Part shown: positions 1 to 64,000 of the stretch, in pieces
Numbering within the stretch: the first letter of the stretch is position 1
Layout: every line of letters starts with the position of its first letter
Origin: an uncultured Alphaproteobacteria bacterium
GTDB taxonomy: Bacteria; Pseudomonadota; Alphaproteobacteria; Caulobacterales; Caulobacteraceae
Direction: 5' to 3'
DNA length: 64,000 nucleotides
Assembly: GCA_903909375.1 (NCBI GenBank)
Contig: CAIVVM010000047.1
Coordinates: 1 to 64,000, forward strand
Position numbers and translations under genes: made by a program
Notes under the pieces: generated by a model
The model's input: only the letters and a program-made list of their open reading frames with translations
Told to the model about the DNA's origin: nothing
The model's database searches: none

Positions 1-74
1 GATTGCCCGCCTTCGCGAAGGCGGGCAATCGTACATCTCTCTTCCAGATCGAGCTGCTGGTAGCGGCATCCCAT
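1..74 (-). CDS. IS30-family transposase, N-terminal fragment
   Basis: Too short for the ORF track. Reading the minus strand from the ATG at 74 gives MGCRYQQLDLEERCTIARLR and continues off the window. The YxQLxLEERxxIARL pattern is the conserved start of the N-terminal helix-turn-helix of IS30 transposases, which bind the element ends before DDE-type cut-and-paste or copy-out transposition. Only about 24 codons are visible, so whether the gene is intact is unknown. Its last 30 visible bases form a perfect palindrome at 1-30. Confidence 0.7.
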   Translation of the reverse strand, partial: MGCRYQQLDLEERCTIARLREGGQ

Positions 75-118
75 GGCAACACTCCCTCGCCAGAGTGTTG
101 CACTTCGTTTGAGAACTC
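1..118 (-). mobile_element. 5' end of an IS30-family insertion sequence, cut by window edge
   Basis: The minus strand carries a transposase start (next entry) preceded by a short leader. The leader holds an inverted repeat, GCAACACTC/GAGTGTTGC, at 76-84 and 93-101. The stretch TTGCACTTCGTTTGAGAA near 99-116 resembles terminal repeats of IS30-family elements as I remember them, so I place the end at about 118. The exact end and target duplication cannot be fixed without the other half. The hairpin just upstream of the start codon is the kind of structure insertion sequences use to block read-through transcription; that role is inference. Confidence 0.6.
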
Positions 119-202
119 AGGGGACCCAGATGGAATGGCGCCGGGGCGGGTTCCATGTTCGCGCAGCAATTCCAGTCAGCCTCCCAGCCTTGAGATCTGG
201 TT

Positions 203-218
203 CCCGGCATTCGCCGGG
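203..218. repeat. REP-like short palindrome CCCGGC-attc-GCCGGG
   Basis: A 6-bp perfect stem with a 4-nt loop sits in the spacer between the IS30 fragment and the monooxygenase stop codon. Palindromes of this form (CCCGGCATTCGCCGGGATGA) are common dispersed intergenic repeats in proteobacterial genomes. It could also act as a weak terminator for the converging monooxygenase transcript, but no T-tract follows on the minus strand. Confidence 0.45.
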
Positions 219-265
219 ATGAGCGGATGCTGTTGAAAATGTTGACTGTAAATTGAAGGCAGATC

Positions 266-2086
266 CTAGGGTCCGTGCAACTCCAGGCCCGCCAGATCCC
301 CTGTAGCGCGCCATTCTGCGAGCAAGGCGTTGAACTTGTTGATCCCCGGCGTGTAGGTCTGGCCGTTCAGGCCTCCCGAGCGCTCGCCGCCCTCATTGTT
401 GTAGTAGCCAGGCGTGCATGCGTTCTGGAAGTCGCGGTTGAGGATTGCGACCGAGCGGATGGTCTCAACCCAGGCTTCCTCGGCCTCGGCGGTCGGCTCA
501 ACCGTGACGGCCCCCCGTTTCCGCGCCTCGGCGATGATGTAGGCGATGTGCCTGGCCTGATCGTCGAACATGGCGGTCATGTTTACGCTCAGTCCGTTCT
601 GCCCGACGCCGATGTAGAACCAGTTGGGGAAGTTGCGGCTGGAGTGGCCGTGCAGCGTGCGGAAGCCGTCCTTGTAGTAGTCGTAGAGCGACAGCCCGTC
701 CCGCCCGTTGATCTCGAACCCGATCCGCCGCTTGAAGGCCGTGGAGATCTCGAAGCCCGATGCGTAGATGATGCAATCGACGGGATACTCGACGCCATTG
801 GCCACCACGCCGGTCCGGGTGATGCGCTCGACGCCCCTGGCGGCGCTCACATCCACAAGGGTGACGTTCGGCCGGTTGAAGGTGGGCAGGAACTCGTCGT
901 TGAAGGTCGGGCGCTTGCAGAACTGGCGATACCAGGGCTTCAGGGCCTCTGCGGCGGCCGGATCGGTCACCGTCTCGTCCACCCGGGCGCGAATCCGGTT
1001 CATCTTCATGAAATCGCCCAGTTCAGCCTGCCGTGCGGCCTCCTGGGGCGACAGCTTTTCGCCCCGCGCGATCGCGGCCCGAATGCCGGCGGCCAGGCTG
1101 CGGAAGATGTCGGTCCATCCGTCATTGACCAGGTCTTCCGTGAACGGCTTGCCCTCGACGATGTCGGCGAAGTTGCGTCGCCGCGCCGCCTGCCAACCCG
1201 GCTCAAGGGACCTGGACCAGGCTTCGTCGGTCGGCTTGTTGCCCCGAAGGTCCACTGAGGAAGGCGTGCGCTGGAAGACATAGAGCTGTCTTGCGTGTCG
1301 GCCGACAAAGGGCACGCACTGGATCGCCGTGGCGCCGGTGCCGATCACGGCAACGCGCTTGTCGGCCAGTTTCGTCAGCCCGCCGGTGGTGTCGCCGCCC
1401 GTGTAGTCGTAGTCCCAGCGGCTCGTGTGAAAGCTGTGACCCTCGAAGTCCTCGAGCCCGGGGATGCCCGGCAGCTTGGCCCGGCTTGCCGTCCCCAGCG
1501 CCATGATGACGAACCGCGCCTTCATGTCGTCGCCGCGATTGGTGCGGATACGCCAGCGCTTGAGACCCTCATCCCAGGCGAGCGCGCTCACGCGGGTCTG
1601 AAAGCAGGCGACATCATAAAGGCCGTAGGCTTGCCCGATCCGCTGGGAGTGTTCGAAGATCTCGCCGACGTAGGCGTATTTCTCCTTCGGGATGTATCCC
1701 AACTCCTCCAGAAGCGGCAGGTAGCAGTAGCTCTCGATGTCGCACTGAGCGCCCGGATATCGGTTCCAGTACCAGGTGCCGCCGAAGTCTGCGCCAGCCT
1801 CGATAATGCGGAAGTCGTCGATGCCCTGTTCCCGTAGCCGCGCCGCAGCCAGAAGGCCCGAGAACCCGCCCCCGATGATCGCCACCTCGACCTCGTCGGT
1901 CAGGGGCGCGCGGGTGAAGCCGGGGTCGGCGTAGGGATCGTCCTCCGCGTACCGCGCAAAGCGGCCGGACAGTTCCACATACTGCGCCTCGCCATCGGAC
2001 CGGAGCCGCTTCTCCCGCTCCTGCCGGTACTTTTCGCGCAGCGCGTCCGGGTCGAATCCGGGGTCGTTCACGAAGCTTTCGTTCAT
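266..2086 (-). CDS. flavin-containing monooxygenase, Baeyer-Villiger type I-like
   Basis: A 606-residue FAD/NADPH monooxygenase of the cyclohexanone-monooxygenase type, expected to insert oxygen next to a ketone carbonyl or oxidise a heteroatom in the cytoplasm. An FAD Rossmann motif ([12 protein letters not shown]) lies near residue 70. The Baeyer-Villiger fingerprint FxGxxxHxxxW is seen as [11 protein letters not shown] near residue 215, and a second NADPH Rossmann motif ([10 protein letters not shown]) near 245. Length fits the family. The ORF opens 12 codons earlier, but ATG at 2086 (MNESFVND) lies 1 nt after the stop of the upstream gene, so the two are probably coupled. The substrate cannot be read from sequence; steroid, terpenoid or cyclic ketones are typical. 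Confidence 0.9.
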
Positions 2087-2087
2087 C

Positions 2088-3128
2088 CTAGTACCCGGCT
2101 GTCCGGCCGCTGGGCGCGCCATCCACGATCTGATCCAGGTATTCGCTGAGGCCGTAGCCCACCAGATCGCCGCAACGGTACTCGGTCATGCCTTCGGTGA
2201 TCCGGGTCTGCAGTTCCTGGCCGTCCGGCGTCTTGCGCCGGTTTCGGAGCGGGATCAGGGAAACGACCTTGCCGGTCACCTCATAGCTCTTGCCGGCCAC
2301 GGTCTTCACCCTGGCCCTGAGCGCGGTCTGATAGTCGTTGGCGTCCCAATCGGTGTCGATCACGCATTCCTCGATCAGGTCGTAGATACCGTCACGGAAC
2401 ACCATGCCGCCTTGCCGGGCCCCGCCCTTGCCGTCTCCGATCACCGACAGCATCATCCCGAAGTCCCGGCCGAAATTCATCGGACACCAGCGGTACCAGT
2501 CGATCGCCTGCCAGTGCCGTGGTCCCCAGGACTTGTCCCGCAACCCAAATCCGGAGATCTCGAACCGCTCGTCGCCCACGGTCACGACGCCTTTCGCCGC
2601 GCAGTGCTGTTCGTAGTGGGCCTTGGCGAAGGACTTTTCCGGGTCGATGTCCAGGGGCGACCCGTCGGCCTTGACCGTTTCTCCGCCGTACATCGGCGAT
2701 ACGCCTTCGTAGTCCAGCTCGACCGTGCACGGCACGCTGGGATTTTCGCGATAGGCCTTCTTCGGGTCCGCCATTTCATGCGGCCGCGCCAGCAGAAGCG
2801 CCTTGCCCGAGAAACTCACCTTCAGGCGTTTGAAGGGCTCGACCACCTCGATCTTCAGGCCACCCGCCGCCATTTCGCGGTTGCCCTCGATGGCCGGCCG
2901 CCCGAACGTGAACGCCACCCGGCCATCTGGCAGGTAGAGGCAGACGCTGATCTCCGCATAGTTCTCATTGGGCCGATTGCCGATCCGGAACCAGCCGCCG
3001 GTCTTCTTCGCCGGGTCGAAGACGTTGAAGTACATGCTTTCGTTGTAGTTTTTGGCTTCTCCCGGATCGTGCGGATACTCGTCCTCGGGCGCGAGCCTGG
3101 TCTTGAAGCCTTCAGCCATTTTCGCCAT
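2088..3128 (-). CDS. DUF7064/DUF7065-like (CrtC/AttH-type lipocalin) protein
   Basis: A 346-residue soluble protein. The [13 protein letters not shown] segment and the tryptophan-rich middle resemble the calycin-like DUF7064/7065 and CrtC/AttH families, some of which act on isoprenoids. This is a fold-level resemblance, not a proven activity. ATG at 3128 (MAKMAEGF) is chosen over the longer ORF because GGAGGA lies 7-8 nt upstream. No signal peptide is seen. It is first in a two-gene operon with the Baeyer-Villiger-type monooxygenase, 1 nt apart. That suggests both act on the same hydrophobic substrate. Confidence 0.75.
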
Positions 3129-3249
3129 GCGCAATCCTCCGCCAGCCGTTGTGGCGGGACGATGGGCTCGTGACGCGGCGGAATGCCAAGCCTGCAAGAT
3201 GCCGAAACACGAAAGTTGGACGCTCCGCCGCCGGGAGGACCTCTTTTCT

Positions 3250-4917
3250 CTAGCGACGCGCGGCCGCTGATTTCGCGCGGATCGGCTTGAACTCCGAGCT
3301 TGGGTTCCAGTCAGGCCAGCGGGTTGAGTTGGCCAGGGCGCGGCCGGCCTCGAAGGCGAGGTTCACGTCGTCGGCTGCGCCCTGATAGTTCTGGGTGGAC
3401 TCCCAACGGTCGCAGGTCTGGTGGTAACACCGGGCGGTGTAGTCCTCGACCCAGCGGTCGCCGGCCGCGCGACCGCCGTTGACCAGATCCGCGCCGCCGC
3501 CCATCCCCATGAACAGCATGACCGGCACCCCACGCTTTGCCAGGGAGAAATGGTCGGCCCGATAGAACAGGGCGCGTTCGGGCTTCGGGTCTGGCGTGAT
3601 GGTGCGGCCATAGCGCGCGGCGATGACGGCGACCTCGGGTTCCAGTTCGTTCTGCCCGGCGCCCACCAGCACCAGATCGCGGGACGGTCCGGACGTTTGC
3701 AGGACATCGAAGGTGTAGTTGGCTACCATTTTCGCCAGGGCCGGCTCGTTGCGCTGGGCATAGAACTCGCTGCCCAGCAGGCCGCGCTCCTCGGCGGTCC
3801 AGGCGGCGAACAGGATGGTGCGGTCGGGGCGGGGGCCGGCGGCAAAGGCCCGGGCCGTCTCGATCACCCCGGCCACGCCCACCGCGTCGTCGACAGCGCC
3901 GGGCCGGATGACGGCGCCGTTCGCATCTGGCGCGCCCACGCCAAACCCGTCCCAGTGAGCGGCATAGAGTATGGTTTCATCAGGTCGCCGGGCGCCGGGC
4001 AGGGCGGCCACGACGTTGCGGCTCTCCAGCATGGTGAACTCATTGCGGTAGTCTGCTGAAAAGCTGGCGTCCTTGAGCTCGACAGGTCGGAACGCAGCCG
4101 AGCGTGCGCGCGCCTTCTCGGCCTCGAAGTCCAGCCCGGCCTTGCGGAACAGTTCGACGGCCTGGTCCCGCTGGATCCAGCCCTGGAGCTTCAATTTCTC
4201 GGCAGCGGGATTGGTTCTGACGACGTCATAGGTCTCGTTGTTGCCCGCTATGACGGTGCTCCAGCCATAGGCGGCGCCAGCCGTCTCGTGGATGATCAGC
4301 ATCCCCAGCGCGCCGCGGCGCACGGCCTCCTCGTATTTGTAGACCCAGCGGCCATAGAAGGTGGCGGCGCGGCCGCCGAACTTGCCGGCGACGGGTTCAT
4401 CTGCGGCAGCCTCGAAGTCAGGGTCGTTGATCAGGACCAGCAGCATCTTGCCGCGGACATCGACGCCCTTGAAGTCGTCCCAGTTGCGCTCAGGCGCGCT
4501 GACGCCATAGCCTACAAAGACCAGTGGCGCGGCCTTGATGACCACCTGGTCGACTGGTTGCTGCGTTTCGATCCGAAGGTCGGTCTGTTCCTTGAGCGGC
4601 GTGATCTGGCCGCGGACCGAGATCGCGTAGTCGCCGCCAGGCGTTGTCTGATAGCGCCTGAGCGGGACGGACTGCGTCCAGCCGCCATTGTCGCCAGCGG
4701 GCTTCAGGCCCAGCGCCTTGAACTCACCCACGATGAAGTCGATGGTCTTCTGCTCGCCCGGGCCACCGGGAGCACGCCCGGCATAGGGTTCGGACGCCAG
4801 TTCGCGGGTGATGTCGGACAACCGCTGCGCAGATATGGCCGGCGCCGGCTGAGCCAGCGCTGTTCCTGCAAACAAAGCGGACATGAGTGCGATCAGGACT
4901 GGTCGATGATATGTCAT
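3250..4917 (-). CDS. secreted M28-family zinc aminopeptidase
   Basis: A 555-residue exported peptidase. Residues 1-22 form a Sec signal peptide ending ALA-Q. A PA-type insert probably covers residues 130-270, and the M28 catalytic domain follows. Metal-ligand motifs visible are AAHWDGFG (His/Asp), RPGAVDDAVG (bridging Asp), AAWTAEERGLLGSEF (catalytic Glu pair) and YRADHFSLAKRGVP (last His). The family releases N-terminal residues from peptides using two zinc ions; location is periplasm or outside. AGGAACG precedes ATG 4917. It stands alone, about 120 nt from the monooxygenase operon. Confidence 0.92.
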   Translation of the reverse strand: MTYHRPVLIALMSALFAGTALAQPAPAISAQRLSDITRELASEPYAGRAPGGPGEQKTIDFIVGEFKALGLKPAGDNGGWTQSVPLRRYQTTPGGDYAISVRGQITPLKEQTDLRIETQQPVDQVVIKAAPLVFVGYGVSAPERNWDDFKGVDVRGKMLLVLINDPDFEAAADEPVAGKFGGRAATFYGRWVYKYEEAVRRGALGMLIIHETAGAAYGWSTVIAGNNETYDVVRTNPAAEKLKLQGWIQRDQAVELFRKAGLDFEAEKARARSAAFRPVELKDASFSADYRNEFTMLESRNVVAALPGARRPDETILYAAHWDGFGVGAPDANGAVIRPGAVDDAVGVAGVIETARAFAAGPRPDRTILFAAWTAEERGLLGSEFYAQRNEPALAKMVANYTFDVLQTSGPSRDLVLVGAGQNELEPEVAVIAARYGRTITPDPKPERALFYRADHFSLAKRGVPVMLFMGMGGGADLVNGGRAAGDRWVEDYTARCYHQTCDRWESTQNYQGAADDVNLAFEAGRALANSTRWPDWNPSSEFKPIRAKSAAARR

Positions 4918-5048
4918 TTCGTTCCTATAAGGCCGTCGACCGTGCTTTAATATCTTGTGTGTCAGGCTGAAACTGCCATCGATCCGCCATCTGGCGCGTT
5001 CAGCTTGGCGAGAAGATCATACGGGCTTGCGTCCGTGCCGGGGTATCG

Positions 5049-5288
5049 ATGGAAACGATCAACAGAGCAAACAAGATGGCTGGAAAACCCGGCTACTACG
5101 ATGTCTACGAAGGCTATCAGGAAGACGCGGCTGGCCCTGCGAAGCTGGTGTCGCTGGCGCGTGCGGCCCGTAAACGCGCGCGCGCGGCGATGGCCGCCGA
5201 GGCTCTGACAATGGGTGCGATCGGCCTGACCGTCGGCGTCGCCGTCGGCGCGGCCCTCGCGCTGAAGCTCGGCTCGCGTCGTCGCTAG
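5049..5288 (+). CDS. small basic single-pass membrane protein, unknown function
   Basis: A 79-residue protein. A polar N-terminal half (GKPGYYDVYEGYQED) is followed by an Arg/Ala-rich amphipathic stretch, then a hydrophobic helix at about residues 52-73 (AIGLTVGVAVGAALALKL) and a GSRRR tail. No homologue is recognised. An alternative ATG at 5076 (MAGKPGYYD) is equally possible because neither start has a clear Shine-Dalgarno. It converges on copB, and the two stop codons share the palindrome CTAG. Codon usage matches the neighbours, which supports a real gene. Confidence 0.6.
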   Translation: METINRANKMAGKPGYYDVYEGYQEDAAGPAKLVSLARAARKRARAAMAAEALTMGAIGLTVGVAVGAALALKLGSRRR

Positions 5289-6211
5289 AACCAGGCGCGC
5301 AGACCGAACACAAGGCGGGTTTCGCGAACGTGCTCGCCCGCACGCCGGGCGGAATCGGCGGTTCCACCGACAGCGCGCGCGTGATTGACCCCGATGTAGG
5401 GCGAGAACTCCGGGGTTACGGCGTAACGCAGCCGAAGACCGGCCTCGATATCCGATAGGCCCCCGCCAAGGTTCTGCGCCGCCACATCCTGAGCCTGAAT
5501 ATTTGCTTCGAGGCTGGGTTCAAGCACCAGCCGCTGGGTCAGCCTAAGGTCGTATGACGCCGCGAACCGGGCTGAGACCTCGCCTTTGTTTGACACGAAC
5601 ACCGCCCCGTCGATATCGAACCAGTAGGGTGCGAGACCCTCCAGACCGATCACGGCGTAGGTCCGGCGCGGCCGGGGCTGGAAGTCCTGCCGGAGGCCGG
5701 CCTGCAGGTTGAAGTAGGGCCCGATGGCGCGGCTGTAGAGCGCCTGAACTTCCGCCTCTTCGATATGCCCCGATGCACCGTCGCCTTCGGTCTTTGTGAC
5801 CAGACGGTGGATGTCGCCGCCGTACGAAACCCGACCCTCCCAGGCGAACCCGTCGCCGCCGGCGGACGGTTGATATTCGGCGCGGTCCAGTATCACGGTC
5901 GTCCAGGTCATCTCGCCATGCTCACGGCGCAGGACCTCGCGCGCCCGGGCCATGGCGCCGGGGGTGTAGAAGCGCTCTGCGGCGTGGTCGGCAGGAACCG
6001 GAGGCGACGCGTCGCCTCCGGCTGGCGGACTGGGCATGGTGTGTCCGGCATGTGGATCCGCCGCCGGTGCGGGCATCCTGTGACCCGAGTGGGGATCGGC
6101 AGCCTGGGCAGGCGCCGGCATGGTGTGTCCCGCGTGCGGATCGGGCGTCTGGGCCAGCGCCGGGCTGAAGCTGGTCGCGATGAGGAGGGCGATGACCAAG
6201 CGAACCATCAT
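5285..6211 (-). CDS. copB: copper resistance protein CopB (outer membrane)
   Basis: A 308-residue CopB/PcoB-type protein of the outer membrane, thought to sequester or move copper. A signal peptide (residues 1-20, ending ALAQ) is followed by three near-copies of DPHxGHxMP at about 23-60, a His/Met copper-binding region. The beta-barrel domain begins near residue 85, with SYGGDIHRLVTKTEGD and YFNLQAGLRQDF typical of the family, and the protein ends in a terminal Phe (LRAWF), as outer-membrane barrels do. Its start (ATGATG at 6211/6208) overlaps the copA stop codon, so the two genes are translationally coupled. Confidence 0.93.
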   Translation of the reverse strand: MMVRLVIALLIATSFSPALAQTPDPHAGHTMPAPAQAADPHSGHRMPAPAADPHAGHTMPSPPAGGDASPPVPADHAAERFYTPGAMARAREVLRREHGEMTWTTVILDRAEYQPSAGGDGFAWEGRVSYGGDIHRLVTKTEGDGASGHIEEAEVQALYSRAIGPYFNLQAGLRQDFQPRPRRTYAVIGLEGLAPYWFDIDGAVFVSNKGEVSARFAASYDLRLTQRLVLEPSLEANIQAQDVAAQNLGGGLSDIEAGLRLRYAVTPEFSPYIGVNHARAVGGTADSARRAGEHVRETRLVFGLRAWF

Positions 6212-7935
6212 GCCTCGCCCTCAAACGGTCTGACGGTAATAACCTTGAACATGCCCGCGTGCATGTGCAGCAGCATGTGACAGTGAAACGCCCAGTCTCC
6301 CGGCGCGTCGGCGGTCAGATCGAAGACAACCTTTCCACCCGGCATCACATTGACGGTGTGCTTGCGGGGGTGCTGGCCCGGGTGGCCGTTGACGACCTCG
6401 AAGAAGTGGCCGTGCAGGTGGATGGGGTGGTTCATCATGCTGTCGTTGACCAGCGTGACCCGCACCCGCTCATCGCGGCGGAAGGGAATTGGCTTGGTGA
6501 TTTCGCTGAACTTCTCCCCATCGAAGGCCCACATGAAGCGTTCCATGTTGCCGGTCAGGTGAAGTTCCAGACTGCGCGAGGGCGGACGCGTATCGGGGTT
6601 GGGCGTGAGCGCGATCAGGTCGGCGTAGGTCAGAACCTTGCCCTCAACGCTTTCCAGGCCCGTGGGGCGGTCGGCGGTGCGGTCCACCGGCATCGGCGAG
6701 ATCATCTGCACGCCGGGGCCCATCTTCACCTGTGGCGCGTTCGTCGGGTTCAGCATCGACATGTCCATGTCGCCATGCCCGCCGGGCCCGTGCATCCCGG
6801 CCATGTCCATGTCCATGCCCATGTCGCGCATCTTTAGCAGGGGACGTTCACGCAGGCGCGGGGCCTGCGCGACCATGCCCGGGCGAGGGGCCAGGGTTGC
6901 CCGGACCAGCCCGGAACGATCAGCGGCCTCGGCCACCAGCGCATATGCCCGGTCCTCGGTGGGCTCAACGATGACGTCGTAGGTCTCTGCGTTGGCGATC
7001 TGCAGTTCGTCGACGCTAACCGGCTTCACATCCAGTCCATCCGCCTGGACCACCGTCATACGCAGACCCGGGACCCGCAGGTTGAAGATGGTCATCGCCC
7101 CGGCGTTGATGATCCGCAGGCGCACGCGCTCGCCGGGCCGGAACAGGCCTGTCCATTTCTCAGCCAGGCCGTGGCCGTTGATCAGATAGCTGTAGGTCGC
7201 GCCGGTGACGTCCAGGATATCGGTGGGGTCCATGCGCATGGCGCCCCATTCGGCACGTTCGGCTAGGGTCTGGTCCTTGCCCGCGGCCAATCCGGCGATC
7301 GTCTGCTTCTGGCGGTTGAAATAGCCGGCCCGCTGCTTCAGCTTCTTCATCATCAAGTGGGGGTGCAGGAAGCTGTAGTCGGAGAGCACCACCACATGCT
7401 CCCGATCATAGGGGGCGGGCTCGGCGCCGGCAGGGTCGATCACCAGCGGCGCGTAGTGGCCCAGTAATTCCTGAAGGCCGGAATGGCTGTGATACCAGTA
7501 GGTTCCCGCCTGGCGGATCGGGAATTCATAGACGAACGTTTCGCCCGGTTTGATCCCCGGGAAACTCACCCCCGGAACGCCGTCCATCTGGAAGGGCAGC
7601 AACAGGCCGTGCCAGTGGATCGAGGTGTCCTCGCCGGTTAGGTTGTTCGTAACCGCGATGCGAACGTCCTGGCCTTCCTTGAGGCGGATCAGCGGGCCGG
7701 GGACTGTGCCGTTGATGCCAATGGCATGGGCCGGGCGACCACCGATTTTCAGGTGGGCGTGGCCGATGCTGAGGGCGATGTCCTCGCCGGTCAGGGCCTT
7801 AGGAGCGGTCAAGCCCGGTGTCTGGCTTCGGGCCCAGGCCGGCAGGAGAGACGTGGCAAGGGCGCCGCCACCGAGGGATGCAAACCCCTGCAGCAGGCTT
7901 CGCCGGCCCAACAAGGTGGTTTTTGTCAGGGACAC
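6208..7935 (-). CDS. copA: copper resistance multicopper oxidase CopA
   Basis: A periplasmic multicopper oxidase of about 575 residues that detoxifies Cu(I) and binds excess copper. The longer ORF start (8034) would overlap the divergent PepSY gene. GTG at 7935 gives MSLTKTTLLGRRSLLQG, a twin-arginine signal. Copper-site motifs are IHWHG, YWYHSHSG, HPIHLHGH and the type 1/2/3 cluster WAFHCHMLLHMHAGM. A Met-rich insert (MRDMGMDMDMAGMHG) lies near residue 395. copB follows directly with overlapping codons. No cusRS/copRS-type regulator gene is seen nearby. Confidence 0.94.
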   Translation of the reverse strand: MSLTKTTLLGRRSLLQGFASLGGGALATSLLPAWARSQTPGLTAPKALTGEDIALSIGHAHLKIGGRPAHAIGINGTVPGPLIRLKEGQDVRIAVTNNLTGEDTSIHWHGLLLPFQMDGVPGVSFPGIKPGETFVYEFPIRQAGTYWYHSHSGLQELLGHYAPLVIDPAGAEPAPYDREHVVVLSDYSFLHPHLMMKKLKQRAGYFNRQKQTIAGLAAGKDQTLAERAEWGAMRMDPTDILDVTGATYSYLINGHGLAEKWTGLFRPGERVRLRIINAGAMTIFNLRVPGLRMTVVQADGLDVKPVSVDELQIANAETYDVIVEPTEDRAYALVAEAADRSGLVRATLAPRPGMVAQAPRLRERPLLKMRDMGMDMDMAGMHGPGGHGDMDMSMLNPTNAPQVKMGPGVQMISPMPVDRTADRPTGLESVEGKVLTYADLIALTPNPDTRPPSRSLELHLTGNMERFMWAFDGEKFSEITKPIPFRRDERVRVTLVNDSMMNHPIHLHGHFFEVVNGHPGQHPRKHTVNVMPGGKVVFDLTADAPGDWAFHCHMLLHMHAGMFKVITVRPFEGEA

Positions 7936-8005
7936 TTCGGACCTAGGGGTTAAAGACGGTCGGCGACGATGACTGCGCCGACAAAAGCGGATCGGGGGGT
8001 GGGAT

Positions 8006-8719
8006 ATGGGGCGCTTGTCCACGCAAATCCACAAATGGCTGGCGTTGGTTGTCGGCCTTCAGGTGCTGGGCTGGGTCGTGGGCGGACTGGTGATGACCGC
8101 CATCCCCATCGAGCGGGTGCGCGGCGAACACCATGTCGCGCAGTTTCAGCCGGCGGCCCTGCCGATGTCCGGGATCGTGAGCTATCAGGATGTCGCCCGG
8201 GGCCTGGGCATCGAACCGGTCGAGGCGGCGCTGAGGTCCACCCTGCGTGGTCCGCAATGGCGACTGAAAGATGCCGGCGGCGCGGTCCATGTGGCTGATG
8301 CGGTTACCGGCCGGCACGTGGCGCCACTTGCCAAATCCGAGGCCCGGCTGCTGGCCGGCGTGCAGTATCAGGGTCGCGGACAGCCGGCTGAGCCGCAGTG
8401 GTTTGCCATGGCGCCGCAGGAGGCCGGCAAGCCCGGACCGCTCTGGCGCGTGGACTTTGATGATGCGGAGAACACCAGCTTCTATATGTCGCCCGAGACC
8501 GGCGAGGTGGTGAGCCGGCGATCCGACGTCTGGCGCTTCTACGATTTCTTCTGGCGGATCCACATCCTCGATTTCAAGACAGGCGACAACTTCAACAACC
8601 CTCTGATCATTGCTGCGGCCGCCTTGACACTGCCCGTGGTGATCACCGGCCTGATCCTGCTCTGGATCCGGTTGGGTCGTGATCTGAAAACCGCCCTCGC
8701 GCGCCGACAACCCCGTTAG
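8006..8719 (+). CDS. PepSY domain-containing membrane protein
   Basis: A 237-residue protein with one transmembrane helix at about 10-31 (WLALVVGLQVLGWVVGGLVM), a periplasmic part holding PepSY-like repeats around 55-175 (YQDVARGLGIEPVEAALRS, YMSPETGEVVSRR), and a second helix near 195-220. The DVWRFYDFFWRIHILDF segment is typical of PepSY-TM proteins. GGGGGGTGGG provides a ribosome site before ATG 8006. It is divergent from copA with about 70 nt between starts, so a shared metal-responsive control region is plausible. Such proteins are linked to metal or redox handling; the exact role is unknown. Confidence 0.8.
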   Translation: MGRLSTQIHKWLALVVGLQVLGWVVGGLVMTAIPIERVRGEHHVAQFQPAALPMSGIVSYQDVARGLGIEPVEAALRSTLRGPQWRLKDAGGAVHVADAVTGRHVAPLAKSEARLLAGVQYQGRGQPAEPQWFAMAPQEAGKPGPLWRVDFDDAENTSFYMSPETGEVVSRRSDVWRFYDFFWRIHILDFKTGDNFNNPLIIAAAALTLPVVITGLILLWIRLGRDLKTALARRQPR

Positions 8720-8782
8720 GGCGTCGGGCGGGGCAACGGTATGGTGAGGCTTCATCGCTGAGTCGGATTTCCAGTTTCACCC

Positions 8783-10222
8783 ATGGCCCTTGAAGACTCA
8801 GCGATCGAGACGACCCCGGCGCCGGCACGATCCCAGGTGGACGAGCGCCGGTTCCTGGACGGGCCGGTCGCCCCCACGCTGATCCGGTTCGGCATGCCCT
8901 TGCTGGCCACCAACACCCTGATGTCGCTGTCGGGAAGCTGGGGGGCGGTGTGGGTCAGCCATGTGCTGGGGCCGGATGCGCTGACCGCCGTGGTCAACGC
9001 CAATCTCTTCATGTGGATGCTGACCGGCAGCGTCATGGGCGTGGGCTCGGCAGCGGGGATCGCCATCGGCCAGGCGCTGGGTCACGGCGACCGCAGCGTG
9101 GTCAAGAAGCTGACCGGCAACGCGATTACGTTTGCACTGATCGCCTCGTTCCTGTCGGCGGCCCTGGGCTTTGTGTTCGCGCCCGCCCTTCTGGATCTGA
9201 TCCACCTCCCGGCGTCGGCCCGAGAGATGGCCATCGACTACCTGCGATACACCTGCCTCTCGATGCCGCCCGTCTTCATCTTCTCGTTCCTGATGATGAT
9301 GCTGCGCGGGGTGGGCGACGCGCGGACGCCATTCCGTTTCTCGCTGATCGCCATCGTGCTGGGGCTGATCCTTTCACCGGCCCTGCTGGTGGGCTTCGGG
9401 GGTCTGCCGAAGATGGGGATCGCCGGTGTCGCGGTCGGCGGCATCCTGGCCTACAGCGTCGCCCTCCTGGCCCTGGTCGGCTACCTCTATGTTCGACACC
9501 ATCCCTTGGCACTCAGGCAGGAAGACCTGCACAACCTCAAGCCGGATGGCGCGCTGATCTGGATGCTGGTCACCAAAGGTGCGCCCATGGCGGCCGAGAA
9601 CATCATCGTTCAGGGCGCGTACTTCGTCCTGCTCAGCCTGGTGAATGCCCAGGGCGCCGCGACTGCCGCCGCCTACGCCGCCGCCGCCCAACTGTGGGGC
9701 TATGTCCAGATGCCGTCGGGCGCGATCGCCCAGTCCATGTCGGCGATGGCGGCGATCTGTATTGGCGCGGGCCGTTGGGACCGTGTTGGCCGGATTGCAT
9801 TTCAGGGGTGCCTGGTTTCGGTGGGGCTGACCCTGCTCGCCGCCGCCATCATATACCTATCCGGCGATCTTCCGCTGAAGCTGTTCCTGCCAGAGGGCGG
9901 GGAGGAGCTCGCGATTGCGCGTGATATCAACGAGATCGTCCTCTGGGGCTGGATTTTCCTGGCGATCACAAACGGGCTGTCAGCGATGGTTCGGGCAAAC
10001 TCGGCCATGCTGGCGCCGACCCTGATCTACGCGACGACGATGTGGGTCATGCGGGTGCCGTTTGCGCTGGCGCTCCTGCCGCTAATGGGCGCAGCGGCGA
10101 TCTGGTGGAGCTTTCCGCTGGGAACCATCGGCTCCGCCAGCCTGGCTTTCGCCTACTATCGCTGGGGCGGGTGGCGGAAGAACAAGCTGATGGTGGCCAG
10201 TGTGGTGGACCAGCGCGCCTGA
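8783..10222 (+). CDS. MATE-family multidrug efflux transporter
   Basis: A 479-residue inner-membrane antiporter with about 12 hydrophobic helices in two similar halves. Residues FLDGPVAPTLIRFGMPLL begin the first half, and MLVTKGAPMAAENIIVQG begins the second near residue 255. MATE proteins expel cationic drugs or metabolites using a sodium or proton gradient. No strong Shine-Dalgarno precedes ATG 8783. It follows the PepSY gene by about 60 nt on the same strand and may be co-transcribed. It ends 5 nt before the convergent gene at 10228. Confidence 0.92.
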   Translation: MALEDSAIETTPAPARSQVDERRFLDGPVAPTLIRFGMPLLATNTLMSLSGSWGAVWVSHVLGPDALTAVVNANLFMWMLTGSVMGVGSAAGIAIGQALGHGDRSVVKKLTGNAITFALIASFLSAALGFVFAPALLDLIHLPASAREMAIDYLRYTCLSMPPVFIFSFLMMMLRGVGDARTPFRFSLIAIVLGLILSPALLVGFGGLPKMGIAGVAVGGILAYSVALLALVGYLYVRHHPLALRQEDLHNLKPDGALIWMLVTKGAPMAAENIIVQGAYFVLLSLVNAQGAATAAAYAAAAQLWGYVQMPSGAIAQSMSAMAAICIGAGRWDRVGRIAFQGCLVSVGLTLLAAAIIYLSGDLPLKLFLPEGGEELAIARDINEIVLWGWIFLAITNGLSAMVRANSAMLAPTLIYATTMWVMRVPFALALLPLMGAAAIWWSFPLGTIGSASLAFAYYRWGGWRKNKLMVASVVDQRA

Positions 10223-10227
10223 GCCCG

Positions 10228-11295
10228 CTACTCGGCCCCTTCCTCCTTCACCGCACCGCGATTGCCTTCCATCTCACGGCCCTGGCGTTCCTCCTCGCGG
10301 GCGCCGGCGAGGATGCCTTGCAGCGCATAGTTGCCCTCGTGGCAGGCGTACTCATAGACCATCTCGCTTGACGCGTTGAACGCCTGCTCGCCCTTGACCG
10401 GCTCGGTGAAGGTCGCGGGATCGATGACCTCGAAGGTGTATTTGATCTGCTGCGGGGAAATACGGGTGAAGCGTTCGATCACCCGCATGTTCTCGGTGGC
10501 GCCGCGGAAGGTCTGGTCGCGCCGGAAGTTGGCGGTCTCGACCACCAGGGTGTCACCCTCCCAGCGCCCGATGCTGTCGCCCATCCACTGCCGGACAGAC
10601 GCCGGTTTGTGCGTGCTGTTCAGGCGGATGATCCGTGTGTCATGGACCATTTCGATCTGGATCATCACCTCATCGCCGGTCTGGGCGATCTGGTAGTGGT
10701 TGTTGTAGAGCACCGGCAACATCGGCGGGCCGGACGTCGAGCCAAAACCCACCAGGCAGCGCTCGCCCAGGGGGCGCCGTTCCGGCCCGTCGAAGTTGCC
10801 CAGCCGGCCATTGCCGAAGGCCGCGCGCTGGCGGGCGAGGGCGGCGGCGCTCAAGGGCAAGCGGCCGTTCTTTGGTTCAACCAGGATGGACGAGCGGGCC
10901 TCGCCGCCGATGCGGATCACCTTGGTTCCCGGCGCCACCCAGAAGGCGTTGTAACCGCAGGCCGGGCCGCTGGAGCCGTCGCCGCAGGTGGGCAGATCAT
11001 CGACCCCGGTCTTCTGGTCGGTAGGTCGGCCCGCGACGTCCATGGCCCTGGCCGTCACGCCTTCGATCCGGCGCGCTTCATCTTCGGACAGGACAAGCCG
11101 GTCGCCGAAGCGCGGATCGCGTTCCAGACGGGTGATGGTGGCGTTGGTCCAGACGCCGGAGAGGTCCGGGTGACCCCAGACGTTCCGCGGCGCCTTCCAT
11201 GCGGAAGCCTTGGCGGCGGGGGGCTGAGTCTGGGCGGCGGCTGGCAGGGCCAGGCCAAGGCAGGCAGAGACGAGCACCAGGGCGCGTAAAGTCAT
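10228..11295 (-). CDS. exported protein of unknown function (PDLSGVWT family)
   Basis: A 355-residue protein with a signal peptide (MTLRALVLVSACLGLALPAAAQ). The GHPDLSGVWTN motif near residue 45 is typical of a large uncharacterised secreted family in Caulobacterales and Acidobacteria. The C-terminal part (VRQWMGDSIGRWEGDTLVVETANF) is also characteristic. GGGAGG about 7 nt upstream fixes ATG 11295 over the ORF start 18 nt earlier. The C-terminus is charged (EEERQGREMEGNRGAVKEEGAE). The repeated 'W.GDTLVVET' block suggests a beta-rich fold. No catalytic residues are recognised and the role is unknown. Confidence 0.75.
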   Translation of the reverse strand: MTLRALVLVSACLGLALPAAAQTQPPAAKASAWKAPRNVWGHPDLSGVWTNATITRLERDPRFGDRLVLSEDEARRIEGVTARAMDVAGRPTDQKTGVDDLPTCGDGSSGPACGYNAFWVAPGTKVIRIGGEARSSILVEPKNGRLPLSAAALARQRAAFGNGRLGNFDGPERRPLGERCLVGFGSTSGPPMLPVLYNNHYQIAQTGDEVMIQIEMVHDTRIIRLNSTHKPASVRQWMGDSIGRWEGDTLVVETANFRRDQTFRGATENMRVIERFTRISPQQIKYTFEVIDPATFTEPVKGEQAFNASSEMVYEYACHEGNYALQGILAGAREEERQGREMEGNRGAVKEEGAE

Positions 11296-11373
11296 TTCAG
11301 AGCCTCCCGACAAACCGGATATTCCAATCCGTTACCGCGGAGGATAGGCCGTAAATTCGAAACGGAAAGGCCT

Positions 11374-12333
11374 TTAGCCGGTCGGCGGAACCACACGCAG
11401 TGGAGGCCTGACCAGTACCAGCCTCTTGCCGCCAAGATCCAGGCCCAAGCGGTACTGGCGAAATAGCCCCGCGCCCAGGAGGCCTTCCGGGCCGCCGGCG
11501 CCGAACGCGGGGCGATAGATCTGAATGTCCACCGCCGGGAGATCCAGAATTCCAATCCGGACGGAGCGCGCGGTGACGATCCGGTTCAGGCTGAACCCGC
11601 CCAGATTGACAGAGTGCGCGGCGCCCTGCGTGCGGCCCGGGGAAAGCAGGCCCGCCTTGCGCGCAGCGGCTTCTGACAGCGCCAGCAGGCGGCTGGAACC
11701 TGTGTCCACGAGCACATCGACCGGATCGGCGTCCTCAATCTTCACGGCCACCACGGGCGCGCCGCCGCGCCGCCGCAGCGGCAGGTCGATGCCGTCACGC
11801 GAGGGCTGGTAGGCGCCTGTGCTGAGGAACCGGACGCGCGCGCCCGGGAAGTCCGCCTCGACCACGAGGTGGCGCAGGAGGTCACGGCCAATCAACATCT
11901 GAAAGTCCCGCCCGCTGAGGGCCGAGACTCCCGCCAGATCCAGTGCCGCAGCGTGTAGCCCAGGGACTGAAAGTCCGGGCATGGCCAGGTCCAGGGTGAC
12001 CGAGTGGGTCAGGTCCGGTTTTCCGCTCACGCCAAAAGCCAGCATAGGCGCCGTCAAAGGCCGGCGCAGTCCCAGACGATGGGCGAGCTCGCCGTCGACG
12101 GCGGTCATCTGTGCGCCGGAATCGACAATTGCGCGGATAGGTACGCCGTTCACAGCCACGGTGAGATCGATCAGTCCGCCGCCCGGGGACATCGCCATCC
12201 AGGGTGTGTCGCGACCGTTGGTCAGTCGCACGTCCGGTGGCGGCCAGGGCAGACGGTCGCGTACCAGCCAGACGCCGGCCACGCCGGAGGCCAGAAGCGC
12301 CGCGCGTGAGAGCAGGGCGCGGCGTGTGGTCAC
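11374..12333 (-). CDS. exported retropepsin/pepsin-like aspartic peptidase
   Basis: A 319-residue protein with an N-terminal hydrophobic segment (ALLSRAALLASGVAGVWLV), so it is exported or anchored. Two catalytic-type triads are visible: IVDSGAQMTAVD near residue 70 and VLVDTGSSRLLAL near 210. Each is followed by a hydrophobic-hydrophobic-Gly element. Two lobes in one chain make a pepsin-like single-chain enzyme built from retropepsin-like halves. Start is GTG at 12333, which overlaps the GH84 stop as GTGA, so the pair is coupled. Target proteins are unknown. Confidence 0.82.
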   Translation of the reverse strand: MTTRRALLSRAALLASGVAGVWLVRDRLPWPPPDVRLTNGRDTPWMAMSPGGGLIDLTVAVNGVPIRAIVDSGAQMTAVDGELAHRLGLRRPLTAPMLAFGVSGKPDLTHSVTLDLAMPGLSVPGLHAAALDLAGVSALSGRDFQMLIGRDLLRHLVVEADFPGARVRFLSTGAYQPSRDGIDLPLRRRGGAPVVAVKIEDADPVDVLVDTGSSRLLALSEAAARKAGLLSPGRTQGAAHSVNLGGFSLNRIVTARSVRIGILDLPAVDIQIYRPAFGAGGPEGLLGAGLFRQYRLGLDLGGKRLVLVRPPLRVVPPTG

Positions 12334-13397
12334 TGTGTCTGCAGTTCTTCCGCGCCCAGGTTGAAGGCCCCATCCAGCCAGGCGGTGATCTCTCGGGCTG
12401 CCGGGTGATCAAAGGCGGCGAACCGAGCTTTCAGGCGCGCCTTGCGCTCATCATCGAGACCCTTGAGGCCCGTGTCCTCAAGCAGCAACAACGTGCGTTC
12501 CACGGCATTGGCAAGGTCCGGGCCGAGTACAGTCATCGCCGCGCGGCGGAAGGCCGCCAGATATTCGTAAGCCTCGCCCTGCGCATAGCTCTCCGCCAGC
12601 GTCAGGGCTGGAATGCGCGACAGCACAGCTTGCGAGGCCGTGTTGATGGCGTGGCCGGAGATGTGTGCGGCGATCGAGGCCGGGCGGCCGGTGAAGGCGC
12701 GCAGATGCAGATGCTGGCTCATCCGCGGGCCGTCATTGACGGGATAGTTGTCCCAGAGGAACGGTTTGCGGCGCATCTGTTCGGTTACGCGCGCCAGATG
12801 GCCGGGAGAATACTCGCGGGAGCAAACCTCTTCGCCGGTCCACATCAGCTGGATCGCGGGATCGAGGCCGGAGCCCAGATCTTCCAGATAGTTGGCGGGC
12901 CGCTGGCCGAATGCCCGGTCCAGCACCGGGTCGTCGGTGTAGTAGCTGGGGCAGGCGATGACCCGCGATGCGGTCGTACGCCCGGCGATCCAGTGGATGA
13001 TCTCGACCTGGCGCGCGGCAAGACCTGGCAGGTCGCCCTTCATGTCGTCGAAGAATACTCCGAGATCGGCCAGGCCCAGGCTTTCGAGCTGGGCCAGCTT
13101 GGCGGCGAGCGCAGCCTTCGCGTCCTCATCGAAACCCAGGAACAGCTCGTAGGGGCTGAGGCCCACGCCGAAGCGAACCCCGGCGTCGCGACAGGTCCCG
13201 GCGAAGGCGCCCAGCGCCGCGAGTTCGGCGTCGGGATAGGGCTCGCGCCAACGGCGGCGTAAGTAGCCGTCCGCCTTCGGGGCATAGAGGTAGAAGCTGT
13301 AGCCGTGCGGCGCCAGCGCCCGAACCATGTCGGCCCGCTCTGTCCAGCTGTAGGGACGACCGAAGAAACCTTCGATGATTCCGAGATCGATGCTCAT
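12330..13397 (-). CDS. GH84-family beta-N-acetylglucosaminidase (O-GlcNAcase-like)
   Basis: A 355-residue glycoside hydrolase. The opening GIIEGFFGRPYSWTERADM is the family 84 signature, and FFDDMKGD near residue 118 supplies the catalytic Asp pair used in substrate-assisted catalysis through an oxazoline. MWTGEEVCS and LWDNYPVNDG are further GH84 landmarks. There is no signal peptide, so it appears cytoplasmic, and it lacks the extra domains of secreted clostridial enzymes. Substrates could be O-GlcNAc proteins or cell-wall fragments. It is the first gene of a pair coupled to the aspartic peptidase. Confidence 0.88.
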   Translation of the reverse strand: MSIDLGIIEGFFGRPYSWTERADMVRALAPHGYSFYLYAPKADGYLRRRWREPYPDAELAALGAFAGTCRDAGVRFGVGLSPYELFLGFDEDAKAALAAKLAQLESLGLADLGVFFDDMKGDLPGLAARQVEIIHWIAGRTTASRVIACPSYYTDDPVLDRAFGQRPANYLEDLGSGLDPAIQLMWTGEEVCSREYSPGHLARVTEQMRRKPFLWDNYPVNDGPRMSQHLHLRAFTGRPASIAAHISGHAINTASQAVLSRIPALTLAESYAQGEAYEYLAAFRRAAMTVLGPDLANAVERTLLLLEDTGLKGLDDERKARLKARFAAFDHPAAREITAWLDGAFNLGAEELQTQ

Positions 13398-13472
13398 GTG
13401 CCGAGACTAACGGCAGGCGTTGCGTTGACGATGTAAATTTGTAAGGTCGCCACCGAAAAAGGAGCCGCGATC

Positions 13473-14630
13473 ATGAACCCCGCCGCAGAGTTCGACATCA
13501 TCGTCTATGGCGCTACCGGATACACTGGCCGCCTCGTCGCCGAGCATCTGGCTGCGCGATATGGCGTCGGCGGCGAAGTCAAATGGGCGATGGCCGGGCG
13601 CTCGGCGGCGAAACTGGCCGAGGTGCGTGACGAAATCGGCGCGCCCAAGGACACGCCCCTGATCGTGGCCGACGCGTCGAATGCGGATTCGGTCTCGGCG
13701 ATGGTCAACCGCGCCAAGGCGATCATCACGACGGTTGGGCCCTATCAACTCTATGGCTCGGACCTGGTGGCGGCCTGTGCGAAGGCCGGCACGGACTATC
13801 TGGACCTGAGTGGCGAGCCCAACTGGATGCGTCAGATGATCGACGCCCATGACGCAGCGGCCAAGGCGTCAGGCGCGCGGATCCTGCACTCGGTGGGCTT
13901 TGACTCGGTGCCGTTCGAACTGGGCGTCTACTTCTGCCAGGAAACGGCGAAGGCGAAGCTGGGTGGGGTTGTTCCACGCGTGAAGGGACGGGTGCGGGGC
14001 ATGCAGGGCGGCCTGTCCGGCGGCACGGCGGCCAGCGGGGCGGCCACCATGGCCGCGATCCAGAAGGATCCGTCGATGCTGGCGATTATGATGAGCCCCT
14101 TCGGGCTGACGCCGGGCTTTCAGGGCCCCGCCCAGCCCACCGGTCAGGAGGCCGGGGAAGATCCCGACGTTGGACCGGTCGCACCGTTCATGATGGCGGT
14201 GATCAATTCCAAGAACGTGCACCGCTCGAATTTGCTGATGGGTCACGCCTATGGCCAGGACTTCGTCTACGACGAAATGGTGATGAGTTCGCCGGAGTCC
14301 GGCGGGCCAGGATTCACCGACATGGCCTCGTTGCCGGGCGGCGTGCCCAAGCCGGGCGACGGCCCGACCAAGGCCGAACGTGAGGCAGGTTTCTACGACA
14401 TCCTGTTCGTGGGCATCGCCGCCGACGGCCGCCAGGTGCGGGTATCGGTAAAGGGCGACATGGACCCGGGATATGGTTCCACGTCCAAGATGCTGGCCGA
14501 GGCGGCGATCTGTCTCGTGCGCGCGCCCGACGTTGCGGGCGGTGTCTGGACCCCGGGCGCGGCGCTGCAGGGGCGGCTGGTGGACCGACTGCAGACCCAC
14601 GCGGGCCTCAGCTTCGTTGTTGAGAGCTGA
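13473..14630 (+). CDS. saccharopine dehydrogenase-family / trans-acting enoyl reductase
   Basis: A 385-residue NAD(P)-binding protein starting with a Rossmann motif (IIVYGATGYTGRLVAEHLA). Downstream elements GRSAAKLAEV, TTVGPYQLYGSDLVAACA and HSVGFDSVPFELGVY match the saccharopine-dehydrogenase-like group that includes mycobacterial trans-acting enoyl reductases. AAAGGAG lies 9 nt before ATG 13473. It is divergent from the GH84 gene and ends 3 nt from the convergent hydroxybutyrate dehydrogenase. The substrate is not evident; a lipid or polyketide enoyl group is one option. Confidence 0.85.
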   Translation: MNPAAEFDIIVYGATGYTGRLVAEHLAARYGVGGEVKWAMAGRSAAKLAEVRDEIGAPKDTPLIVADASNADSVSAMVNRAKAIITTVGPYQLYGSDLVAACAKAGTDYLDLSGEPNWMRQMIDAHDAAAKASGARILHSVGFDSVPFELGVYFCQETAKAKLGGVVPRVKGRVRGMQGGLSGGTAASGAATMAAIQKDPSMLAIMMSPFGLTPGFQGPAQPTGQEAGEDPDVGPVAPFMMAVINSKNVHRSNLLMGHAYGQDFVYDEMVMSSPESGGPGFTDMASLPGGVPKPGDGPTKAEREAGFYDILFVGIAADGRQVRVSVKGDMDPGYGSTSKMLAEAAICLVRAPDVAGGVWTPGAALQGRLVDRLQTHAGLSFVVES

Positions 14631-14633
14631 GAC

Positions 14634-15419
14634 TCAGGCCGCCGTCCAGCCGCCATCCATTGACAGATTCGCGCCTGTGATCTGGCTGGCGGCGTCCGAG
14701 CACAGGAAGACGGCCATGGCCGCCACCTGATCCGAGGTCACGAACTGCTTGGTGGGTTGGGCGGCCAGCAGGACGTCGTTGATCACCTGCGCCTTGGACA
14801 TGCCGCGGGCGGCCATGGTGTCGGGGATCTGCTTCTCCACCAGCGGCGTCCAGACGTAGCCGGGGCTGATGCAGTTGACGGTGATCTTCGAGGCCGCCAC
14901 TTCGAGCGCTGCCGTCTTGGTGAGACCGACCAGGCCGTGCTTCGCCGCCACATAGGCCGACTTGAAGGGCGAGGCGACCAGGCTGTGGGCCGAGGCAGTG
15001 GAGATGATCCGGCCCCACTGGCGCGCCTTCATCCCCGGAATTGCCGCGCGCATGGCGTGGAAGGCTGAAGACAGATTGATCGCCAGGATCTGGTTCCATT
15101 TGTCGACCGGGAACTCATCGACGGGCGCCACGTGCTGGATCCCGGCGTTGTTGACCAGGATGTCCACCCCGCCAAATCTTGCCTCGGCCGCGGCGATCAT
15201 GGCGGCAATGGCTGCGCCATCGGTCATGTCCGCACCGTCATAGCTGGCCTTGACCCCGAATTCGGCTTCGATGCCGGCCCGCTCGGCCTCGATGGCGGCG
15301 GGGTCGCCAAACCCGTTGAGAACCACATTGGCGCCTTCCCGGGCCATGGCGCGGGCGATGGCCAGACCGATCCCGCTGGTGGATCCGGTGATCAGGGCGG
15401 TCTTGTTTGCGAGGGTCAT
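14634..15419 (-). CDS. bdhA: 3-hydroxybutyrate dehydrogenase (SDR)
   Basis: A 261-residue short-chain dehydrogenase expected to oxidise (R)-3-hydroxybutyrate to acetoacetate with NAD, the last step of polyhydroxybutyrate use. The cofactor motif is TGSTSGIGLAIA at residue 11 onward, NNAG follows near 90, and the catalytic Ser and Tyr-Lys are in ISTASAHSLVASPFKSAYVAAK. The pattern SAHSLVASPFKSAYVAAKHG and the tail GWTAA are typical of this enzyme rather than generic SDRs. GGAG precedes ATG 15419. It fits with the CoA-ester genes elsewhere in the window. Confidence 0.92.
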   Translation of the reverse strand: MTLANKTALITGSTSGIGLAIARAMAREGANVVLNGFGDPAAIEAERAGIEAEFGVKASYDGADMTDGAAIAAMIAAAEARFGGVDILVNNAGIQHVAPVDEFPVDKWNQILAINLSSAFHAMRAAIPGMKARQWGRIISTASAHSLVASPFKSAYVAAKHGLVGLTKTAALEVAASKITVNCISPGYVWTPLVEKQIPDTMAARGMSKAQVINDVLLAAQPTKQFVTSDQVAAMAVFLCSDAASQITGANLSMDGGWTAA

Positions 15420-15521
15420 TCAGAGCTCCGGGGCGTCTGGAAGGGCAGGGGCAACGTCATGACCCATCCGGGCCTGAACGGCCACCGCCCGAATGATGAT
15501 ACCGGCCGCGATTGGTTCGCC

Positions 15522-15547
15522 AACCTCCCCCATGAATGGGGGAGGTT
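15522..15547. repeat. perfect 10-bp inverted repeat, REP/terminator-like
   Basis: AACCTCCCCC-atgaat-GGGGGAGGTT forms a perfect 10-bp stem with a 6-nt loop, 18 nt downstream of the radC stop codon and about 100 nt upstream of bdhA. C-rich palindromes like this are dispersed repeats in many Caulobacterales and sphingomonad genomes. It could end the radC transcript, but the minus-strand flank has no U-run; the pyrimidine-rich CTTCTCTTCTC flank is on the plus strand. Confidence 0.6.
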
Positions 15548-15564
15548 CTTCTCTTCTCGTCGGC

Positions 15565-16311
15565 TCACATCAGCCCCAGCGCCTTGAAGCTGGCTACGCC
15601 GTCGCGGCCGACCACCAGATGGTCGTGGATGGTGATGCGCAGCGGTCGGGCGGCGTCTACGATCTGGCGGGTCATGTCGACGTCGGCGGATGAGGGGGTC
15701 GGGTCGCCCGACGGGTGGTTGTGCACCAGGATCACCGCGCTGGCCGATAGTTCGAGCGCGCGGCGAACCACTTCGCGCGGATAGACCGGCGCATGATCCA
15801 CCGTGCCGCGGTTCATGATCTCATCGGCGATGAGCTGGTTCTTCTTGTCGAGGAAGAGGACGCGAAACTGTTCGCGTGCTTCATGGGCCAGAGCCGTCTT
15901 CACATAGGCCAGCAGCGCGGCCCAGGATGAGATCACCGGGCGACGGACTACCTGTTCGCGCGCCGTGCGCAGGCCGGCCTCGTGCAGGAGCTTCAGGTCC
16001 AGGGCCACGGCGTCTCCTACGCCAGCCACCGTGCGCAGGTCCTCTGCCGTTGCGCCCAGCACCGCGCCCAGCGATCCGAACCTGGCGAGAAGTTGCTTGG
16101 CCAGCGGCTTGACGTCGCCGCGCGGAACAGAGCGGAACAGAAGGAGCTCCAGCACCTCATAGTCCGGCAGGGCGGGCAGGCCGCCTGCCATCGCACGCTC
16201 TCGCAACCGCTCCCGGTGGCCCGCATAGTGAGGACGTGGAGTCGCCGGGGAACGTGTCTGCCACAGGTCCGGCTGGGGGGCGGTGTCTTCGACGGCGAAG
16301 GGGCGGCTCAT
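15565..16311 (-). CDS. radC: RadC-family JAB-domain protein
   Basis: A 248-residue member of the RadC family. An N-terminal helix-hairpin-helix-like region ([33 protein letters not shown]) is followed by the JAMM/MPN+ metal site [16 protein letters not shown] near residue 195. Despite the name, a DNA-repair role is not established; metalloprotease or nuclease-like activity has been proposed. The ORF track opens at a TTG at 16329, but ATG 16311 (MSRPFAVED) is the more usual start. Some RadC homologues sit on mobile elements; this one is in a normal GC-rich context. Confidence 0.92.
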
Positions 16312-16517
16312 TTCGCTAATGTTCCGCAAGTGTTCCGTTTCTGCAAGTGCGAAGCGGACATCCCTGATCGGAAAGCCAGACCACAGGTCGCGCGACGCTC
16401 TGGAAGCTATCCGTTTCAGATGGAATCATCGGGATCGGATAAACCGGCTCGTTTTCATACATTTAGAGCGCAACGGGCGCTTGCGCCGGTATTCACTTCA
16501 AACTGTCACGCTCACAT

Positions 16518-19500
16518 CTAGCCGCCGGCGACCGCAATGGCATTGTCGTCAGAGTCCCGGTCGATCTGTTTGTTGTAGGGGTCTACGCCAGCGTAGGTCG
16601 GCTTCCTGTCGACCGTAAACCGGATGGTTTGGACGCCCGTTCGAAGGCCGACCTTCTGGAAGGCCAGCACGTTCTTCGATGAAAAGCCCGCCTTCCCTGG
16701 TTCTGCCGTAAAGACCCCGATATCGAAAACCTCGCTGTCCGGAATAGCGACCGGCGTCTCCTTGCCGCGCCCGTCGGCATAAGTCTTCTTCGCCTCAACA
16801 GTCAGAACGACGTCGTAGCGACCGTCCGCACGTTTCTTTACAACGGCCGAGCGGGTTTTCAGATCGTAGAGCGTGATCTTTTCGAAGAGGTCGGTGATCA
16901 ACTGCTGGTGCTCAGGTCCCGCCTCGGCGCGCAACGCATCGACAAGGTCCTGTGATCGCGGATAGGGCGCGCCCTTGAAGGCGTACTGGGCGATTACGCG
17001 ACGCAGGGCCGCATTGATCCTGGCCTCTCCCATGCGATCACGCAGCAGGTACATGACCAGAGAACCCTTGTTGTAGTGAATATAGCCCTGGTTTTCGACG
17101 CGGATCAGCGGCAGCTCCTCGACCAGTTCGCCGCCCCGGTTTCGCAGGTATTCATCCAGTTCCCGCTTCAGGAACTTGCGGATGCCTTCGGGCCCGAAAG
17201 TCTTTTCCATCACGATCAGCGCCGAGTACTGGGCCAGGGTCTCGGAAAGTGCGGTCCCGCCTTGCATGTCGGCGCCGACCACCTGGTGGGCCCACCATTG
17301 GTGCGCCAGCTCGTGAGCGGTGACGTAGGTGACGTAGTCGATCTTGTCAGGTTTTGTGTTGTCCGCGATGAAACCGATACCCTCGGAATAGGGCATGGTG
17401 TTGGCGAAGGCCTGGGCGAACTGGGCGTAGTCGGGGAACTCCAGGATCCGCGCCTGACGGAACTGATAGGGGCTGAAGTTGGCCTGGTAGTAATCCAGAC
17501 CGGTCTTGAGGGATTTGATCATCCGCTCGACGTTCCACGGGTGCTGGGCGTCGTAGTAGATGGCCAGTTCGACGCCCTTGTAGGTCTCGCGCTTGATGGC
17601 GTAGCGAGCTGATTGCACCGAGAAAAAGTTCAGCACCGGCGCGTCGGTGCGATAGCGAATGGTGCGCCTGCCATTGGCTGTGACGTCAGAGATTCTGTAG
17701 CCGGGGGCGACCGGCGTCTGGTCGGCGACCGTCGTTATGGTGATGTCGGCATTCACCCAATCGGCATTGTTGACGTAATTGCGCGCCTGGGCTGACCGAT
17801 CTTCCAGCTTTGGGGGGCGAAGCTCGGGTGGCAGGCCGTATTTGCGGCGCTTGGCGCGATCCCGCAGCAGACCCTCACGTTGCATGCCGACGATTGGGGC
17901 GAACTCCATGTTGTCGACAAAGGTCCCGTTGTCGACGAGGCGCGTCGTATTGCCGGAGTTCTTGAAGCCGCGCTGACCCATCAAGGTCTGGAACGAGAGG
18001 ACCGAGGTCTCGCCAGGCAGCAACGGCTTGTCGAAGGTGAAGATCCGATAGTTGTACCGTTCGAAGGTCTGCACGCGGCTCGCGCCGTTCACGTTCATCT
18101 GCAGAGCTTTAGTGTCGCGATCCAGGCGCACGTGGAGTTGGCGGATGGGAGCCTGGGTGTCATTGACCAGCTGATAGACGCCCTCAGTCTTCATCCGTGG
18201 CTCATGCGGATACAGGTCGATGGTGAGGGCGACGTCGGTGATCGAGGGCTGCGGAAGCGTTTCGTATCTGAGGAAAGCTTTCTCGTAGGCCGCCTGCCAT
18301 TTCTCCCCATCCAGCGAGGTCCGATAGGCGTTCAGGATATTGGTGTTGTAGTAGATGTTCGCGCCCAAACCGACGAAGGCGATCAGTGCAAGGCCGCCGA
18401 CCAACCCCGCAGGGCCAGCAAGCCGCCGCGGCAGGCGCGCCAGGCGTGGCGTCAGTCGGGTTTCTGCGCCGCGTCGCCAGAGCAGATGGGACAGGACCAG
18501 CAGCACTACAGCGAACGCCGACCAATAGACGCGGAACCATGCCGCAAAGATTGCATAGTCGCCCTGGCCGTTCATGTCCGACAGCGGCGAGGCGGGCGCG
18601 CCGCCGAAGATGTAGAGGTTATGCTCGAAGCCGATGCGACCCAGCGACAGGGTGGCGATCAGGTAGAGCAGCATCAGGCCCCAGCCCACAAACTTGTGGG
18701 GCGAGATCGTCTGTAGAAACACGGCCAGGATCGCAACCAGCGCCCAGTCAATGGCGTTGGGAACGATATACCAGAAGAGGTATTTTTCGGGCTGGATCGC
18801 CGTGAAGCCCATGCCCAGTTGGACTGCCGCGCCGGTCAGGGCGCTGACCAGCAGCATGCTGAACAGGACGAGGATGATGGCCAGGGCCTTGGGGACCACG
18901 AACGCCCAGTCGGGCACGGCCGTTGCATCGATGATCTCGTGCGTGCGCCGCTCGCGTTCACTCCAGACCAGCTCGCCGGCGTAGTAGACCGAGACGATCA
19001 TCACCATAAGCGTGAAGGCGCCGTTGAGCGTACCGATCACCCAGCGGGTTACGGGATAGAGGGCCGCGCCATTCTGTTCCGCGCCGAGGATCAATCCGCC
19101 CAAGCTGTTGAACAGGCCAAGCACAAGGAGCACCAGAAAGGCCGGGCTCCTGAACACCTGCGCCATGTCGAAGCGAGTGCGCTGCGTCAGTTGGGCCCAG
19201 GCCGTCGCCGGACCAAACCGCGGGCGGGCGAGAGGCTTGGGGACGAAGGCCGTCGCCATGTCAGCTTCGGTGTTCCCCCGCGCCCTGGCGCCGGTGCGCG
19301 CCTCGAAGCGGAACAGGCCATGAGCCAGCGCCAGGGCCGCGACGCCGACGGTTGTCCAGATCAACCGGTTGATCAACAGGGCGCCTTCGATGGGCGGCGT
19401 CAGGGTATTGGCGTCTGCGGCGGTGAAATAGCGGGTCGCCAGACTCCAGGCCGCCAGACCCAGCGGCTCAATCAGGGCTCCCAGCTCGCGCCGCTCTGGA

Positions 19501-20090
19501 TCGCTCATGGCGACGTTGATGAGCAGATACGCAATTAGAAACCCGGCGACGCCAAGATAGGTCGCCATCATGGAGCGGGTGATCGTCGCCAGGGTGAAAA
19601 ATAGCGCCGATGTCATGAACAGGCTGGGCAAGGCCAGCCAGAGATAGGCGAAGGCATAGGCGCCCAGGCGGTTCGGACCCACGGTTTCCGGGTCCATCCA
19701 CGGCGCAAATGAGCCCGCGAGTATCCCCAGCGGCACGACCAGGAAGGCCAGGGCTACAGCCGCGAACGCGCCGGAGAACCGACCGAACAGATAGTCGAAC
19801 TTGTGGATCCGGGTGGACCGGATGATAGGGCCGAACCCGGTTTCCTCGTCACGCACGATGACGTTGGCGACGAAGGCGGTGGATACGAACATGAAGAACA
19901 GCGACATGATCAGCGTGGTCTGACCGATGGCGCTGGGCGAGTTCTTCAGGATGTTGCCGCCGGACCCGATCTGGATCTGATCGATGGTGACCGACCCGAA
20001 CACCAGCAGGAAGAAGATCAGCGAGGCGATCCAGAAGATCGGCTGACGAAGCTGATAGCGCAGCTCGAAGGCTGCGATCTTGCCGAACAT
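16518..20090 (-). CDS. ABC transporter permease fused to M1-type aminopeptidase
   Basis: A 1190-residue two-part protein. Residues 1 to about 570 contain two sets of membrane helices with ABC-2-type permease features (FELRYQLRQPIFWIASLIFFLL, then a second set from about 300). The C-terminal half is extracytoplasmic and carries the M1 metallopeptidase site HELAHQWWAHQVVGADMQGG with the third zinc ligand in LSETLAQYSAL. GGAAGGA precedes ATG 20090. The partner ATPase lies 18 nt upstream in the same operon. Such fusions are known in Proteobacteria and Bacteroidota. The transported substrate is unknown; peptide export coupled to trimming is an inference. Confidence 0.92.
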   Translation of the reverse strand: MFGKIAAFELRYQLRQPIFWIASLIFFLLVFGSVTIDQIQIGSGGNILKNSPSAIGQTTLIMSLFFMFVSTAFVANVIVRDEETGFGPIIRSTRIHKFDYLFGRFSGAFAAVALAFLVVPLGILAGSFAPWMDPETVGPNRLGAYAFAYLWLALPSLFMTSALFFTLATITRSMMATYLGVAGFLIAYLLINVAMSDPERRELGALIEPLGLAAWSLATRYFTAADANTLTPPIEGALLINRLIWTTVGVAALALAHGLFRFEARTGARARGNTEADMATAFVPKPLARPRFGPATAWAQLTQRTRFDMAQVFRSPAFLVLLVLGLFNSLGGLILGAEQNGAALYPVTRWVIGTLNGAFTLMVMIVSVYYAGELVWSERERRTHEIIDATAVPDWAFVVPKALAIILVLFSMLLVSALTGAAVQLGMGFTAIQPEKYLFWYIVPNAIDWALVAILAVFLQTISPHKFVGWGLMLLYLIATLSLGRIGFEHNLYIFGGAPASPLSDMNGQGDYAIFAAWFRVYWSAFAVVLLVLSHLLWRRGAETRLTPRLARLPRRLAGPAGLVGGLALIAFVGLGANIYYNTNILNAYRTSLDGEKWQAAYEKAFLRYETLPQPSITDVALTIDLYPHEPRMKTEGVYQLVNDTQAPIRQLHVRLDRDTKALQMNVNGASRVQTFERYNYRIFTFDKPLLPGETSVLSFQTLMGQRGFKNSGNTTRLVDNGTFVDNMEFAPIVGMQREGLLRDRAKRRKYGLPPELRPPKLEDRSAQARNYVNNADWVNADITITTVADQTPVAPGYRISDVTANGRRTIRYRTDAPVLNFFSVQSARYAIKRETYKGVELAIYYDAQHPWNVERMIKSLKTGLDYYQANFSPYQFRQARILEFPDYAQFAQAFANTMPYSEGIGFIADNTKPDKIDYVTYVTAHELAHQWWAHQVVGADMQGGTALSETLAQYSALIVMEKTFGPEGIRKFLKRELDEYLRNRGGELVEELPLIRVENQGYIHYNKGSLVMYLLRDRMGEARINAALRRVIAQYAFKGAPYPRSQDLVDALRAEAGPEHQQLITDLFEKITLYDLKTRSAVVKKRADGRYDVVLTVEAKKTYADGRGKETPVAIPDSEVFDIGVFTAEPGKAGFSSKNVLAFQKVGLRTGVQTIRFTVDRKPTYAGVDPYNKQIDRDSDDNAIAVAGG

Positions 20091-20107
20091 GACGCGTCCT
20101 TCCGGCT

Positions 20108-20986
20108 TCAGGCGGCGCGCCGCGAGGCGGAAAGGGTGGAAAAGTAGACATCCTCCAGCCCGCCCTGCACGGGCTCAAATTCTGCGTCGGGGCAGGTGTC
20201 GGCCAGGACATGGATGATCAATCGACCGGCCGCCAGACGGCTGGCGATGACATCATGGCGTGCGCGCTGGGCGTCCAGTTCCGCGCGGTCGATGATCTTG
20301 CGCCAGACCCGTCCGCTCAGGCGCTCGACAAGATCGGCCGGCGCGCCTTCCACCAGAATCCGGCCTGCAGCCAGGACCGCCATGCTCGGACAAAGATCGG
20401 AGACATCCTCGACGATGTGGGTCGAGAGAATCACCACCACGTTCTCGCCGATCTCGGCCAGGAGGTTGAGGAAGCGGTTGCGTTCCTCCGGATCGAGGCC
20501 GGCGGTCGGCTCATCCACGATGATCAGCGAGGGGCGCCCGATCAGGGCCTGGGCGATTCCAAAGCGCTGGCGCATGCCGCCAGAGAAACCGGCCACCGCT
20601 TTCTTGCGGACATCCCAGAGGTTCACCTGGTGCAAAAGCGTCTCGACGGTGTCCTTGCGTTCGCCGCGGCTGGCGATACCCTTGAGCACCGCCAGGTGAT
20701 CCAGCAGATCCAGGGCTGATACACGGGGATAGACGCCGAAATCCTGCGGCAGGTAGCCCAGGGTCCGGCGAAGCATTTCTGGCTCCGCGATTACGTCGAT
20801 ATCACCGAACCGTATGGCTCCGGAGGTGGGTGTCTGCAGAGTCGCCAGGGTGCGCATCAGGGTCGACTTGCCGGCGCCATTGGGGCCTAGCAGTCCAAAC
20901 ATGCCCTTGGGAAGCTCCAGGTCGACGCCGTCCAGCGCACGGGTTCCGTTCGGGTAGACGTGTGTCAATCCCTTGATCGAGAGCAT
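20108..20986 (-). CDS. ABC transporter ATP-binding protein
   Basis: A 292-residue ATPase that would power the permease/peptidase fusion encoded directly downstream. Walker A is GPNGAGKST near residue 38, the signature is FSGGMRQRFGIAQAL, and Walker B is LIIVDEPTAGLDPEERN, followed by STHIVEDV (H-switch). A C-terminal extension of about 85 residues is typical of ABC-2-type exporters. The ORF is open to 21019, but ATG 20986 (MLSIKGLTHVYPNG) matches the family start and has AGGTC upstream. Two inverted repeats lie just upstream (separate entries). Confidence 0.93.
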   Translation of the reverse strand: MLSIKGLTHVYPNGTRALDGVDLELPKGMFGLLGPNGAGKSTLMRTLATLQTPTSGAIRFGDIDVIAEPEMLRRTLGYLPQDFGVYPRVSALDLLDHLAVLKGIASRGERKDTVETLLHQVNLWDVRKKAVAGFSGGMRQRFGIAQALIGRPSLIIVDEPTAGLDPEERNRFLNLLAEIGENVVVILSTHIVEDVSDLCPSMAVLAAGRILVEGAPADLVERLSGRVWRKIIDRAELDAQRARHDVIASRLAAGRLIIHVLADTCPDAEFEPVQGGLEDVYFSTLSASRRAA

Positions 20987-21008
20987 AAAAATCTGACCTG
21001 CGGTGCTT

Positions 21009-21031
21009 GTTCGTCGCAAAAGCTGACGAAC
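21009..21031. promoter_or_regulatory. inverted repeat GTTCGTC-N9-GACGAAC upstream of ABC operon
   Basis: A perfect 7-bp inverted repeat with a 9-nt spacer lies 23 nt upstream of the ABC ATPase start codon. Its position suggests an operator or an mRNA leader hairpin. No named regulator matches it, and the assignment as regulatory is inference. Confidence 0.3.
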
Positions 21032-21048
21032 GTGCCGGGTGGTTTCAA

Positions 21049-21064
21049 GTTAGCAAATTGTAAC
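21049..21064. promoter_or_regulatory. palindromic AT-rich site GTTAGCAAATTGTAAC
   Basis: An imperfect palindrome (GTTA/TAAC ends, central AAATT) lies 63 nt upstream of the ABC ATPase gene, in a locally AT-rich stretch. On the minus strand it overlaps TACAAT, a plausible -10 element for the operon, although no good -35 is seen at the right distance. A dimeric repressor site is one reading. Confidence 0.25.
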
Positions 21065-21098
21065 GAACTGGCTGCGCGCCGTTTCCAGTGATCCGCCG

Positions 21099-22811
21099 TC
21101 AGATCAGGTCGAGCGGGACCTTGGCCACGTCACCGCCGCGCCAGGCTTTTCGCGCCTCGGCGGTGAAATCACGCGCGGCGCCCTTTCGGCCCTGTCCAGC
21201 TTCCGCCTCCGCGAGAATCCGCAGGGCCAGCGCGTCCTTGGGCCACTCCGCCAGGCTGGCGTGGGCGGCGCGTTCGGCTTCGGCGTAGCGACCGGCCTTG
21301 AGCTGGGCGGCGGCCAGGCTTCTGCGGACCGGGTACCACCAGGGGGGCGGATCGAAGTTCTTGGGAACCGGGAAGGCCTTTTCCTGGGCGATGGCGGTAC
21401 GGGCGAAGATCACGGCGGCCTGACTGGCCTCGCCACGCAGCATCGCGGCGCGGCCTTTCAGCACGCCAGCGGCCACCTCGGCGATCGGCAGGTTTGCGGA
21501 CTCGCCGGCCTGGTAGGCTTCGCCCCGGACCCCGGCGGCGCGACCTGGCGGCAGGATTGGCCCCTGCACTTTCGCCGCCTCGGCGCGCAGGGCCGCAATC
21601 GCCTCGGCCTCGCGTTCCACCGCAGCGGCATCGCCCTTGGCGGCAAAGGCCTCGCCGCGGGCATAGTGGAAATAGATCTTCTGCAGGCGGGTATCCGTGG
21701 GCGCGCTGGTGAGCGCCAGCGCCCGGTCCGGCGCGAAACGACCCAGCGCCACCAGACTGCGCGCCGAGGCAATGGTGTAGCGATCGGTGGTGGTCTCCGG
21801 GAAGCCGCCCCGGGCATGGTCGGCGTACTTCAGCGAAAGTGCGCGGTCGCCCGCCATCATCGCCCCGCCCAGACCGAACAGGTAGTTGTGCAGGTAGTAG
21901 CGGGTGCCCGGCGCGTTGCCGATGGTCGACAGGGCGGAGCCGGTTTCAGCGTCGACCTGCATGGCCGCTGCGTTGGCGCGGGCGACCTCCGGGTAGAGGC
22001 CGACCCGCATCAGGGTGTGGGTGCCCATATGCACCAGGTGGCCGGCGGTGGGCGCCAGACTGCCGAGGCGCTTGGCATAGGGCAGGGCCAGCGGCGCGTG
22101 GCCGGCGAACTCGGTGGCGTGGATGTAGTAGTGGATCGCCGCCGTCTCATCCGGCTTGCGGACCAGAACGGCTTCCAGGATTTCCTGGGCGCGGGCGACG
22201 CCGGAATAGTCGTCCTGGCGGGCTGGAATGATCAGGGCGTGCGCCGTCATGGTGGCGATGGCGTCGTCGTCGGGATAGCGCCGTGCGATGGCGTCCATCG
22301 CCTTGCCGAAGGCCTGCTCGCGGCCCTCCGGCGGGGCCGCGGGCTGGTAGCGAAGCTGCAGGGCGGCGACCAGGGCGGCCGTGCGTTCATCTCCCGGCTT
22401 AACGACCCTGGCGGCACGGTCGGCGACGGCCAGGGCGGCGGCGGTCTGCGCCGGCGTGACGGCGTAGTTGAGCGTCGAGCCCAAAGACAGCGCCTCGGCC
22501 CAGACGCAGAGCGCGCAGCCCGGGTCCAGTTCGGCGGCCTTGGCCAGCGCCTGCTTGGTCTCGGCGTGCAGAAAGCCGTGATAGGTGTTGATGCCGTAGC
22601 TGAACCAGGCCTGGGCCTCGGGGTTGGTGGTATCGGCCTTGAATTCACTGGTGCCGACGCCATCACGAATTCTGCCATTGGCCGCCACGGCGGCCTCGAT
22701 GGCGCTCTCGGCGCCGCAGATCGCGTTGATGCCGATGTCGACTGGATTGGCGCCGAGACCCGTAGGGGAGGCCAGAACCATGGCGGCGCCCAGCGCCAGT
22801 GCGAATTTCAT
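21099..22811 (-). CDS. exported tetratricopeptide-like protein, unknown function
   Basis: A 570-residue exported protein with a signal peptide (MKFALALGAAMVLASPTGLGA). It is almost wholly alpha-helical and Ala-rich, with TPR-like stretches such as AWFSYGINTYHGFLHAETKQALAKAAELDPGC near residue 60 and YAEAERAAHASLAEWPKDALALRIL near the C-terminus. A CALC pair at about 95-98 could form a disulfide. Start ATG 22811 is set by GGAGGGG about 7 nt upstream. Similar large TPR proteins occur in many Proteobacteria without known roles. The neighbouring ABC/M1 operon is on the same strand but 112 nt away. Confidence 0.8.
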   Translation of the reverse strand: MKFALALGAAMVLASPTGLGANPVDIGINAICGAESAIEAAVAANGRIRDGVGTSEFKADTTNPEAQAWFSYGINTYHGFLHAETKQALAKAAELDPGCALCVWAEALSLGSTLNYAVTPAQTAAALAVADRAARVVKPGDERTAALVAALQLRYQPAAPPEGREQAFGKAMDAIARRYPDDDAIATMTAHALIIPARQDDYSGVARAQEILEAVLVRKPDETAAIHYYIHATEFAGHAPLALPYAKRLGSLAPTAGHLVHMGTHTLMRVGLYPEVARANAAAMQVDAETGSALSTIGNAPGTRYYLHNYLFGLGGAMMAGDRALSLKYADHARGGFPETTTDRYTIASARSLVALGRFAPDRALALTSAPTDTRLQKIYFHYARGEAFAAKGDAAAVEREAEAIAALRAEAAKVQGPILPPGRAAGVRGEAYQAGESANLPIAEVAAGVLKGRAAMLRGEASQAAVIFARTAIAQEKAFPVPKNFDPPPWWYPVRRSLAAAQLKAGRYAEAERAAHASLAEWPKDALALRILAEAEAGQGRKGAARDFTAEARKAWRGGDVAKVPLDLI

Positions 22812-22868
22812 GGTTGTCCCCTCCGGTCCCGGAGACAACATCGCGCGGTCAGCGCCGCGCTGCAACCG

Positions 22869-23687
22869 TCAGGCGCTTAGGATCGGCGGTTTGAACTGGC
22901 CGGTGGGCGACAGGGTGAACACTTCGATCCCGGTCTCGGTGACGCCGCACGAGTGCTCGCACTGGGCTGACAGTGATTTGTCGCGGGTGACCGCCGTCCA
23001 GCCGTCGGCCAGCAGCTTCACCGGGTGCTTGCCCAGGTTCACCATCGGCTCGATGGTGAAGAACATGCCAGGTTGCAGCAGCTCGCCCGTGCCCTTCTGG
23101 CCGAAGTGCAGGATATTTGGCGCGTCGTGGAAGACGCGGCCCAGGCCGTGACCGCAGAAGTCGCGCACGACGGAGCAGCGCATGCTCTCCACATAGGTCT
23201 GGATGGCATGGCCAATGTCGCCGGTGCGCGCGCCGGGCTTCACCGCGTCCAGCCCGCGTTGCAGGGCCTCATAGGTGACGTCGACCAGACGTTTGGCGCG
23301 CGGCGCTACGGGGCCAACGCCATACATCCGCGACGTGTCGCCGTGCCAGCCATCGACGATGACGGTGACATCGATGTTGACGATATCGCCCTCGCGCAGC
23401 ACCCGCTCGCCGGGAATGCCGTGGCAAACGATATGGTTTGGGCTGATGCAGACCGTCTTGGTGTAGCCACGATAACCCAGGCAGGCCGGGATCGCGCCGT
23501 GATCCAGGATGAACTCGCGGGCCAGATCGTCCAGCTTTTCGGTGACAACGCCCGGAACCACGTAAGGCGCCAGCATGTCCAGGCACTCGGCGCCCAGGCG
23601 GCCGGCCTTGCGCATGCCTTCGAACCCGGCGGCGTCATGCAGTTTGATCTGGCCGGTCCGGTATTCGCCGTCGAGGGTGTCGGTCAT
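22869..23687 (-). CDS. map: type I methionine aminopeptidase
   Basis: A 272-residue cytoplasmic enzyme that removes the initiator Met from new proteins. Metal ligands and landmarks are seen in order: HGIPGERVLREGDIVNIDVTVIVDGWHGDTSRM (both Asp ligands), FCGHGLGRVFHDAP (His) and MFFTIEPMVNLG (Glu), with the last Glu in the tail near CGVTETGIEVFTL. Length fits the family. TGGAGC precedes ATG 23687. It lies about 40 nt downstream of sfsA on the same strand, an arrangement seen in several alphaproteobacteria, so the two may be co-transcribed. Confidence 0.96.
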   Translation of the reverse strand: MTDTLDGEYRTGQIKLHDAAGFEGMRKAGRLGAECLDMLAPYVVPGVVTEKLDDLAREFILDHGAIPACLGYRGYTKTVCISPNHIVCHGIPGERVLREGDIVNIDVTVIVDGWHGDTSRMYGVGPVAPRAKRLVDVTYEALQRGLDAVKPGARTGDIGHAIQTYVESMRCSVVRDFCGHGLGRVFHDAPNILHFGQKGTGELLQPGMFFTIEPMVNLGKHPVKLLADGWTAVTRDKSLSAQCEHSCGVTETGIEVFTLSPTGQFKPPILSA

Positions 23688-23729
23688 GGGGTGCTCCAGG
23701 GCCCTATGTCGCTCTTTTGACGCGGAAAT

Positions 23730-24455
23730 TCAACTGCGAGCCAGCTGGAGTCGATCCCCGACCCAGGGTACCGGGCTTGCGATCGACACCTTTTGAGTCG
23801 TGATTTCGCAGGCATAGGCCAACACCTCCACGCCTGCCGCCGCCGCGTCGGTGAGCCCGCGTGCATAGGCCGGATCCAGTTCGTGGCATGCGGCGAAGGC
23901 GTTGCAGTCGGTGCGCTGGATCACAAACAGCATCACGGCCCGCTCACCGGCCTCGACCATGGCGGTGAGTTCTTTCAGGTGTTTCAGCGAGCGCGCCGCC
24001 ACGCAGTCCGGGAACTCTGCGAGGGTTCCGGTGCGACGCAGATGGCAGTTCTTGACCTCCAGCCAGCAGGGCGCCCGGTCCGGCCCCTCCAGCAGGAAGT
24101 CCACCCGGGAGTTGGCCCCATAGCGCACCTCGCGCCGGTGGGAGGCGTAGCCGGTCAGTTCCGGGATCGCGTCCGCCGCCAGCGCCTCGGCGACAATGCG
24201 GTTGGGATGCATGGTGTTGATACCCACTAGTCCGCCGTCGGCCTCGACCAACTCCAGGGTGTGGGCGAGTTTGCGCTTGGGGTCGTCGGACCGCGACACC
24301 CAGGCCGGCAACCCCGGCGTGTTCAGGCCCAGCATGGCGCCGGGGTTGGGGCAGTGGGCGGTGATCTCGCGGCCATCGTCCAGCACGACATCGGCGAAGA
24401 AGCGCTTGTAGCGGCTGACGAGCACGCCGCGCTTCAATGGGGACGGAAAGTCCAT
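23730..24455 (-). CDS. sfsA: DNA/RNA nuclease-like sugar fermentation stimulation protein SfsA
   Basis: A 241-residue SfsA protein. The N-terminal OB-like part holds [20 protein letters not shown] and [14 protein letters not shown]. The nuclease-like core holds [11 protein letters not shown] and [10 protein letters not shown], the latter with an E-x-K active-site pattern of PD-(D/E)xK enzymes. The E. coli namesake affects maltose gene expression; nucleic-acid binding is known but its biological role is unclear. The ORF is open 24 codons further, but ATG 24455 ([10 protein letters not shown]) fits the family. Confidence 0.93.
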
Positions 24456-24516
24456 CGGGGTCAGCGCTCCGGCGCACAAGCTTCGCCCGAGGCTGTAGCG
24501 CCCGGCTGCAAAGTCA

Positions 24517-24554
24517 AAAACCCCCAATCCGGTTGTGCCCGGATCAGGGGTTTT
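24517..24554 (-). terminator. Rho-independent terminator of the lipoprotein gene
   Basis: AAAACCCCCAATCCGG-ttgtg-CCCGGATCAGGGGTTTT folds into a long stem with one small irregularity, and on the minus strand it ends in TTTTT. It lies about 60 nt past the stop of the Thr-rich lipoprotein gene and before sfsA. The A/T symmetry would let it work in both directions. Confidence 0.8.
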
Positions 24555-24611
24555 CAGCTTCGGTCGATTGCGAAAGGGGGGGGGGACGTCTCGCGATCGG
24601 GCTCTCCGAAC

Positions 24612-24866
24612 CTATTTCTTCTCGGTCGTCGTGGTCGTGCTCGACGTCGAGCCTGGGTCGCCTGTCATGGCGTCAGGGGCCGTGGTGGTCGTGGATTCCG
24701 TCGTCGACGTGCTGGGTTCTGCGGGCGGCGTCGTGAGGGTGACATCCGGCGGCGTGACCGTGACTTCGGTCGGCGCGGCGGCCGGCGTGGGCGCTTCTGT
24801 CTTTTGCGTGCAGGCCGACAGACTGGCGGCGACAACGGCGGCGGCGATGATGGCGCTGTGTTTCAT
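24612..24866 (-). CDS. small Thr/Pro-rich lipoprotein
   Basis: An 84-residue lipoprotein. The signal peptide ends in a lipobox (AASLSAC, Cys at about residue 19). The mature part is low-complexity Thr, Ser, Pro and Ala, with runs of four and five Thr near the C-terminus (STSSTTTTTEKK). No domain is recognised. ATG 24866 (MKHSAIIAAAVV) is preferred over the longer ORF because it begins the signal peptide and CGGGG lies upstream. The sequence looks like an unfolded spacer anchored in the membrane. A strong terminator follows it. Confidence 0.72.
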   Translation of the reverse strand: MKHSAIIAAAVVAASLSACTQKTEAPTPAAAPTEVTVTPPDVTLTTPPAEPSTSTTESTTTTAPDAMTGDPGSTSSTTTTTEKK

Positions 24867-24982
24867 GTGTGTACCCCGGAGGCTGATCCTCAGAGGCCTG
24901 AACCCGGCAGACTGAATTTGGTTCCAGCTGTTGGATCGCCGCTGACCCACCGCTACAAGCACCCATCATTTGAGGATCCGGA

Positions 24983-25750
24983 ATGAGCGAAACCGCTGAT
25001 GACCGCGTCACCGCCGCTGTGCTGGTGATCGGTGACGAAATCCTGTCAGGGCGAACCCAGGATACCAATACGCGTGACATCGCCCGCTATCTCGGCGTCA
25101 TCGGAGTGGACCTGGCAGAGACCCGCACCGTGCCGGATGTCATGCAGGAGATCGTCGATGCGCTGAACGCGCTGCGGGCGCGGTACGACTATGTGATCAC
25201 CACCGGTGGGATCGGCCCGACGCATGACGACATCACCGCTGACGCTGTGGCGCTGGCGTTCGGGGTGGAGCTTTACGAGCATCCGGATGTTCTCGCGATG
25301 ATGGCAGCGCGATGGGGCGGTGAAGTGAATGGCGCGCGACGCCGGATGGCGCGAATTCCAGTAGGCGGAGATCTGGTCAAGAACCCGGTGCAGGGGCCGC
25401 CCGGCTTTACGATCGGCAATGTCTTCACCCTGGCCGGCGTGCCCCAGATCATGCGCGGCATGCTGGAGGATGTGGGTCCCCGGATGCGGGGCGGGCGGCC
25501 GACAGTGTCGCGTACCGTTCGGGTTGAAGGTTCGGGGGAGGGCGTGATCGCCGCCCCCCTGGAAGCCGTCGCCAAGGCGCACCCTGACATGTCGCTTGGC
25601 AGCTATCCTTTCTATGGCGCCGACGGCTACGGCTCGAACCTGGTGCTGCGCAGTCGGGACGCCGATCAGTTGGGTGAGGTCGTCGTCGAGCTCATTGCCG
25701 CGCTGAAGGGCGCTGGTATCGAGAATGTCGTCGAGGTTATCGCCGCCTGA
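24983..25750 (+). CDS. CinA-like molybdopterin-binding (MoaB/MogA fold) protein
   Basis: A 255-residue protein with the MoCF-like domain of the CinA N-terminus: VLVIGDEILSGRTQDTN, TTGGIGPTHDDIT and GNVFTLAGVPQIM. Full-length CinA also has a C-terminal nicotinamide-nucleotide amidase domain, which is absent, so this is the short form common in alphaproteobacteria. The short form may act as an ADP-ribose or NMN-related pyrophosphatase, but that is not certain. GAGGA lies 7 nt before ATG 24983. It is divergent from the lipoprotein gene and followed by an SDR gene 75 nt away. Confidence 0.88.
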   Translation: MSETADDRVTAAVLVIGDEILSGRTQDTNTRDIARYLGVIGVDLAETRTVPDVMQEIVDALNALRARYDYVITTGGIGPTHDDITADAVALAFGVELYEHPDVLAMMAARWGGEVNGARRRMARIPVGGDLVKNPVQGPPGFTIGNVFTLAGVPQIMRGMLEDVGPRMRGGRPTVSRTVRVEGSGEGVIAAPLEAVAKAHPDMSLGSYPFYGADGYGSNLVLRSRDADQLGEVVVELIAALKGAGIENVVEVIAA

Positions 25751-25825
25751 GCCACGCCAGAGGCGCTTGACCGACGTAGGGGCGCCCGCAACAAGTCGTT
25801 CCCAAACAAGGGGAGGCTTTCCAAG

Positions 25826-26605
25826 ATGGCGTTCAATCCATTCGACCTGACCGGCAAGGTGGGTCTGATCACCGGCGGTAACGGTGGCATTGGTCTGGGC
25901 ATGGCCGAGGGGCTGGCCGCCGCCGGCGCGAAGGTTGCCGTCTGGGGCCAGAATCCGGAAAAGAACGCCAAGGCGGAAGAGACGCTCAAGGCCTACGGCG
26001 TCGACGTGCTGGTCCAGAAGGTGGATGTGGCTGATGAGGCGGCTGTGGTGGCCGCCGTCGCCGAGGTGTTGGCAAAGTTTGGCCGCATCGATTTCTGCGC
26101 CGCCAACGCGGGTCTGGGCGGCGGGGCGCCTTTCGAGGAAATGACCACCGAGAAGTGGCGGCGCGTCACCACGGTGAACCTGGACGCGGTGTTCTGGACG
26201 TTCCGTGAGGCCGCAAAGCACATGGTTGAGCGTGCTCGGGCCGGTGATCCGGGCGGCTCTTTGCTGGTCACCTCGTCGACCTCGGCCATTCACGGCGCGC
26301 CGCGGAACCAGGCCTATGCCGCCACCAAGGGCGCGGTGCTGTCGATGGTGCGCGGCCTGGCGGTGGAATATGCCCGCTACGGCATCCGGGCCAATTCGGT
26401 GCTACCCGGCTGGATCCGTTCGGACATGACCGCTGCGGCCCAGAAGTGGGACAAGTTCAACGACCAGGTGATCGGCCGCGTGCCGATGCGCCGCTGGGGC
26501 GAGCCCGAGGATTTCTCGGGCCTTGCGGTCTATCTGGCCTCTGACGCCTCGAAGTTCCACACGGGCGACAGCTTCGTCATCGACGGCGGCTACACCATCT
26601 ATTGA
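25826..26605 (+). CDS. short-chain dehydrogenase/reductase
   Basis: A 259-residue classical SDR. The cofactor motif is TGGNGGIGLGMAEGLA near residue 15, NAGLGGG lies near 93, and the catalytic Ser and Tyr-Lys are in VTSSTSAIHGAPRNQAYAATK near 160. The end (DSFVIDGGYTIY) is typical. GGGGAGG precedes ATG 25826. The adjacent crotonase starts 10 nt after its stop, so they form an operon and probably act in the same acyl-CoA or alcohol pathway. The substrate is not identifiable. Confidence 0.93.
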   Translation: MAFNPFDLTGKVGLITGGNGGIGLGMAEGLAAAGAKVAVWGQNPEKNAKAEETLKAYGVDVLVQKVDVADEAAVVAAVAEVLAKFGRIDFCAANAGLGGGAPFEEMTTEKWRRVTTVNLDAVFWTFREAAKHMVERARAGDPGGSLLVTSSTSAIHGAPRNQAYAATKGAVLSMVRGLAVEYARYGIRANSVLPGWIRSDMTAAAQKWDKFNDQVIGRVPMRRWGEPEDFSGLAVYLASDASKFHTGDSFVIDGGYTIY

Positions 26606-26615
26606 AGGACCTCTC

Positions 26616-27410
26616 ATGAGCGATCCCTATGCCCGCTACGAACGGCTGAAGTTCGAGCGGCCGTCGCCTGGCGTGCTGCGCATCGTCATGAGCAATCCCG
26701 GCAAGCTCAACGCCACCGACGCGGTGATGCATCGCGAACTGGCCGAGGTCTGGCGCGACGTGGACGCCGACCCGGACACCCGCTGCGCCATCCTGACCGG
26801 AGCGGGAGACACGTTCTCCGCCGGCGGGGATTTCGACATGATCCAGGGGATTGTCGATGACTTCGAGGTGCGCGTGCGATCCATGCGCGAAGCTCGTGAC
26901 ATCGTCATGAATATCATCGATTGCCAGACCCCGGTGGTCAGCGCGATGCGCGGGGTGGCGGTGGGCGCGGGGCTGGTCTGTGGCCTGCTGGCAGACGTCT
27001 CCATCGCGACGCCGGACGCCCGGATCATCGATGGCCATACCCGCCTTGGCGTGGCGGCGGGCGACCATGCCGCGATCATCTGGCCGCTGCTCTGCGGCAT
27101 GGCCAAGGCCAAGTACTATTTGCTCACCTGTGATCCCTTGAGCGGTCAGGAAGCCGAGCGGATCGGGTTGATCTCCCTGTGTGTGCCGGATGACGAGCTG
27201 GACGCCAGGGCGCTGGCTGTCGCAACCAAGCTGGCCAACGGCGCGCCACGCGCCATCGCCTGGACCAAGCACGCGCTGAACCACTGGCTGCGGTCGGCGG
27301 GGCCGGCGTTTGATGCCTCGCTCGCGCTGGAGTTTCTGGGATTCACAGGCCCGGAGGCAGCCGAGGGGCTGGCATCGCATCGGGAGAAGCGCAAGCCGAA
27401 GTTCGTCTGA
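26616..27410 (+). CDS. enoyl-CoA hydratase/isomerase family protein
   Basis: A 264-residue crotonase-fold protein. ATG 26616 ([15 protein letters not shown]) is used because GAAGGA lies upstream and the longer ORF overlaps the SDR gene. The oxyanion-hole region [17 protein letters not shown] near residue 65 and [20 protein letters not shown] near 108 are clear. The segment [15 protein letters not shown] lacks the usual catalytic Glu of true hydratases at that place. The protein may therefore be an isomerase-, thioesterase- or decarboxylase-like member. It is co-transcribed with the SDR. Confidence 0.88.
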
Positions 27411-27440
27411 GGGTCAGCGCCGCGACCGGGGGATACTCGA

Positions 27441-28088
27441 TCATGCCGTTGCGGAGACGGGCAGGGGATAGCGAAAGCCGGGGCCTTCAGCATCGACGAC
27501 CGCCCACTGCGCGTCTGCGAAATCCCAGTTGGCGAGATTGTCGAACCATCGCTCAAGGAAGCGCTGTCGCTCGTTCTTGTAGTCCAGGTAGTAGGCATGT
27601 TCCCAAAGGTCACAGACCAGAAGCGGGGTTACGCCTTCCCGGATCAAGAGATCGTCTGCGTCATGGGTCGACACCACCTTGAGCCCATCCGGGCCGGCGA
27701 CGATCCAGTTCCATCCTGATCCGAAGTGAGCCACGCCCGTCTCGACAAACGCGGTCCTGAGGCCCTGCAAGCTGCCGAAGGCCTGGTTGATCGCCCGCAA
27801 GAGGCCACTTGCCGGCCCGGCCTTTTCGGGCGGTCTCATACATTGCCAGAAGAAGGCGTGGTTCCAGGCCTGGGCTGCAGCGTTGAACAGCGGGATGTCG
27901 CCGGTTGAGTGGGCTCTACGGACAATGTCTTCCAGCCGCAGCCCTGACAGTGCAGCTTTCGTCGCCAGCTGGTTGGTCTTGTCCACATAGGTCTTGTGGT
28001 GCTTGCCGTGGTGCGCTTCCAGCGTTTCGGACGAGACGAATGGGGCGAGGGCGTCCAGCGCGTAGGGCAACTCAGGAAGGATTTGCAT
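27441..28088 (-). CDS. sodB: superoxide dismutase, Fe/Mn family (Fe-like)
   Basis: A 215-residue enzyme that dismutates superoxide. Metal ligands line up with the family: His in [12 protein letters not shown] near 26, His in WNHAFFW near 78, and Asp and His in [12 protein letters not shown] near 165-169. The Gln in NAAAQAWNH matches the position used by iron-type enzymes, so iron is more likely than manganese. The loop around residues 58-68 is a few residues longer than in E. coli SodB. No signal peptide is present, so it is cytoplasmic. Confidence 0.94.
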
Positions 28089-28153
28089 CGGGACCAGGGG
28101 GCTTGCGGCGGCGCCGGCGTTCGACTCGCTCCCGCCTCAACCCTGGACGAACT

Positions 28154-28169
28154 CGCATGGTTCCATGCG
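28154..28169. promoter_or_regulatory. inverted repeat CGCATGG-tt-CCATGCG
   Basis: A perfect 7-bp inverted repeat with a 2-nt centre lies 66 nt upstream of sodB and 13 nt downstream of the EF-hand gene stop. It could be an operator for sodB or a hairpin ending the EF-hand transcript. No T-tract follows on the minus strand. Confidence 0.3.
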
Positions 28170-28181
28170 GGCGCCTGACCG

Positions 28182-28586
28182 CTAGCGGCTGCGCCGGGCG
28201 GCCTTCATCTCGGCGCTGTTGAGATACCCATCGCGATTGGTGTCCAGCTCACCAAATCGAACCTCGGCACGGGCGGCCAGTTCCTCAGGCGACAGGGCGC
28301 CATCGCCGGACGCGTCGTTGGACTTGAAGACCTTCTCCACCGCCCCTTTGACGCCAGGAAGGCGCGTGAATCCCGGCAACTCGGCGACGGTCACCCGCCC
28401 ATCCCGGTTCTTGTCGAACTTCATGGATTCTGAGACGAGACCTGTGCGGTATTCGGCGCGGGAGGTGCGGCCATCCTTGTCCCCGTCGAAACCGGCAATG
28501 TTGGCGGGCTGGGCCAGGGCTGGCGTGATCACACCTGAAAGGGCGAGCAAAGCGCTGATCCCGGCAACTCTGAAAAAGGTCGGCAT
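28182..28586 (-). CDS. exported EF-hand calcium-binding protein
   Basis: A 134-residue protein with a signal peptide ending ALAQ near residue 26. Four complete 12-residue EF-hand loops follow: DGDKDGRTSRAE, DKNRDGRVTVAE, DASGDGALSPEE and DTNRDGYLNSAE. Each has Asp at 1, Asp or Asn at 3 (Ser in the third loop), Asp at 5, Gly at 6 and Glu at 12, so all should bind calcium. This is a calmodulin-like count in a periplasmic bacterial protein. Function may be calcium sensing or buffering. Separated by 93 nt from sodB. Confidence 0.88.
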   Translation of the reverse strand: MPTFFRVAGISALLALSGVITPALAQPANIAGFDGDKDGRTSRAEYRTGLVSESMKFDKNRDGRVTVAELPGFTRLPGVKGAVEKVFKSNDASGDGALSPEELAARAEVRFGELDTNRDGYLNSAEMKAARRSR

Positions 28587-28657
28587 CCGGCGGATCCGTC
28601 ATGATTTGAAGCTGATGACATGTGCAGCAAGCCCCGCCGGGTCAAGACCCCGAGGCC

Positions 28658-29500
28658 CTAGTCCGTAAACACAACTGTCTTTCGCCCGTTCAGCAGCACC
28701 CTGTCCTCCAGATGCCAGCGCACGGCGCGCGCCAGCACCCGGCGCTCAATGTCGCGGCCCTTGCGGATCAGGTCGGCGGGGGAATCCCGGTGGCTGATGC
28801 GCTCGACGTCCTGCTCGATGATGGGCCCCTCGTCGAGGTCGGCGGTGACGTAGTGGGCCGTCGCGCCGATCACCTTCACGCCGCGCGCGTGGGCCTGATG
28901 GTAGGGCCGCGCGCCCTTGAAGCCGGGCAGGAACGAGTGGTGAATGTTGATGCAGCGCCCCGCCAGTCTTGCCGACAGGTCGTTGGACAGCACCTGCATG
29001 TAGCGGGCGAGGATGACCAGTTCTGTTCCGGTTTCCTGAACCAGGGCCCATAGCGCGGCTTCCTGCTCGGGCCGGGTTTCCGCCGTTACGGGCAGGTGGC
29101 GAAAGGTGACGCCCTGGAGATCGGTGTGGGGGAAGGTCTCGGCCGGGTGGTTCGACACCACACAGGCCAGGTCCATCGGCATTTCTCCCTGACGCCAGCG
29201 CCAGATCAGGTCGGACAGGCAGTGGTCGGTCTGGGAGGCCAGGATCATCACGCGGCGCCGCTCCCTGCGTCCCCGGAGGGTCCAGGTCATGGCGTGGTCC
29301 TCAGCGACCGGGCGCAGGGCTTCGCGCCAGTCCTCCAGCCCGATCCGGCCCGGGTCGAAGACCACCCGCATGAAGAACCGACCGGTCTCCTGGTCGTCGT
29401 ACTGCTGAGCGTCCAGAATGTTGGCGCCGCCGTCGAAGAGGCAGGTTGAGACCTGGGCGACGATGCCGGGTCGGTCCGGGCAGGACAGGGTGAGGATCAT
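28658..29500 (-). CDS. purU: formyltetrahydrofolate deformylase
   Basis: A 280-residue enzyme that hydrolyses 10-formyl-tetrahydrofolate to formate and tetrahydrofolate, supplying formate for purine synthesis and balancing one-carbon pools. An N-terminal ACT domain ([20 protein letters not shown]) covers about residues 1-80. The formyltransferase-fold domain holds [16 protein letters not shown] and [20 protein letters not shown], with the catalytic Asp in [13 protein letters not shown]. Length is normal. ATG 29500 has only a very close GAGG upstream. The spacer to the next gene upstream is 40 nt. Confidence 0.95.
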
Positions 29501-29540
29501 CCTCGATCTTATGCCTCACGCCTTCAACGCTGCCGAGACC

Positions 29541-30320
29541 CTACAGTGACGTCAGGTTCCAGCTGCCGCCGGCATCGCGGCAGGCGTTGAACTGTTCGCG
29601 CACGGTGGGCTGGCCGCGCTCATTGATCGTCTGTTCGACGCGTCGGCAGTCACCGCTGGTCTGGCCGCCCGAAGCCTGCACGACCGAACGGGCCACGTAG
29701 CCCTGGATCAAGCCGTCTTCCTCGACCGCCAGCCAGCCGCCGGCTACGGCGCCGCTGGAGACGAACGTCTCGCCCACCCGCAAGCGATCCAGCACCGTGG
29801 CATCGGCCCTGGGCGCGGCCCGGACGTTGACCCGTGATGAGGCCGAGTACGTGCCGCTCTGGTTTGAGACGCGCGATGCCGGGGTTACCCCTTCGGCAAA
29901 GCGCCAGCGTCCGGACGAGGTGGCAGCCTGAGGCGCACTGTTAACCCGTTCGAGAACCTCGATCCGCCCGCTGGCGCCGGATTGGGGATCAGACCAGGTC
30001 TGCGTCCTGCCGGTGTCGAGCGCCCTCTGGAACGCCTGCTGGGCGTCCTGCTGGGTCTTGCGGTCCATGCGGCAGCCGATGGTGTTGCCGATCACGGCGC
30101 CCAGACCCGCGCCGATCGCGGCGCCAAGGACGCGGTTATCCTTGCTGACCTGGCTACCGGCCAGCGCGCCGACCAGGCCGCCGACTACGGCAGCCTTGGT
30201 GTTGGCACTGCCTTCTGCGTCGCAGGAATAGAGAGACCCGAGCCCCCTGGCTGCCGCAGGGGCCGCCGGAAGGCTGAGAACCGACGCGAGCAGGATGGCG
30301 ATTTTTGCTGACTGAACCAT
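29541..30320 (-). CDS. glycine-zipper / bacterial SH3-domain envelope protein
   Basis: A 259-residue exported protein. A signal peptide is followed by a glycine-zipper membrane-associated region at about residues 45-85 (AAVVGGLVGALAGSQV and LGAAIGAGLGAVIGNTIGC), as in the 17-kDa surface-antigen family. A bacterial SH3 domain lies at about 155-215 (SSRVNVRAAPRADATVLDRLRVGETF). AGGAG 7 nt upstream selects ATG 30320 over a start 30 nt earlier. A wall- or outer-membrane-associated scaffold is likely; the exact role is unknown. Two Cys in the C-terminal tail (GDCRRVEQ, FNACRDAG) may pair. Confidence 0.8.
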   Translation of the reverse strand: MVQSAKIAILLASVLSLPAAPAAARGLGSLYSCDAEGSANTKAAVVGGLVGALAGSQVSKDNRVLGAAIGAGLGAVIGNTIGCRMDRKTQQDAQQAFQRALDTGRTQTWSDPQSGASGRIEVLERVNSAPQAATSSGRWRFAEGVTPASRVSNQSGTYSASSRVNVRAAPRADATVLDRLRVGETFVSSGAVAGGWLAVEEDGLIQGYVARSVVQASGGQTSGDCRRVEQTINERGQPTVREQFNACRDAGGSWNLTSL

Positions 30321-30418
30321 GGGTGTTCTCCTGGGCATTGTCTTCATCATGCGCCCATGCAGGCGCCCTGGCCAAGTGACGGATTGTTAGCTCCCGCTGC
30401 CGCGATCCGCGACGCCGC

Positions 30419-30448
30419 TTGAACTCCCCGCCCGTGGCGGCCTATCTG
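30419..30448 (+). promoter_or_regulatory. predicted sigma-70 promoter of tRNA-Leu
   Basis: TTGAAC and TATCTG are spaced by 18 nt, and the -10 ends 9 nt before the mature 5' end of tRNA-Leu. The distance fits transcription starting at or just before the tRNA. Confidence 0.4.
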
Positions 30449-30457
30449 CTGAAACGC

Positions 30458-30544
30458 GCGGGCGTGGCGGAATCGGTAGACGCAGCGGACTTAAAATCCG
30501 TTTTCGGCAACGAAGTGTCGGTTCAAGTCCGACCGCCCGCACCA
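30458..30544 (+). tRNA. tRNA-Leu (anticodon UAA)
   Basis: An 87-nt class II tRNA with encoded CCA. The acceptor stem GCGGGCG pairs with CGCCCGC, the anticodon loop is CTTAAAA giving anticodon UAA, a long variable arm (TTTTCGGCAACGAAGT) is present as expected for leucine, and the T arm holds GGTTCAAGTCC. The gene downstream on the other strand belongs to a cassette of different base composition; tRNA-Leu genes are common integration sites. Confidence 0.97.
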
Positions 30545-30565
30545 GAAGGCATTGTGAACAATTAA

Positions 30566-30617
30566 ACCTGTCCCCGAATCCTACCCTTTCACCCGACCTG
30601 GGAATCTCGAGACAGGT
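30566..30617. repeat. imperfect inverted repeat ACCTGTCcccgaatcc / gggaatctcgaGACAGGT
   Basis: The arms at 30566-30581 and 30600-30617 match over ACCTGTC/GACAGGT, with further imperfect pairing inside. They lie between tRNA-Leu and the 3' end of rloB. Sequences containing ACCTGTCCCC often flank REP-associated or small transposon remnants in proteobacteria, from memory. A terminator for the rloAB transcript is the other reading. Confidence 0.45.
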
Positions 30618-30625
30618 ATCCACCC

Positions 30626-31282
30626 CTATCTGGCCGGTCTCAGAGACAGCAGCTTTGTCACGACCTCATCGATCGAGGTGTAAAGGTCTTCGTCGTTGTG
30701 ACGACTAAACTGTTCGCGAAGCCGAACAGCGCGTTCCATAGCGACGTTGAGGTTCGATGCAGTGAGCGCGAACACGCCTCTTCGGCCCTTCTCATAGTCT
30801 GCGATATAAGTCTTTAAACGTCCGATGATTGTATGGCGGTCCGCGAAGGCGTGTATCTCTATAAAATGGATTAGGACCCACAGCTCAAAGCATGGGATCG
30901 ACGGAACGGCGAAGAAGGGCACCTTCTTCTTCTCGTCGTTCTTCAATGTCTCATTGAGCCGCCCAGCTTGAGCTAGACCGTCATGGTACGTGTCGTGATC
31001 GTCGCGATCGAAGACTGCATAGACGATGTCGAATTCCCGGCTCTCGCCAAATTTCTCCACCGCATAGTCGACCACTTGCCGGGGCTGCGTTCCGAGTGCG
31101 CTGGGCATGATCTGAACGTGGGCGGTGGGGATGCGAAGTTGTACCCGAATTTCATCGAAATAGTTCGGCTCGGTCTTTTCGCCTTCGCAGACGATCAGCA
31201 CCCGGTCATAGGGTGGCCGCGTCCCCTGTTTTCTCTTGAGTTTCGCCGCTTGGCGATCCCTTGGATGGTTATCACGAGCCAA
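30626..31282 (-). CDS. rloB: RloB/AbiLii-like TOPRIM-type protein (putative phage defence)
   Basis: A 218-residue RloB-family protein. The N-terminal region is basic. TOPRIM-like landmarks follow: the Glu in VLIVCEGEKTEPNYFDEI near residue 32 and the DxD in VYAVFDRDDHDTYHDG near 92. The IPCFELWVLIHF motif near 130 is diagnostic of the family. It starts at TTG 31282, overlapping the ATPase gene by 11 nt, so it is translated from the same mRNA. RloB and lactococcal AbiLii occur with AAA ATPases in phage-resistance pairs. A nuclease effector role is inferred. The gene is less GC-rich than its neighbours. Confidence 0.85.
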   Translation of the reverse strand: MARDNHPRDRQAAKLKRKQGTRPPYDRVLIVCEGEKTEPNYFDEIRVQLRIPTAHVQIMPSALGTQPRQVVDYAVEKFGESREFDIVYAVFDRDDHDTYHDGLAQAGRLNETLKNDEKKKVPFFAVPSIPCFELWVLIHFIEIHAFADRHTIIGRLKTYIADYEKGRRGVFALTASNLNVAMERAVRLREQFSRHNDEDLYTSIDEVVTKLLSLRPAR

Positions 31283-32555
31283 GGTCTACCTTCTCGATGA
31301 GCCGGTTGGGCAGGATGGGCACGCCGCCGTACCTGCCTCTGAGGTAGCCCCGCTCCAATGCCTCACCCTTGCGCGGTGAGAATTCTAGCAGGGGAGTAAG
31401 CGCCGATGACTGGTCGCTCGCTTTGTCAACAAGCCAGACTTGGTCACGACGCAGAACCTCCGCGTCCAATTGGGAAGTGTCGTGGGTACTGAAAATCAGC
31501 TGTGCGCCGCTCGTGTTTACTTCCGGATCGTTGAACACTCGGATGAAGTGACGAACGAGTAGAGCGTGAAGGCTGCGATCCAGCTCATCGACGACAAGAA
31601 CCTTTCCTCTCTGAATGATGTCGAACAAGGGGCCCGCAAGAGAGAAGAGCTTTTGCGTGCCCTGGGACTCATCTTCGAAATCCATGATTGCCGCATCATC
31701 TCCAGCAATGTGCGTGAAGCGTGGCCTAAGGATCTGGACCTCGCTGCGTTCGACGCGAGGTTCGCTCGCAGCGCCAGTCGCGCCATCGATCTTAAAGGTC
31801 GTTTGAAACCCATCCATTTTGTGGACATGGATGTTCGAGATTGCGATGTCGGCTGAAGTAAGAAAACTGCGAATCCGCTTTGCCCATGCGGGGTCTTCGA
31901 GCTTTTGAGTCGAGTAGGTATCCGGGATGTGAGCGCCATCTAGGAAGACGACGAGGTCCTCCGCAAACCAATCATAGAGGGGCCTCAGTTGTTCACTATT
32001 CAATTGGATCGCTACCGATAGGAAGAGCGCATTAGGCCTCGTCGCTTCCTGCCAAACGCGCTTATTACCTTTGAAGCCTGCCCCAAACTTGAACTCGTCA
32101 TGATCCGTCGCACTATCGTACCGACGATCAAACCAGACCTGAGGTTTTGCACTTTGATAGACGAGGAGCCATTCAGCCCAAATTCTCGATGGTGTGGCTT
32201 CAAATCCATATTGGTATCGAATGCCGTCGATGGCGATCGTGGCTTCGAATAGCGTTGGAGAAGCTAAAGTATCCTTCGCTAAACGGAACGGCTGAATGGG
32301 ATGCTGCTGGCTAGGGAGGACCACCGCAGACTGAACCACCATGTTTTGCATCTCGAGTAGGCCGCGCAGCAGGTTCGTTTTGCCACTCGCGTTCGGCCCG
32401 TAGATAGCGGCAGAGCGTGCTACCCGGGGTATGCTGGCGATGCCGGTCGGTGCTGTGTTCTCGTTCAGAAGCAACGTGTCTGCTGAGGCAACGAGCGACA
32501 GGGCGGCTTCATCCCGGAAAGACCGGAAATTCTTGAGCCGAAACTCTATGAGCAT
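31272..32555 (-). CDS. rloA: AAA15-family ATPase (RloA/AbiLi-like, putative phage defence)
   Basis: A 427-residue ATPase of the OLD/RloA/AbiLi type. Walker A is GPNASGKTNLLRG near residue 54, Walker B with catalytic Glu is VLVVDELDRSLHALL near 320, and the H-loop is LIFSTHDTSQLD near 355. The opening MLIEFRLKNFRSFRDEAALSL is the usual SMC/RecF-like beginning. With RloB it forms an ATPase-sensor plus TOPRIM-effector pair, comparable in logic to Gabija, PARIS and AbiL. AAGGCGG precedes ATG 32555. It is transcribed toward tRNA-Leu. Codon choice includes AT-rich codons rare in neighbours, which suggests horizontal acquisition. Confidence 0.88.
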   Translation of the reverse strand: MLIEFRLKNFRSFRDEAALSLVASADTLLLNENTAPTGIASIPRVARSAAIYGPNASGKTNLLRGLLEMQNMVVQSAVVLPSQQHPIQPFRLAKDTLASPTLFEATIAIDGIRYQYGFEATPSRIWAEWLLVYQSAKPQVWFDRRYDSATDHDEFKFGAGFKGNKRVWQEATRPNALFLSVAIQLNSEQLRPLYDWFAEDLVVFLDGAHIPDTYSTQKLEDPAWAKRIRSFLTSADIAISNIHVHKMDGFQTTFKIDGATGAASEPRVERSEVQILRPRFTHIAGDDAAIMDFEDESQGTQKLFSLAGPLFDIIQRGKVLVVDELDRSLHALLVRHFIRVFNDPEVNTSGAQLIFSTHDTSQLDAEVLRRDQVWLVDKASDQSSALTPLLEFSPRKGEALERGYLRGRYGGVPILPNRLIEKVDLGS

Positions 32556-32600
32556 GGGTTACCGCCTTATGTCCGCAAAAAACGCGGAAATTGCGCGAAA

Positions 32601-32606
32601 TGTCAA
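32601..32606 (-). promoter_or_regulatory. possible -35 element of rloAB promoter (TTGACA)
   Basis: A consensus TTGACA on the minus strand lies 46 nt upstream of the rloA start in an AT-rich block. At 17-18 nt distance there is only a T-run (GTTTTT), so the -10 is poor. The inverted repeat AAATTG-N10-CAATTT at 32588-32609 covers the site and could be an operator. Confidence 0.3.
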
Positions 32607-32700
32607 TTTATATCGATCACTGAACTAGGTTAAGACGAAATTTCGCGGGCGGGTCGATCTTAGAGCTTCGCCCTCGGAGCGCTTCGATGACCTTTCGCTC

Positions 32701-32804
32701 AGCCTCAGCCTCAGCCTCAGCCTCAGCCTCAGCCTCAGCCTCAGCCTCAGCCTCAGCCTCAGCCTCAGCCTCAGCCTCAGCCTCAGCCTCAGCCTCAGCC
32801 TCAG
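32701..32804. repeat. hexanucleotide microsatellite (AGCCTC)x17
   Basis: Seventeen exact tandem copies of AGCCTC plus two bases run from 32701 to 32804, with a degenerate copy (TCGCTC) before. The array lies between the stop of the methylmalonyl-CoA mutase large subunit (32846) and the rloAB promoter region. The plus-strand ORF through it would encode poly-Ser-Ala but continues antisense to the mutase, so it is not taken as a gene. The rest of 32556-32845 holds only the AT-rich promoter zone. Confidence 0.97.
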
Positions 32805-32845
32805 TCGCTTCGATTCCTGCGGCAGGTTCAGCGCCCCGCCGCCAG

Positions 32846-34990
32846 CTACTGCGCGTAGCCCAGCTGTTCGTTCAGCCGATCCAGCACGGTGATCGCGGCC
32901 TCCGGGATCACGGTCCCTGGCGTGAAGATCGCGGCAACGCCCATGTCCTCCAGCGCCTTGAAATCCTCCGGCGGGATGACGCCGCCCACGAACACCAGGA
33001 TGTCGGGGCGTCCCAGGCGGGCGAGCTCGGATTTCAGTTCCGGCACCAGCGTCAGGTGTCCGGCGGCGAGCGAGCTGGCGCCGACCGCGTGAACCCCGGC
33101 TTCGACGGCCTCTGCCGCCGCTTCGGCGGGGGTCTGGAACAGGTCGCCGATCTCCACTTCGAAGCCCAGGTCGCCGAAGCCGGACGCGATCACCTTCTGA
33201 CCCCGGTCGTGGCCGTCCTGGCCCATCTTGGCCACCATAAGGCGGGGTTTGCGGCCGTCGGATTGTTCAAAGGCCGCAGCCATGGCGCGGGCGCGGTCTG
33301 AAGCGGGCGTGGCGCCAGCCTCGCGCAAGTAGACACCCTTGACGGCGTCGGCTGTGGCCTTGTGGCGGTTGAACACCTTTTCCAGGGCGAACGAGATCTC
33401 GCCAACCGTGGCCATCGCCCGGGCGGCATTGACCGAGAGTTCCAGCAGATTGCCATTGCCGGCCGCGCCAGCGGTCAGCGCGTCCAGTGCGGCGGCCACG
33501 GCCTCGGGGTCGCGGTCACGTTTCAGGCGCTTCAGCTTTTCAAGCTGGGCGTTGCGAACGGCGGTGTTGTCGACCTTCATAACGGGGATGTCGTCGGCCA
33601 CGTCAGGCCTGTACCGATTTACCCCTACGACTGACTGCTGCCCGGAATCGATCCGGGCCTGGGTGCGGGCGGACGCTTCCTCGATCCGGCGTTTTGGCAG
33701 GCCGTTCTCGATCGCCCTGGCCATCCCGCCCAGCGCCTCGACTTCGGCGATGTGGGTCAGCGCGCGTTCAGCAAGGTCGGCGGTCAGGCGCTCGACATAG
33801 AAGCTGCCGCCCCAGGGGTCGACGACCCGGTTCTGGCCGCTTTCCAGTTGCAGGAAGAGCTGGGTGTTGCGGCTGATCCGGGCGGAAAAGTCGGTGGGTA
33901 GCGCCAGGGCTTCGTCCAGCGAGTTGGTGTGCAGGCTCTGGGTCTGGCCACCGACGGCCGCCATGGCCTCCACGGTGGTGCGAGCGACATTGTTGTAGAC
34001 GTCCTGCGCCGCCAGGCTCCAGCCGCTGGTCTGGGTGTGGGCGCGCAAAGAGAGGGAGCGCGCATCCTTCGGGTCGAACTCGGCCTTCATCAGCTTGGCC
34101 CACAGCAGGCGCGCGGCGCGTTGCTTGGCGATCTCCATGAAGGCGTTCATGCCGGCGTTCCAGAAGAACGACAGCCGGGGGGCGAACTGGTCCACGGTCA
34201 TGCCCGCCGCGACGCCCGCACGGACATAGTCGATGCCGTCGGCCAGGGTGTAGGCCAGCTCCAGGTCCAGCGTCGCGCCGGCTTCCTGCATGTGATAGCC
34301 GCTGATCGAGATCGAGTTGAAGCGCGGCATTTCGCGGGCCGTATAGGCAAAGATGTCGGACACAATCCGCATCGAGGGGCCTGGCGGATATATGTAGGTG
34401 TTCCGGGTCAGGAACTCCTTCAGGATATCGTTCTGGATGGTGCCCGAGAGCTTCTCGTGCGGCACGCCCTGTTCCTCGGCGGCCACGATGTAGAGCGCCA
34501 GGATCGGCAGCACGGCGCCGTTCATGGTCATCGACACGCTCATCTTGTCGAGCGGGATGCCGTCGAACAGGGTGCGCATGTCGAGGATGCTGTCGATGGC
34601 CACGCCGGCCATGCCCACGTCGCCCGCCACGCGGGGGTGGTCTGAGTCATAGCCCCTGTGGGTGGCCAGATCGAAGGCGATCGACAGACCCATCTGGCCC
34701 GCCGCCAGGTTGCGCCGATAGAAGGCGTTGCTGTCCTCCGCCGTGGAAAATCCGGCGTACTGGCGGATCGTCCAGGGGTTGGTGGCGTACATGGTGGGGT
34801 AGGGGCCGCGCACGAACGGCGCCAGTCCCGGATAGCCGCCCATGGCTGCCAGGCCGGTGATGTCGGCCGCGGCATAGGCTGGGCGGACGGCAATACCCTC
34901 CGGGGTATTCCAGGCATCGGCCTCCGGCGGTGAGGTCGGCGTGGCAGGGCCCTCGAAAGGCAGGGTCGCGAAATCCGGGAACGCGCTCAT
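32846..34990 (-). CDS. scpA: methylmalonyl-CoA mutase, large (catalytic) subunit
   Basis: A 714-residue adenosylcobalamin enzyme interconverting (R)-methylmalonyl-CoA and succinyl-CoA in propionate breakdown. The N-terminal TIM-barrel holds [27 protein letters not shown]-type sequence near 65 and RTHxQTSGW-like [11 protein letters not shown] near 335. The C-terminal cobalamin domain holds [10 protein letters not shown] near 600, with the His that replaces the dimethylbenzimidazole ligand, and [10 protein letters not shown] further on. It overlaps the small-subunit gene by 4 nt (ATGA), so the two are coupled. No cobalamin riboswitch is seen upstream. Confidence 0.97.
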
Positions 34991-36378
34991 GCCGCCACCT
35001 CATAGGCTTCGGACAATCGAATGGGTTTCAAGGGAGGGCACACGCTGTCTTCGCCGGGGAGGCGTGGCGAGGGTTGATCGGGGAAGGCGCCGCCCGGTTC
35101 CACCTCGACCGGCGCCGGGCTGGTGGGCGGGAAGGCCGTGACGCCCACGATCTTCGGCTCGCCGCGCGCGGCGACCGCCGCCGCCACGTCCCGGGCGATC
35201 AGACCGGAGGTCAGGGCGGAGACAAGCCCGCCGGCGGCCTCAATGGCCTGCAGGCGCGTCCAGGCAGCCCGGGCGATCTGATCTGTGAGGGTCTCGATGT
35301 AGCCGGAGCCGGCGGCAGGGTCGGTGACCTTGCCGATATGCGCCTCTTCCATCAGCACCAGCTGGGCGTTGCGGCTTTGTCGCCGGGCGAGGGCAGTGGG
35401 CAGCCCCAGTGCGTCGGAATAGGTCCCCAGCACCACGGCATCCGCGCCGCCGACCGCCGCGCCGAACCCGGCCACCGTCAGGCGGATCATGTTGGTCCAG
35501 GCGTCCTGCGCCGTCAGCATGCGGCGCGATGACCGCGCCTCGATCCGCGCCAGGGCGTCGGCGCCGGAGGCGGTGGCGATCCGGGCGAACACGACGCGTG
35601 CTGCGCGAACCTTGGCAATGCCCACGAAATAGTCCGCATCCGCCGACAGGCCCAGCGTGACGCGTGCGAACGCCTCGGCGATGGTCAGGCCCGCGCCGGC
35701 CAGGGCCCTGGCGTAGGCGATGGCGGCCGCTGCGGCGAAGGCGACCTCTAGGGCCTCGCCGCCGCCGGCTTCATGGACCACGCGGCCTGAGGCCTGGAAC
35801 AGGCTGGCGTGGGGGTAGGTCTGGGCGAGGTCCGCAGCGACGGTCGCCGCAGCGGCCAGGTGCGCGGCGACCGGCCCGGGGCTGGCGCCTGACCCGGCGA
35901 AGGCGCTGATGGGGTCGAGGTTGAGATCCAGCTTTGCGCCGGGCGAGGATCTGGCGACAGTGTGCAGCGCCTGAGCGGCCTGCGGCCCCCGGAACCCGGC
36001 GTCGAGCCCAGTCGGGGCCAGTTCCAGAATCACGTCCTTGAGCGCGCGGGCCAGGGCATCAGCTGTCGCGTGGCCCTGAACGATGACGGAGGCCGCGCCG
36101 CCCTGCAGGTCCGCCAGCAGTTCGGCATTCGCCCTGGCCGGATCCGGGTGCGCCGACAGGGTTCGCACGTCCCAGGCCCGGCCAGCCTCGAACGGTCTGG
36201 TCGGAAAGCTCGCCGCCCGCTCCGACGCCCCATAGAGCGGCGAGATCGGCAGCCCCTCGACCGTCGCATTCATCAGGCTCTCGAAGGGCTTGTCGCCCAG
36301 GGTTTTGGAGACCAGCGCGCGCCAGGCGGCCTCGTCGGCGGGCGGAAATCCGGGGTCGATTAACAGGGTGTCGGCCAT
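34987..36378 (-). CDS. mutA: methylmalonyl-CoA mutase, small subunit
   Basis: A 463-residue non-catalytic partner of the mutase large subunit. It shares the barrel fold ([31 protein letters not shown] near 45) but lacks the DxHDRG cobalamin signature, as expected for the beta subunit. The C-terminal domain is short. ATG 36378 ([10 protein letters not shown]) is used; the ORF is open 15 codons further. It is first in the operon, and its last codons overlap the start of scpA. Typical heterodimeric arrangement of Actinobacteria and alphaproteobacteria. Confidence 0.93.
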
Positions 36379-36510
36379 GGGCGGAATTGCGCCCCGCGCG
36401 GGCCTGACGTCAAGTTCACCCAACGTGATGTCGCGGCTGAGCTACACTGTTGCGAAGCGCAAAAAGATATGCGTACAACGTAAATCTAACAACTGTTCGA
36501 GGATACGTCC

Positions 36511-37515
36511 ATGGCTCTGCCCCCCGTCCTGCGTGATCGCCTGCGCCTGCCCGTCATCGGCAGCCCACTGTTCATCATCTCGACGCCGGACCTGGTGATC
36601 GCCCAGTGCAAGGCCGGCATCGTCGGATCCTTCCCGGCGCTCAATGCGCGGCCGGCCTCGCTGCTGGACGAATGGCTGCACCGTATCACCGAGGAACTGG
36701 CCGAGTGGGACCGCGATCACCCGGACACTCCGTCGGCGCCCTTCGCGGTGAACCACATCGTTCACAAGTCGAACGACCGTCTGGAGCACGATGTGGAGGC
36801 CTCCACCAAGTGGAAGGCGCCGATCATCATTACGTCTCTGGGCGCCCGCGAGGACGTCAACCAGGCGGCCCATTCCTACGGCGGCGTGGTGCTGCACGAC
36901 GTGATCACCGACCGGTTCGCCCGCAAGGCCATCGAGAAGGGCGCCGACGGCCTGATCCCCGTGGCGGCCGGGGCAGGCGGCCACGCCGGTACGCTCTCGC
37001 CCTTCGCTATCGTTCACGCTCTCAGGGAGTGGTTCGACGGTCCGATCGCACTGTCCGGCGCCATCGCCAACGGCCATGCGGTGCTGGGCGCCCAGGCCAT
37101 GGGCGCGGACCTTGCCTATATCGGCTCGGCCTTCATCGCGACCCAGGAAGCCAACGCGGTTCAGGGCTACAAGGACATGATCGTCGCCTCGAGCGGCGAG
37201 GACACCACCTACACCAACCTGTTCACCGGCGTTCACGGCAACTATCTGACGCCGTCGATCATTGCGGCGGGCATGGACCCCAACGATCTGCCCAAGTCCG
37301 ACCCCTCAGCAATGAACTTCGGCTCGGGCGGCAATCAGAAGGCCAAGGCCTGGCGCGATATCTGGGGCTGCGGCCAGGGCATTGGCGCGGTCAAGAACAT
37401 TCCGACCGTGGCCGAGATGGTTGGCCGGCTTTCCGACGAGTACGAGCGGGCCAAGGCGGAACTGGCGACGAAGACGTCCTTCACCGCCGGCCGGGTGCTG
37501 CAGGCGGCGGAGTAG
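36511..37515 (+). CDS. nitronate monooxygenase / 2-nitropropane dioxygenase-like flavoprotein
   Basis: A 334-residue FMN-dependent TIM-barrel protein. Landmarks are LPVIGSPLFIISTPDLVIAQ at the N-terminus, DGLIPVAAGAGGHAG near residue 150 (FMN phosphate and active-site His region), and LSGAIANGHAVLGAQAMGADLAYIGSAFIAT near 185. The family oxidises alkyl nitronates or acts as NADH:quinone reductase. GAGGATA precedes ATG 36511. It is divergent from the mutase operon, with about 130 nt between starts, and convergent with the M1 peptidase gene. Confidence 0.9.
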   Translation: MALPPVLRDRLRLPVIGSPLFIISTPDLVIAQCKAGIVGSFPALNARPASLLDEWLHRITEELAEWDRDHPDTPSAPFAVNHIVHKSNDRLEHDVEASTKWKAPIIITSLGAREDVNQAAHSYGGVVLHDVITDRFARKAIEKGADGLIPVAAGAGGHAGTLSPFAIVHALREWFDGPIALSGAIANGHAVLGAQAMGADLAYIGSAFIATQEANAVQGYKDMIVASSGEDTTYTNLFTGVHGNYLTPSIIAAGMDPNDLPKSDPSAMNFGSGGNQKAKAWRDIWGCGQGIGAVKNIPTVAEMVGRLSDEYERAKAELATKTSFTAGRVLQAAE

Positions 37516-37518
37516 GCG

Positions 37519-40125
37519 CTAGCCGCCGTTCTTCGCCAGCCACTGCTCCATCTCCGGCACCCGATCCTTGATCAGGCCCAGCCGGAAGCGGATCGACGCC
37601 GCTGCCTTCTCGACCTCGCCTTTCGACGATGGCGGGATCGTTTCGGCGTAACGCGCCAGCTTGTCGAGGGTGGCTGCATCCCTTGAGATGGTCGCCAGTT
37701 GCGGGAAGAATGGTGCACGCTGGCCCGGCTCCAGAAGCGCTTCGATCTTCGCGCGATTGGCGATGGCGAAATCATAGGCCATCTCCGGGAAGGACCCTGC
37801 GACAGCGCCGATGATGCCGGGGGCCTCGGTCGGGCTGGGTTCGCCGCTGAGCGCCAGCTTCAGGGTCCGTGCGGCCAGCACCGGGTCCGAACTGGCGCCG
37901 AGGTAGCTGTAGAGCCGGGCGCGGTCGGTGATGTCCTTCGAGGCCCTGGCCTGCTGATGGATCGCCTCCCAGATCCTGGCGTCAGCCGTTGAGGCCACGA
38001 TGGCCAGGACCGTACGACGGCCTGCGCCCCGCAGGCTCGAGGGATCAGCCAGATACAGGTCGAACCGGCGGCGGGCCTCGGCGATGGTGGCGGCGTCGCC
38101 CAGATCGCCCAGGGTGGTCAAAACCGAACGGCGCAGGATGGCGTCGTTATCGGCCTCGCCGGGCTTGGCGTCCCAGCCCAGTCGCGCGGCGATGGGGGCG
38201 GCGCGATTGATCGCAAAGGCGCGATAGGCGGCGCGGCCGGGGCGACCCTCGAACAGCCAGTCGAGGGCAGCCAACTGATCGGACAGGGTCTGCAGCATGA
38301 TCGGCTCGCCAGCCGCCGGCGCGTTCTTCGCCAGAGCCAGGAAGTCGCTCATGGGCACAACGCCGATCTCGCCCAGCGCGCGGCTGTCGTAGAGCAGCCC
38401 CAGCTGGTCCGCCGCCTTCAATCCGGCGAAGCCCGGCGCCAGCTTGGCCCAGAGCTCGGGGGAATAGGCAGTCCGGAAGTAGCTGGTCTGGCCGGCATTG
38501 ACGACCACCGGGCCGGCGATCGGCGTCGCGACAGGCGAGGCGGCGCTGACCAGTCCCTGCCATTGGCCATTTGACCCGACGACATTGACGGGCGTGCGCC
38601 AGGTGCGCGGCGTGCGCTGGCTGGCGTCGGCGCCGAAGCGTTCCTGGGTCATGACAATCCCGCTGCTCGTCGATTGAACGCGGATCAAGGGCACTCCGGC
38701 TTGCAGGGTGAAGTCGTGCGCCGTGCCGGTGATCTTGCGGGGCGAGGCCTTGTCGAGCTCGACCCACAGGTCGTTGGACACCGTATTTCCGAAGGCGTGC
38801 TTCTTGATGTAGCTGCGCACACCGGTCCGGAAGGCCTCTTCGCCGACATAGGATTCCAGCATGCGGATGACCGCCTGGCCCTTCTGGTAGGTGATCGCGT
38901 CGAAGGCGGTGGCTGCCGCAAAGACATCCGGGATGTCGGTGATAACCGGATGGGTGCCGGCCCGGCTGTCCAGGCGCATGGCGCCCTGCTGGCCGGCCTG
39001 GGTCGAGAGCCAGATGTTCCACTCGGGGTGGAAATGATCGGTGGCCTTGTTCTCCATCCACGAGGCGAAGCCTTCGTTCAGCCAGATGTCATCCCACCAC
39101 TCCATGGTGACCAGATTGCCGAACCACTGGTGAGCCAGTTCGTGGGCGATGACCGTGAAGACATTCTGCTTGTCGCTCTCAGTCGACAGCTTGGGATCAA
39201 TCAGGACGATGTAGTCGAAATAGAAGACGGCCCCCCAGTTCTCCATGGCGGCGAAGAACTGGCTCTGGCCTGGGCCCGCGATCATGTCCAGCTTGGGCAG
39301 GGGGTACGGGGTGTCGAAGTAGTCGTTGAAGTAGCCGAGCAGCTTGACGGCGGACTCCAGCGCGTAGCGGCCCTTTTCAGCGTCGCCCTTGCGGACCACG
39401 ACGCCCACGTCGGTATCGCCGACCTTCTGATGGATCCGCTCGAACTCGCCCAGGGCGAAGAACAGCAGATAGGAGCTCATCTTCGGGCTGTCCTGGAAGC
39501 GAACGGTGCGCTTTCCCGGGCTGCCGGCCACGTCGCTGGCGACGGGCATGTTGGAGACCGGCATCTGGCCTTCGGGGGCTACGACCGACAGGGCGAACAC
39601 CGACTTGATCCCCGGCTCATCCCACATGGGCGCGAAACGGCGGCCATCGGAGTTCTGGAACTGGGTGAAGAGCGCGCGCTTCTGGGCGCCGTCCGAGCCC
39701 TCATAGTCGAGCGCGAACATTCCGGAGGCCTGCTGGTAGATCTTGCCGGTGTAGTCGATCGACAGGGTGTAGCGGCCAGGCGCCAGGCGCTGGGGGAATA
39801 TGAACGCGACGGTTTCCTGTTTGGTGTCGGCGACAACACGCGGCGTCGCCGACTGACCGCTCAGGGACGCCTTGCCAAGGGTGAGATCGGCGGCATTGAG
39901 CACGATCCGGTCGGTGGCGCGCACCACCGTCAAGGCAATGTCGGCGCGGCCGGTGAAGCGCAGGTTGGCGGCGTCCGGCGTGATCGTGATGTCATAGCGA
40001 TCGGGACGGACGTCTGTCGGCAGGACTATGCGCTGGGCTTTTGCGGCGGGCTTGGCGACCGGGGCGGCGAGGGCCGGCGATCCGAAGGCCAGCAGCGACG
40101 CGGCCAGGACAGCGAGAAACTTCAT
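37519..40125 (-). CDS. secreted M1-family aminopeptidase
   Basis: An 868-residue zinc aminopeptidase. A signal peptide (MKFLAVLAASLLAFGSPALAA) gives export. The substrate-binding AMENWG motif (family GAMEN, here AAMEN) lies near residue 275, followed by HELAHQWFGNLVTMEWWDDIWLNEGF with three zinc ligands near 310-330. The C-terminal ERAP1-like helical domain covers about 540-868. ATG 40125 begins the signal peptide; the longer ORF start is unlikely. It is the second M1 enzyme in the window, after the permease fusion, and distinct from it. Confidence 0.95.
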   Translation of the reverse strand: MKFLAVLAASLLAFGSPALAAPVAKPAAKAQRIVLPTDVRPDRYDITITPDAANLRFTGRADIALTVVRATDRIVLNAADLTLGKASLSGQSATPRVVADTKQETVAFIFPQRLAPGRYTLSIDYTGKIYQQASGMFALDYEGSDGAQKRALFTQFQNSDGRRFAPMWDEPGIKSVFALSVVAPEGQMPVSNMPVASDVAGSPGKRTVRFQDSPKMSSYLLFFALGEFERIHQKVGDTDVGVVVRKGDAEKGRYALESAVKLLGYFNDYFDTPYPLPKLDMIAGPGQSQFFAAMENWGAVFYFDYIVLIDPKLSTESDKQNVFTVIAHELAHQWFGNLVTMEWWDDIWLNEGFASWMENKATDHFHPEWNIWLSTQAGQQGAMRLDSRAGTHPVITDIPDVFAAATAFDAITYQKGQAVIRMLESYVGEEAFRTGVRSYIKKHAFGNTVSNDLWVELDKASPRKITGTAHDFTLQAGVPLIRVQSTSSGIVMTQERFGADASQRTPRTWRTPVNVVGSNGQWQGLVSAASPVATPIAGPVVVNAGQTSYFRTAYSPELWAKLAPGFAGLKAADQLGLLYDSRALGEIGVVPMSDFLALAKNAPAAGEPIMLQTLSDQLAALDWLFEGRPGRAAYRAFAINRAAPIAARLGWDAKPGEADNDAILRRSVLTTLGDLGDAATIAEARRRFDLYLADPSSLRGAGRRTVLAIVASTADARIWEAIHQQARASKDITDRARLYSYLGASSDPVLAARTLKLALSGEPSPTEAPGIIGAVAGSFPEMAYDFAIANRAKIEALLEPGQRAPFFPQLATISRDAATLDKLARYAETIPPSSKGEVEKAAASIRFRLGLIKDRVPEMEQWLAKNGG

Positions 40126-40190
40126 GCTCGAGGACTCGAAAAGCAGGGGCTGAAAGTGGCGTGCACCATAGAAGGGCGGCAAGCCTATGC

Positions 40191-41615
40191 CTAGCTGGGC
40201 TTTCTATCGTTCATTTCGTCGCCGGCGTCCCTGGGCAACCGGAAGAACCAGAACATAGAGATCAGGGTGACTGCGCCGATCACCGTAAAGGCCGGTGAGA
40301 CGACCGCTACGGTCAGGCGCGTCTCGCCTTCCAGCCGCATCAGGAAGGTCAACAGGCTGGCCGACAATCCGATGCCGACAGACTGGACCAGTTGCTGGGC
40401 CATGGACGAGGTGGTGGCCGCCTTGCTCATCTGGTCCTGATCGATGTCGGCGTAGGCCATGCCGTTCAGCGAACTGAACTGCAGGGAACGGAAGAAGCCT
40501 CCGACTCCCAGAATTACGGCAATAACCCAGTGCGGCCAGTCCGGGCTGAACAGCGAACAGGCCATGAAACTCAAGCCCACGATCACTGCATTGACCAGCA
40601 GCACAGTCCGGAATCCGAAGCGGCGCAGGATCGGCGGCGCGGCGGTCTTCATCAGCAGGGCGCCCAGCGCCGAGATGCAGGTCATGGTCCCGGCCGCAAG
40701 CGCCGACAGACCGAACGCCACCTGCAGCAGCATCGCCAGCAGGAACGGGTTGGCCCCCATCGCGACGCGCATGAAGGCGCCGCCAAGCACCGAGGCCGCG
40801 AAGGTGGGCTTCGAAAAGATCGACAGGTCAACGGCCGCGTGAGGCGTGCGTTTCGCATGCCAGCCATAGACTGCAAGCGCGGTCAGACCGGCCGCGAAAA
40901 GGCCTGTGATGGCCAGGGGCGATATAGCGTCCCGGCTGAGGTTTTCGAACCCGAAGATCAGGGCGGCAAGACCAAGCCCCGTCAGCAGGATGCCCGGGAT
41001 GTCCACCGGCGGCGGGTCGGTCTCGCGCACTTCCGGGATGAAACGCCATGAGAGGAACAGACCCGTCACTGCGATGGGCAGGTTCATGAAGAAGATCCAG
41101 CGCCAGTCGGCAAAGGTAACGATGGCGCCGCCCAGCACGGGCCCGACCACAGGCCCCAGCAGCGCCGGCATGGTGACGATCGATAGCGCCCCTACCAGCT
41201 CTCGTTTGGGCGTGGTGCGCAGCAGCACCAGCCGCCCCACCGGCATCAGGGTTGCGCCCGCCGCGCCCTGAATGAACCGTGCGGCGATCAGCTGCCACAA
41301 GGTCTCCGACACCCCGCAGGCGATCGCGCCCACAGCGTAAAGCACGATGGAACTCATGAATACGCGCCGGGCCCCGAACCGGTCCGCGAGTCACCCGCTG
41401 AGCGGCAGGAAGATCGCTGCTGACAGCAGGTAGACAGTGATGGCGATGTTGAGCCTGAGTGGTTCGACCGCGAACGTCGTCGCCATCGCCGGCAGCGCAT
41501 TGGCGATCACAGTCGCATTCAGCGTCTGCATCAGCAGAGCCGAGCCGATAATGGCTGGCACCAGCCAGCCGCGGGTGACCGGGCCGCTGTCGCCGGGGGA
41601 CTCGACGTCGCTCAT
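40191..41615 (-). pseudogene. MFS drug exporter (DHA2/EmrB type) interrupted by in-frame TGA
   Basis: Two ORFs on the same strand and frame, 41393-41615 and 40191-41357, form one transporter of about 474 codons. They are split only by TGA at 41393-41391. The reading is PLSG-stop-LADRFGARRVFMSS. In intact relatives motif A reads PLSGWLADRFG, so a single TGG to TGA change explains the break. Helix content fits a 12-14-TM DHA2 exporter (VGPVLGGAIVTFADWRWIFFMNLPI is the antiporter motif C). Start ATG 41615 (MSDVESPGD). It may be a recent pseudogene, an assembly error, or produce a truncated protein from ATG 41357. Confidence 0.85.
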
Positions 41616-41765
41616 GGCTTTGGGCGTAACAGGCAGGGGCGGGCGGACGCAACCATGCGGCTCCACCCCATAAGCGGCTGAGCAGGCTCGGCGCCCCGTC
41701 AGGATCCGGGCTCCACACGAACACACGAATGCGTCCGCGAGGCCCCCGGATCCGGCTCGTGGATA

Positions 41766-42965
41766 TCAATCCGCGGCGGCCCCGGCCGACAGCATCGCCT
41801 GAATCGCCGCCTCGCCGTAGCCCAGCTCTGCCAGCACCTCGCGGGTATGTTCGCCAAGTCTTGGTGCGCGCGGTCGTACTGTGGCGTCGGCGCCGGGGAA
41901 TCTGGCCGGGGCGGCGGGGGAGCGGAAGGTTCCGCCCTGGCCGTCCTCGACGTCGATGAAGGCGCCGGCGGCGGCGGCCTGGGGATCAGCGGCGACGTCG
42001 GCCGGGGTCTGGACGGCGGACCAGACCAGGTCGGCCTCGTCTAGCCGTCTTGCGATCTCATCGAAGGGGATGGCGGCGAAGGCGGCGTCGAACGCTTCAG
42101 TAAGCGGTCGGGCGTTTTCTCGCCGCGCCTTGCCGGTGGCGAAGCGCTCGTCGGTCACCAGTTCCGGTCGGCCGGCGACAGAACAGAATTTTTCCCAGCC
42201 GCCACTTGAGCCTCTGGGATTGTGGATGAACCAGCGGTCGTCGGCGCTCCTGTAGAAATTGGACATGGCGTTGACGGGATTGTTGCGCGGGCGGTTCGAG
42301 GCCAGGCGGCCGAATTTCAGCTGGACCGCGAGGTCGGAGCTGACGGTCCAGATGCCGGTGGCCAGCAGCGACGTCTGCACCAGCCGCCCGACGCCGGTCT
42401 TTTCCCGCTCGTAAAGGGCGGCCAGGATCGCCGAAACGGTGGCCAGCGAGGTGGTGTGATCGCCGAAACCCGTACGCAGCATGAAGGGTTCCGTCCCCTT
42501 GGGCGCCATCATGTTGGCGACGCCAGCGCGGGCCCAGAAGGCGGTGACGTCGAAGCCGGGCTTGTGCGCCTCCGGACCCTCAAGGCCATAGCCCGTGATC
42601 ACGGCATAGACGAGACGCGGATTGGCGGCGCGCAGGGTGGCGTCGTCGAGGCCATAGCGCTTCAGGGATACGGGACGCACATTGGTGAGGAACACGTCCG
42701 CGCCTTCAGCCAGCTTCGCGAGCGCGTCGCGGCCTTCCGGCTGGGTGATATCCAGGACGATCCCCCGCTTGCCGCGGTTATCCAGGTCGAAGATCGGGTT
42801 GGCGCCGAGGTCGTTCTTCAGATCGCCGAAGACATGACGCATGGAATCCCCGCCGGGCCGCTCCACCTTGATCACCTCGGCGCCCCAGTCGCCCAGGATG
42901 CACGCCGCGCCGGGGCCGGCGATATAGGCGGAAAAGTCGATAACCTTGAGACCCTTGAGCAGCAC
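41766..42965 (-). CDS. CaiB/BaiF family III CoA-transferase
   Basis: A 399-residue CoA-transferase that moves CoA between carboxylic acids. The start LLKGLKVIDFSAYIAGPGAACILGDWGAEVIKVERPGGD is the classic family opening. The catalytic Asp is probably in RTGFGDHTTSLATVSAILAALYERE near residue 175. VYAVITGYGLEGPEAHKPGFDVTAFWARAG is also typical. Length is normal. It fits the window's acyl-CoA theme (mutase, crotonase, SDR). Donor and acceptor acids cannot be read from sequence. It lies about 150 nt upstream of the interrupted MFS gene on the same strand. Confidence 0.93.
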   Translation of the reverse strand: MLLKGLKVIDFSAYIAGPGAACILGDWGAEVIKVERPGGDSMRHVFGDLKNDLGANPIFDLDNRGKRGIVLDITQPEGRDALAKLAEGADVFLTNVRPVSLKRYGLDDATLRAANPRLVYAVITGYGLEGPEAHKPGFDVTAFWARAGVANMMAPKGTEPFMLRTGFGDHTTSLATVSAILAALYEREKTGVGRLVQTSLLATGIWTVSSDLAVQLKFGRLASNRPRNNPVNAMSNFYRSADDRWFIHNPRGSSGGWEKFCSVAGRPELVTDERFATGKARRENARPLTEAFDAAFAAIPFDEIARRLDEADLVWSAVQTPADVAADPQAAAAGAFIDVEDGQGGTFRSPAAPARFPGADATVRPRAPRLGEHTREVLAELGYGEAAIQAMLSAGAAAD

Positions 42966-43079
42966 GCCTTCACTCCTGTTTTGGCTAGTCTAGCGGTATG
43001 GCAATCTTTCGTTAAGGCGCCACCGGCACTGTTGTCCGTCGGAACTCCGGTTCCGCCTTGGGCAGGGGATGGGTCGTCG

Positions 43080-44219
43080 ATGGCGATGACGCGATCAGCG
43101 CTGACGGATGAGGATGTCCGGACGCTGGTGAAAGGCGCCACGCTGGACGAGCGGGCCCGCGCCGCGCGCAAGCTCTGTATCACCATCGAGCGGCAGCCCC
43201 TGAGCGACGACGATCGCGCGCTGGCGGCGGATATCCTGCGGGTAATGGCGGCGGATGCGGCCGAACTGGTGCGCACGGCCATTGCCGAGACACTCCGGTC
43301 TTCTCCAGCCGTGCCGCGCGATGTGGCCATGCGGCTGGCGCGCGATGTAGAGGCGGTCTCCCTGCCGATGCTGGCGTTTTCGCCGGCGTTCACGGACGAT
43401 GATCTGGCCGATATCGTGCGGCTGGGCGGTCCGGTGCGACAGCTCGCGGTGGCCAAGCGACCGACCTTGTCGCGCGTGGTCACCGACAGCCTGGCCGAGC
43501 ACGGCGGCGAACGCGCCGTGGCGGCGGCCTGCGCCAATCCCGGAGCGGATTTCGCCCCGTCGGCGCTTGGCCGGGTGATCGATCGGTTTGCCGCCTCGGA
43601 ACAGGTGCTTGGCGCTGTGGCCTACCGCGCGGTACTGCCGCTTTCCATAACTGAGCGACTGGTCTCAATGGTGGGCGATCAGGTGCGGACGCATCTGATC
43701 GCCCACCATGCCATCAGCGCCGTCCAGGCGCTGGAGATCGCCACCGGGGCGGCTGAACGTGTGACGGTTGATCTGGTCGATCAGGCTGGACGCACGGCGG
43801 ACGTCAAGGCGTTCGTCGGGCATCTGCACACCCAGCGGCGACTTACCGCGTCTTTGTTGCTGCGCGGTTTGGCCCACGGACACATGACGTTCTTCGAGTG
43901 GGGCGTGGCTGAATTGGCCGGTATCCCGCATCACCGCACCTGGTTGATGATCCATGATGCCGGGCCTCTGGGCCTTCGCGCCATCTATGAGAGGGCCGGA
44001 TTGCCGGCCCGTCTGTTCCCTGCCTTCCGCGCCGCAGTTGATACTTTTCACGCCATGGAGTTCGACGGCGGCGCACAGGATCAGGCGCGGTTCCAGCAAA
44101 GGATGCTGGAGCGTTTCCTGACCCAGCCGGAAGCCGTGGCCCGCGAGGATGTCGATTATCTGTTGCAGCGGATGAACGATGGTGCGCTGGCGATGCGTGA
44201 GGTGGAACTCGTCGCCTGA
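43080..44219 (+). CDS. DUF2336 domain protein (first of two)
   Basis: A 379-residue soluble, alpha-helical, Ala-rich protein. HEAT-like helical repeats run through residues 15-230 (ARKLCITIERQPLSDDDRALAADILRVMAADAAELVRTAIAETL), characteristic of DUF2336, an alphaproteobacterial family of unknown function. The ORF is open for 286 codons upstream, but that part is antisense to the CoA-transferase; ATG 43080 (MAMTRSALTDEDV) gives the family start. A NUDIX gene follows 41 nt later. A paralogue lies at 46435-47556. Confidence 0.85.
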   Translation: MAMTRSALTDEDVRTLVKGATLDERARAARKLCITIERQPLSDDDRALAADILRVMAADAAELVRTAIAETLRSSPAVPRDVAMRLARDVEAVSLPMLAFSPAFTDDDLADIVRLGGPVRQLAVAKRPTLSRVVTDSLAEHGGERAVAAACANPGADFAPSALGRVIDRFAASEQVLGAVAYRAVLPLSITERLVSMVGDQVRTHLIAHHAISAVQALEIATGAAERVTVDLVDQAGRTADVKAFVGHLHTQRRLTASLLLRGLAHGHMTFFEWGVAELAGIPHHRTWLMIHDAGPLGLRAIYERAGLPARLFPAFRAAVDTFHAMEFDGGAQDQARFQQRMLERFLTQPEAVAREDVDYLLQRMNDGALAMREVELVA

Positions 44220-44260
44220 GGCGCTTGCCTCTTGCAGAGCCAGGTTCCAAGCTGTCGGCT

Positions 44261-45046
44261 ATGAACACGACTCCCCAGCCCGCTGAAACCAAGCTGTCAG
44301 CCACCATCCTGCTGCTGCGCGACACGCCCGCCTTCGAAGTGTTGATGGTCAAGCGCCATCACCAGATTGATTTCGCCTCTGGCGCGCTGGTGTTTCCGGG
44401 CGGCAAGATGCACGCTGGCGATCAGGACCCCGCCTGGGCGGACCACTGTCTGGGGTGGGACGATTTTGACGACGAGCAGCGCGTGCTGCGCATCGGCGCG
44501 ATTCGCGAGGCCTTCGAGGAAGCGGGGATCCTGCTGGCCGATCGGCGGGACGGTTCGACTTTTGGCGAGGCCTGCGACCTGTCCGTGCGCGAGGCGGTTG
44601 ATCGCGGCGAGACGGCGTTTCTCGATGTGGTGCGGGACCTGGGGGTGCGACTGCGCCTGGACGCCCTGACCGTGTTCGCGCGCTGGATCACCCCGGTGAT
44701 GATGCCGAAGCGTTTCGACACCTGGTTCTACGCGGTGCGTGCGCCGTCCGATCAGGTGGCGGCCTGCGACGGGCGCGAGACGGTGGACGCCGAGTGGATT
44801 GCGCCCGCGGAAATCCTGCGGATGGAGGCGGCCGGCGAGCGTACCGTGATCTTCCCGACGCGGATGAATGTACAACTTCTGGCCGAGGCGCGCGACGCGG
44901 CTGACTGTGTGTCACGGGCGCAGGCCCGGACGCTGGTCACGGTTCTTCCCCAGGTGGAGGTTCGCGGCGAGTCCCGGTTTCTGGTGCTGCCACCGGATGC
45001 CGGCTACGGCGACGTCGCCGAGCCGATGTCGCGTATCGGCGCCTGA
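44261..45046 (+). CDS. NUDIX hydrolase
   Basis: A 261-residue NUDIX protein that would cleave a nucleoside diphosphate linked to another group. The Nudix box is split by an insertion: GALVFPGGKMHAGD near residue 40, then IREAFEEAGILLADR near 85 with the metal-binding EExxG. This layout and length resemble the NUDT19/CoA-diphosphatase-like group. ATG 44261 (MNTTPQPAETKLSA) follows AGG. It is in line with the DUF2336 gene and convergent with the Hpt gene, 4 nt from its stop. The substrate is unknown; CoA derivatives fit the neighbourhood. Confidence 0.88.
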   Translation: MNTTPQPAETKLSATILLLRDTPAFEVLMVKRHHQIDFASGALVFPGGKMHAGDQDPAWADHCLGWDDFDDEQRVLRIGAIREAFEEAGILLADRRDGSTFGEACDLSVREAVDRGETAFLDVVRDLGVRLRLDALTVFARWITPVMMPKRFDTWFYAVRAPSDQVAACDGRETVDAEWIAPAEILRMEAAGERTVIFPTRMNVQLLAEARDAADCVSRAQARTLVTVLPQVEVRGESRFLVLPPDAGYGDVAEPMSRIGA

Positions 45047-45050
45047 CAGA

Positions 45051-45536
45051 TCAGGCGCCGAACCGCTGTATACGGCTTTCCAGTTCCTTGACGAGGATAT
45101 TGCCGACCGGATGATCGTCGGTCTTGATGCCGTCGCGGACGGCCGCCTTGATGGCGTCAATATGAGCATCGATCAGGCTCATCGGCGCCTCAAGGCGCTT
45201 GGATTTGTCGTCGATCAGGCGGCAAAGAAGCCCCGCTATACGGGTGATCAGGGGGAATCCATAGGTAGAGCCCAGGCCCTTCAGGTCATGGGCGCGCAGG
45301 TACAGAGATTCCATGTTCTCCAGACTGGGCCCCTCGCTGCGAACGGTTGCGCGGACACTCTCCAGTTTGGCGATCTCGTCGTTGAGCCACTGGGCGAAGT
45401 TGCCGGAGAGGCTTTTCAGCGCGGCTTCGGCCTTGGCGATAGCGGCCGGGTCAATGCCGCCCATGCGCCCAGATCCGACGCGCAGGCGCAAGGCGTTGGG
45501 GGCCTCGATGGTCTGACCAAACTTGGGCTGGCTCAA
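45051..45536 (-). CDS. stand-alone Hpt phosphotransfer protein
   Basis: A 161-residue histidine phosphotransfer protein. The helical bundle holds LYLRAHDLKGLGSTYGFPLITRIAGLL near residues 78-104, with the phosphorylatable His in HDLKG. It has no kinase or receiver domain, so it would shuttle phosphate between separate proteins. TTG 45536 is the start, with AGGAG 8 nt upstream. No histidine kinase or response regulator gene is nearby. Adjacent genes on the same strand are NAD kinase and a DUF2336 protein. Confidence 0.87.
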   Translation of the reverse strand: MSQPKFGQTIEAPNALRLRVGSGRMGGIDPAAIAKAEAALKSLSGNFAQWLNDEIAKLESVRATVRSEGPSLENMESLYLRAHDLKGLGSTYGFPLITRIAGLLCRLIDDKSKRLEAPMSLIDAHIDAIKAAVRDGIKTDDHPVGNILVKELESRIQRFGA

Positions 45537-45604
45537 GGTGTTCTCCTACCGACAACGGCGGCAGGATAGGACGAACCTGTTAATGAGCCGCGAAAAGCGG
45601 GAGA

Positions 45605-46384
45605 TCAGGCGGAAAACTGCTCGGCCAGCACACGCTCACCAAGGCTGCGGCCAGCGTCGAAGAGCATGCAGACAGCGACGTCGCGGTCTTCGGCGATGTA
45701 GACTTCTGTAACGTTGGGGGCTTCGAAGTTGTCGGCCACGGCGCTGACCGGCCGTTTCGGAGCCTCGAGCACCTCCAGCCTCAGGCGCGCCCCCTGGGCG
45801 AGCAGCGCGCCGCGCCAGCGTCGGGGCCGAAAGGCGCTGATGGGGGTGAGCGCCAGAATCTTGGAATCCAGAGGAATGATCGGGCCGTGCGCCGAAAGGT
45901 TGTACGCGGTCGAACCCATGGGCGTGGATATCAGCGCGCCGTCACAGATCAGCTCCGGCAGGCGCACCTTGCCGTCGACCGAGATCCGCAGTTTGGCGGC
46001 TTGTCGGGTGGTGCGCAGAAGACTGACCTCGTTGAAGGCCAGGGCTTCATGGGTGACGCCATCCACATCCACGGCCTGCATCCTCAGGGGATGAATCTCG
46101 GCCTGTTCGGCGGCGCTGATCCGGCCGAGCAGGTCATCGTCGGCAAACTCATTCATCAGGAAGCCGACGGAACCCTTGTTCATGCCGTAAATGGGTTTGC
46201 CCGAGGCCATCAGTCCGTGGACCGTCTCCAGCATGAACCCGTCGCCACCCAGCGCCACGATCACCTGGGCTTCATCGACACCCGCGTCGCCGTAACGCTT
46301 GGCCAGCTTGTCGCGGGCTTCCATAGCTTCGGGGCGGCTGCTGGCCACGAAGGTAAGGCGGGTTACGAGGGGCTTGTTTTTCAT
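45605..46384 (-). CDS. nadK: NAD kinase
   Basis: A 259-residue cytoplasmic kinase that makes NADP from NAD and ATP. The nucleotide motif is [16 protein letters not shown] near residue 47, with GGDGF in place of the common GGDGT, as in other alphaproteobacterial enzymes. [12 protein letters not shown] and [16 protein letters not shown] (substrate site) are further landmarks. ATG 46384 opens a family-like N-terminus. It lies 68 nt upstream of the Hpt gene. Essential in most bacteria. Confidence 0.95.
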
Positions 46385-46434
46385 CGACCGCCAGAAATGC
46401 CGATGAGCGAGCGCATGTCAAACAGCGGTTGGCA

Positions 46435-47556
46435 TCACGCAGCGTGAAGGGCCCTGACGGCTTGGCCAAACGCTACCCGTGCAACCTCGGGCGATACCGG
46501 GGCAAAGGCAACGGCGGCCTTTCGGGCGCCCTCGGCCCCGCCGCCGGGCGAGCCATCGTTCAGGCGACGCGCCATGTCGAGAATGTCCGGGAAAACGCTC
46601 CTGTCGATCCCGACGGTGACGCAGGCGAGCGCCAGCAGCTCAGGGCGATCCGAATTCAGCGCGGCCTCGACCTGGGCGATCTCGAACCGTCCCAGGGCGG
46701 CCAGCGCCTCCGTGAACAGGCCGAGACGGCCCTCGCGGAGAGCTCGAACCAGATAGGCCGGGCGAAGCTGGCCAGCGGCCAACAACTTGTTGACCAGCCG
46801 TTCTTCCATGACCTGCTGCTCGCCCTCGCGGGTGGTGCGGGGCGGTGCATCCCGGGCTCCCGGCGGTGTTCCGGCGTGAGCCTCGGCGACGGAAGCGGCC
46901 ATCGCCTGATCAAGCTGCTGCATGTCGAGGCGGAATCTTTGAGCCAGGCTTTGACGGAGGGCCAGTCCCACCCAAAGATAAAGACGCTGCGCCAGGGATT
47001 CCGAAAGCTTGGGATGCCGGGACAGGGGCGCGCGCAGGCCGGCGATTTCGCGCGCCGCCTCCACCAGGATCGCCATGTCTTCGTCCGAGAGCTCAGCGGT
47101 GTCATTGTCGGCCAGCGCGGTCATGACGGCGGGTTCGGCCTGCTCCAGGATCGCGGCGATGACGCTGCGAGTGACGAAAGGACGCCGCGCCACCTCGATC
47201 TGATGCTCGATGGTGGCCTCGACCAGCAAGCGCACCAGATCTGCTTCGTCCAGAACCGGGCTGAAGGCGATAACCGGCCGGGCGATCTCTATGTCATCAA
47301 GCGCCAACACGTTGATCAGGGCGTTTGGCGCCCAGTCTGCGCAGGCCAGCTTTTGCGAAAGGCGACAGCGAATATCCCGTTCGGCTTCGACCACCAGACT
47401 CATAAAGATAGAACTGAGGAGAGCCTGGATCCCGTCGTCCTTCATCGCCTCGCTGTCGTGGGGCGAGTCGCACAGGTCAGCTATCGCCAACAAAAGGCGT
47501 TCACGGTCCGCCGGCTGACGGCTCTTGGCGAGATCGAGCAGACTTTCGCTGCTCAT
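46435..47556 (-). CDS. DUF2336 domain protein (second of two)
   Basis: A 373-residue helical protein of the same DUF2336 family as 43080-44219. HEAT-like units such as LLLAIADLCDSPHDSEAMKDDGIQALLSSIFMSL and ARPVIAFSPVLDEADLVRLL (compare LPMLAFSPAFTDDDLADIV in the paralogue) show the relationship. A polar linker (GTPPGARDAPPRTTREGEQQ) separates two helical parts near residue 240. ATG 47556 (MSSESLLDLAKSRQ) is preferred over the ORF start 30 codons earlier, because the longer form lacks family similarity. It is divergent from glpK. Confidence 0.85.
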   Translation of the reverse strand: MSSESLLDLAKSRQPADRERLLLAIADLCDSPHDSEAMKDDGIQALLSSIFMSLVVEAERDIRCRLSQKLACADWAPNALINVLALDDIEIARPVIAFSPVLDEADLVRLLVEATIEHQIEVARRPFVTRSVIAAILEQAEPAVMTALADNDTAELSDEDMAILVEAAREIAGLRAPLSRHPKLSESLAQRLYLWVGLALRQSLAQRFRLDMQQLDQAMAASVAEAHAGTPPGARDAPPRTTREGEQQVMEERLVNKLLAAGQLRPAYLVRALREGRLGLFTEALAALGRFEIAQVEAALNSDRPELLALACVTVGIDRSVFPDILDMARRLNDGSPGGGAEGARKAAVAFAPVSPEVARVAFGQAVRALHAA

Positions 47557-47670
47557 CGCGAGGCTCAACGCCGGATCCCTCCATTCTAAAGCGAACGCGG
47601 CTAAGGTTAAGGTGACGGCAGGCGATGAAGAGTTGCTTAAGGTCACAAGTCAGGGAAGAAAATCGCGACC

Positions 47671-49170
47671 ATGACACAATCCCTCATTCTGGCGCTGGAC
47701 CAGGGCACCACCAGCACCCGGGCGATCCTCTTCGCGAAGGACGGAACCGCCGTTTCCGAGGCCGGTCGGCCGCTGGAGCAGCACTACCCTCATGACGGCT
47801 GGGTGGAGCACGACGCCGAGGAGATCTTCGCCGCGTCTGTCGCTGTGCTGCGCGAGGCGGTTGAGCGATCGGGGCGGAGCCTGTCGGAGGTGGCCGCCAT
47901 CGGTGTCACCAACCAGCGCGAGACAGTGGTGGTGTGGGATCGCCGGACCGGAAAGCCCATCCACAACGCCATCGTATGGCAGGATCGCCGCACTGAACCG
48001 CTATGTGAGCGCCTCCGGGGCGAAGGGCGCGAGGGGCGCGTCACAGAGGTCACCGGCCTCTTGCTGGATCCCTATTTTTCCGGAACCAAGATCGCCTGGC
48101 TCCTCGATACCGTGCCAGGCGCGCGAGCGGCTGCCGAGGCTGGCGATCTGTTGGCCGGCACCATGGACAGCTGGGTGATCTGGAAACTGACGATGGGTCG
48201 GGTCCACGCCACCGACGCCACCAACGCCTCCCGCACGCTACTCTATGATCTGAGGGGCGGGGACTGGTCGGCCGAGATGTCCGACATGTTGAAGGTTCCC
48301 CTTGCTCTGATGCCGCAGGTCCTGGATTGCGCCGGGGACTATGGCGCCACCGATCCGGCGATTCTGGGCGCCCCGATCCCGATCCGGGGCGTGGCTGGCG
48401 ATCAGCAATCGGCGCTGATGGGGCAGGGATGCATTCGTCCTGGCGAGATGAAGGCCACCTATGGAACGGGGTGTTTCATGCTGCTGAACACAGGCGAGTC
48501 CGCGCCTGTGTCACAGGCCCGCCTGCTGACGACCGTCGCTGCTCAGGTTGCGGGGCGACGCACCTATGCGCTGGAAGGTTCGATCTTTATCGCCGGTGCG
48601 GCGATCCAGTGGCTGGGTCAGGGATTGGGCATAGCCGGTGGCCCGCAAGCGGCGGAAGCCCTTGCTGCGCAGGCCAATGACGATCTCGGCGTGGTTATGG
48701 TGCCGGCCTTTACGGGGCTGGGCGCGCCCTGGTGGGATGCAGACGCCCGAGGCGCAATTTTCGGACTGACTCGAGACGCCGGGCTCCCCGAAATTGCGCG
48801 GGCTGCGTTCGACGCCTGCGCCCTGCAGACGCGTGATCTGATCGAGGCCATGCGTTCGGATGCGCCGGACGCTCTGGCGGGCGTCCCTGAATTGCGGATC
48901 GACGGCGGCATGTCGCGAAGCGCATGGTTCAGCCAGAGGCTCGCAGACCTGACGGGTGTGGCGGTTGGCCGCGCCACCTACCAGGAAATGACCGCGCTCG
49001 GCGCGGCTCTGTTTGCGGGCGTGGGGGCGGGTGTCTATCGCGATGTAGCCGAGGCGGCGGCCTCACGACCCTCGACCGAGGCCTACCGGCCGAAGATGGC
49101 CGAGGCGCCGCGTGCCAGGGCCTATGAGCTATGGCGCGATGCCGTGGCGCGGGTGCGGACCGCAGGCTGA
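47671..49170 (+). CDS. glpK: glycerol kinase
   Basis: A 499-residue enzyme that phosphorylates glycerol to glycerol 3-phosphate. Sugar-kinase motifs are ALDQGTTSTRAILFAKDG at the start, GVTNQRETVVVWDRRTGKPIHNAIVWQDRR near 80-105, KATYGTGCFMLLNTG near 265 and VMVPAFTGLGAPWWDADARGAIFGLTR near 345. Length is as expected. AGGGAAG precedes ATG 47671. No glpF transporter, glpD dehydrogenase or glpR regulator is seen next to it. It is convergent with selD, 15 nt apart. Confidence 0.97.
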   Translation: MTQSLILALDQGTTSTRAILFAKDGTAVSEAGRPLEQHYPHDGWVEHDAEEIFAASVAVLREAVERSGRSLSEVAAIGVTNQRETVVVWDRRTGKPIHNAIVWQDRRTEPLCERLRGEGREGRVTEVTGLLLDPYFSGTKIAWLLDTVPGARAAAEAGDLLAGTMDSWVIWKLTMGRVHATDATNASRTLLYDLRGGDWSAEMSDMLKVPLALMPQVLDCAGDYGATDPAILGAPIPIRGVAGDQQSALMGQGCIRPGEMKATYGTGCFMLLNTGESAPVSQARLLTTVAAQVAGRRTYALEGSIFIAGAAIQWLGQGLGIAGGPQAAEALAAQANDDLGVVMVPAFTGLGAPWWDADARGAIFGLTRDAGLPEIARAAFDACALQTRDLIEAMRSDAPDALAGVPELRIDGGMSRSAWFSQRLADLTGVAVGRATYQEMTALGAALFAGVGAGVYRDVAEAAASRPSTEAYRPKMAEAPRARAYELWRDAVARVRTAG

Positions 49171-49185
49171 TCGCCGAACTGGCGT

Positions 49186-50244
49186 TCAATCCGTGAGGCG
49201 GGCCCCATGGATTGACCCGGCGGGCCGCTCGACGAGGCGTCCGACAATCCGCGTGTCCTGGAAACCCTCGGCGCGGGCCAGATCCAGCAGGGAAGCTGCA
49301 GCCTGCGGCGCGGCGGCGATCAGCAGGCCGCCGCTGGTCTGCGGATCGGTAAAGAGGTCGCGGCGCCATTCCGCCATGTCCGGCTCAAGGTGGGCCCGGG
49401 CGCCGTAGCTGTCCCAGTTGCGGCCAGATGCCCCCGTGCGGACGCCAGCTCGCAGCAGGACCTCGACGCCCGGCAGGACAGAAGGACCGCCGACTTGCAG
49501 TTCGGCCAGCAGTCCGCTGCCCTCCGCCATTTCAAGGGCGTGACCCATGAGGCCAAAGCCGGTGACGTCTGTTACGGCGTGGACCCCGGGTTGATCCGGC
49601 AACAGCTTGCCAAGGGTGTTGAGTTGGGTGGTTGTCCGGATCAGCGCTGCATAGCCATCCGCCTCCAGCCGATCCTGCTTGAAGGCCGCGCTCAGGACGC
49701 CCACGCCCAGTGGCTTGGTCAGGATCAGCACGTCCCCGGCCTGGCCTGTGCGGTTGGTCAGCACGCGATCAGGGTGAACCAGTCCCATAGCCACAAGTCC
49801 GTAGATCGGCTCCACACTGTCTATGGAATGTCCGCCGGCCACCGGCACACCCGCCGCCGCACAGACCGACGCGCCCCCGGCCAGCACCGCGCCGATGGTT
49901 GCGGCGTCCAGCTTTCCGATCGGCATGCCGACAATGGCCAGCGCCATGATCGGGGTTCCGCCCATGGCGTAGACGTCCGACAGCGCATTGGTTGCGGCGA
50001 TCCTGCCGAATTCGAAGGGATCATCGACCATGGGCATGAAGAAGTCTGTGGTCGCCACCAGGGCCTGGGTGTCATTCAGCCGCCAGACGGCGGCGTCATC
50101 GGAAGTTTCGGTTCCCACCATCAGGTTCGGGAAGGCCGCCGCCGCCGGCATCTTCGACATGATTTCGCGCAGCACGGCCGGGGCCAGCTTGCACCCGCAG
50201 CCGCCACCGTGGGCGAGGGACGTCAGGCGAACAGGATCAGACAT
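49186..50244 (-). CDS. selD: selenide, water dikinase (selenophosphate synthetase)
   Basis: A 352-residue enzyme making selenophosphate from selenide and ATP. The N-terminal HGGGCGCKLAP carries Cys at the catalytic position where some homologues have selenocysteine. ATP-binding elements are TTDFFMPMVDDPFEFGRIAATNALSDVYAMGG and DVTGFGLMGHALEMAEG. ATG 50244 (MSDPVRLTSLAHGG) has GGAGAG upstream; the longer ORF overlaps selU. It is divergent from selU with 39 nt between starts, so selenophosphate here probably feeds tRNA selenation. No selA or selB is in the window. Confidence 0.96.
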   Translation of the reverse strand: MSDPVRLTSLAHGGGCGCKLAPAVLREIMSKMPAAAAFPNLMVGTETSDDAAVWRLNDTQALVATTDFFMPMVDDPFEFGRIAATNALSDVYAMGGTPIMALAIVGMPIGKLDAATIGAVLAGGASVCAAAGVPVAGGHSIDSVEPIYGLVAMGLVHPDRVLTNRTGQAGDVLILTKPLGVGVLSAAFKQDRLEADGYAALIRTTTQLNTLGKLLPDQPGVHAVTDVTGFGLMGHALEMAEGSGLLAELQVGGPSVLPGVEVLLRAGVRTGASGRNWDSYGARAHLEPDMAEWRRDLFTDPQTSGGLLIAAAPQAAASLLDLARAEGFQDTRIVGRLVERPAGSIHGARLTD

Positions 50245-50271
50245 TGGCTCTCCGCGGGCTGGAAACCGGGC

Positions 50272-50277
50272 TATAGC
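50272..50277 (+). promoter_or_regulatory. possible -10 (TATAGC) for a leaderless selU transcript
   Basis: TATAGC ends 6 nt before the selU ATG and no Shine-Dalgarno is present. Transcription from this -10 would begin at or next to the A of the start codon, giving a leaderless mRNA. No convincing -35 is seen. Confidence 0.3.
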
Positions 50278-50283
50278 ATCGCA

Positions 50284-51369
50284 ATGACCGTGCAGGTGAC
50301 AGAGGATGTTTCGGCCGAAGCCCTTCAGCGCTTCGGCATGGTGATCGACGTGCGAAGCCCGGGCGAGTTTGCCCTGGATCATCTACCGGGCGCCGTGAAC
50401 CTGCCGGTGCTGACCGATGCCGAGCGGGCCGAGGTCGGGACGATGTATGTGCAGGACTCGCGGTTCAAGGCACGGAGGCTGGGCGCGGCCTATGTGGCGC
50501 GCAATGTGGCCCGGCATCTCGAGGGCGCCGTCGCCGACCGGGACGGCGGCTTTGCGCCGCTGATCTATTGCTGGCGGGGCGGGATGCGTTCCAACGCGAT
50601 GGCCACGATCTTCGATCAGGTGGGATGGCGAACCACGGTGCTGTCTGGCGGGTACCGGACCTATCGGCGCTACGTCACCCGGCGTCTCTATGACGAGGGG
50701 CTGGCGCTACGGTTTGTCCTGCTCGACGGTCACACCGGGTCGGCCAAGACGGAAATGCTGGGCCAGCTGGCGGCGATGGGGCTGCAGATCCTCGACCTGG
50801 AAGGTCTGGCGCAGCATCGCGGGTCGCTGTTCGGGGCGCTCGCCGGGCGGCCCCAACCCAGCCAGAAGCTGTTCGAAAGCCGCCTCCTGCAGGCGCTCGA
50901 CGCCCTTGACCCCGACCGGCCCGTGGTGGCCGAGGCGGAATCCAGCAAAATCGGTGACCGGATGGTTCCGCCTGCGCTCTGGACATGTCTGGCGCGCGCA
51001 CCGCGCATGGAACTGGTCGCGTCGCGTCCGGAAAGAGCGAAGTATCTGGTCGAAACCTACGCCGACATGATCGCCGACCCGGCGGCACTGATGGTGGCGA
51101 TCGACCGTATGCCCGTGGCGCCCAGCCCGGAGCGGCGGGCCACATGGATGTCGCTGATCGCGGCGTCCGCCTTTGCCGACCTGGCCGAAGCCATCATGGC
51201 GCTGCATTACGACCCGGCCTACGACCGCTCGGCCCGGAAACAGGATCGCCCCCTCCTGGGTGCGGTGGATATTGTCCCCACGGATCCACAAAGCGTGGCT
51301 CGCGCCAGCGCGCAAATCGCTGAACTCGTGGCCGGACTTGACGATGGCGGCGTGCGGCGCGACGGTTAG
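50284..51369 (+). CDS. selU: tRNA 2-selenouridine/geranyl-2-thiouridine synthase
   Basis: A 361-residue enzyme (SelU/MnmH/YbbB) that replaces sulfur by selenium at the wobble uridine of certain tRNAs, using selenophosphate via a geranylated intermediate. An N-terminal rhodanese domain holds VIDVRSPGEFALDHLPGAVN and the active Cys in YCWRGGMRSNAM near residue 100. A P-loop domain follows with LLDGHTGSAKTEML near 150. ATG 50284 (MTVQVTED) is used; the very long upstream ORF is antisense to selD. Its divergent partner selD supplies the substrate. Confidence 0.95.
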   Translation: MTVQVTEDVSAEALQRFGMVIDVRSPGEFALDHLPGAVNLPVLTDAERAEVGTMYVQDSRFKARRLGAAYVARNVARHLEGAVADRDGGFAPLIYCWRGGMRSNAMATIFDQVGWRTTVLSGGYRTYRRYVTRRLYDEGLALRFVLLDGHTGSAKTEMLGQLAAMGLQILDLEGLAQHRGSLFGALAGRPQPSQKLFESRLLQALDALDPDRPVVAEAESSKIGDRMVPPALWTCLARAPRMELVASRPERAKYLVETYADMIADPAALMVAIDRMPVAPSPERRATWMSLIAASAFADLAEAIMALHYDPAYDRSARKQDRPLLGAVDIVPTDPQSVARASAQIAELVAGLDDGGVRRDG

Positions 51370-51396
51370 GGCAACAGATTGTTCAGGGAGACAGCC

Positions 51397-52167
51397 ATGG
51401 CGGACGGTTCGGTTGCGGGCGTTTTGTCGCTGCAAGGCAAGGTGAGCGCGGAAGAGTGGCAGGCGCGGGTCGATCTGGCTGCGCTCTACCGACTGGTGGC
51501 CCTCTATGGCTGGGATGATCTCATCTACACCCACATCTCGGCCCGAATTCCCGGGCCGGAGCATCATTTCCTGATCAACCCCTATGGACTTCTGTTCGAG
51601 GAGATCACGGCGTCTTCGCTGGTGAAGATCGATCTGGACGGCAATATCCTGCAGGACACGCCCTATTTCATCAATCCGGCGGGCTTCACCATCCATTCGG
51701 CGATCCACGCGGCCCGTGACGACGCTCGCTTTGTGATGCACCTTCACTCAGATGATGGCGTGGCGGTGGCCGCCCAGAAGGAAGGCCTGTTGCCTCTGTC
51801 CCAGCACGCGCTGATCGTGCTGCCGCGGCTGGCCTATCACGACTATGAAGGGATCGCGCTCAATCACGACGAGCGTGAACGGCTGGTCGCTGACATTGGC
51901 GACAAGACCATGATGTTGCTGCGAAATCACGGAACGCTGGCGGTTGGAGACACAGCAGCCAACTGCTGGGTCAACATGTACTATCTGGAGCGGGCCTGTA
52001 CGATGCAGATCCAGGCGATGTCGGCAGGTCGCGAGAATCTGCTGATGGCGCCGGACGCGTCGCAGGCCGAGGTCCGGAGCCAGACCGCCCGCGGCGTCGG
52101 TGGCGCGCTGGCCTGGCCGGGATCGCTACGCAAGCTGGACCGGCAACTTCCCGGCTACGACGCCTGA
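51397..52167 (+). CDS. class II aldolase/adducin-like protein
   Basis: A 256-residue zinc-enzyme fold. The first region (DLAALYRLVALYGWDDLIYTHISARIPG) is typical of the adducin-like branch. Zinc ligands are visible in FVMHLHSDDGVAVAAQ (His-x-His near residue 115) and in LLRNHGTLAVGDT near 180. Fuculose- or rhamnulose-phosphate aldolases share the fold, but the adducin-like branch has no assigned substrate. GGGAG lies 8 nt before ATG 51397, which is chosen over the ORF start 18 nt earlier. It follows selU by 27 nt on the same strand. Confidence 0.87.
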   Translation: MADGSVAGVLSLQGKVSAEEWQARVDLAALYRLVALYGWDDLIYTHISARIPGPEHHFLINPYGLLFEEITASSLVKIDLDGNILQDTPYFINPAGFTIHSAIHAARDDARFVMHLHSDDGVAVAAQKEGLLPLSQHALIVLPRLAYHDYEGIALNHDERERLVADIGDKTMMLLRNHGTLAVGDTAANCWVNMYYLERACTMQIQAMSAGRENLLMAPDASQAEVRSQTARGVGGALAWPGSLRKLDRQLPGYDA

Positions 52168-52191
52168 ACGCGCCAGACGCCTGATTTGAGG

Positions 52192-52211
52192 GCGCCGTAA
52201 GCTGGCGGCGC
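52192..52211 (+). terminator. weak hairpin after the aldolase gene
   Basis: GCGCCG-taagctgg-CGGCGC gives a 6-bp GC stem 24 nt past the stop codon. There is no clear U-run after it, so termination is uncertain. Confidence 0.3.
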
Positions 52212-52345
52212 GCTTATGTGCAGGAGAATTGCGCCACGTTTCAATCCCGAAACGCTCAGCCATCCATCTGTCACTGGACCGTGCGTATGGACACGCCGTA
52301 AGAGCACGGCCTGTCCCGATTAGGTCGTCCGTCACTGTGCGGGCG

Positions 52346-53593
52346 ATGGAGCACCACAGTTTGATCCGACGCCACTTTTTCCTCGTCGCCGCGCTGGTGC
52401 TGCTGGTCATCATGGCGGTGGCCGGCGGGCTGAAACTGCTGGGCGGCAAGCCGGATGGACAGGGCCCGGCTGGCCCCGGTGCGTCGGCCCAGGGCGCTTC
52501 TGGCGCAGGACGCCCTGGTGGCCCCGGCGGCCCGGGCGGGCGTCGTGGAGGCCCCGGAGGGCCGACTCAGGTCACGGTCGCGCTGATCCAGCCGCGGGTA
52601 TTTGAAGACACCATCGAAGTGCTGGGTGTGGCGAAGGGGCGCCAGTCCGTCACGCTGACGGCTGCCGCGACTCAACTGGTCGAGCGGGTTCGGTTCCGTG
52701 ACGGCCAAAGCGTGGCCCGTGGAGCGGTGCTGGTGGAACTGCGCGATACGGAGCAGGACGCCGGCACGGCGCAGGCCGAGGCGCGGCTTGTTCAGGCCCA
52801 GCGCGCCTATGATCGCTACAGGACCCTGGGGGAAAAGGGTTTCGCCTCCAAGGCGGCCATCGACCAGTTCGAGGCGACATGGCGCGCGGCGCAGGCCGAT
52901 GTCGCCGCCGCCCGCGCAAGGCAGAGCGATCGTCTGATCCGTGCGCCGTTTGCCGGCGTGGTGGGCCTGTCGGACGTGGCGCCTGGCGCACTGGTCAATC
53001 CCGGCGCGCCGATCGTGACGCTGGATGATGTCTCGTCGATCCGGGTCGATTTCCAGACACCCGAACGTTATCTCGCCCAGTTGCGGACCGGCCAGACCTT
53101 GCTGGCGACGGCGGACGCTTATCCGGGGCAAACCATTCCGGGGCGGATCGCTCATATCGATACCCGTGTCGACGAGCGCACGCGTGCGATCACCGCGCGC
53201 GCGGAGTTTCCGAACGCCGGCGGTCGGCTGAAACCCGGCATGTTGATGCGGGTCGGGATCTCACGCGGTCAGCGCCAGAGCCTTAGCGCGCCAGAGAGCG
53301 CCGTATCGGTGCAGGGCGACGCTGCCTTCGTCTATGTGCTGCGCCAGATGGGCGAACGCACGGTGGTGGAGCAACGCCCCATTCTGACCGGTTCGCGCCA
53401 GCAGGGTTTTGTCGAGATCCGTGAAGGCGTGACGGCTGGCGAACGGGTTGTCGCGGATGGCCTCAACAAGATTCAACCGGGCCAGCCCGTAAGGGTTGCG
53501 CGGCCTTCGGGCGGTCGACCGGGCGCACCCAGTGGCCGTTCAACCGGTGCGCTTGATGCGGCGCGGCCGGCGACGGCGAGGCCGGCCGGATGA
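52346..53593 (+). CDS. RND efflux periplasmic adaptor (MFP) subunit
   Basis: A 415-residue adaptor joining an RND pump to an outer-membrane channel. An N-terminal membrane anchor (FFLVAALVLLVIMAVAGGL) is followed by a Gly/Pro/Arg-rich linker at about 45-80, then lipoyl, hairpin (QAEARLVQAQRAYDRYRTLGEKG) and beta-barrel domains. RAPFAGVVGLSDVAPGALVNPGAPIVTLDD is the classic signature. A Pro/Ala/Arg-rich tail ends the protein. ATG 52346 (MEHHSLIRRHFF) fits the topology better than the longer ORF. The stop codon overlaps the pump start (ATGA). Confidence 0.93.
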   Translation: MEHHSLIRRHFFLVAALVLLVIMAVAGGLKLLGGKPDGQGPAGPGASAQGASGAGRPGGPGGPGGRRGGPGGPTQVTVALIQPRVFEDTIEVLGVAKGRQSVTLTAAATQLVERVRFRDGQSVARGAVLVELRDTEQDAGTAQAEARLVQAQRAYDRYRTLGEKGFASKAAIDQFEATWRAAQADVAAARARQSDRLIRAPFAGVVGLSDVAPGALVNPGAPIVTLDDVSSIRVDFQTPERYLAQLRTGQTLLATADAYPGQTIPGRIAHIDTRVDERTRAITARAEFPNAGGRLKPGMLMRVGISRGQRQSLSAPESAVSVQGDAAFVYVLRQMGERTVVEQRPILTGSRQQGFVEIREGVTAGERVVADGLNKIQPGQPVRVARPSGGRPGAPSGRSTGALDAARPATARPAG

Positions 53594-56500
53594 TGCTCTC
53601 TGACATCTCGGTCCGGCGTCCCGTCTTCGCGGCGGTCGCGGCGATCATCCTGTGCGTTGTCGGGTTCGCCTCCTTCGGCGCCCTTACGGTGCGGGAGCTT
53701 CCCAGTGTCGATCCGCCGGTGGTCAGCATTTCCACCAGCTATCGCGGGGCCTCGGCCGAAGTGATCGAGGAGCGGATCACCGAGCTGATCGAGCGCCAGG
53801 TGGCCGGTATCGAGGGGATTGACCGGGTCTATTCGTCTTCACGGGACGGCTCGTCGCGGATCAGTATCGCGTTCAAGCTGGATCGAGACCTCGACGCTGC
53901 GGCCAATGATGTGCGTGATGCCGTCAGCCGGGTGACGGCCCAACTGCCGCAGCAGGCTGACCCGCCGCAGATCCAGAAGGCGACGGCGGACTCCTCGCCG
54001 ATCATGTTCCTGAATTTCACATCGCAGACGATGGACCGTCTGCAACTTTCGGATTACGCGCAGCGCTTCCTTGTGGAGCGCCTCTCAACAGTACCTGGCG
54101 TCGCGACGGTCGGTGTGGGCGGGGCGCAGTTCTACGCCATGCGCATCTGGCTCAACCCTGACGCCATGGCCGCACGCGGGATCACAGTCGAGGACGTGGA
54201 AACCGCGCTCAACTCCCAGAACGCGGAGCTTCCGGCGGGGTCGCTGGAGGCGCCTACCAAGGACTTCACGATCCGTGTTGCGCGGGGATACTCGACCCCC
54301 GAGCAGTTCGCCCAGATGCCGATTGTGCCGGCGCGAACCGCGACCCAGACTCCCGGATCGGCCGCGATTGGCGGGACAGCGGCCTCCGCAGGCGCCGCCC
54401 AGGGCGTGACGCGGGACATCACGACCTCTTCGGCCGGTCAGGGCTACATCACACGCCTGGGTGATATCGCCCGTGTCGAGGAGGGGGCTGACGAGCGCCG
54501 GCGAAGCTTCCGGTCCAACGGCCGCGACATGGTGGGTATCGCCATCACGCGGCAAAGCCAGGCCAACGACCTGGACATCTCCGACGGGGTCAGGGCCGCT
54601 CTGGCCGAGATCAACGCGGGTCTGCCAAAGGGTACCCGGCTGGGAATTTCGGTGGACTACACCCAGTTCACCCGTGACGCGATCCGCGAGGTCTGGATCA
54701 CCATGGGGATTTCGCTGGCGCTGGTCGCGCTGGTGAATTTCCTGTTCCTAGGCACGCTCCGGGCCGCGATCATTCCCACTGTAGTGGCGCCGATCTGCAT
54801 CCTGTCGACCTTCATCGTCCTGGCCCCACTGGGATTCTCGATCAACCTCCTGACCCTGCTGGCGCTGGTTCTGGCCATAGGCCTGGTGGTCGATGACGCC
54901 ATCGTCGTGGTTGAGAACATCCAGAGGCGCATCGACGAGGGCGAGCCGCCGATCGTCGCGGCGCAACGTGGCGCGCGGCAGGTGTTCTTCGCCGTTGTGG
55001 CGACCACCGTTGTTCTGATCGCCGTGTTCGCGCCGCTGATGTTCCTGCCCGGATTTGTCGGCCGGCTGTTCGTCGAGCTGGCGGTTTCGGTGGCAGCGGC
55101 TGTGGCCTTTTCGGCCGTCCTGGCGCTTTCGCTATCGCCGATGCTGGCGTCCAAGTTGCTGCGCCCCGCCAAGAGCGAGGGATGGCTCGCGCGCAAGGTC
55201 GACGCCGGCATGCATCGACTGCGGAACTCATACCATGCTTCGCTGGAGGCGATGCTGGGTCGTCGCAGCGTATCGATAGCGACCTCGGTGCTGGTGCTGT
55301 TTCTGGGCGTGGCCGCCTATACGGTGTTCAGCGTCCTGCCGCGCGAACTCACCCCCGAGGAAGACCGCCGTCGCGCACAGCTCAGCTTCTCGGGACCCGA
55401 GGGCGCGGGGTTCGACTACACAGCCGCCGCCGGCCAGAAGGTCGAGCAGATCCTGTCTAAGTATCTGAAGGACGGGACCGTCGAACGCTACGTCTACTCG
55501 ATGCCGCGGTTCGGAAACTCGTCTTTCAACTCTGGCGGTGGCAACATCATCCTGTCGTCGGACACCAAGGTCACCGCGCCGGAACTTTCGGCGAAGCTCA
55601 ATCGCGAGCTCTCTTCGGTGACGGCGGTTCGGGCCATCGTCTCGGCAGAGGGCGGACTGCAGCGGGGCGGGCCAGGCGGCGGCGGGGGTGGCGGAACGAG
55701 CTTTCAGTTGATCGCCACGGGGACCGACTATCCCGAAATCGCCCGATGGATCCAGCCGTTGCTGGCGGCAGCCAATGACAATCCCGGACTGGCGCGGCCG
55801 AGGCTGGACTATGAGCCGACCAGTCCCCGGGTCGTGGTCAGTATCGACCGCGACAAGGCCGCTGCGCTGGGCATTTCGGCCCAGTCCGTCGGGCGCGCGC
55901 TGGAGACAATGTTCGGATCGCGGCGCGCCACCACCTATATCAAGAACGGTCAGGAATATGACGTTCTGCTGCAGGCTGACCGGGACCGGAGGCAGACCGA
56001 AAGCGATCTGGACAGCCTCTTTGTCCGGACCACATCAGGAAAGGTTGTGTCGCTGTCCAGCGTGGTGACCACCCAGGTTCGCGGTGACACGCCCGACCGG
56101 TCACGCGTGGATCGACTTCGCTCAATCAACCTCTCGGCGCAGTTGAATCCTGGCTACAGCATGGGCGACGCCATCGCCTTCTTCAGGGCCGAGGCCGCGA
56201 AGCAGCCAGGATCGGTGACCATCAAGTGGGGCGGCGGAGCGCGGGATTATCTCGAGGCCTCGGGCTCCGTCGGTTTGGCGTTCGGGATCGCGCTCTTGCT
56301 GGTTTTCCTGGTGCTGGCGGCCCAGTTCGAAAGCTGGATCCACCCGGCGGTGATCATGTTGACCGTACCCATCGCGGTGCTGGGCGGCCTGTTCGGCCTT
56401 CTGATGTTTGGCTCTTCCATCAACACCTACAGCCAGATCGGGTTGATCATCCTGGTAGGCATCGCCGCGAAGAACGGCATCCTGATTGTGGAGTTCGCCA

Positions 56501-56829
56501 ATCAGCTGCGCGACGACGGATTGTCCATCAGGGAGGCGGTGATCGAGAGCGCCAGCCTTCGCCTGCGCCCGATCATCATGACCTCGATCTCGGCGGCTGC
56601 GGGCGCGCTGCCGTTGATCCTTGAGGGCGGGGCTGGCGGCGAGGCGCGCAAGACGATCGGTGTCACGATCTTCTTCGGGGCGATCTTCGCCACGGCGGTC
56701 ACGCTGTTCGTGGTGCCGGTCTTCTACAACCTGCTGGCGCGGTTCACGAAGTCGCCGCTTGCGATGGCGCGCCGCATCGAGGCGTTCGAGGACGCGGAAC
56801 GGGCCAGGGTCGCCAACGCGGCCGAATAG
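53590..56829 (+). CDS. RND (HAE-1 type) efflux pump
   Basis: A 1079-residue inner-membrane proton antiporter with 12 helices and two large periplasmic loops. Landmarks are LSDISVRRPVFAAVAAIILCVVGF at the N-terminus, DDAIVVVENIQRRIDEGEPP near residue 435 (proton-relay Asp pair in helix 4) and GIAAKNGILIVEFANQLRDDG in the second half. It is slightly longer than AcrB because of inserts near 240-275 (Gly/Ala/Thr-rich) and a GGPGGGGGGG run near 700. No outer-membrane TolC-like gene follows, so the channel must be encoded elsewhere. Confidence 0.95.
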   Translation: MMLSDISVRRPVFAAVAAIILCVVGFASFGALTVRELPSVDPPVVSISTSYRGASAEVIEERITELIERQVAGIEGIDRVYSSSRDGSSRISIAFKLDRDLDAAANDVRDAVSRVTAQLPQQADPPQIQKATADSSPIMFLNFTSQTMDRLQLSDYAQRFLVERLSTVPGVATVGVGGAQFYAMRIWLNPDAMAARGITVEDVETALNSQNAELPAGSLEAPTKDFTIRVARGYSTPEQFAQMPIVPARTATQTPGSAAIGGTAASAGAAQGVTRDITTSSAGQGYITRLGDIARVEEGADERRRSFRSNGRDMVGIAITRQSQANDLDISDGVRAALAEINAGLPKGTRLGISVDYTQFTRDAIREVWITMGISLALVALVNFLFLGTLRAAIIPTVVAPICILSTFIVLAPLGFSINLLTLLALVLAIGLVVDDAIVVVENIQRRIDEGEPPIVAAQRGARQVFFAVVATTVVLIAVFAPLMFLPGFVGRLFVELAVSVAAAVAFSAVLALSLSPMLASKLLRPAKSEGWLARKVDAGMHRLRNSYHASLEAMLGRRSVSIATSVLVLFLGVAAYTVFSVLPRELTPEEDRRRAQLSFSGPEGAGFDYTAAAGQKVEQILSKYLKDGTVERYVYSMPRFGNSSFNSGGGNIILSSDTKVTAPELSAKLNRELSSVTAVRAIVSAEGGLQRGGPGGGGGGGTSFQLIATGTDYPEIARWIQPLLAAANDNPGLARPRLDYEPTSPRVVVSIDRDKAAALGISAQSVGRALETMFGSRRATTYIKNGQEYDVLLQADRDRRQTESDLDSLFVRTTSGKVVSLSSVVTTQVRGDTPDRSRVDRLRSINLSAQLNPGYSMGDAIAFFRAEAAKQPGSVTIKWGGGARDYLEASGSVGLAFGIALLLVFLVLAAQFESWIHPAVIMLTVPIAVLGGLFGLLMFGSSINTYSQIGLIILVGIAAKNGILIVEFANQLRDDGLSIREAVIESASLRLRPIIMTSISAAAGALPLILEGGAGGEARKTIGVTIFFGAIFATAVTLFVVPVFYNLLARFTKSPLAMARRIEAFEDAERARVANAAE

Positions 56830-56844
56830 CTTCCGAACCCGACA

Positions 56845-56882
56845 CCAGGGAACCTGCGAACTAGGGGTGACAGATTCCCTGG
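56845..56882 (+). terminator. hairpin downstream of RND pump gene
   Basis: CCAGGGAA (56845-56852) and TTCCCTGG (56875-56882) form a perfect 8-bp stem around a 22-nt loop, 15 nt after the pump stop. No U-run follows; a Rho-dependent or structural role is possible. Confidence 0.35.
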
Positions 56883-56973
56883 GTCCGGCGGATGGCGGGG
56901 GGCGCCACCCTTCGGTTCAGAAGGTCAGCCGGGGCAGATGCTCCCCTTCGACGGGACAACATTGAGATCACCC

Positions 56974-56987
56974 TTGATACGCGTCAA
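56974..56987. promoter_or_regulatory. FNR/FixK-type box TTGAT-ACGC-GTCAA
   Basis: TTGATACGCGTCAA fits the FNR/FixK consensus TTGAT-N4-(A/G)TCAA exactly. It lies in the 203-nt spacer between the RND pump gene and the 3' end of the cytochrome c gene, so no annotated start codon lies directly downstream on either strand. Confidence 0.5.
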
Positions 56988-57032
56988 GGTTGTTTTATGT
57001 GGTAAACACACCGCCTCGGGGGCAAATTCGAT

Positions 57033-57512
57033 CTAGGGCTTGTGGCCGGTCTCGACCATCAGATAGCCGATCAGGTCGACCCGATCCTTGGCGTCCTTCA
57101 GACCCGCGAACGACATCTTTGTGCCGGGCAGATAGGTCTGGGGCTTTTCAAGCCACTGGTTGAGGTGGTTGGCGTCCCAGATCCAGCCGGTCGCCTTGAG
57201 CGCGTCAGAGTATTTGAAATCCGGATTGGCGGCCGCCGCCTTGCCGAAAACGCCGTGCAGGTTGGGGCCGGTCATGTTGGCCCCGCCCGGGGCGATGGTG
57301 TGGCAGGACTGGCAAAGCGCAAACTTGGACTCGCCGTTATCCAGATCGGCCGTGTTGTACGGCGCCGGATAGGTGGCGAGGATCGCCTGTTTTTCGGCGT
57401 CCGTCGGGGCCGGCGCAGCGGGGGCATCGGCCTTGGGTGCTGGCTGGGAATTGCTGCACGCGGCGGTCAGCAAGGCGAGAGCGCTGACGATGGCAAGGGA
57501 TCCGGCACGCAT
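57033..57512 (-). CDS. lipid-anchored class I c-type cytochrome
   Basis: A 159-residue cytochrome. The lipobox ALLTAACSN places Cys near residue 19, so the mature protein is membrane-anchored in the periplasm. A Pro/Ala-rich linker follows. The haem site is CQSCHT near residue 68, TGPNLHGVFGKAA follows, and the distal Met ligand is in LPGTKMSFAGLKD near 133. It resembles c2-like electron carriers. No oxidase genes are adjacent. Stand-alone, 60 nt from the YaiI gene on the same strand. Confidence 0.92.
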   Translation of the reverse strand: MRAGSLAIVSALALLTAACSNSQPAPKADAPAAPAPTDAEKQAILATYPAPYNTADLDNGESKFALCQSCHTIAPGGANMTGPNLHGVFGKAAAANPDFKYSDALKATGWIWDANHLNQWLEKPQTYLPGTKMSFAGLKDAKDRVDLIGYLMVETGHKP

Positions 57513-57573
57513 GGAAGACTCCGAGAATAACTGGTCGGCAAGCTAGCGTCGCGCGGCCACGATGCAAGGGGCG

Positions 57574-58026
57574 CTATCGGCCTTTTCGACGCTCACGGTT
57601 CACGGCCTCATCCAGCGCCTGCAGAAACCGTGACCGGTCGGCGACGGCGAACGGCTTTGGCCCACCGGTGATCTCACCTGTCGACCGGATGTGCTCCATG
57701 ATGGAGCGCTGGGCCAGCGCCTGGCCGATGGAGTCCGGCGTGAACGGCCGCCCGTTCGGCGCAATTGCCGCGCCGTCGGCCTTCAGAACGCGGTCCGCCA
57801 ACGGGATGTCATTGGTCACCACAATATCACCCGGCAGGACGTTGTCGGCGATCCAGTCATCGGCCACGTCGGGTCCGGCGTCGACGATCTGCCGTTCAAT
57901 CATCTCGGAGCGCGGAATCTGGATGAAGCTGTTGGAAACCACAAAGGTCTTCAGGCCATAGCGCGCCGCCACCTTGTAGGTCTCGTCCTTCACAGGACAG
58001 GCGTCAGCGTCGATGAAGATGCGCAT
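57574..58026 (-). CDS. YaiI/YqxD-family (DUF188) protein
   Basis: A 150-residue conserved protein. The start MRIFIDADACPVKDETYKVAARYGL is the family signature, with a PIN-like acidic pocket (DADACP). VTNDIPLADRVLKADG and ALAQRSIMEHIRSTGE complete the pattern. The fold relates to NYN/PIN nucleases, but no activity is established. ATG 58026. It is divergent from tRNA-Thr, 105 nt away. Confidence 0.92.
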   Translation of the reverse strand: MRIFIDADACPVKDETYKVAARYGLKTFVVSNSFIQIPRSEMIERQIVDAGPDVADDWIADNVLPGDIVVTNDIPLADRVLKADGAAIAPNGRPFTPDSIGQALAQRSIMEHIRSTGEITGGPKPFAVADRSRFLQALDEAVNRERRKGR

Positions 58027-58085
58027 GGGGATCGGCCCTACAGCAGAATCAGGCGCCCTTCACGTGGATTGGCGCCGCCCCCCTC

Positions 58086-58114
58086 TTGGCGCCGCGCGCA
58101 CTTGCCCGCATAAG
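58086..58114 (+). promoter_or_regulatory. predicted promoter of tRNA-Thr
   Basis: TTGGCG and CATAAG are spaced by 17 nt, with the -10 ending 17 nt before the mature tRNA. The -10 is weak but the position is right. Confidence 0.3.
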
Positions 58115-58131
58115 CGGCGCGGTCACGGCGC

Positions 58132-58207
58132 GCCGGATTAGCTCAGCTGGTAGAGCAGCGGTTTTGTAAACCGAAGGTCACGGGTTCGAATCCTGTATCC
58201 GGCACCA
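58132..58207 (+). tRNA. tRNA-Thr (anticodon UGU)
   Basis: A 76-nt tRNA with encoded CCA. The acceptor GCCGGAT pairs with ATCCGGC, the D arm is GCTCAGCTGGTAGAGC, the anticodon loop TTTGTAA gives UGU, and the T arm is GGGTTCGAATCC. The 227 nt between it and the potI stop hold only a CAACGCC-agcaa-GGCGTTG hairpin at 58350-58368. Confidence 0.97.
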
Positions 58208-58434
58208 CCCAAGCCCCAGACAATCGTCATTCATCGCCGCGCTGGCGCGGAAGCTGCGCCGCTTCGGTGGCAGGTCGGGGATGTGTTTCAAGACGGGACG
58301 CGGACATCTCCGGCGGCCGGGTCTGTCCGGGGGGGGCAGGTCGGGCCTTCAACGCCAGCAAGGCGTTGGTTACAGGCGGCCGGGTTGGCGGTGCGTAGGG
58401 TCAGTATGCCAAAGGCCCGGTCGTCTGTGACGCT

Positions 58435-59232
58435 TCATGATCGCTGATCACCGCGCCGCGCCGCACGTTGCTGCACCAGATAGGTAGCGATCACACCTGT
58501 GGCGACCAGACCAATCAGGATCGTGGAGATCGCGTTGATCTTGGGGTCAACGCCCAGTCTGACCTGGCTGTAGAGGCGCATCGGCAGGGTGGTGGCGCCG
58601 GGACCTGACGTGAAGCTGGCGATCACGAGGTCGTCCAGGGAAAGTGTGAAGGCGAGCACCCAGGCGGCCGCGACCGCTGGCGCGATCAGCGGCAGAGTGA
58701 CCAGCAGAAACGCCTTCCAGGGCGGACAGCCGAGATCCTGAGCAGCCTCTTCCAGATTGCGGTCAAAGCTCCTGAGGCGCGCCTGCACCACCACCGTGGC
58801 ATAGGCCAGCGTCAACGTGGTGTGGCCCAGCGTCACCGTCCAGAAGCCGCGTGGAAGCCCCACAGAGACGAACAGCAAAAGCAGGGACAGGCCCAGGATC
58901 ACCTCGGGCATCACCAGCGTGGCGTAGATCCCGCCCGCAAAGACTGTGCGGCCGCGAAACCCGCCCCGTACGAGTGCAATCGCGGCCAGCACCCCCAGGA
59001 TCGTTGAAAAGGTCGCCGATACGGCGCCGACCCGGACGGTCATCCAGACCGCATCCAGCATCTGGGCGTCCTGCAGAAGGGCCTTGTACCAGCGCGTGGA
59101 AAATCCACCCCAGACAGTGACCAGGCGGCTGGCGTTGAAGGAATAGATCACCAGGATCACGATCGGCGCGTAGAGGAACGCCAGACCCAACACGATCGAG
59201 GCGATGTTGAACGTCGAGGGACCTCGCCTCAC
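58435..59232 (-). CDS. potI: polyamine ABC transporter permease (PotI-type)
   Basis: A 265-residue inner-membrane protein with six helices. The EAA loop (RNLEEAAQDLGCPPWKAFLLVTLPLIAPA near residue 160) contacts the ATPase. ALxLSLDDLVIASFTSGPG is typical of the PotC/PotI group. Start is GTG 59232, overlapping the potH stop by 4 nt (GTGA). Last gene of the potFGHI cluster, which imports putrescine-like polyamines. Confidence 0.92.
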   Translation of the reverse strand: MRRGPSTFNIASIVLGLAFLYAPIVILVIYSFNASRLVTVWGGFSTRWYKALLQDAQMLDAVWMTVRVGAVSATFSTILGVLAAIALVRGGFRGRTVFAGGIYATLVMPEVILGLSLLLLFVSVGLPRGFWTVTLGHTTLTLAYATVVVQARLRSFDRNLEEAAQDLGCPPWKAFLLVTLPLIAPAVAAAWVLAFTLSLDDLVIASFTSGPGATTLPMRLYSQVRLGVDPKINAISTILIGLVATGVIATYLVQQRAARRGDQRS

Positions 59233-60113
59233 GCGATCACCTGTTTCTGCTGGCGCTCGAAAAGCAGGATGGGGACCAGAAGCGTGGCCAGGAGCGCGAT
59301 GGCCACCGCGGAGGCCGCGGGCCAGTCACGGTTGGCGAAGAATTCGGTCCAGATCACCCGGCCCAGCATCAGGGTTTCTGATCCGCCGAGCAGGTCGGGG
59401 ATCACGAATTCGCCCGACATCGGGATGAAGCAGAGCAGGGCGCCTGCCGCAGCGCCGCTGAGCGACAGCGGGAAGGTCACGCGCCAGAAGGCGGAAAAGG
59501 GCGTGGCGCCCAGATCCTGGGCGGCTTCGATCAGGCTATGGTCCTGCCGATCCAGCACCGCATAGAGCGGCAACACCATGAACGGCAGATAGGCGTAGAC
59601 GAGCCCCAGCAGCACGGCGATTTCCGTGTTGAGGATGTCGACAGGCGGCAACCCGAGCGCGCCCAGTGCTATGTTGAGCACACCGGCCGGTTTCAGGATC
59701 GCGATCCAGGCATAGATGCGGATCAGAAAGCTGGTCCAGAAGGGCAGGATCACCGCCATCACCAGCGCCTGACGCAGGGCAGGGGGGCAACGGCTGATAC
59801 CGTAGGCGATGGGGTAGCCGATGATCAGCAGCAGGACCGTGGCGATCCCGGCCAACCGCAGGCTGGAAAGCCAGGCGTCAAGGTAGAGGGTGTCGGATAT
59901 CAGCCGGGCATAGGCCTCGATGTCCAGGCCGCGGGCAAAGGTCTGCAGCCCCGCGATCCCCTGGTTCCAGTCGATCCGCGGCGTGTAGGGCGGGATCGAG
60001 AGCGCCGTGTCCGACAGCGACAGTCGGCCCACCAGCATGAACGGAAAGGCGAAGAACACCGCCAGCCATAGCAGGGGCAGCGCCGCCGCCAGGCCGGATC
60101 CCCCGCGCCTCAT
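59229..60113 (-). CDS. potH: polyamine ABC transporter permease (PotH-type)
   Basis: A 294-residue inner-membrane protein with six helices. The EAA loop reads HSLIEAAQDLGATPFSAFWRVTFPLSLSG near residue 200. PFWTSFLIRIYAWIAILKPAGVLN and LVYAYLPFMVLPLYAVLDR match PotB/PotH. ATG 60113 overlaps the potG stop by 4 nt (ATGA). It pairs with PotI to form the translocation pore. Confidence 0.93.
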   Translation of the reverse strand: MRRGGSGLAAALPLLWLAVFFAFPFMLVGRLSLSDTALSIPPYTPRIDWNQGIAGLQTFARGLDIEAYARLISDTLYLDAWLSSLRLAGIATVLLLIIGYPIAYGISRCPPALRQALVMAVILPFWTSFLIRIYAWIAILKPAGVLNIALGALGLPPVDILNTEIAVLLGLVYAYLPFMVLPLYAVLDRQDHSLIEAAQDLGATPFSAFWRVTFPLSLSGAAAGALLCFIPMSGEFVIPDLLGGSETLMLGRVIWTEFFANRDWPAASAVAIALLATLLVPILLFERQQKQVIA

Positions 60114-61270
60114 CGCGTCAGGATCACAGCGCTGGAGGGCGCGAAGGTCAGCCAGACGGGGTCATCACAGCCCAGCGGACGATCTACCGAACGGGTAGCG
60201 TTGGCGCGGGCGGCCCGCAGCGTGCGGCCGGTCTCGACCTCCACCAGATAGGTGGTCCAGTCGCCCAGATAGCCATAGTCGACGATCTTGCCGGCCAGAC
60301 AGTTTTCGCCAGGCGGCGGGGGTTCTGCATGTACGGCGATCTTTTCGGGGCGCACCGCAAGCCATGCGGTCTGGCCAGGTGTGGCGACCCCTTCAGCCAC
60401 GAAAGATCCTTCAGGCGAGACGACGCGAACGCCGGCAGGATCGGCCTCGGCCCGGCCCTCGAACAGGTTCACGTCGCCGACAAAGCCGGCCACATAGCGA
60501 TCTACCGGCGTTTCATAGATTTCGGCGGGCCGGCCGATCTGGACGATCTCGCCGGCGCGCATGATGGCGATGCGGTCCGCCACGACCATGGCTTCATCCT
60601 GGTCGTGGGTGACGATCATGAAGGTCATCCCCAGGCTCTGCTGGACCGCCATCAACTCGAACTGGGTCTCCTCGCGCAGCTTGCGGTCGAGCGCGGCCAT
60701 CGGCTCGTCGAGCAACAGGATGCGCGGCCGGGGTGCGAGCGCACGGGCCAGTGCGACCCGCTGGCGTTGACCGCCGGAAAGCTGGTCTGGACGGCGGCCG
60801 CCCAGGCCTTCCAGCTTCATCAGCGACAGCATTTCCTCAACGCGGGGTCCAATCTCGGTCCTGGGCACGCCCTGGCGTTTCAGACCGAAGGCGATGTTTC
60901 CGGCGACGCTCAGGTGCGGGAACAGGGCGTAGGCCTGGAACATCATATGGATCGGCCGCTGATGCGGAGGACAGCTGCTGATGTCTCGCCCTTCCAGCAG
61001 GATCCTGCCGGCGTCCGGGCTCTCGAACCCGGCCAGAAGGCGCATCAATGTGGTCTTGCCGCAGCCGGACGGGCCCAGAAGCGCGAAGAACTCACCCTCA
61101 TAGATCGAGAGGTCAACGCTGCGGACCGCTGCGGTGTCGCCGAACGCGCGCGATACGCCCTCGAACCGCACCAGCGGCTTCGCCGCCGGGTCTTCCCAGG
61201 GCGCGAAGCTGGAGCGGATCCCGCCGATTTGAGCCCGGCCGTTCAACGCCCCGTCAGGACCTTCGTCCAC
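60110..61270 (-). CDS. potG: polyamine ABC transporter ATP-binding protein (PotG-type)
   Basis: A 386-residue ATPase. Walker A is LLGPSGCGKTTLM near residue 66, the signature LSGGQRQRVALARAL near 163, and Walker B ILLLDEPMAALDRKLR near 183. A C-terminal TOBE domain follows (WLAVRPEKIAVHA), typical of PotA/PotG. The start is uncertain: GTG 61270 overlaps potF by 28 nt, while TTG 61246 would overlap its stop by 4 nt, matching the spacing of the other pot genes. It energises PotH and PotI. Confidence 0.93.
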   Translation of the reverse strand: MDEGPDGALNGRAQIGGIRSSFAPWEDPAAKPLVRFEGVSRAFGDTAAVRSVDLSIYEGEFFALLGPSGCGKTTLMRLLAGFESPDAGRILLEGRDISSCPPHQRPIHMMFQAYALFPHLSVAGNIAFGLKRQGVPRTEIGPRVEEMLSLMKLEGLGGRRPDQLSGGQRQRVALARALAPRPRILLLDEPMAALDRKLREETQFELMAVQQSLGMTFMIVTHDQDEAMVVADRIAIMRAGEIVQIGRPAEIYETPVDRYVAGFVGDVNLFEGRAEADPAGVRVVSPEGSFVAEGVATPGQTAWLAVRPEKIAVHAEPPPPGENCLAGKIVDYGYLGDWTTYLVEVETGRTLRAARANATRSVDRPLGCDDPVWLTFAPSSAVILTR

Positions 61271-62361
61271 TGCCGGTTGACGTCACGCAGAAGCGCCTGG
61301 TCCTTGGTGGTGGTCACGAACAGGCGCTTCGACAGCTCCGGGGTTGGATAGACGTTGGGGTCATCGCGGATCGCCGCTTCGACCATCGGCGTCGCTGCCG
61401 CGTTGGCATTGGCGTAGCGGGTGAAGTTGGACGCGCGCGCGATGATTTCCGGGCGCAGCATGAAGGCGATGAACTTGTGCGCCGCCGCCGGGTTGGGGGC
61501 GTCCTTGGGAATGGCGAAAACGTCGAACCAGACCTGGCTGCCTTCCTTCGGAACCGCGTAGGCGATCTTGACGCCGGTCTTGGCCTCTTCCGCGCGCGCC
61601 TTTGCCTGCAGGATGTCGCCGGAGTAGCCGACGGCAACGCAGATGTCTCCGTTGGCCAGGGCCTCGATGTACTCCGAGGAGTGGAACTTGCGCACAAAGG
61701 GGCGCGCCTTCAGCAGCAGCGCGGTCGCGGCCTCATAGTCAGCCGGTACCTTTGAGTTGGAGTCCTTGCCCAGGTAGTTGAGCGTCACCGCATACATGTC
61801 TTCCGAAGCGTCTAGAAAATAGACGCCGCAGTCCTTGAGTTTGGCCAGGTTGGCCGGGTCGAAGACCACCGCCCAGCTGTCGATCTTCACGCCCGGCAGG
61901 CGCTTGGCGACGGCGGCCTCATTGTAGCCGATCCCGATGGTGCCCTGCATGTAGGGCACGGCGTAGGCGCCGCCCGGATCGAAGGCCGCCATGTGGGCCA
62001 CGGTCTCGGGCGACAGATTGGCCAGACCCGGCAACTGGGCCTTGTCCAGCGGCAGTACGGCCTTTGCCGTGATGTAGCGTGGCAGGTTGTGGTTGGAGGG
62101 GACCACCACGTCGTAGCCGGTGTCGCCCTGGAGCACCTTGGTCTCCAGCACCTCGTTCGAATCAAAGGTGTCGTAGGTGACCTTGATCCCCGTTTCCTTG
62201 GTGAACTCGGCCAGCAGCGCCGGGTCGATATAGTCGGACCAGTTGTAGATCCTGAGCACACCTCCAGCAGCAGCCGTCGGCGCGGCCCCGTCGGATTTGG
62301 GTGTGCATGCGGCCAGCGCCAGCGCTGCCAGAAGCCCAATCCCTCTGCTCCACCTGTTCAT
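61243..62361 (-). CDS. potF: polyamine ABC transporter substrate-binding lipoprotein (PotF-type)
   Basis: A 372-residue periplasmic binding protein. The signal ends in a lipobox (LALAACTPK, Cys near 17), so it is lipid-anchored rather than free as in E. coli PotF. The mature start LRIYNWSDYIDPALLAEFTKETGIKV and YDVVVPSNHNLPRYI are characteristic of PotD/PotF, with conserved Trp and Asp for polyamine binding. ATG 62361 (MNRWSRG) has GGGGG upstream; the longer ORF runs over the divergent gene. First gene of the potFGHI operon. Confidence 0.93.
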   Translation of the reverse strand: MNRWSRGIGLLAALALAACTPKSDGAAPTAAAGGVLRIYNWSDYIDPALLAEFTKETGIKVTYDTFDSNEVLETKVLQGDTGYDVVVPSNHNLPRYITAKAVLPLDKAQLPGLANLSPETVAHMAAFDPGGAYAVPYMQGTIGIGYNEAAVAKRLPGVKIDSWAVVFDPANLAKLKDCGVYFLDASEDMYAVTLNYLGKDSNSKVPADYEAATALLLKARPFVRKFHSSEYIEALANGDICVAVGYSGDILQAKARAEEAKTGVKIAYAVPKEGSQVWFDVFAIPKDAPNPAAAHKFIAFMLRPEIIARASNFTRYANANAAATPMVEAAIRDDPNVYPTPELSKRLFVTTTKDQALLRDVNRQWTKVLTGR

Positions 62362-62506
62362 TCCCAAAGCCCCCACGGTTCGATTAGCCGTTATAGGTCC
62401 CTGACCCCCAAGGTTAAGCGTGAAATGCAGATTGGTGACCGTGAATCGATGGGATAGGACCGGTTCCAACGGTTCCGCGCCAGAGGGCGTCAGGGGAAGG
62501 TAACTT

Positions 62507-63112
62507 ATGATCAGACTGTCAACACTGGCTGTGGCCTTGACGCTTGCGGCAGGCGTCGCCCAGGCCCAGGCGCCCGCGGCTCCGAACGTGGTGCGCGGTG
62601 TGGTGACCGCGCTGGACGCGAGCTCCATATCGGTGAAGCCAGCCAAGGGCCCCGTCCAGAAGGTGGGCCTGACGCCCAACTGGAGCGTCGCGATGCTGAA
62701 GCCCGTCGAGATGGACGCCATCAAGCCCGGAAGCTTCATCGGCACGGCCGAGGTGCCCGGCAAGGACGGCAAGGGCCGATCGCTTGAGGTCCACGTCTTC
62801 CCACCCGGCGTGAAGATGGGCGAGGGCCACTACGCCTGGGACCTGAAGAAGGGTTCGATGATGACCAACGGCACCGTCGGCACGGTGGTGGCCGGCAAGA
62901 AGGGCAGCCGCCAGATGGAGGTGTCCTATTCCTATGGCAAGCGGATGATCACCGTTCCCGCCAATGTTCCGATCGTGCAGATCGCCGGTGGGACCCGCGC
63001 CCAGGTGAAGCCGGGCATCCCGGTGTTCATGGTGGTGCAGAAAGCCGCCAACGGCCAGCTTATGGCCGGTTCGATCTCAATCGGGGAAAACGGCGCCAAG
63101 CCACCGATGTAG
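62507..63112 (+). CDS. exported protein of unknown function (DUF5666-like)
   Basis: A 201-residue protein with a signal peptide (LSTLAVALTLAAGVAQAQA). The mature part has beta-rich repeats. VVRGVVTALDASSISVKPAKG near 30 looks like the OB-like DUF5666 unit, and similar blocks recur near 120 (NGTVGTVVAGKKGSRQMEVSY). No catalytic residues are evident. GGGGAAGG lies before ATG 62507. It is divergent from potF, 145 nt between starts. Databases sometimes label such proteins as metal-transporter parts, which the sequence does not support. Confidence 0.72.
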   Translation: MIRLSTLAVALTLAAGVAQAQAPAAPNVVRGVVTALDASSISVKPAKGPVQKVGLTPNWSVAMLKPVEMDAIKPGSFIGTAEVPGKDGKGRSLEVHVFPPGVKMGEGHYAWDLKKGSMMTNGTVGTVVAGKKGSRQMEVSYSYGKRMITVPANVPIVQIAGGTRAQVKPGIPVFMVVQKAANGQLMAGSISIGENGAKPPM

Positions 63113-63134
63113 GCAAAGCCTGGCGCCGCTGGTC

Positions 63135-63614
63135 CTATTTCGCCGGCGGCGCCGCGGCGCCTGGCAGCATGGCGACAACCGTATTGGTCTTGGAGATGTA
63201 CTTCACGCCCTTGACGCGCCCATCCGTAAACTTGGACCAGTCGCCCTTGACCTCGATGGATGTCGGGGTCGCCGCGCCCGCCGCCGCGGGCTTCTGGGCG
63301 ACGACGTCCACCTCATAGATGCCGTCCGGCGCCTTGCCTGCGTAGACCCTGGGCAGGAACCCCGCCTGGGTCCAGCCGGCGCCGGCCGTCATGCCCGTCG
63401 CCTTCAGGATCACTCCGCCACCCGGCGCGGCTTCTATCGTTCCCGCCTGCAGGGACTCGAGCTTCTCCTGTCCGGCATATAGCGGCGCCTCGCGACCGAA
63501 GAACTTCTCCGCGGCTGGCGCCGATGCGGCGGCGTCAGCGGCCGGCTTTTCACCACAGGCGGTCAGCGAGAGGCAGGTCGTGACCCCCAAAGCCAGAATC
63601 GTCTTGTGCAGCAT
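63135..63614 (-). CDS. lipoprotein of unknown function
   Basis: A 159-residue lipoprotein with lipobox LSLTAC (Cys near 20) and an Ala-rich linker. The mature domain is small and beta-rich (GGGVILKATGMTAGAGWTQAGFLPRVY; IYEVDVVAQKP), and the tail is Pro/Ala-rich. No family is recognised. GGGAGAG precedes ATG 63614. It converges on the preceding exported protein, 22 nt apart, and is divergent from metG. Confidence 0.75.
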   Translation of the reverse strand: MLHKTILALGVTTCLSLTACGEKPAADAAASAPAAEKFFGREAPLYAGQEKLESLQAGTIEAAPGGGVILKATGMTAGAGWTQAGFLPRVYAGKAPDGIYEVDVVAQKPAAAGAATPTSIEVKGDWSKFTDGRVKGVKYISKTNTVVAMLPGAAAPPAK

Positions 63615-63734
63615 GCGAACTCTCCCGTTTCACGACGGCTGTTCTGGTCAGACTCAGGGGCTGCCGTCATCGCCCCGATAGGTAGAGTTTGCGCCGATAG
63701 CGCCGTTTGGCGAGCCTTTCTTGCACGGCGGACT

Positions 63735-63762
63735 TTGGCGAACCTGCCCGTCGGCCTATAAG
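63735..63762 (+). promoter_or_regulatory. predicted sigma-70 promoter of metG
   Basis: TTGGCG and TATAAG are separated by 16 nt, and the -10 ends 30 nt before the metG ATG. This is one of the better-looking promoter pairs in the window. Confidence 0.5.
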
Positions 63763-63792
63763 CCCGGCTTTCCGCGCAAACCGTTACGGCCC

Positions 63793-64000
63793 ATGTCCCG
63801 CATCCTCATCACCTCGGCACTGCCTTACATCAACGGGATCAAGCACTTGGGCACGCTGGCCGGCTCGATGTTGCCGGCCGACGTCTACGCGCGGTTCCAG
63901 CGGGGCAGGGGTCGCGAGACCCTCTACATCTGCGCGACGGATGAGCATGGCACGCCCACAGAGCTCGCGGCTGCCGAAGCCGGGCTCGATCCGGCCACAT
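63793..64000 (+). CDS. metG: methionine-tRNA ligase, N-terminal part, cut by window edge
   Basis: Absent from the ORF track because its stop lies outside. ATG 63793 opens [20 protein letters not shown], continues with [16 protein letters not shown] and reaches [22 protein letters not shown]. The PYxNGxxHxG class I HIGH-type motif and CATDEHGTP are specific to methionyl-tRNA synthetase, which charges tRNA-Met. About 69 codons are visible. GC content and codon use match the surroundings. Confidence 0.95.

Follow-up and report, generated by a model that had tools for sequence, protein, structure and literature searches.

A probably working, acquired AbiL (RloAB) gene pair at a rearranged tRNA-Leu–mutA site, and a promoter palindrome in part of its family

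Two AT-rich genes are the only ones between tRNA-Leu(UAA) and mutA in a 64,000-nucleotide stretch of Caulobacteraceae DNA (the whole of which we call the window). Do they form a phage-defence module, did they come from elsewhere, and does the tRNA gene beside them belong to their story, as an earlier note made from the sequence had proposed? That AbiL acts by abortive infection has been known since 1999. It is a two-gene system directed against phages (PMC3985639).

The features of the locus are collected in Table 1. rloB lies directly 3′ of rloA in the same operon, a layout that is identical in the relatives; the two frames overlap by 11 nt, and 81 nt separate rloB from tRNA-Leu(UAA). RloB matches PF13707 in Pfam (E=1.4e-34) and AbiLii in PADLOC (E=4e-25), and AbiLi is the top PADLOC profile of all for RloA (E=3e-92, 307 bits). 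The earlier note was therefore right in describing an overlapping ATPase and RloB pair of RloAB/AbiL-like type next to this tRNA gene, coordinates included, and the PADLOC search that it suggested calls the pair AbiLi plus AbiLii. Its label of an AAA15 ATPase held for the ATPase part, but AAA_15 is the weaker Pfam match (6e-8) and AAA_21 the stronger (PF13304, E=2.9e-30). The families are consistent throughout: the AbiLi profile is matched by 52 of 52 RloA homologues and PF13707 by 46 of 46 RloB homologues, rloA is immediately 5′ of rloB in nearly every RloB locus, and in a search of the phylum RloB adjoins 29 of 30 RloA loci, the window's own counted. Gene identity and the coupling of the pair are thus direct observations.

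Table 1 Features of the tRNA-Leu–mutA interval and its flanks (positions in the window).
Feature	Position	Strand	Remarks
tRNA-Leu(UAA)	30458-30544	+	ARAGORN
rloB (AbiLii-type)	30626-31282	-	218 aa, TTG start; predicted TOPRIM-like nuclease
rloA (AbiLi-type)	31272-32555	-	427 aa; ABC/OLD-type ATPase
Second dyad TCCGC-GTTTTTT-GCGGA	32572-32588	-	overlaps the partial palindrome; spacer 7
Partial palindrome CGCG-CAATTTC-CGCG	32583-32597	-	aligned with the perfect copy of L136, the nearest relative
TTGACA, possible -35 of the rloA promoter	32601-32606	-	aligns with TTGGCT in L136
Hexanucleotide array (CTCAGC) x17.8, perfect	32698-32804	.	between rloA and mutA
mutA	32846-34990		other flank of the rloAB interval

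Both frames are full length, with every invariant residue present and the catalytic motifs intact. RloA has all ABC ATPase motifs (Walker A G53-x-N55-xx-G58-K59, signature S297/G299, Walker B D323-E324 and H-loop H358) and RloB keeps the acidic residues E33, D92 and E133; in both proteins these are conserved across distant relatives, and D94 of RloB is present in most relatives. The AlphaFold model of RloA (pLDDT 92.1) finds Rad50/SMC/PtuA/OLD heads with Foldseek. In the AlphaFold model of RloB (pLDDT 90.6), E33 follows strand 1 and D92 stands at the end of strand 3, and the beta/alpha order and the placement of these two residues are compatible with TOPRIM. Foldseek with the RloB model gave no significant TOPRIM structure, and local hhalign comparisons of the RloB profile with OLD-TOPRIM and DUF4435 were not significant. 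A published HHpred analysis relates RloB to OLD_TOPRIM (PMC10440598).

The pair has the lowest GC among the window's predicted genes (0.545 and 0.549 versus 0.61–0.72), and its GC3 (0.64 and 0.62) contrasts with at least 0.70 in the remaining predicted genes, which bears out the AT-richness noted earlier. No relative of either protein was found in 100 other genomes of the genus, and the neighbour mutA was matched in 96 of the 100 congener genomes searched. Of 385 genomes of the class, 18 have RloB, and these are spread across 18 genera. The nearest RloA relatives (47–61%) are on plasmids and phage-like contigs; the closest match is a phage-classified metagenome contig (RloA 61%, RloB 55%), and rhizobial plasmid relatives reach about 50–53% for RloA and 42–48% for RloB. 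On viral contigs a single RloA protein query gave no match, and an alignment query was needed to find relatives. Some relatives sit on conjugative or mobilizable plasmids, a 3.9-kb E. coli plasmid has only rloA, rloB and rop annotated, and the pair is also carried by a Klebsiella P2-like phage and by a Lactococcus phage, in which both genes are annotated ‘abortive phage resistance’. The mobility of the relatives and the absence from sister species are observed directly. On the grounds of the absence from 100 congeners, the low GC and the plasmid and prophage relatives, the rloAB pair is horizontally acquired, as had been claimed; the picture named as speaking against this, the same locus in all relatives with core-like composition, is not what the congeners and the GC show. 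Elsewhere, a related pair (L106 and L113, G135 C76; RloA 46%) has rloB split in two frames and is probably a broken copy.

What, then, of the tRNA gene? Homology to the congeners ends at about 30545-30546, at the tRNA 3′ end, and tRNA-Leu(UAA) is the last piece shared with the closest relatives; past it the sequences diverge. However, the tRNA 3′ end has no second copy, there is no att direct repeat, no direct repeats flank rloAB, and at none of the RloAB loci scanned does a tRNA lie within 1 kb of rloA and rloB. The 2.3-kb tRNA–mutA interval contains no integrase, as the earlier note had said. We therefore reject a tRNA-integrated island, and given the missing att repeat and the lack of a tRNA within 1 kb at the RloAB loci scanned, the tRNA gene is best seen as incidental and not as a functional part of the module, contrary to the role that the note gave it. 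On one phage-classified contig (L156:4238-4599), a tmRNA gene lies just downstream of an RloA gene.

The earlier note had also suggested looking for an empty site in relatives. The closest relative (G004, mutA 94%) does have the interval without rloAB, but the site is not empty: tRNA and mutA are 10.1 kb apart and the space is filled with metabolic genes, named by inspection as acyl-CoA dehydrogenase, MerR, a D-aminoacylase-like hydrolase, thiolase and others. The gene order that G004 has in this interval also stands between tRNA-Leu and mutA in two further genomes, G014 and G098, and in part in G006. In the window's own genome (G000) most of the block is on another contig, upstream of what look like ddl, ftsQ and ftsA (C5:124754-133381, L085, compared with L035:4354-14518); the block's acyl-CoA dehydrogenase and PHB-depolymerase-like gene were not found with this relocated copy. 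The tRNA–mutA site is thus a rearrangement point, from which the block has departed and where rloAB now stands, although a misjoin in the draft assembly may be an alternative source of the arrangement. The same interval holds a (CTCAGC) array that the earlier note did not mention, 143–249 nt upstream of rloA and 41 nt downstream of mutA. Nowhere else in the genome do four or more units follow one another, and the 100 congeners have one four-unit run between them; its length could vary between strains.

Reading the DNA upstream of rloA at about 100 loci revealed an odd-centred palindrome, TTTTTGnn-N7-nnCAAAAA, in many relatives. In 89 upstream regions, a set filtered for shared 8-mers so that kinship is thinned, with counts that take no account of phylogeny, TTGxx-N-x'x'CAA is found in 16 with a spacer of 7 and in no more than two at each of the other spacers between 1 and 14, and TGxx-N-x'x'CA in 29 at spacer 7 and in 0–4 at the other spacers; these counts are descriptive, given that the pattern was first seen in those very loci. 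The inner dinucleotides are of at least six types (CG, CA, AC, GA, GT and TG), each with its matching complement. Odd-centred dyads with all eight pairs number 13 in the 89 regions against 0.4 expected from shuffling, and even-centred ones 1 against 0.5. Such all-eight-pair palindromes are found in 13 of the 87 RloA upstream regions that are 100 nt or longer, in 0 of 75 AT-rich control upstreams and in 3 of 425 other upstreams of the same loci. A further 65 regions were held out and gathered only once the pattern had been settled; there too spacer 7 was the commonest, with 3 occurrences where the mean is 0.4 and 8 where it is 1.5 (Poisson 0.007 and 0.0002). The recurrence is weaker, which indicates that only some members of the family have the element. 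In a genome group of the same phylum (L362–L386), which has RloA relatives beside RloB and often two to four RloA-like genes per genome, it is mostly absent. The half-site type tracks RloA relatedness (permutation p=0.003, 17 loci), an association that common descent alone could explain.

In most clear copies the palindrome is centred about 30–46 nt upstream of the start codon, in some 52–88 nt, and in the window's nearest relatives it stands just 3′ of a TTGA-like -35. The L136 copy, TTTTTGCG-CATTTTC-CGCAAAAA, is perfect, and the 3.9-kb E. coli plasmid also has a palindrome in rloA promoter position. The window's copy is degenerate, with the spacer of 7 kept and the outer T/A pairs lost, and the dyad that overlaps it has 7 of 8 pairs over its wider span; a consensus scan of the rloA promoter found no complete sigma-70 site. 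Of 54 exact matches to two palindrome versions in IMG/VR, the five at rloA are all source contigs of the pattern or a close copy, so the motif alone is not specific. We found no description of the element in the literature searched, mostly outside subscription journals.

As a terminator the palindrome was rejected, since on inspection a T-tract precedes and an A-tract follows the stem on both strands, and an RNA hairpin is disfavoured by the enrichment being limited to odd-centred dyads. The loop of an RNA hairpin has no odd/even parity constraint; a strictly odd parity is thus better explained by a DNA site to which a symmetric protein binds. Its presence on a plasmid with only rloA, rloB and rop annotated suggests that RloA, RloB or a host protein would be the binder. 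It is possible, if doubtful, that the palindrome is an operator common to AbiL/RloAB operons of many phages, plasmids and genomes, with inner bases that differ by lineage yet remain complementary, and that it is bound by RloA or RloB, so that the pair represses itself and is derepressed on infection, and it could then serve as the on/off switch of the pair.

By analogy with known systems, we consider it likely that the locus is an intact, acquired AbiL (RloAB) abortive-infection operon in which RloA restrains RloB until a phage trigger arrives. The ATPase would assemble a complex that keeps RloB inactive; a phage trigger would alter RloA and so release or activate RloB, and this TOPRIM-like nuclease would then cut a vital nucleic acid, whereupon the infected cell stops phage production. 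We infer the sensor/effector split and abortive infection from PARIS and AbiL. In PARIS, a TOPRIM tRNase is kept in check by an ATPase hexamer, and the binding of a phage protein ends this restraint (PMC12409363). Fusobacterium AbiLii is toxic in E. coli, but in a direct test its toxicity was not neutralised by AbiLi, which counts against the restraint model (PMC3985639).

The same parts could also make a toxin–antitoxin or addiction module of mobile elements, with RloB as toxin, RloA as its restraint and phage defence as a secondary effect. AAA/TOPRIM_OLD pairs behave as toxin–antitoxin pairs (PMC10440598), relatives are found on very small plasmids such as the 3.9-kb one, and many have the operator-like promoter palindrome. 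However, the window pair is chromosomal, no plasmid genes stand in the surrounding interval and the Lactococcus relative carries an abortive phage resistance annotation, so we regard this explanation as unlikely. It is improbable that the pair is a restriction-modification accessory that guards against anti-restriction: even though the original setting of the Rlo genes is that of the ‘R-linked ORF’ and some rhizobial plasmid relatives adjoin DNA methyltransferase or type ISP R-M genes, the tRNA–mutA interval has no R-M gene and many relatives lack an R-M neighbour. A degraded or silent remnant would fit the loss of the outer palindrome arms and the incomplete promoter in the consensus scan, but the full-length frames with all invariant residues make it very improbable.

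The module is real, acquired and probably working, an ordinary example of the known AbiL/RloAB kind. The cassette is one more acquired chromosomal AbiL copy; what the analysis adds is rather the rearranged site and the promoter palindrome that some of the family have in common. The palindrome offers a concrete handle on the control of part of the AbiL family and points to the possibility that such defence genes have a built-in switch.

Among the known systems, Septu (PtuA/PtuB) and type I-A retrons have an ATPase head related to that of RloA in Foldseek, but rloAB has no HNH partner or reverse transcriptase. Gabija (GajA/GajB) and other OLD classes combine an OLD-type ATPase with TOPRIM chemistry, whereas here the TOPRIM part is a separate protein, and the tRNA–mutA interval holds no ATPase–TOPRIM fusion and no helicase partner. 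PARIS (AriA/AriB) likewise has separate genes for an OLD-type ATPase and a TOPRIM-type nuclease, but RloB belongs to PF13707 and not to DUF4435 (PF14491, the AriB test for that family, matches neither RloB nor any of the 46 homologues), and RloA scores 307 bits with AbiLi versus 104 with AriA. Hence, the pair is AbiL-like and belongs neither to PARIS nor to Gabija, which the earlier note had listed as related. Although the lactococcal proPhi7 pair is distant (RloA 28%) and the window copy lies in the chromosome and has no plasmid, phage or R-M gene as an immediate neighbour, the pair shares with AbiL of Lactococcus the order of ATPase then RloB, the same profile families and the overlapping or nearly overlapping frames.
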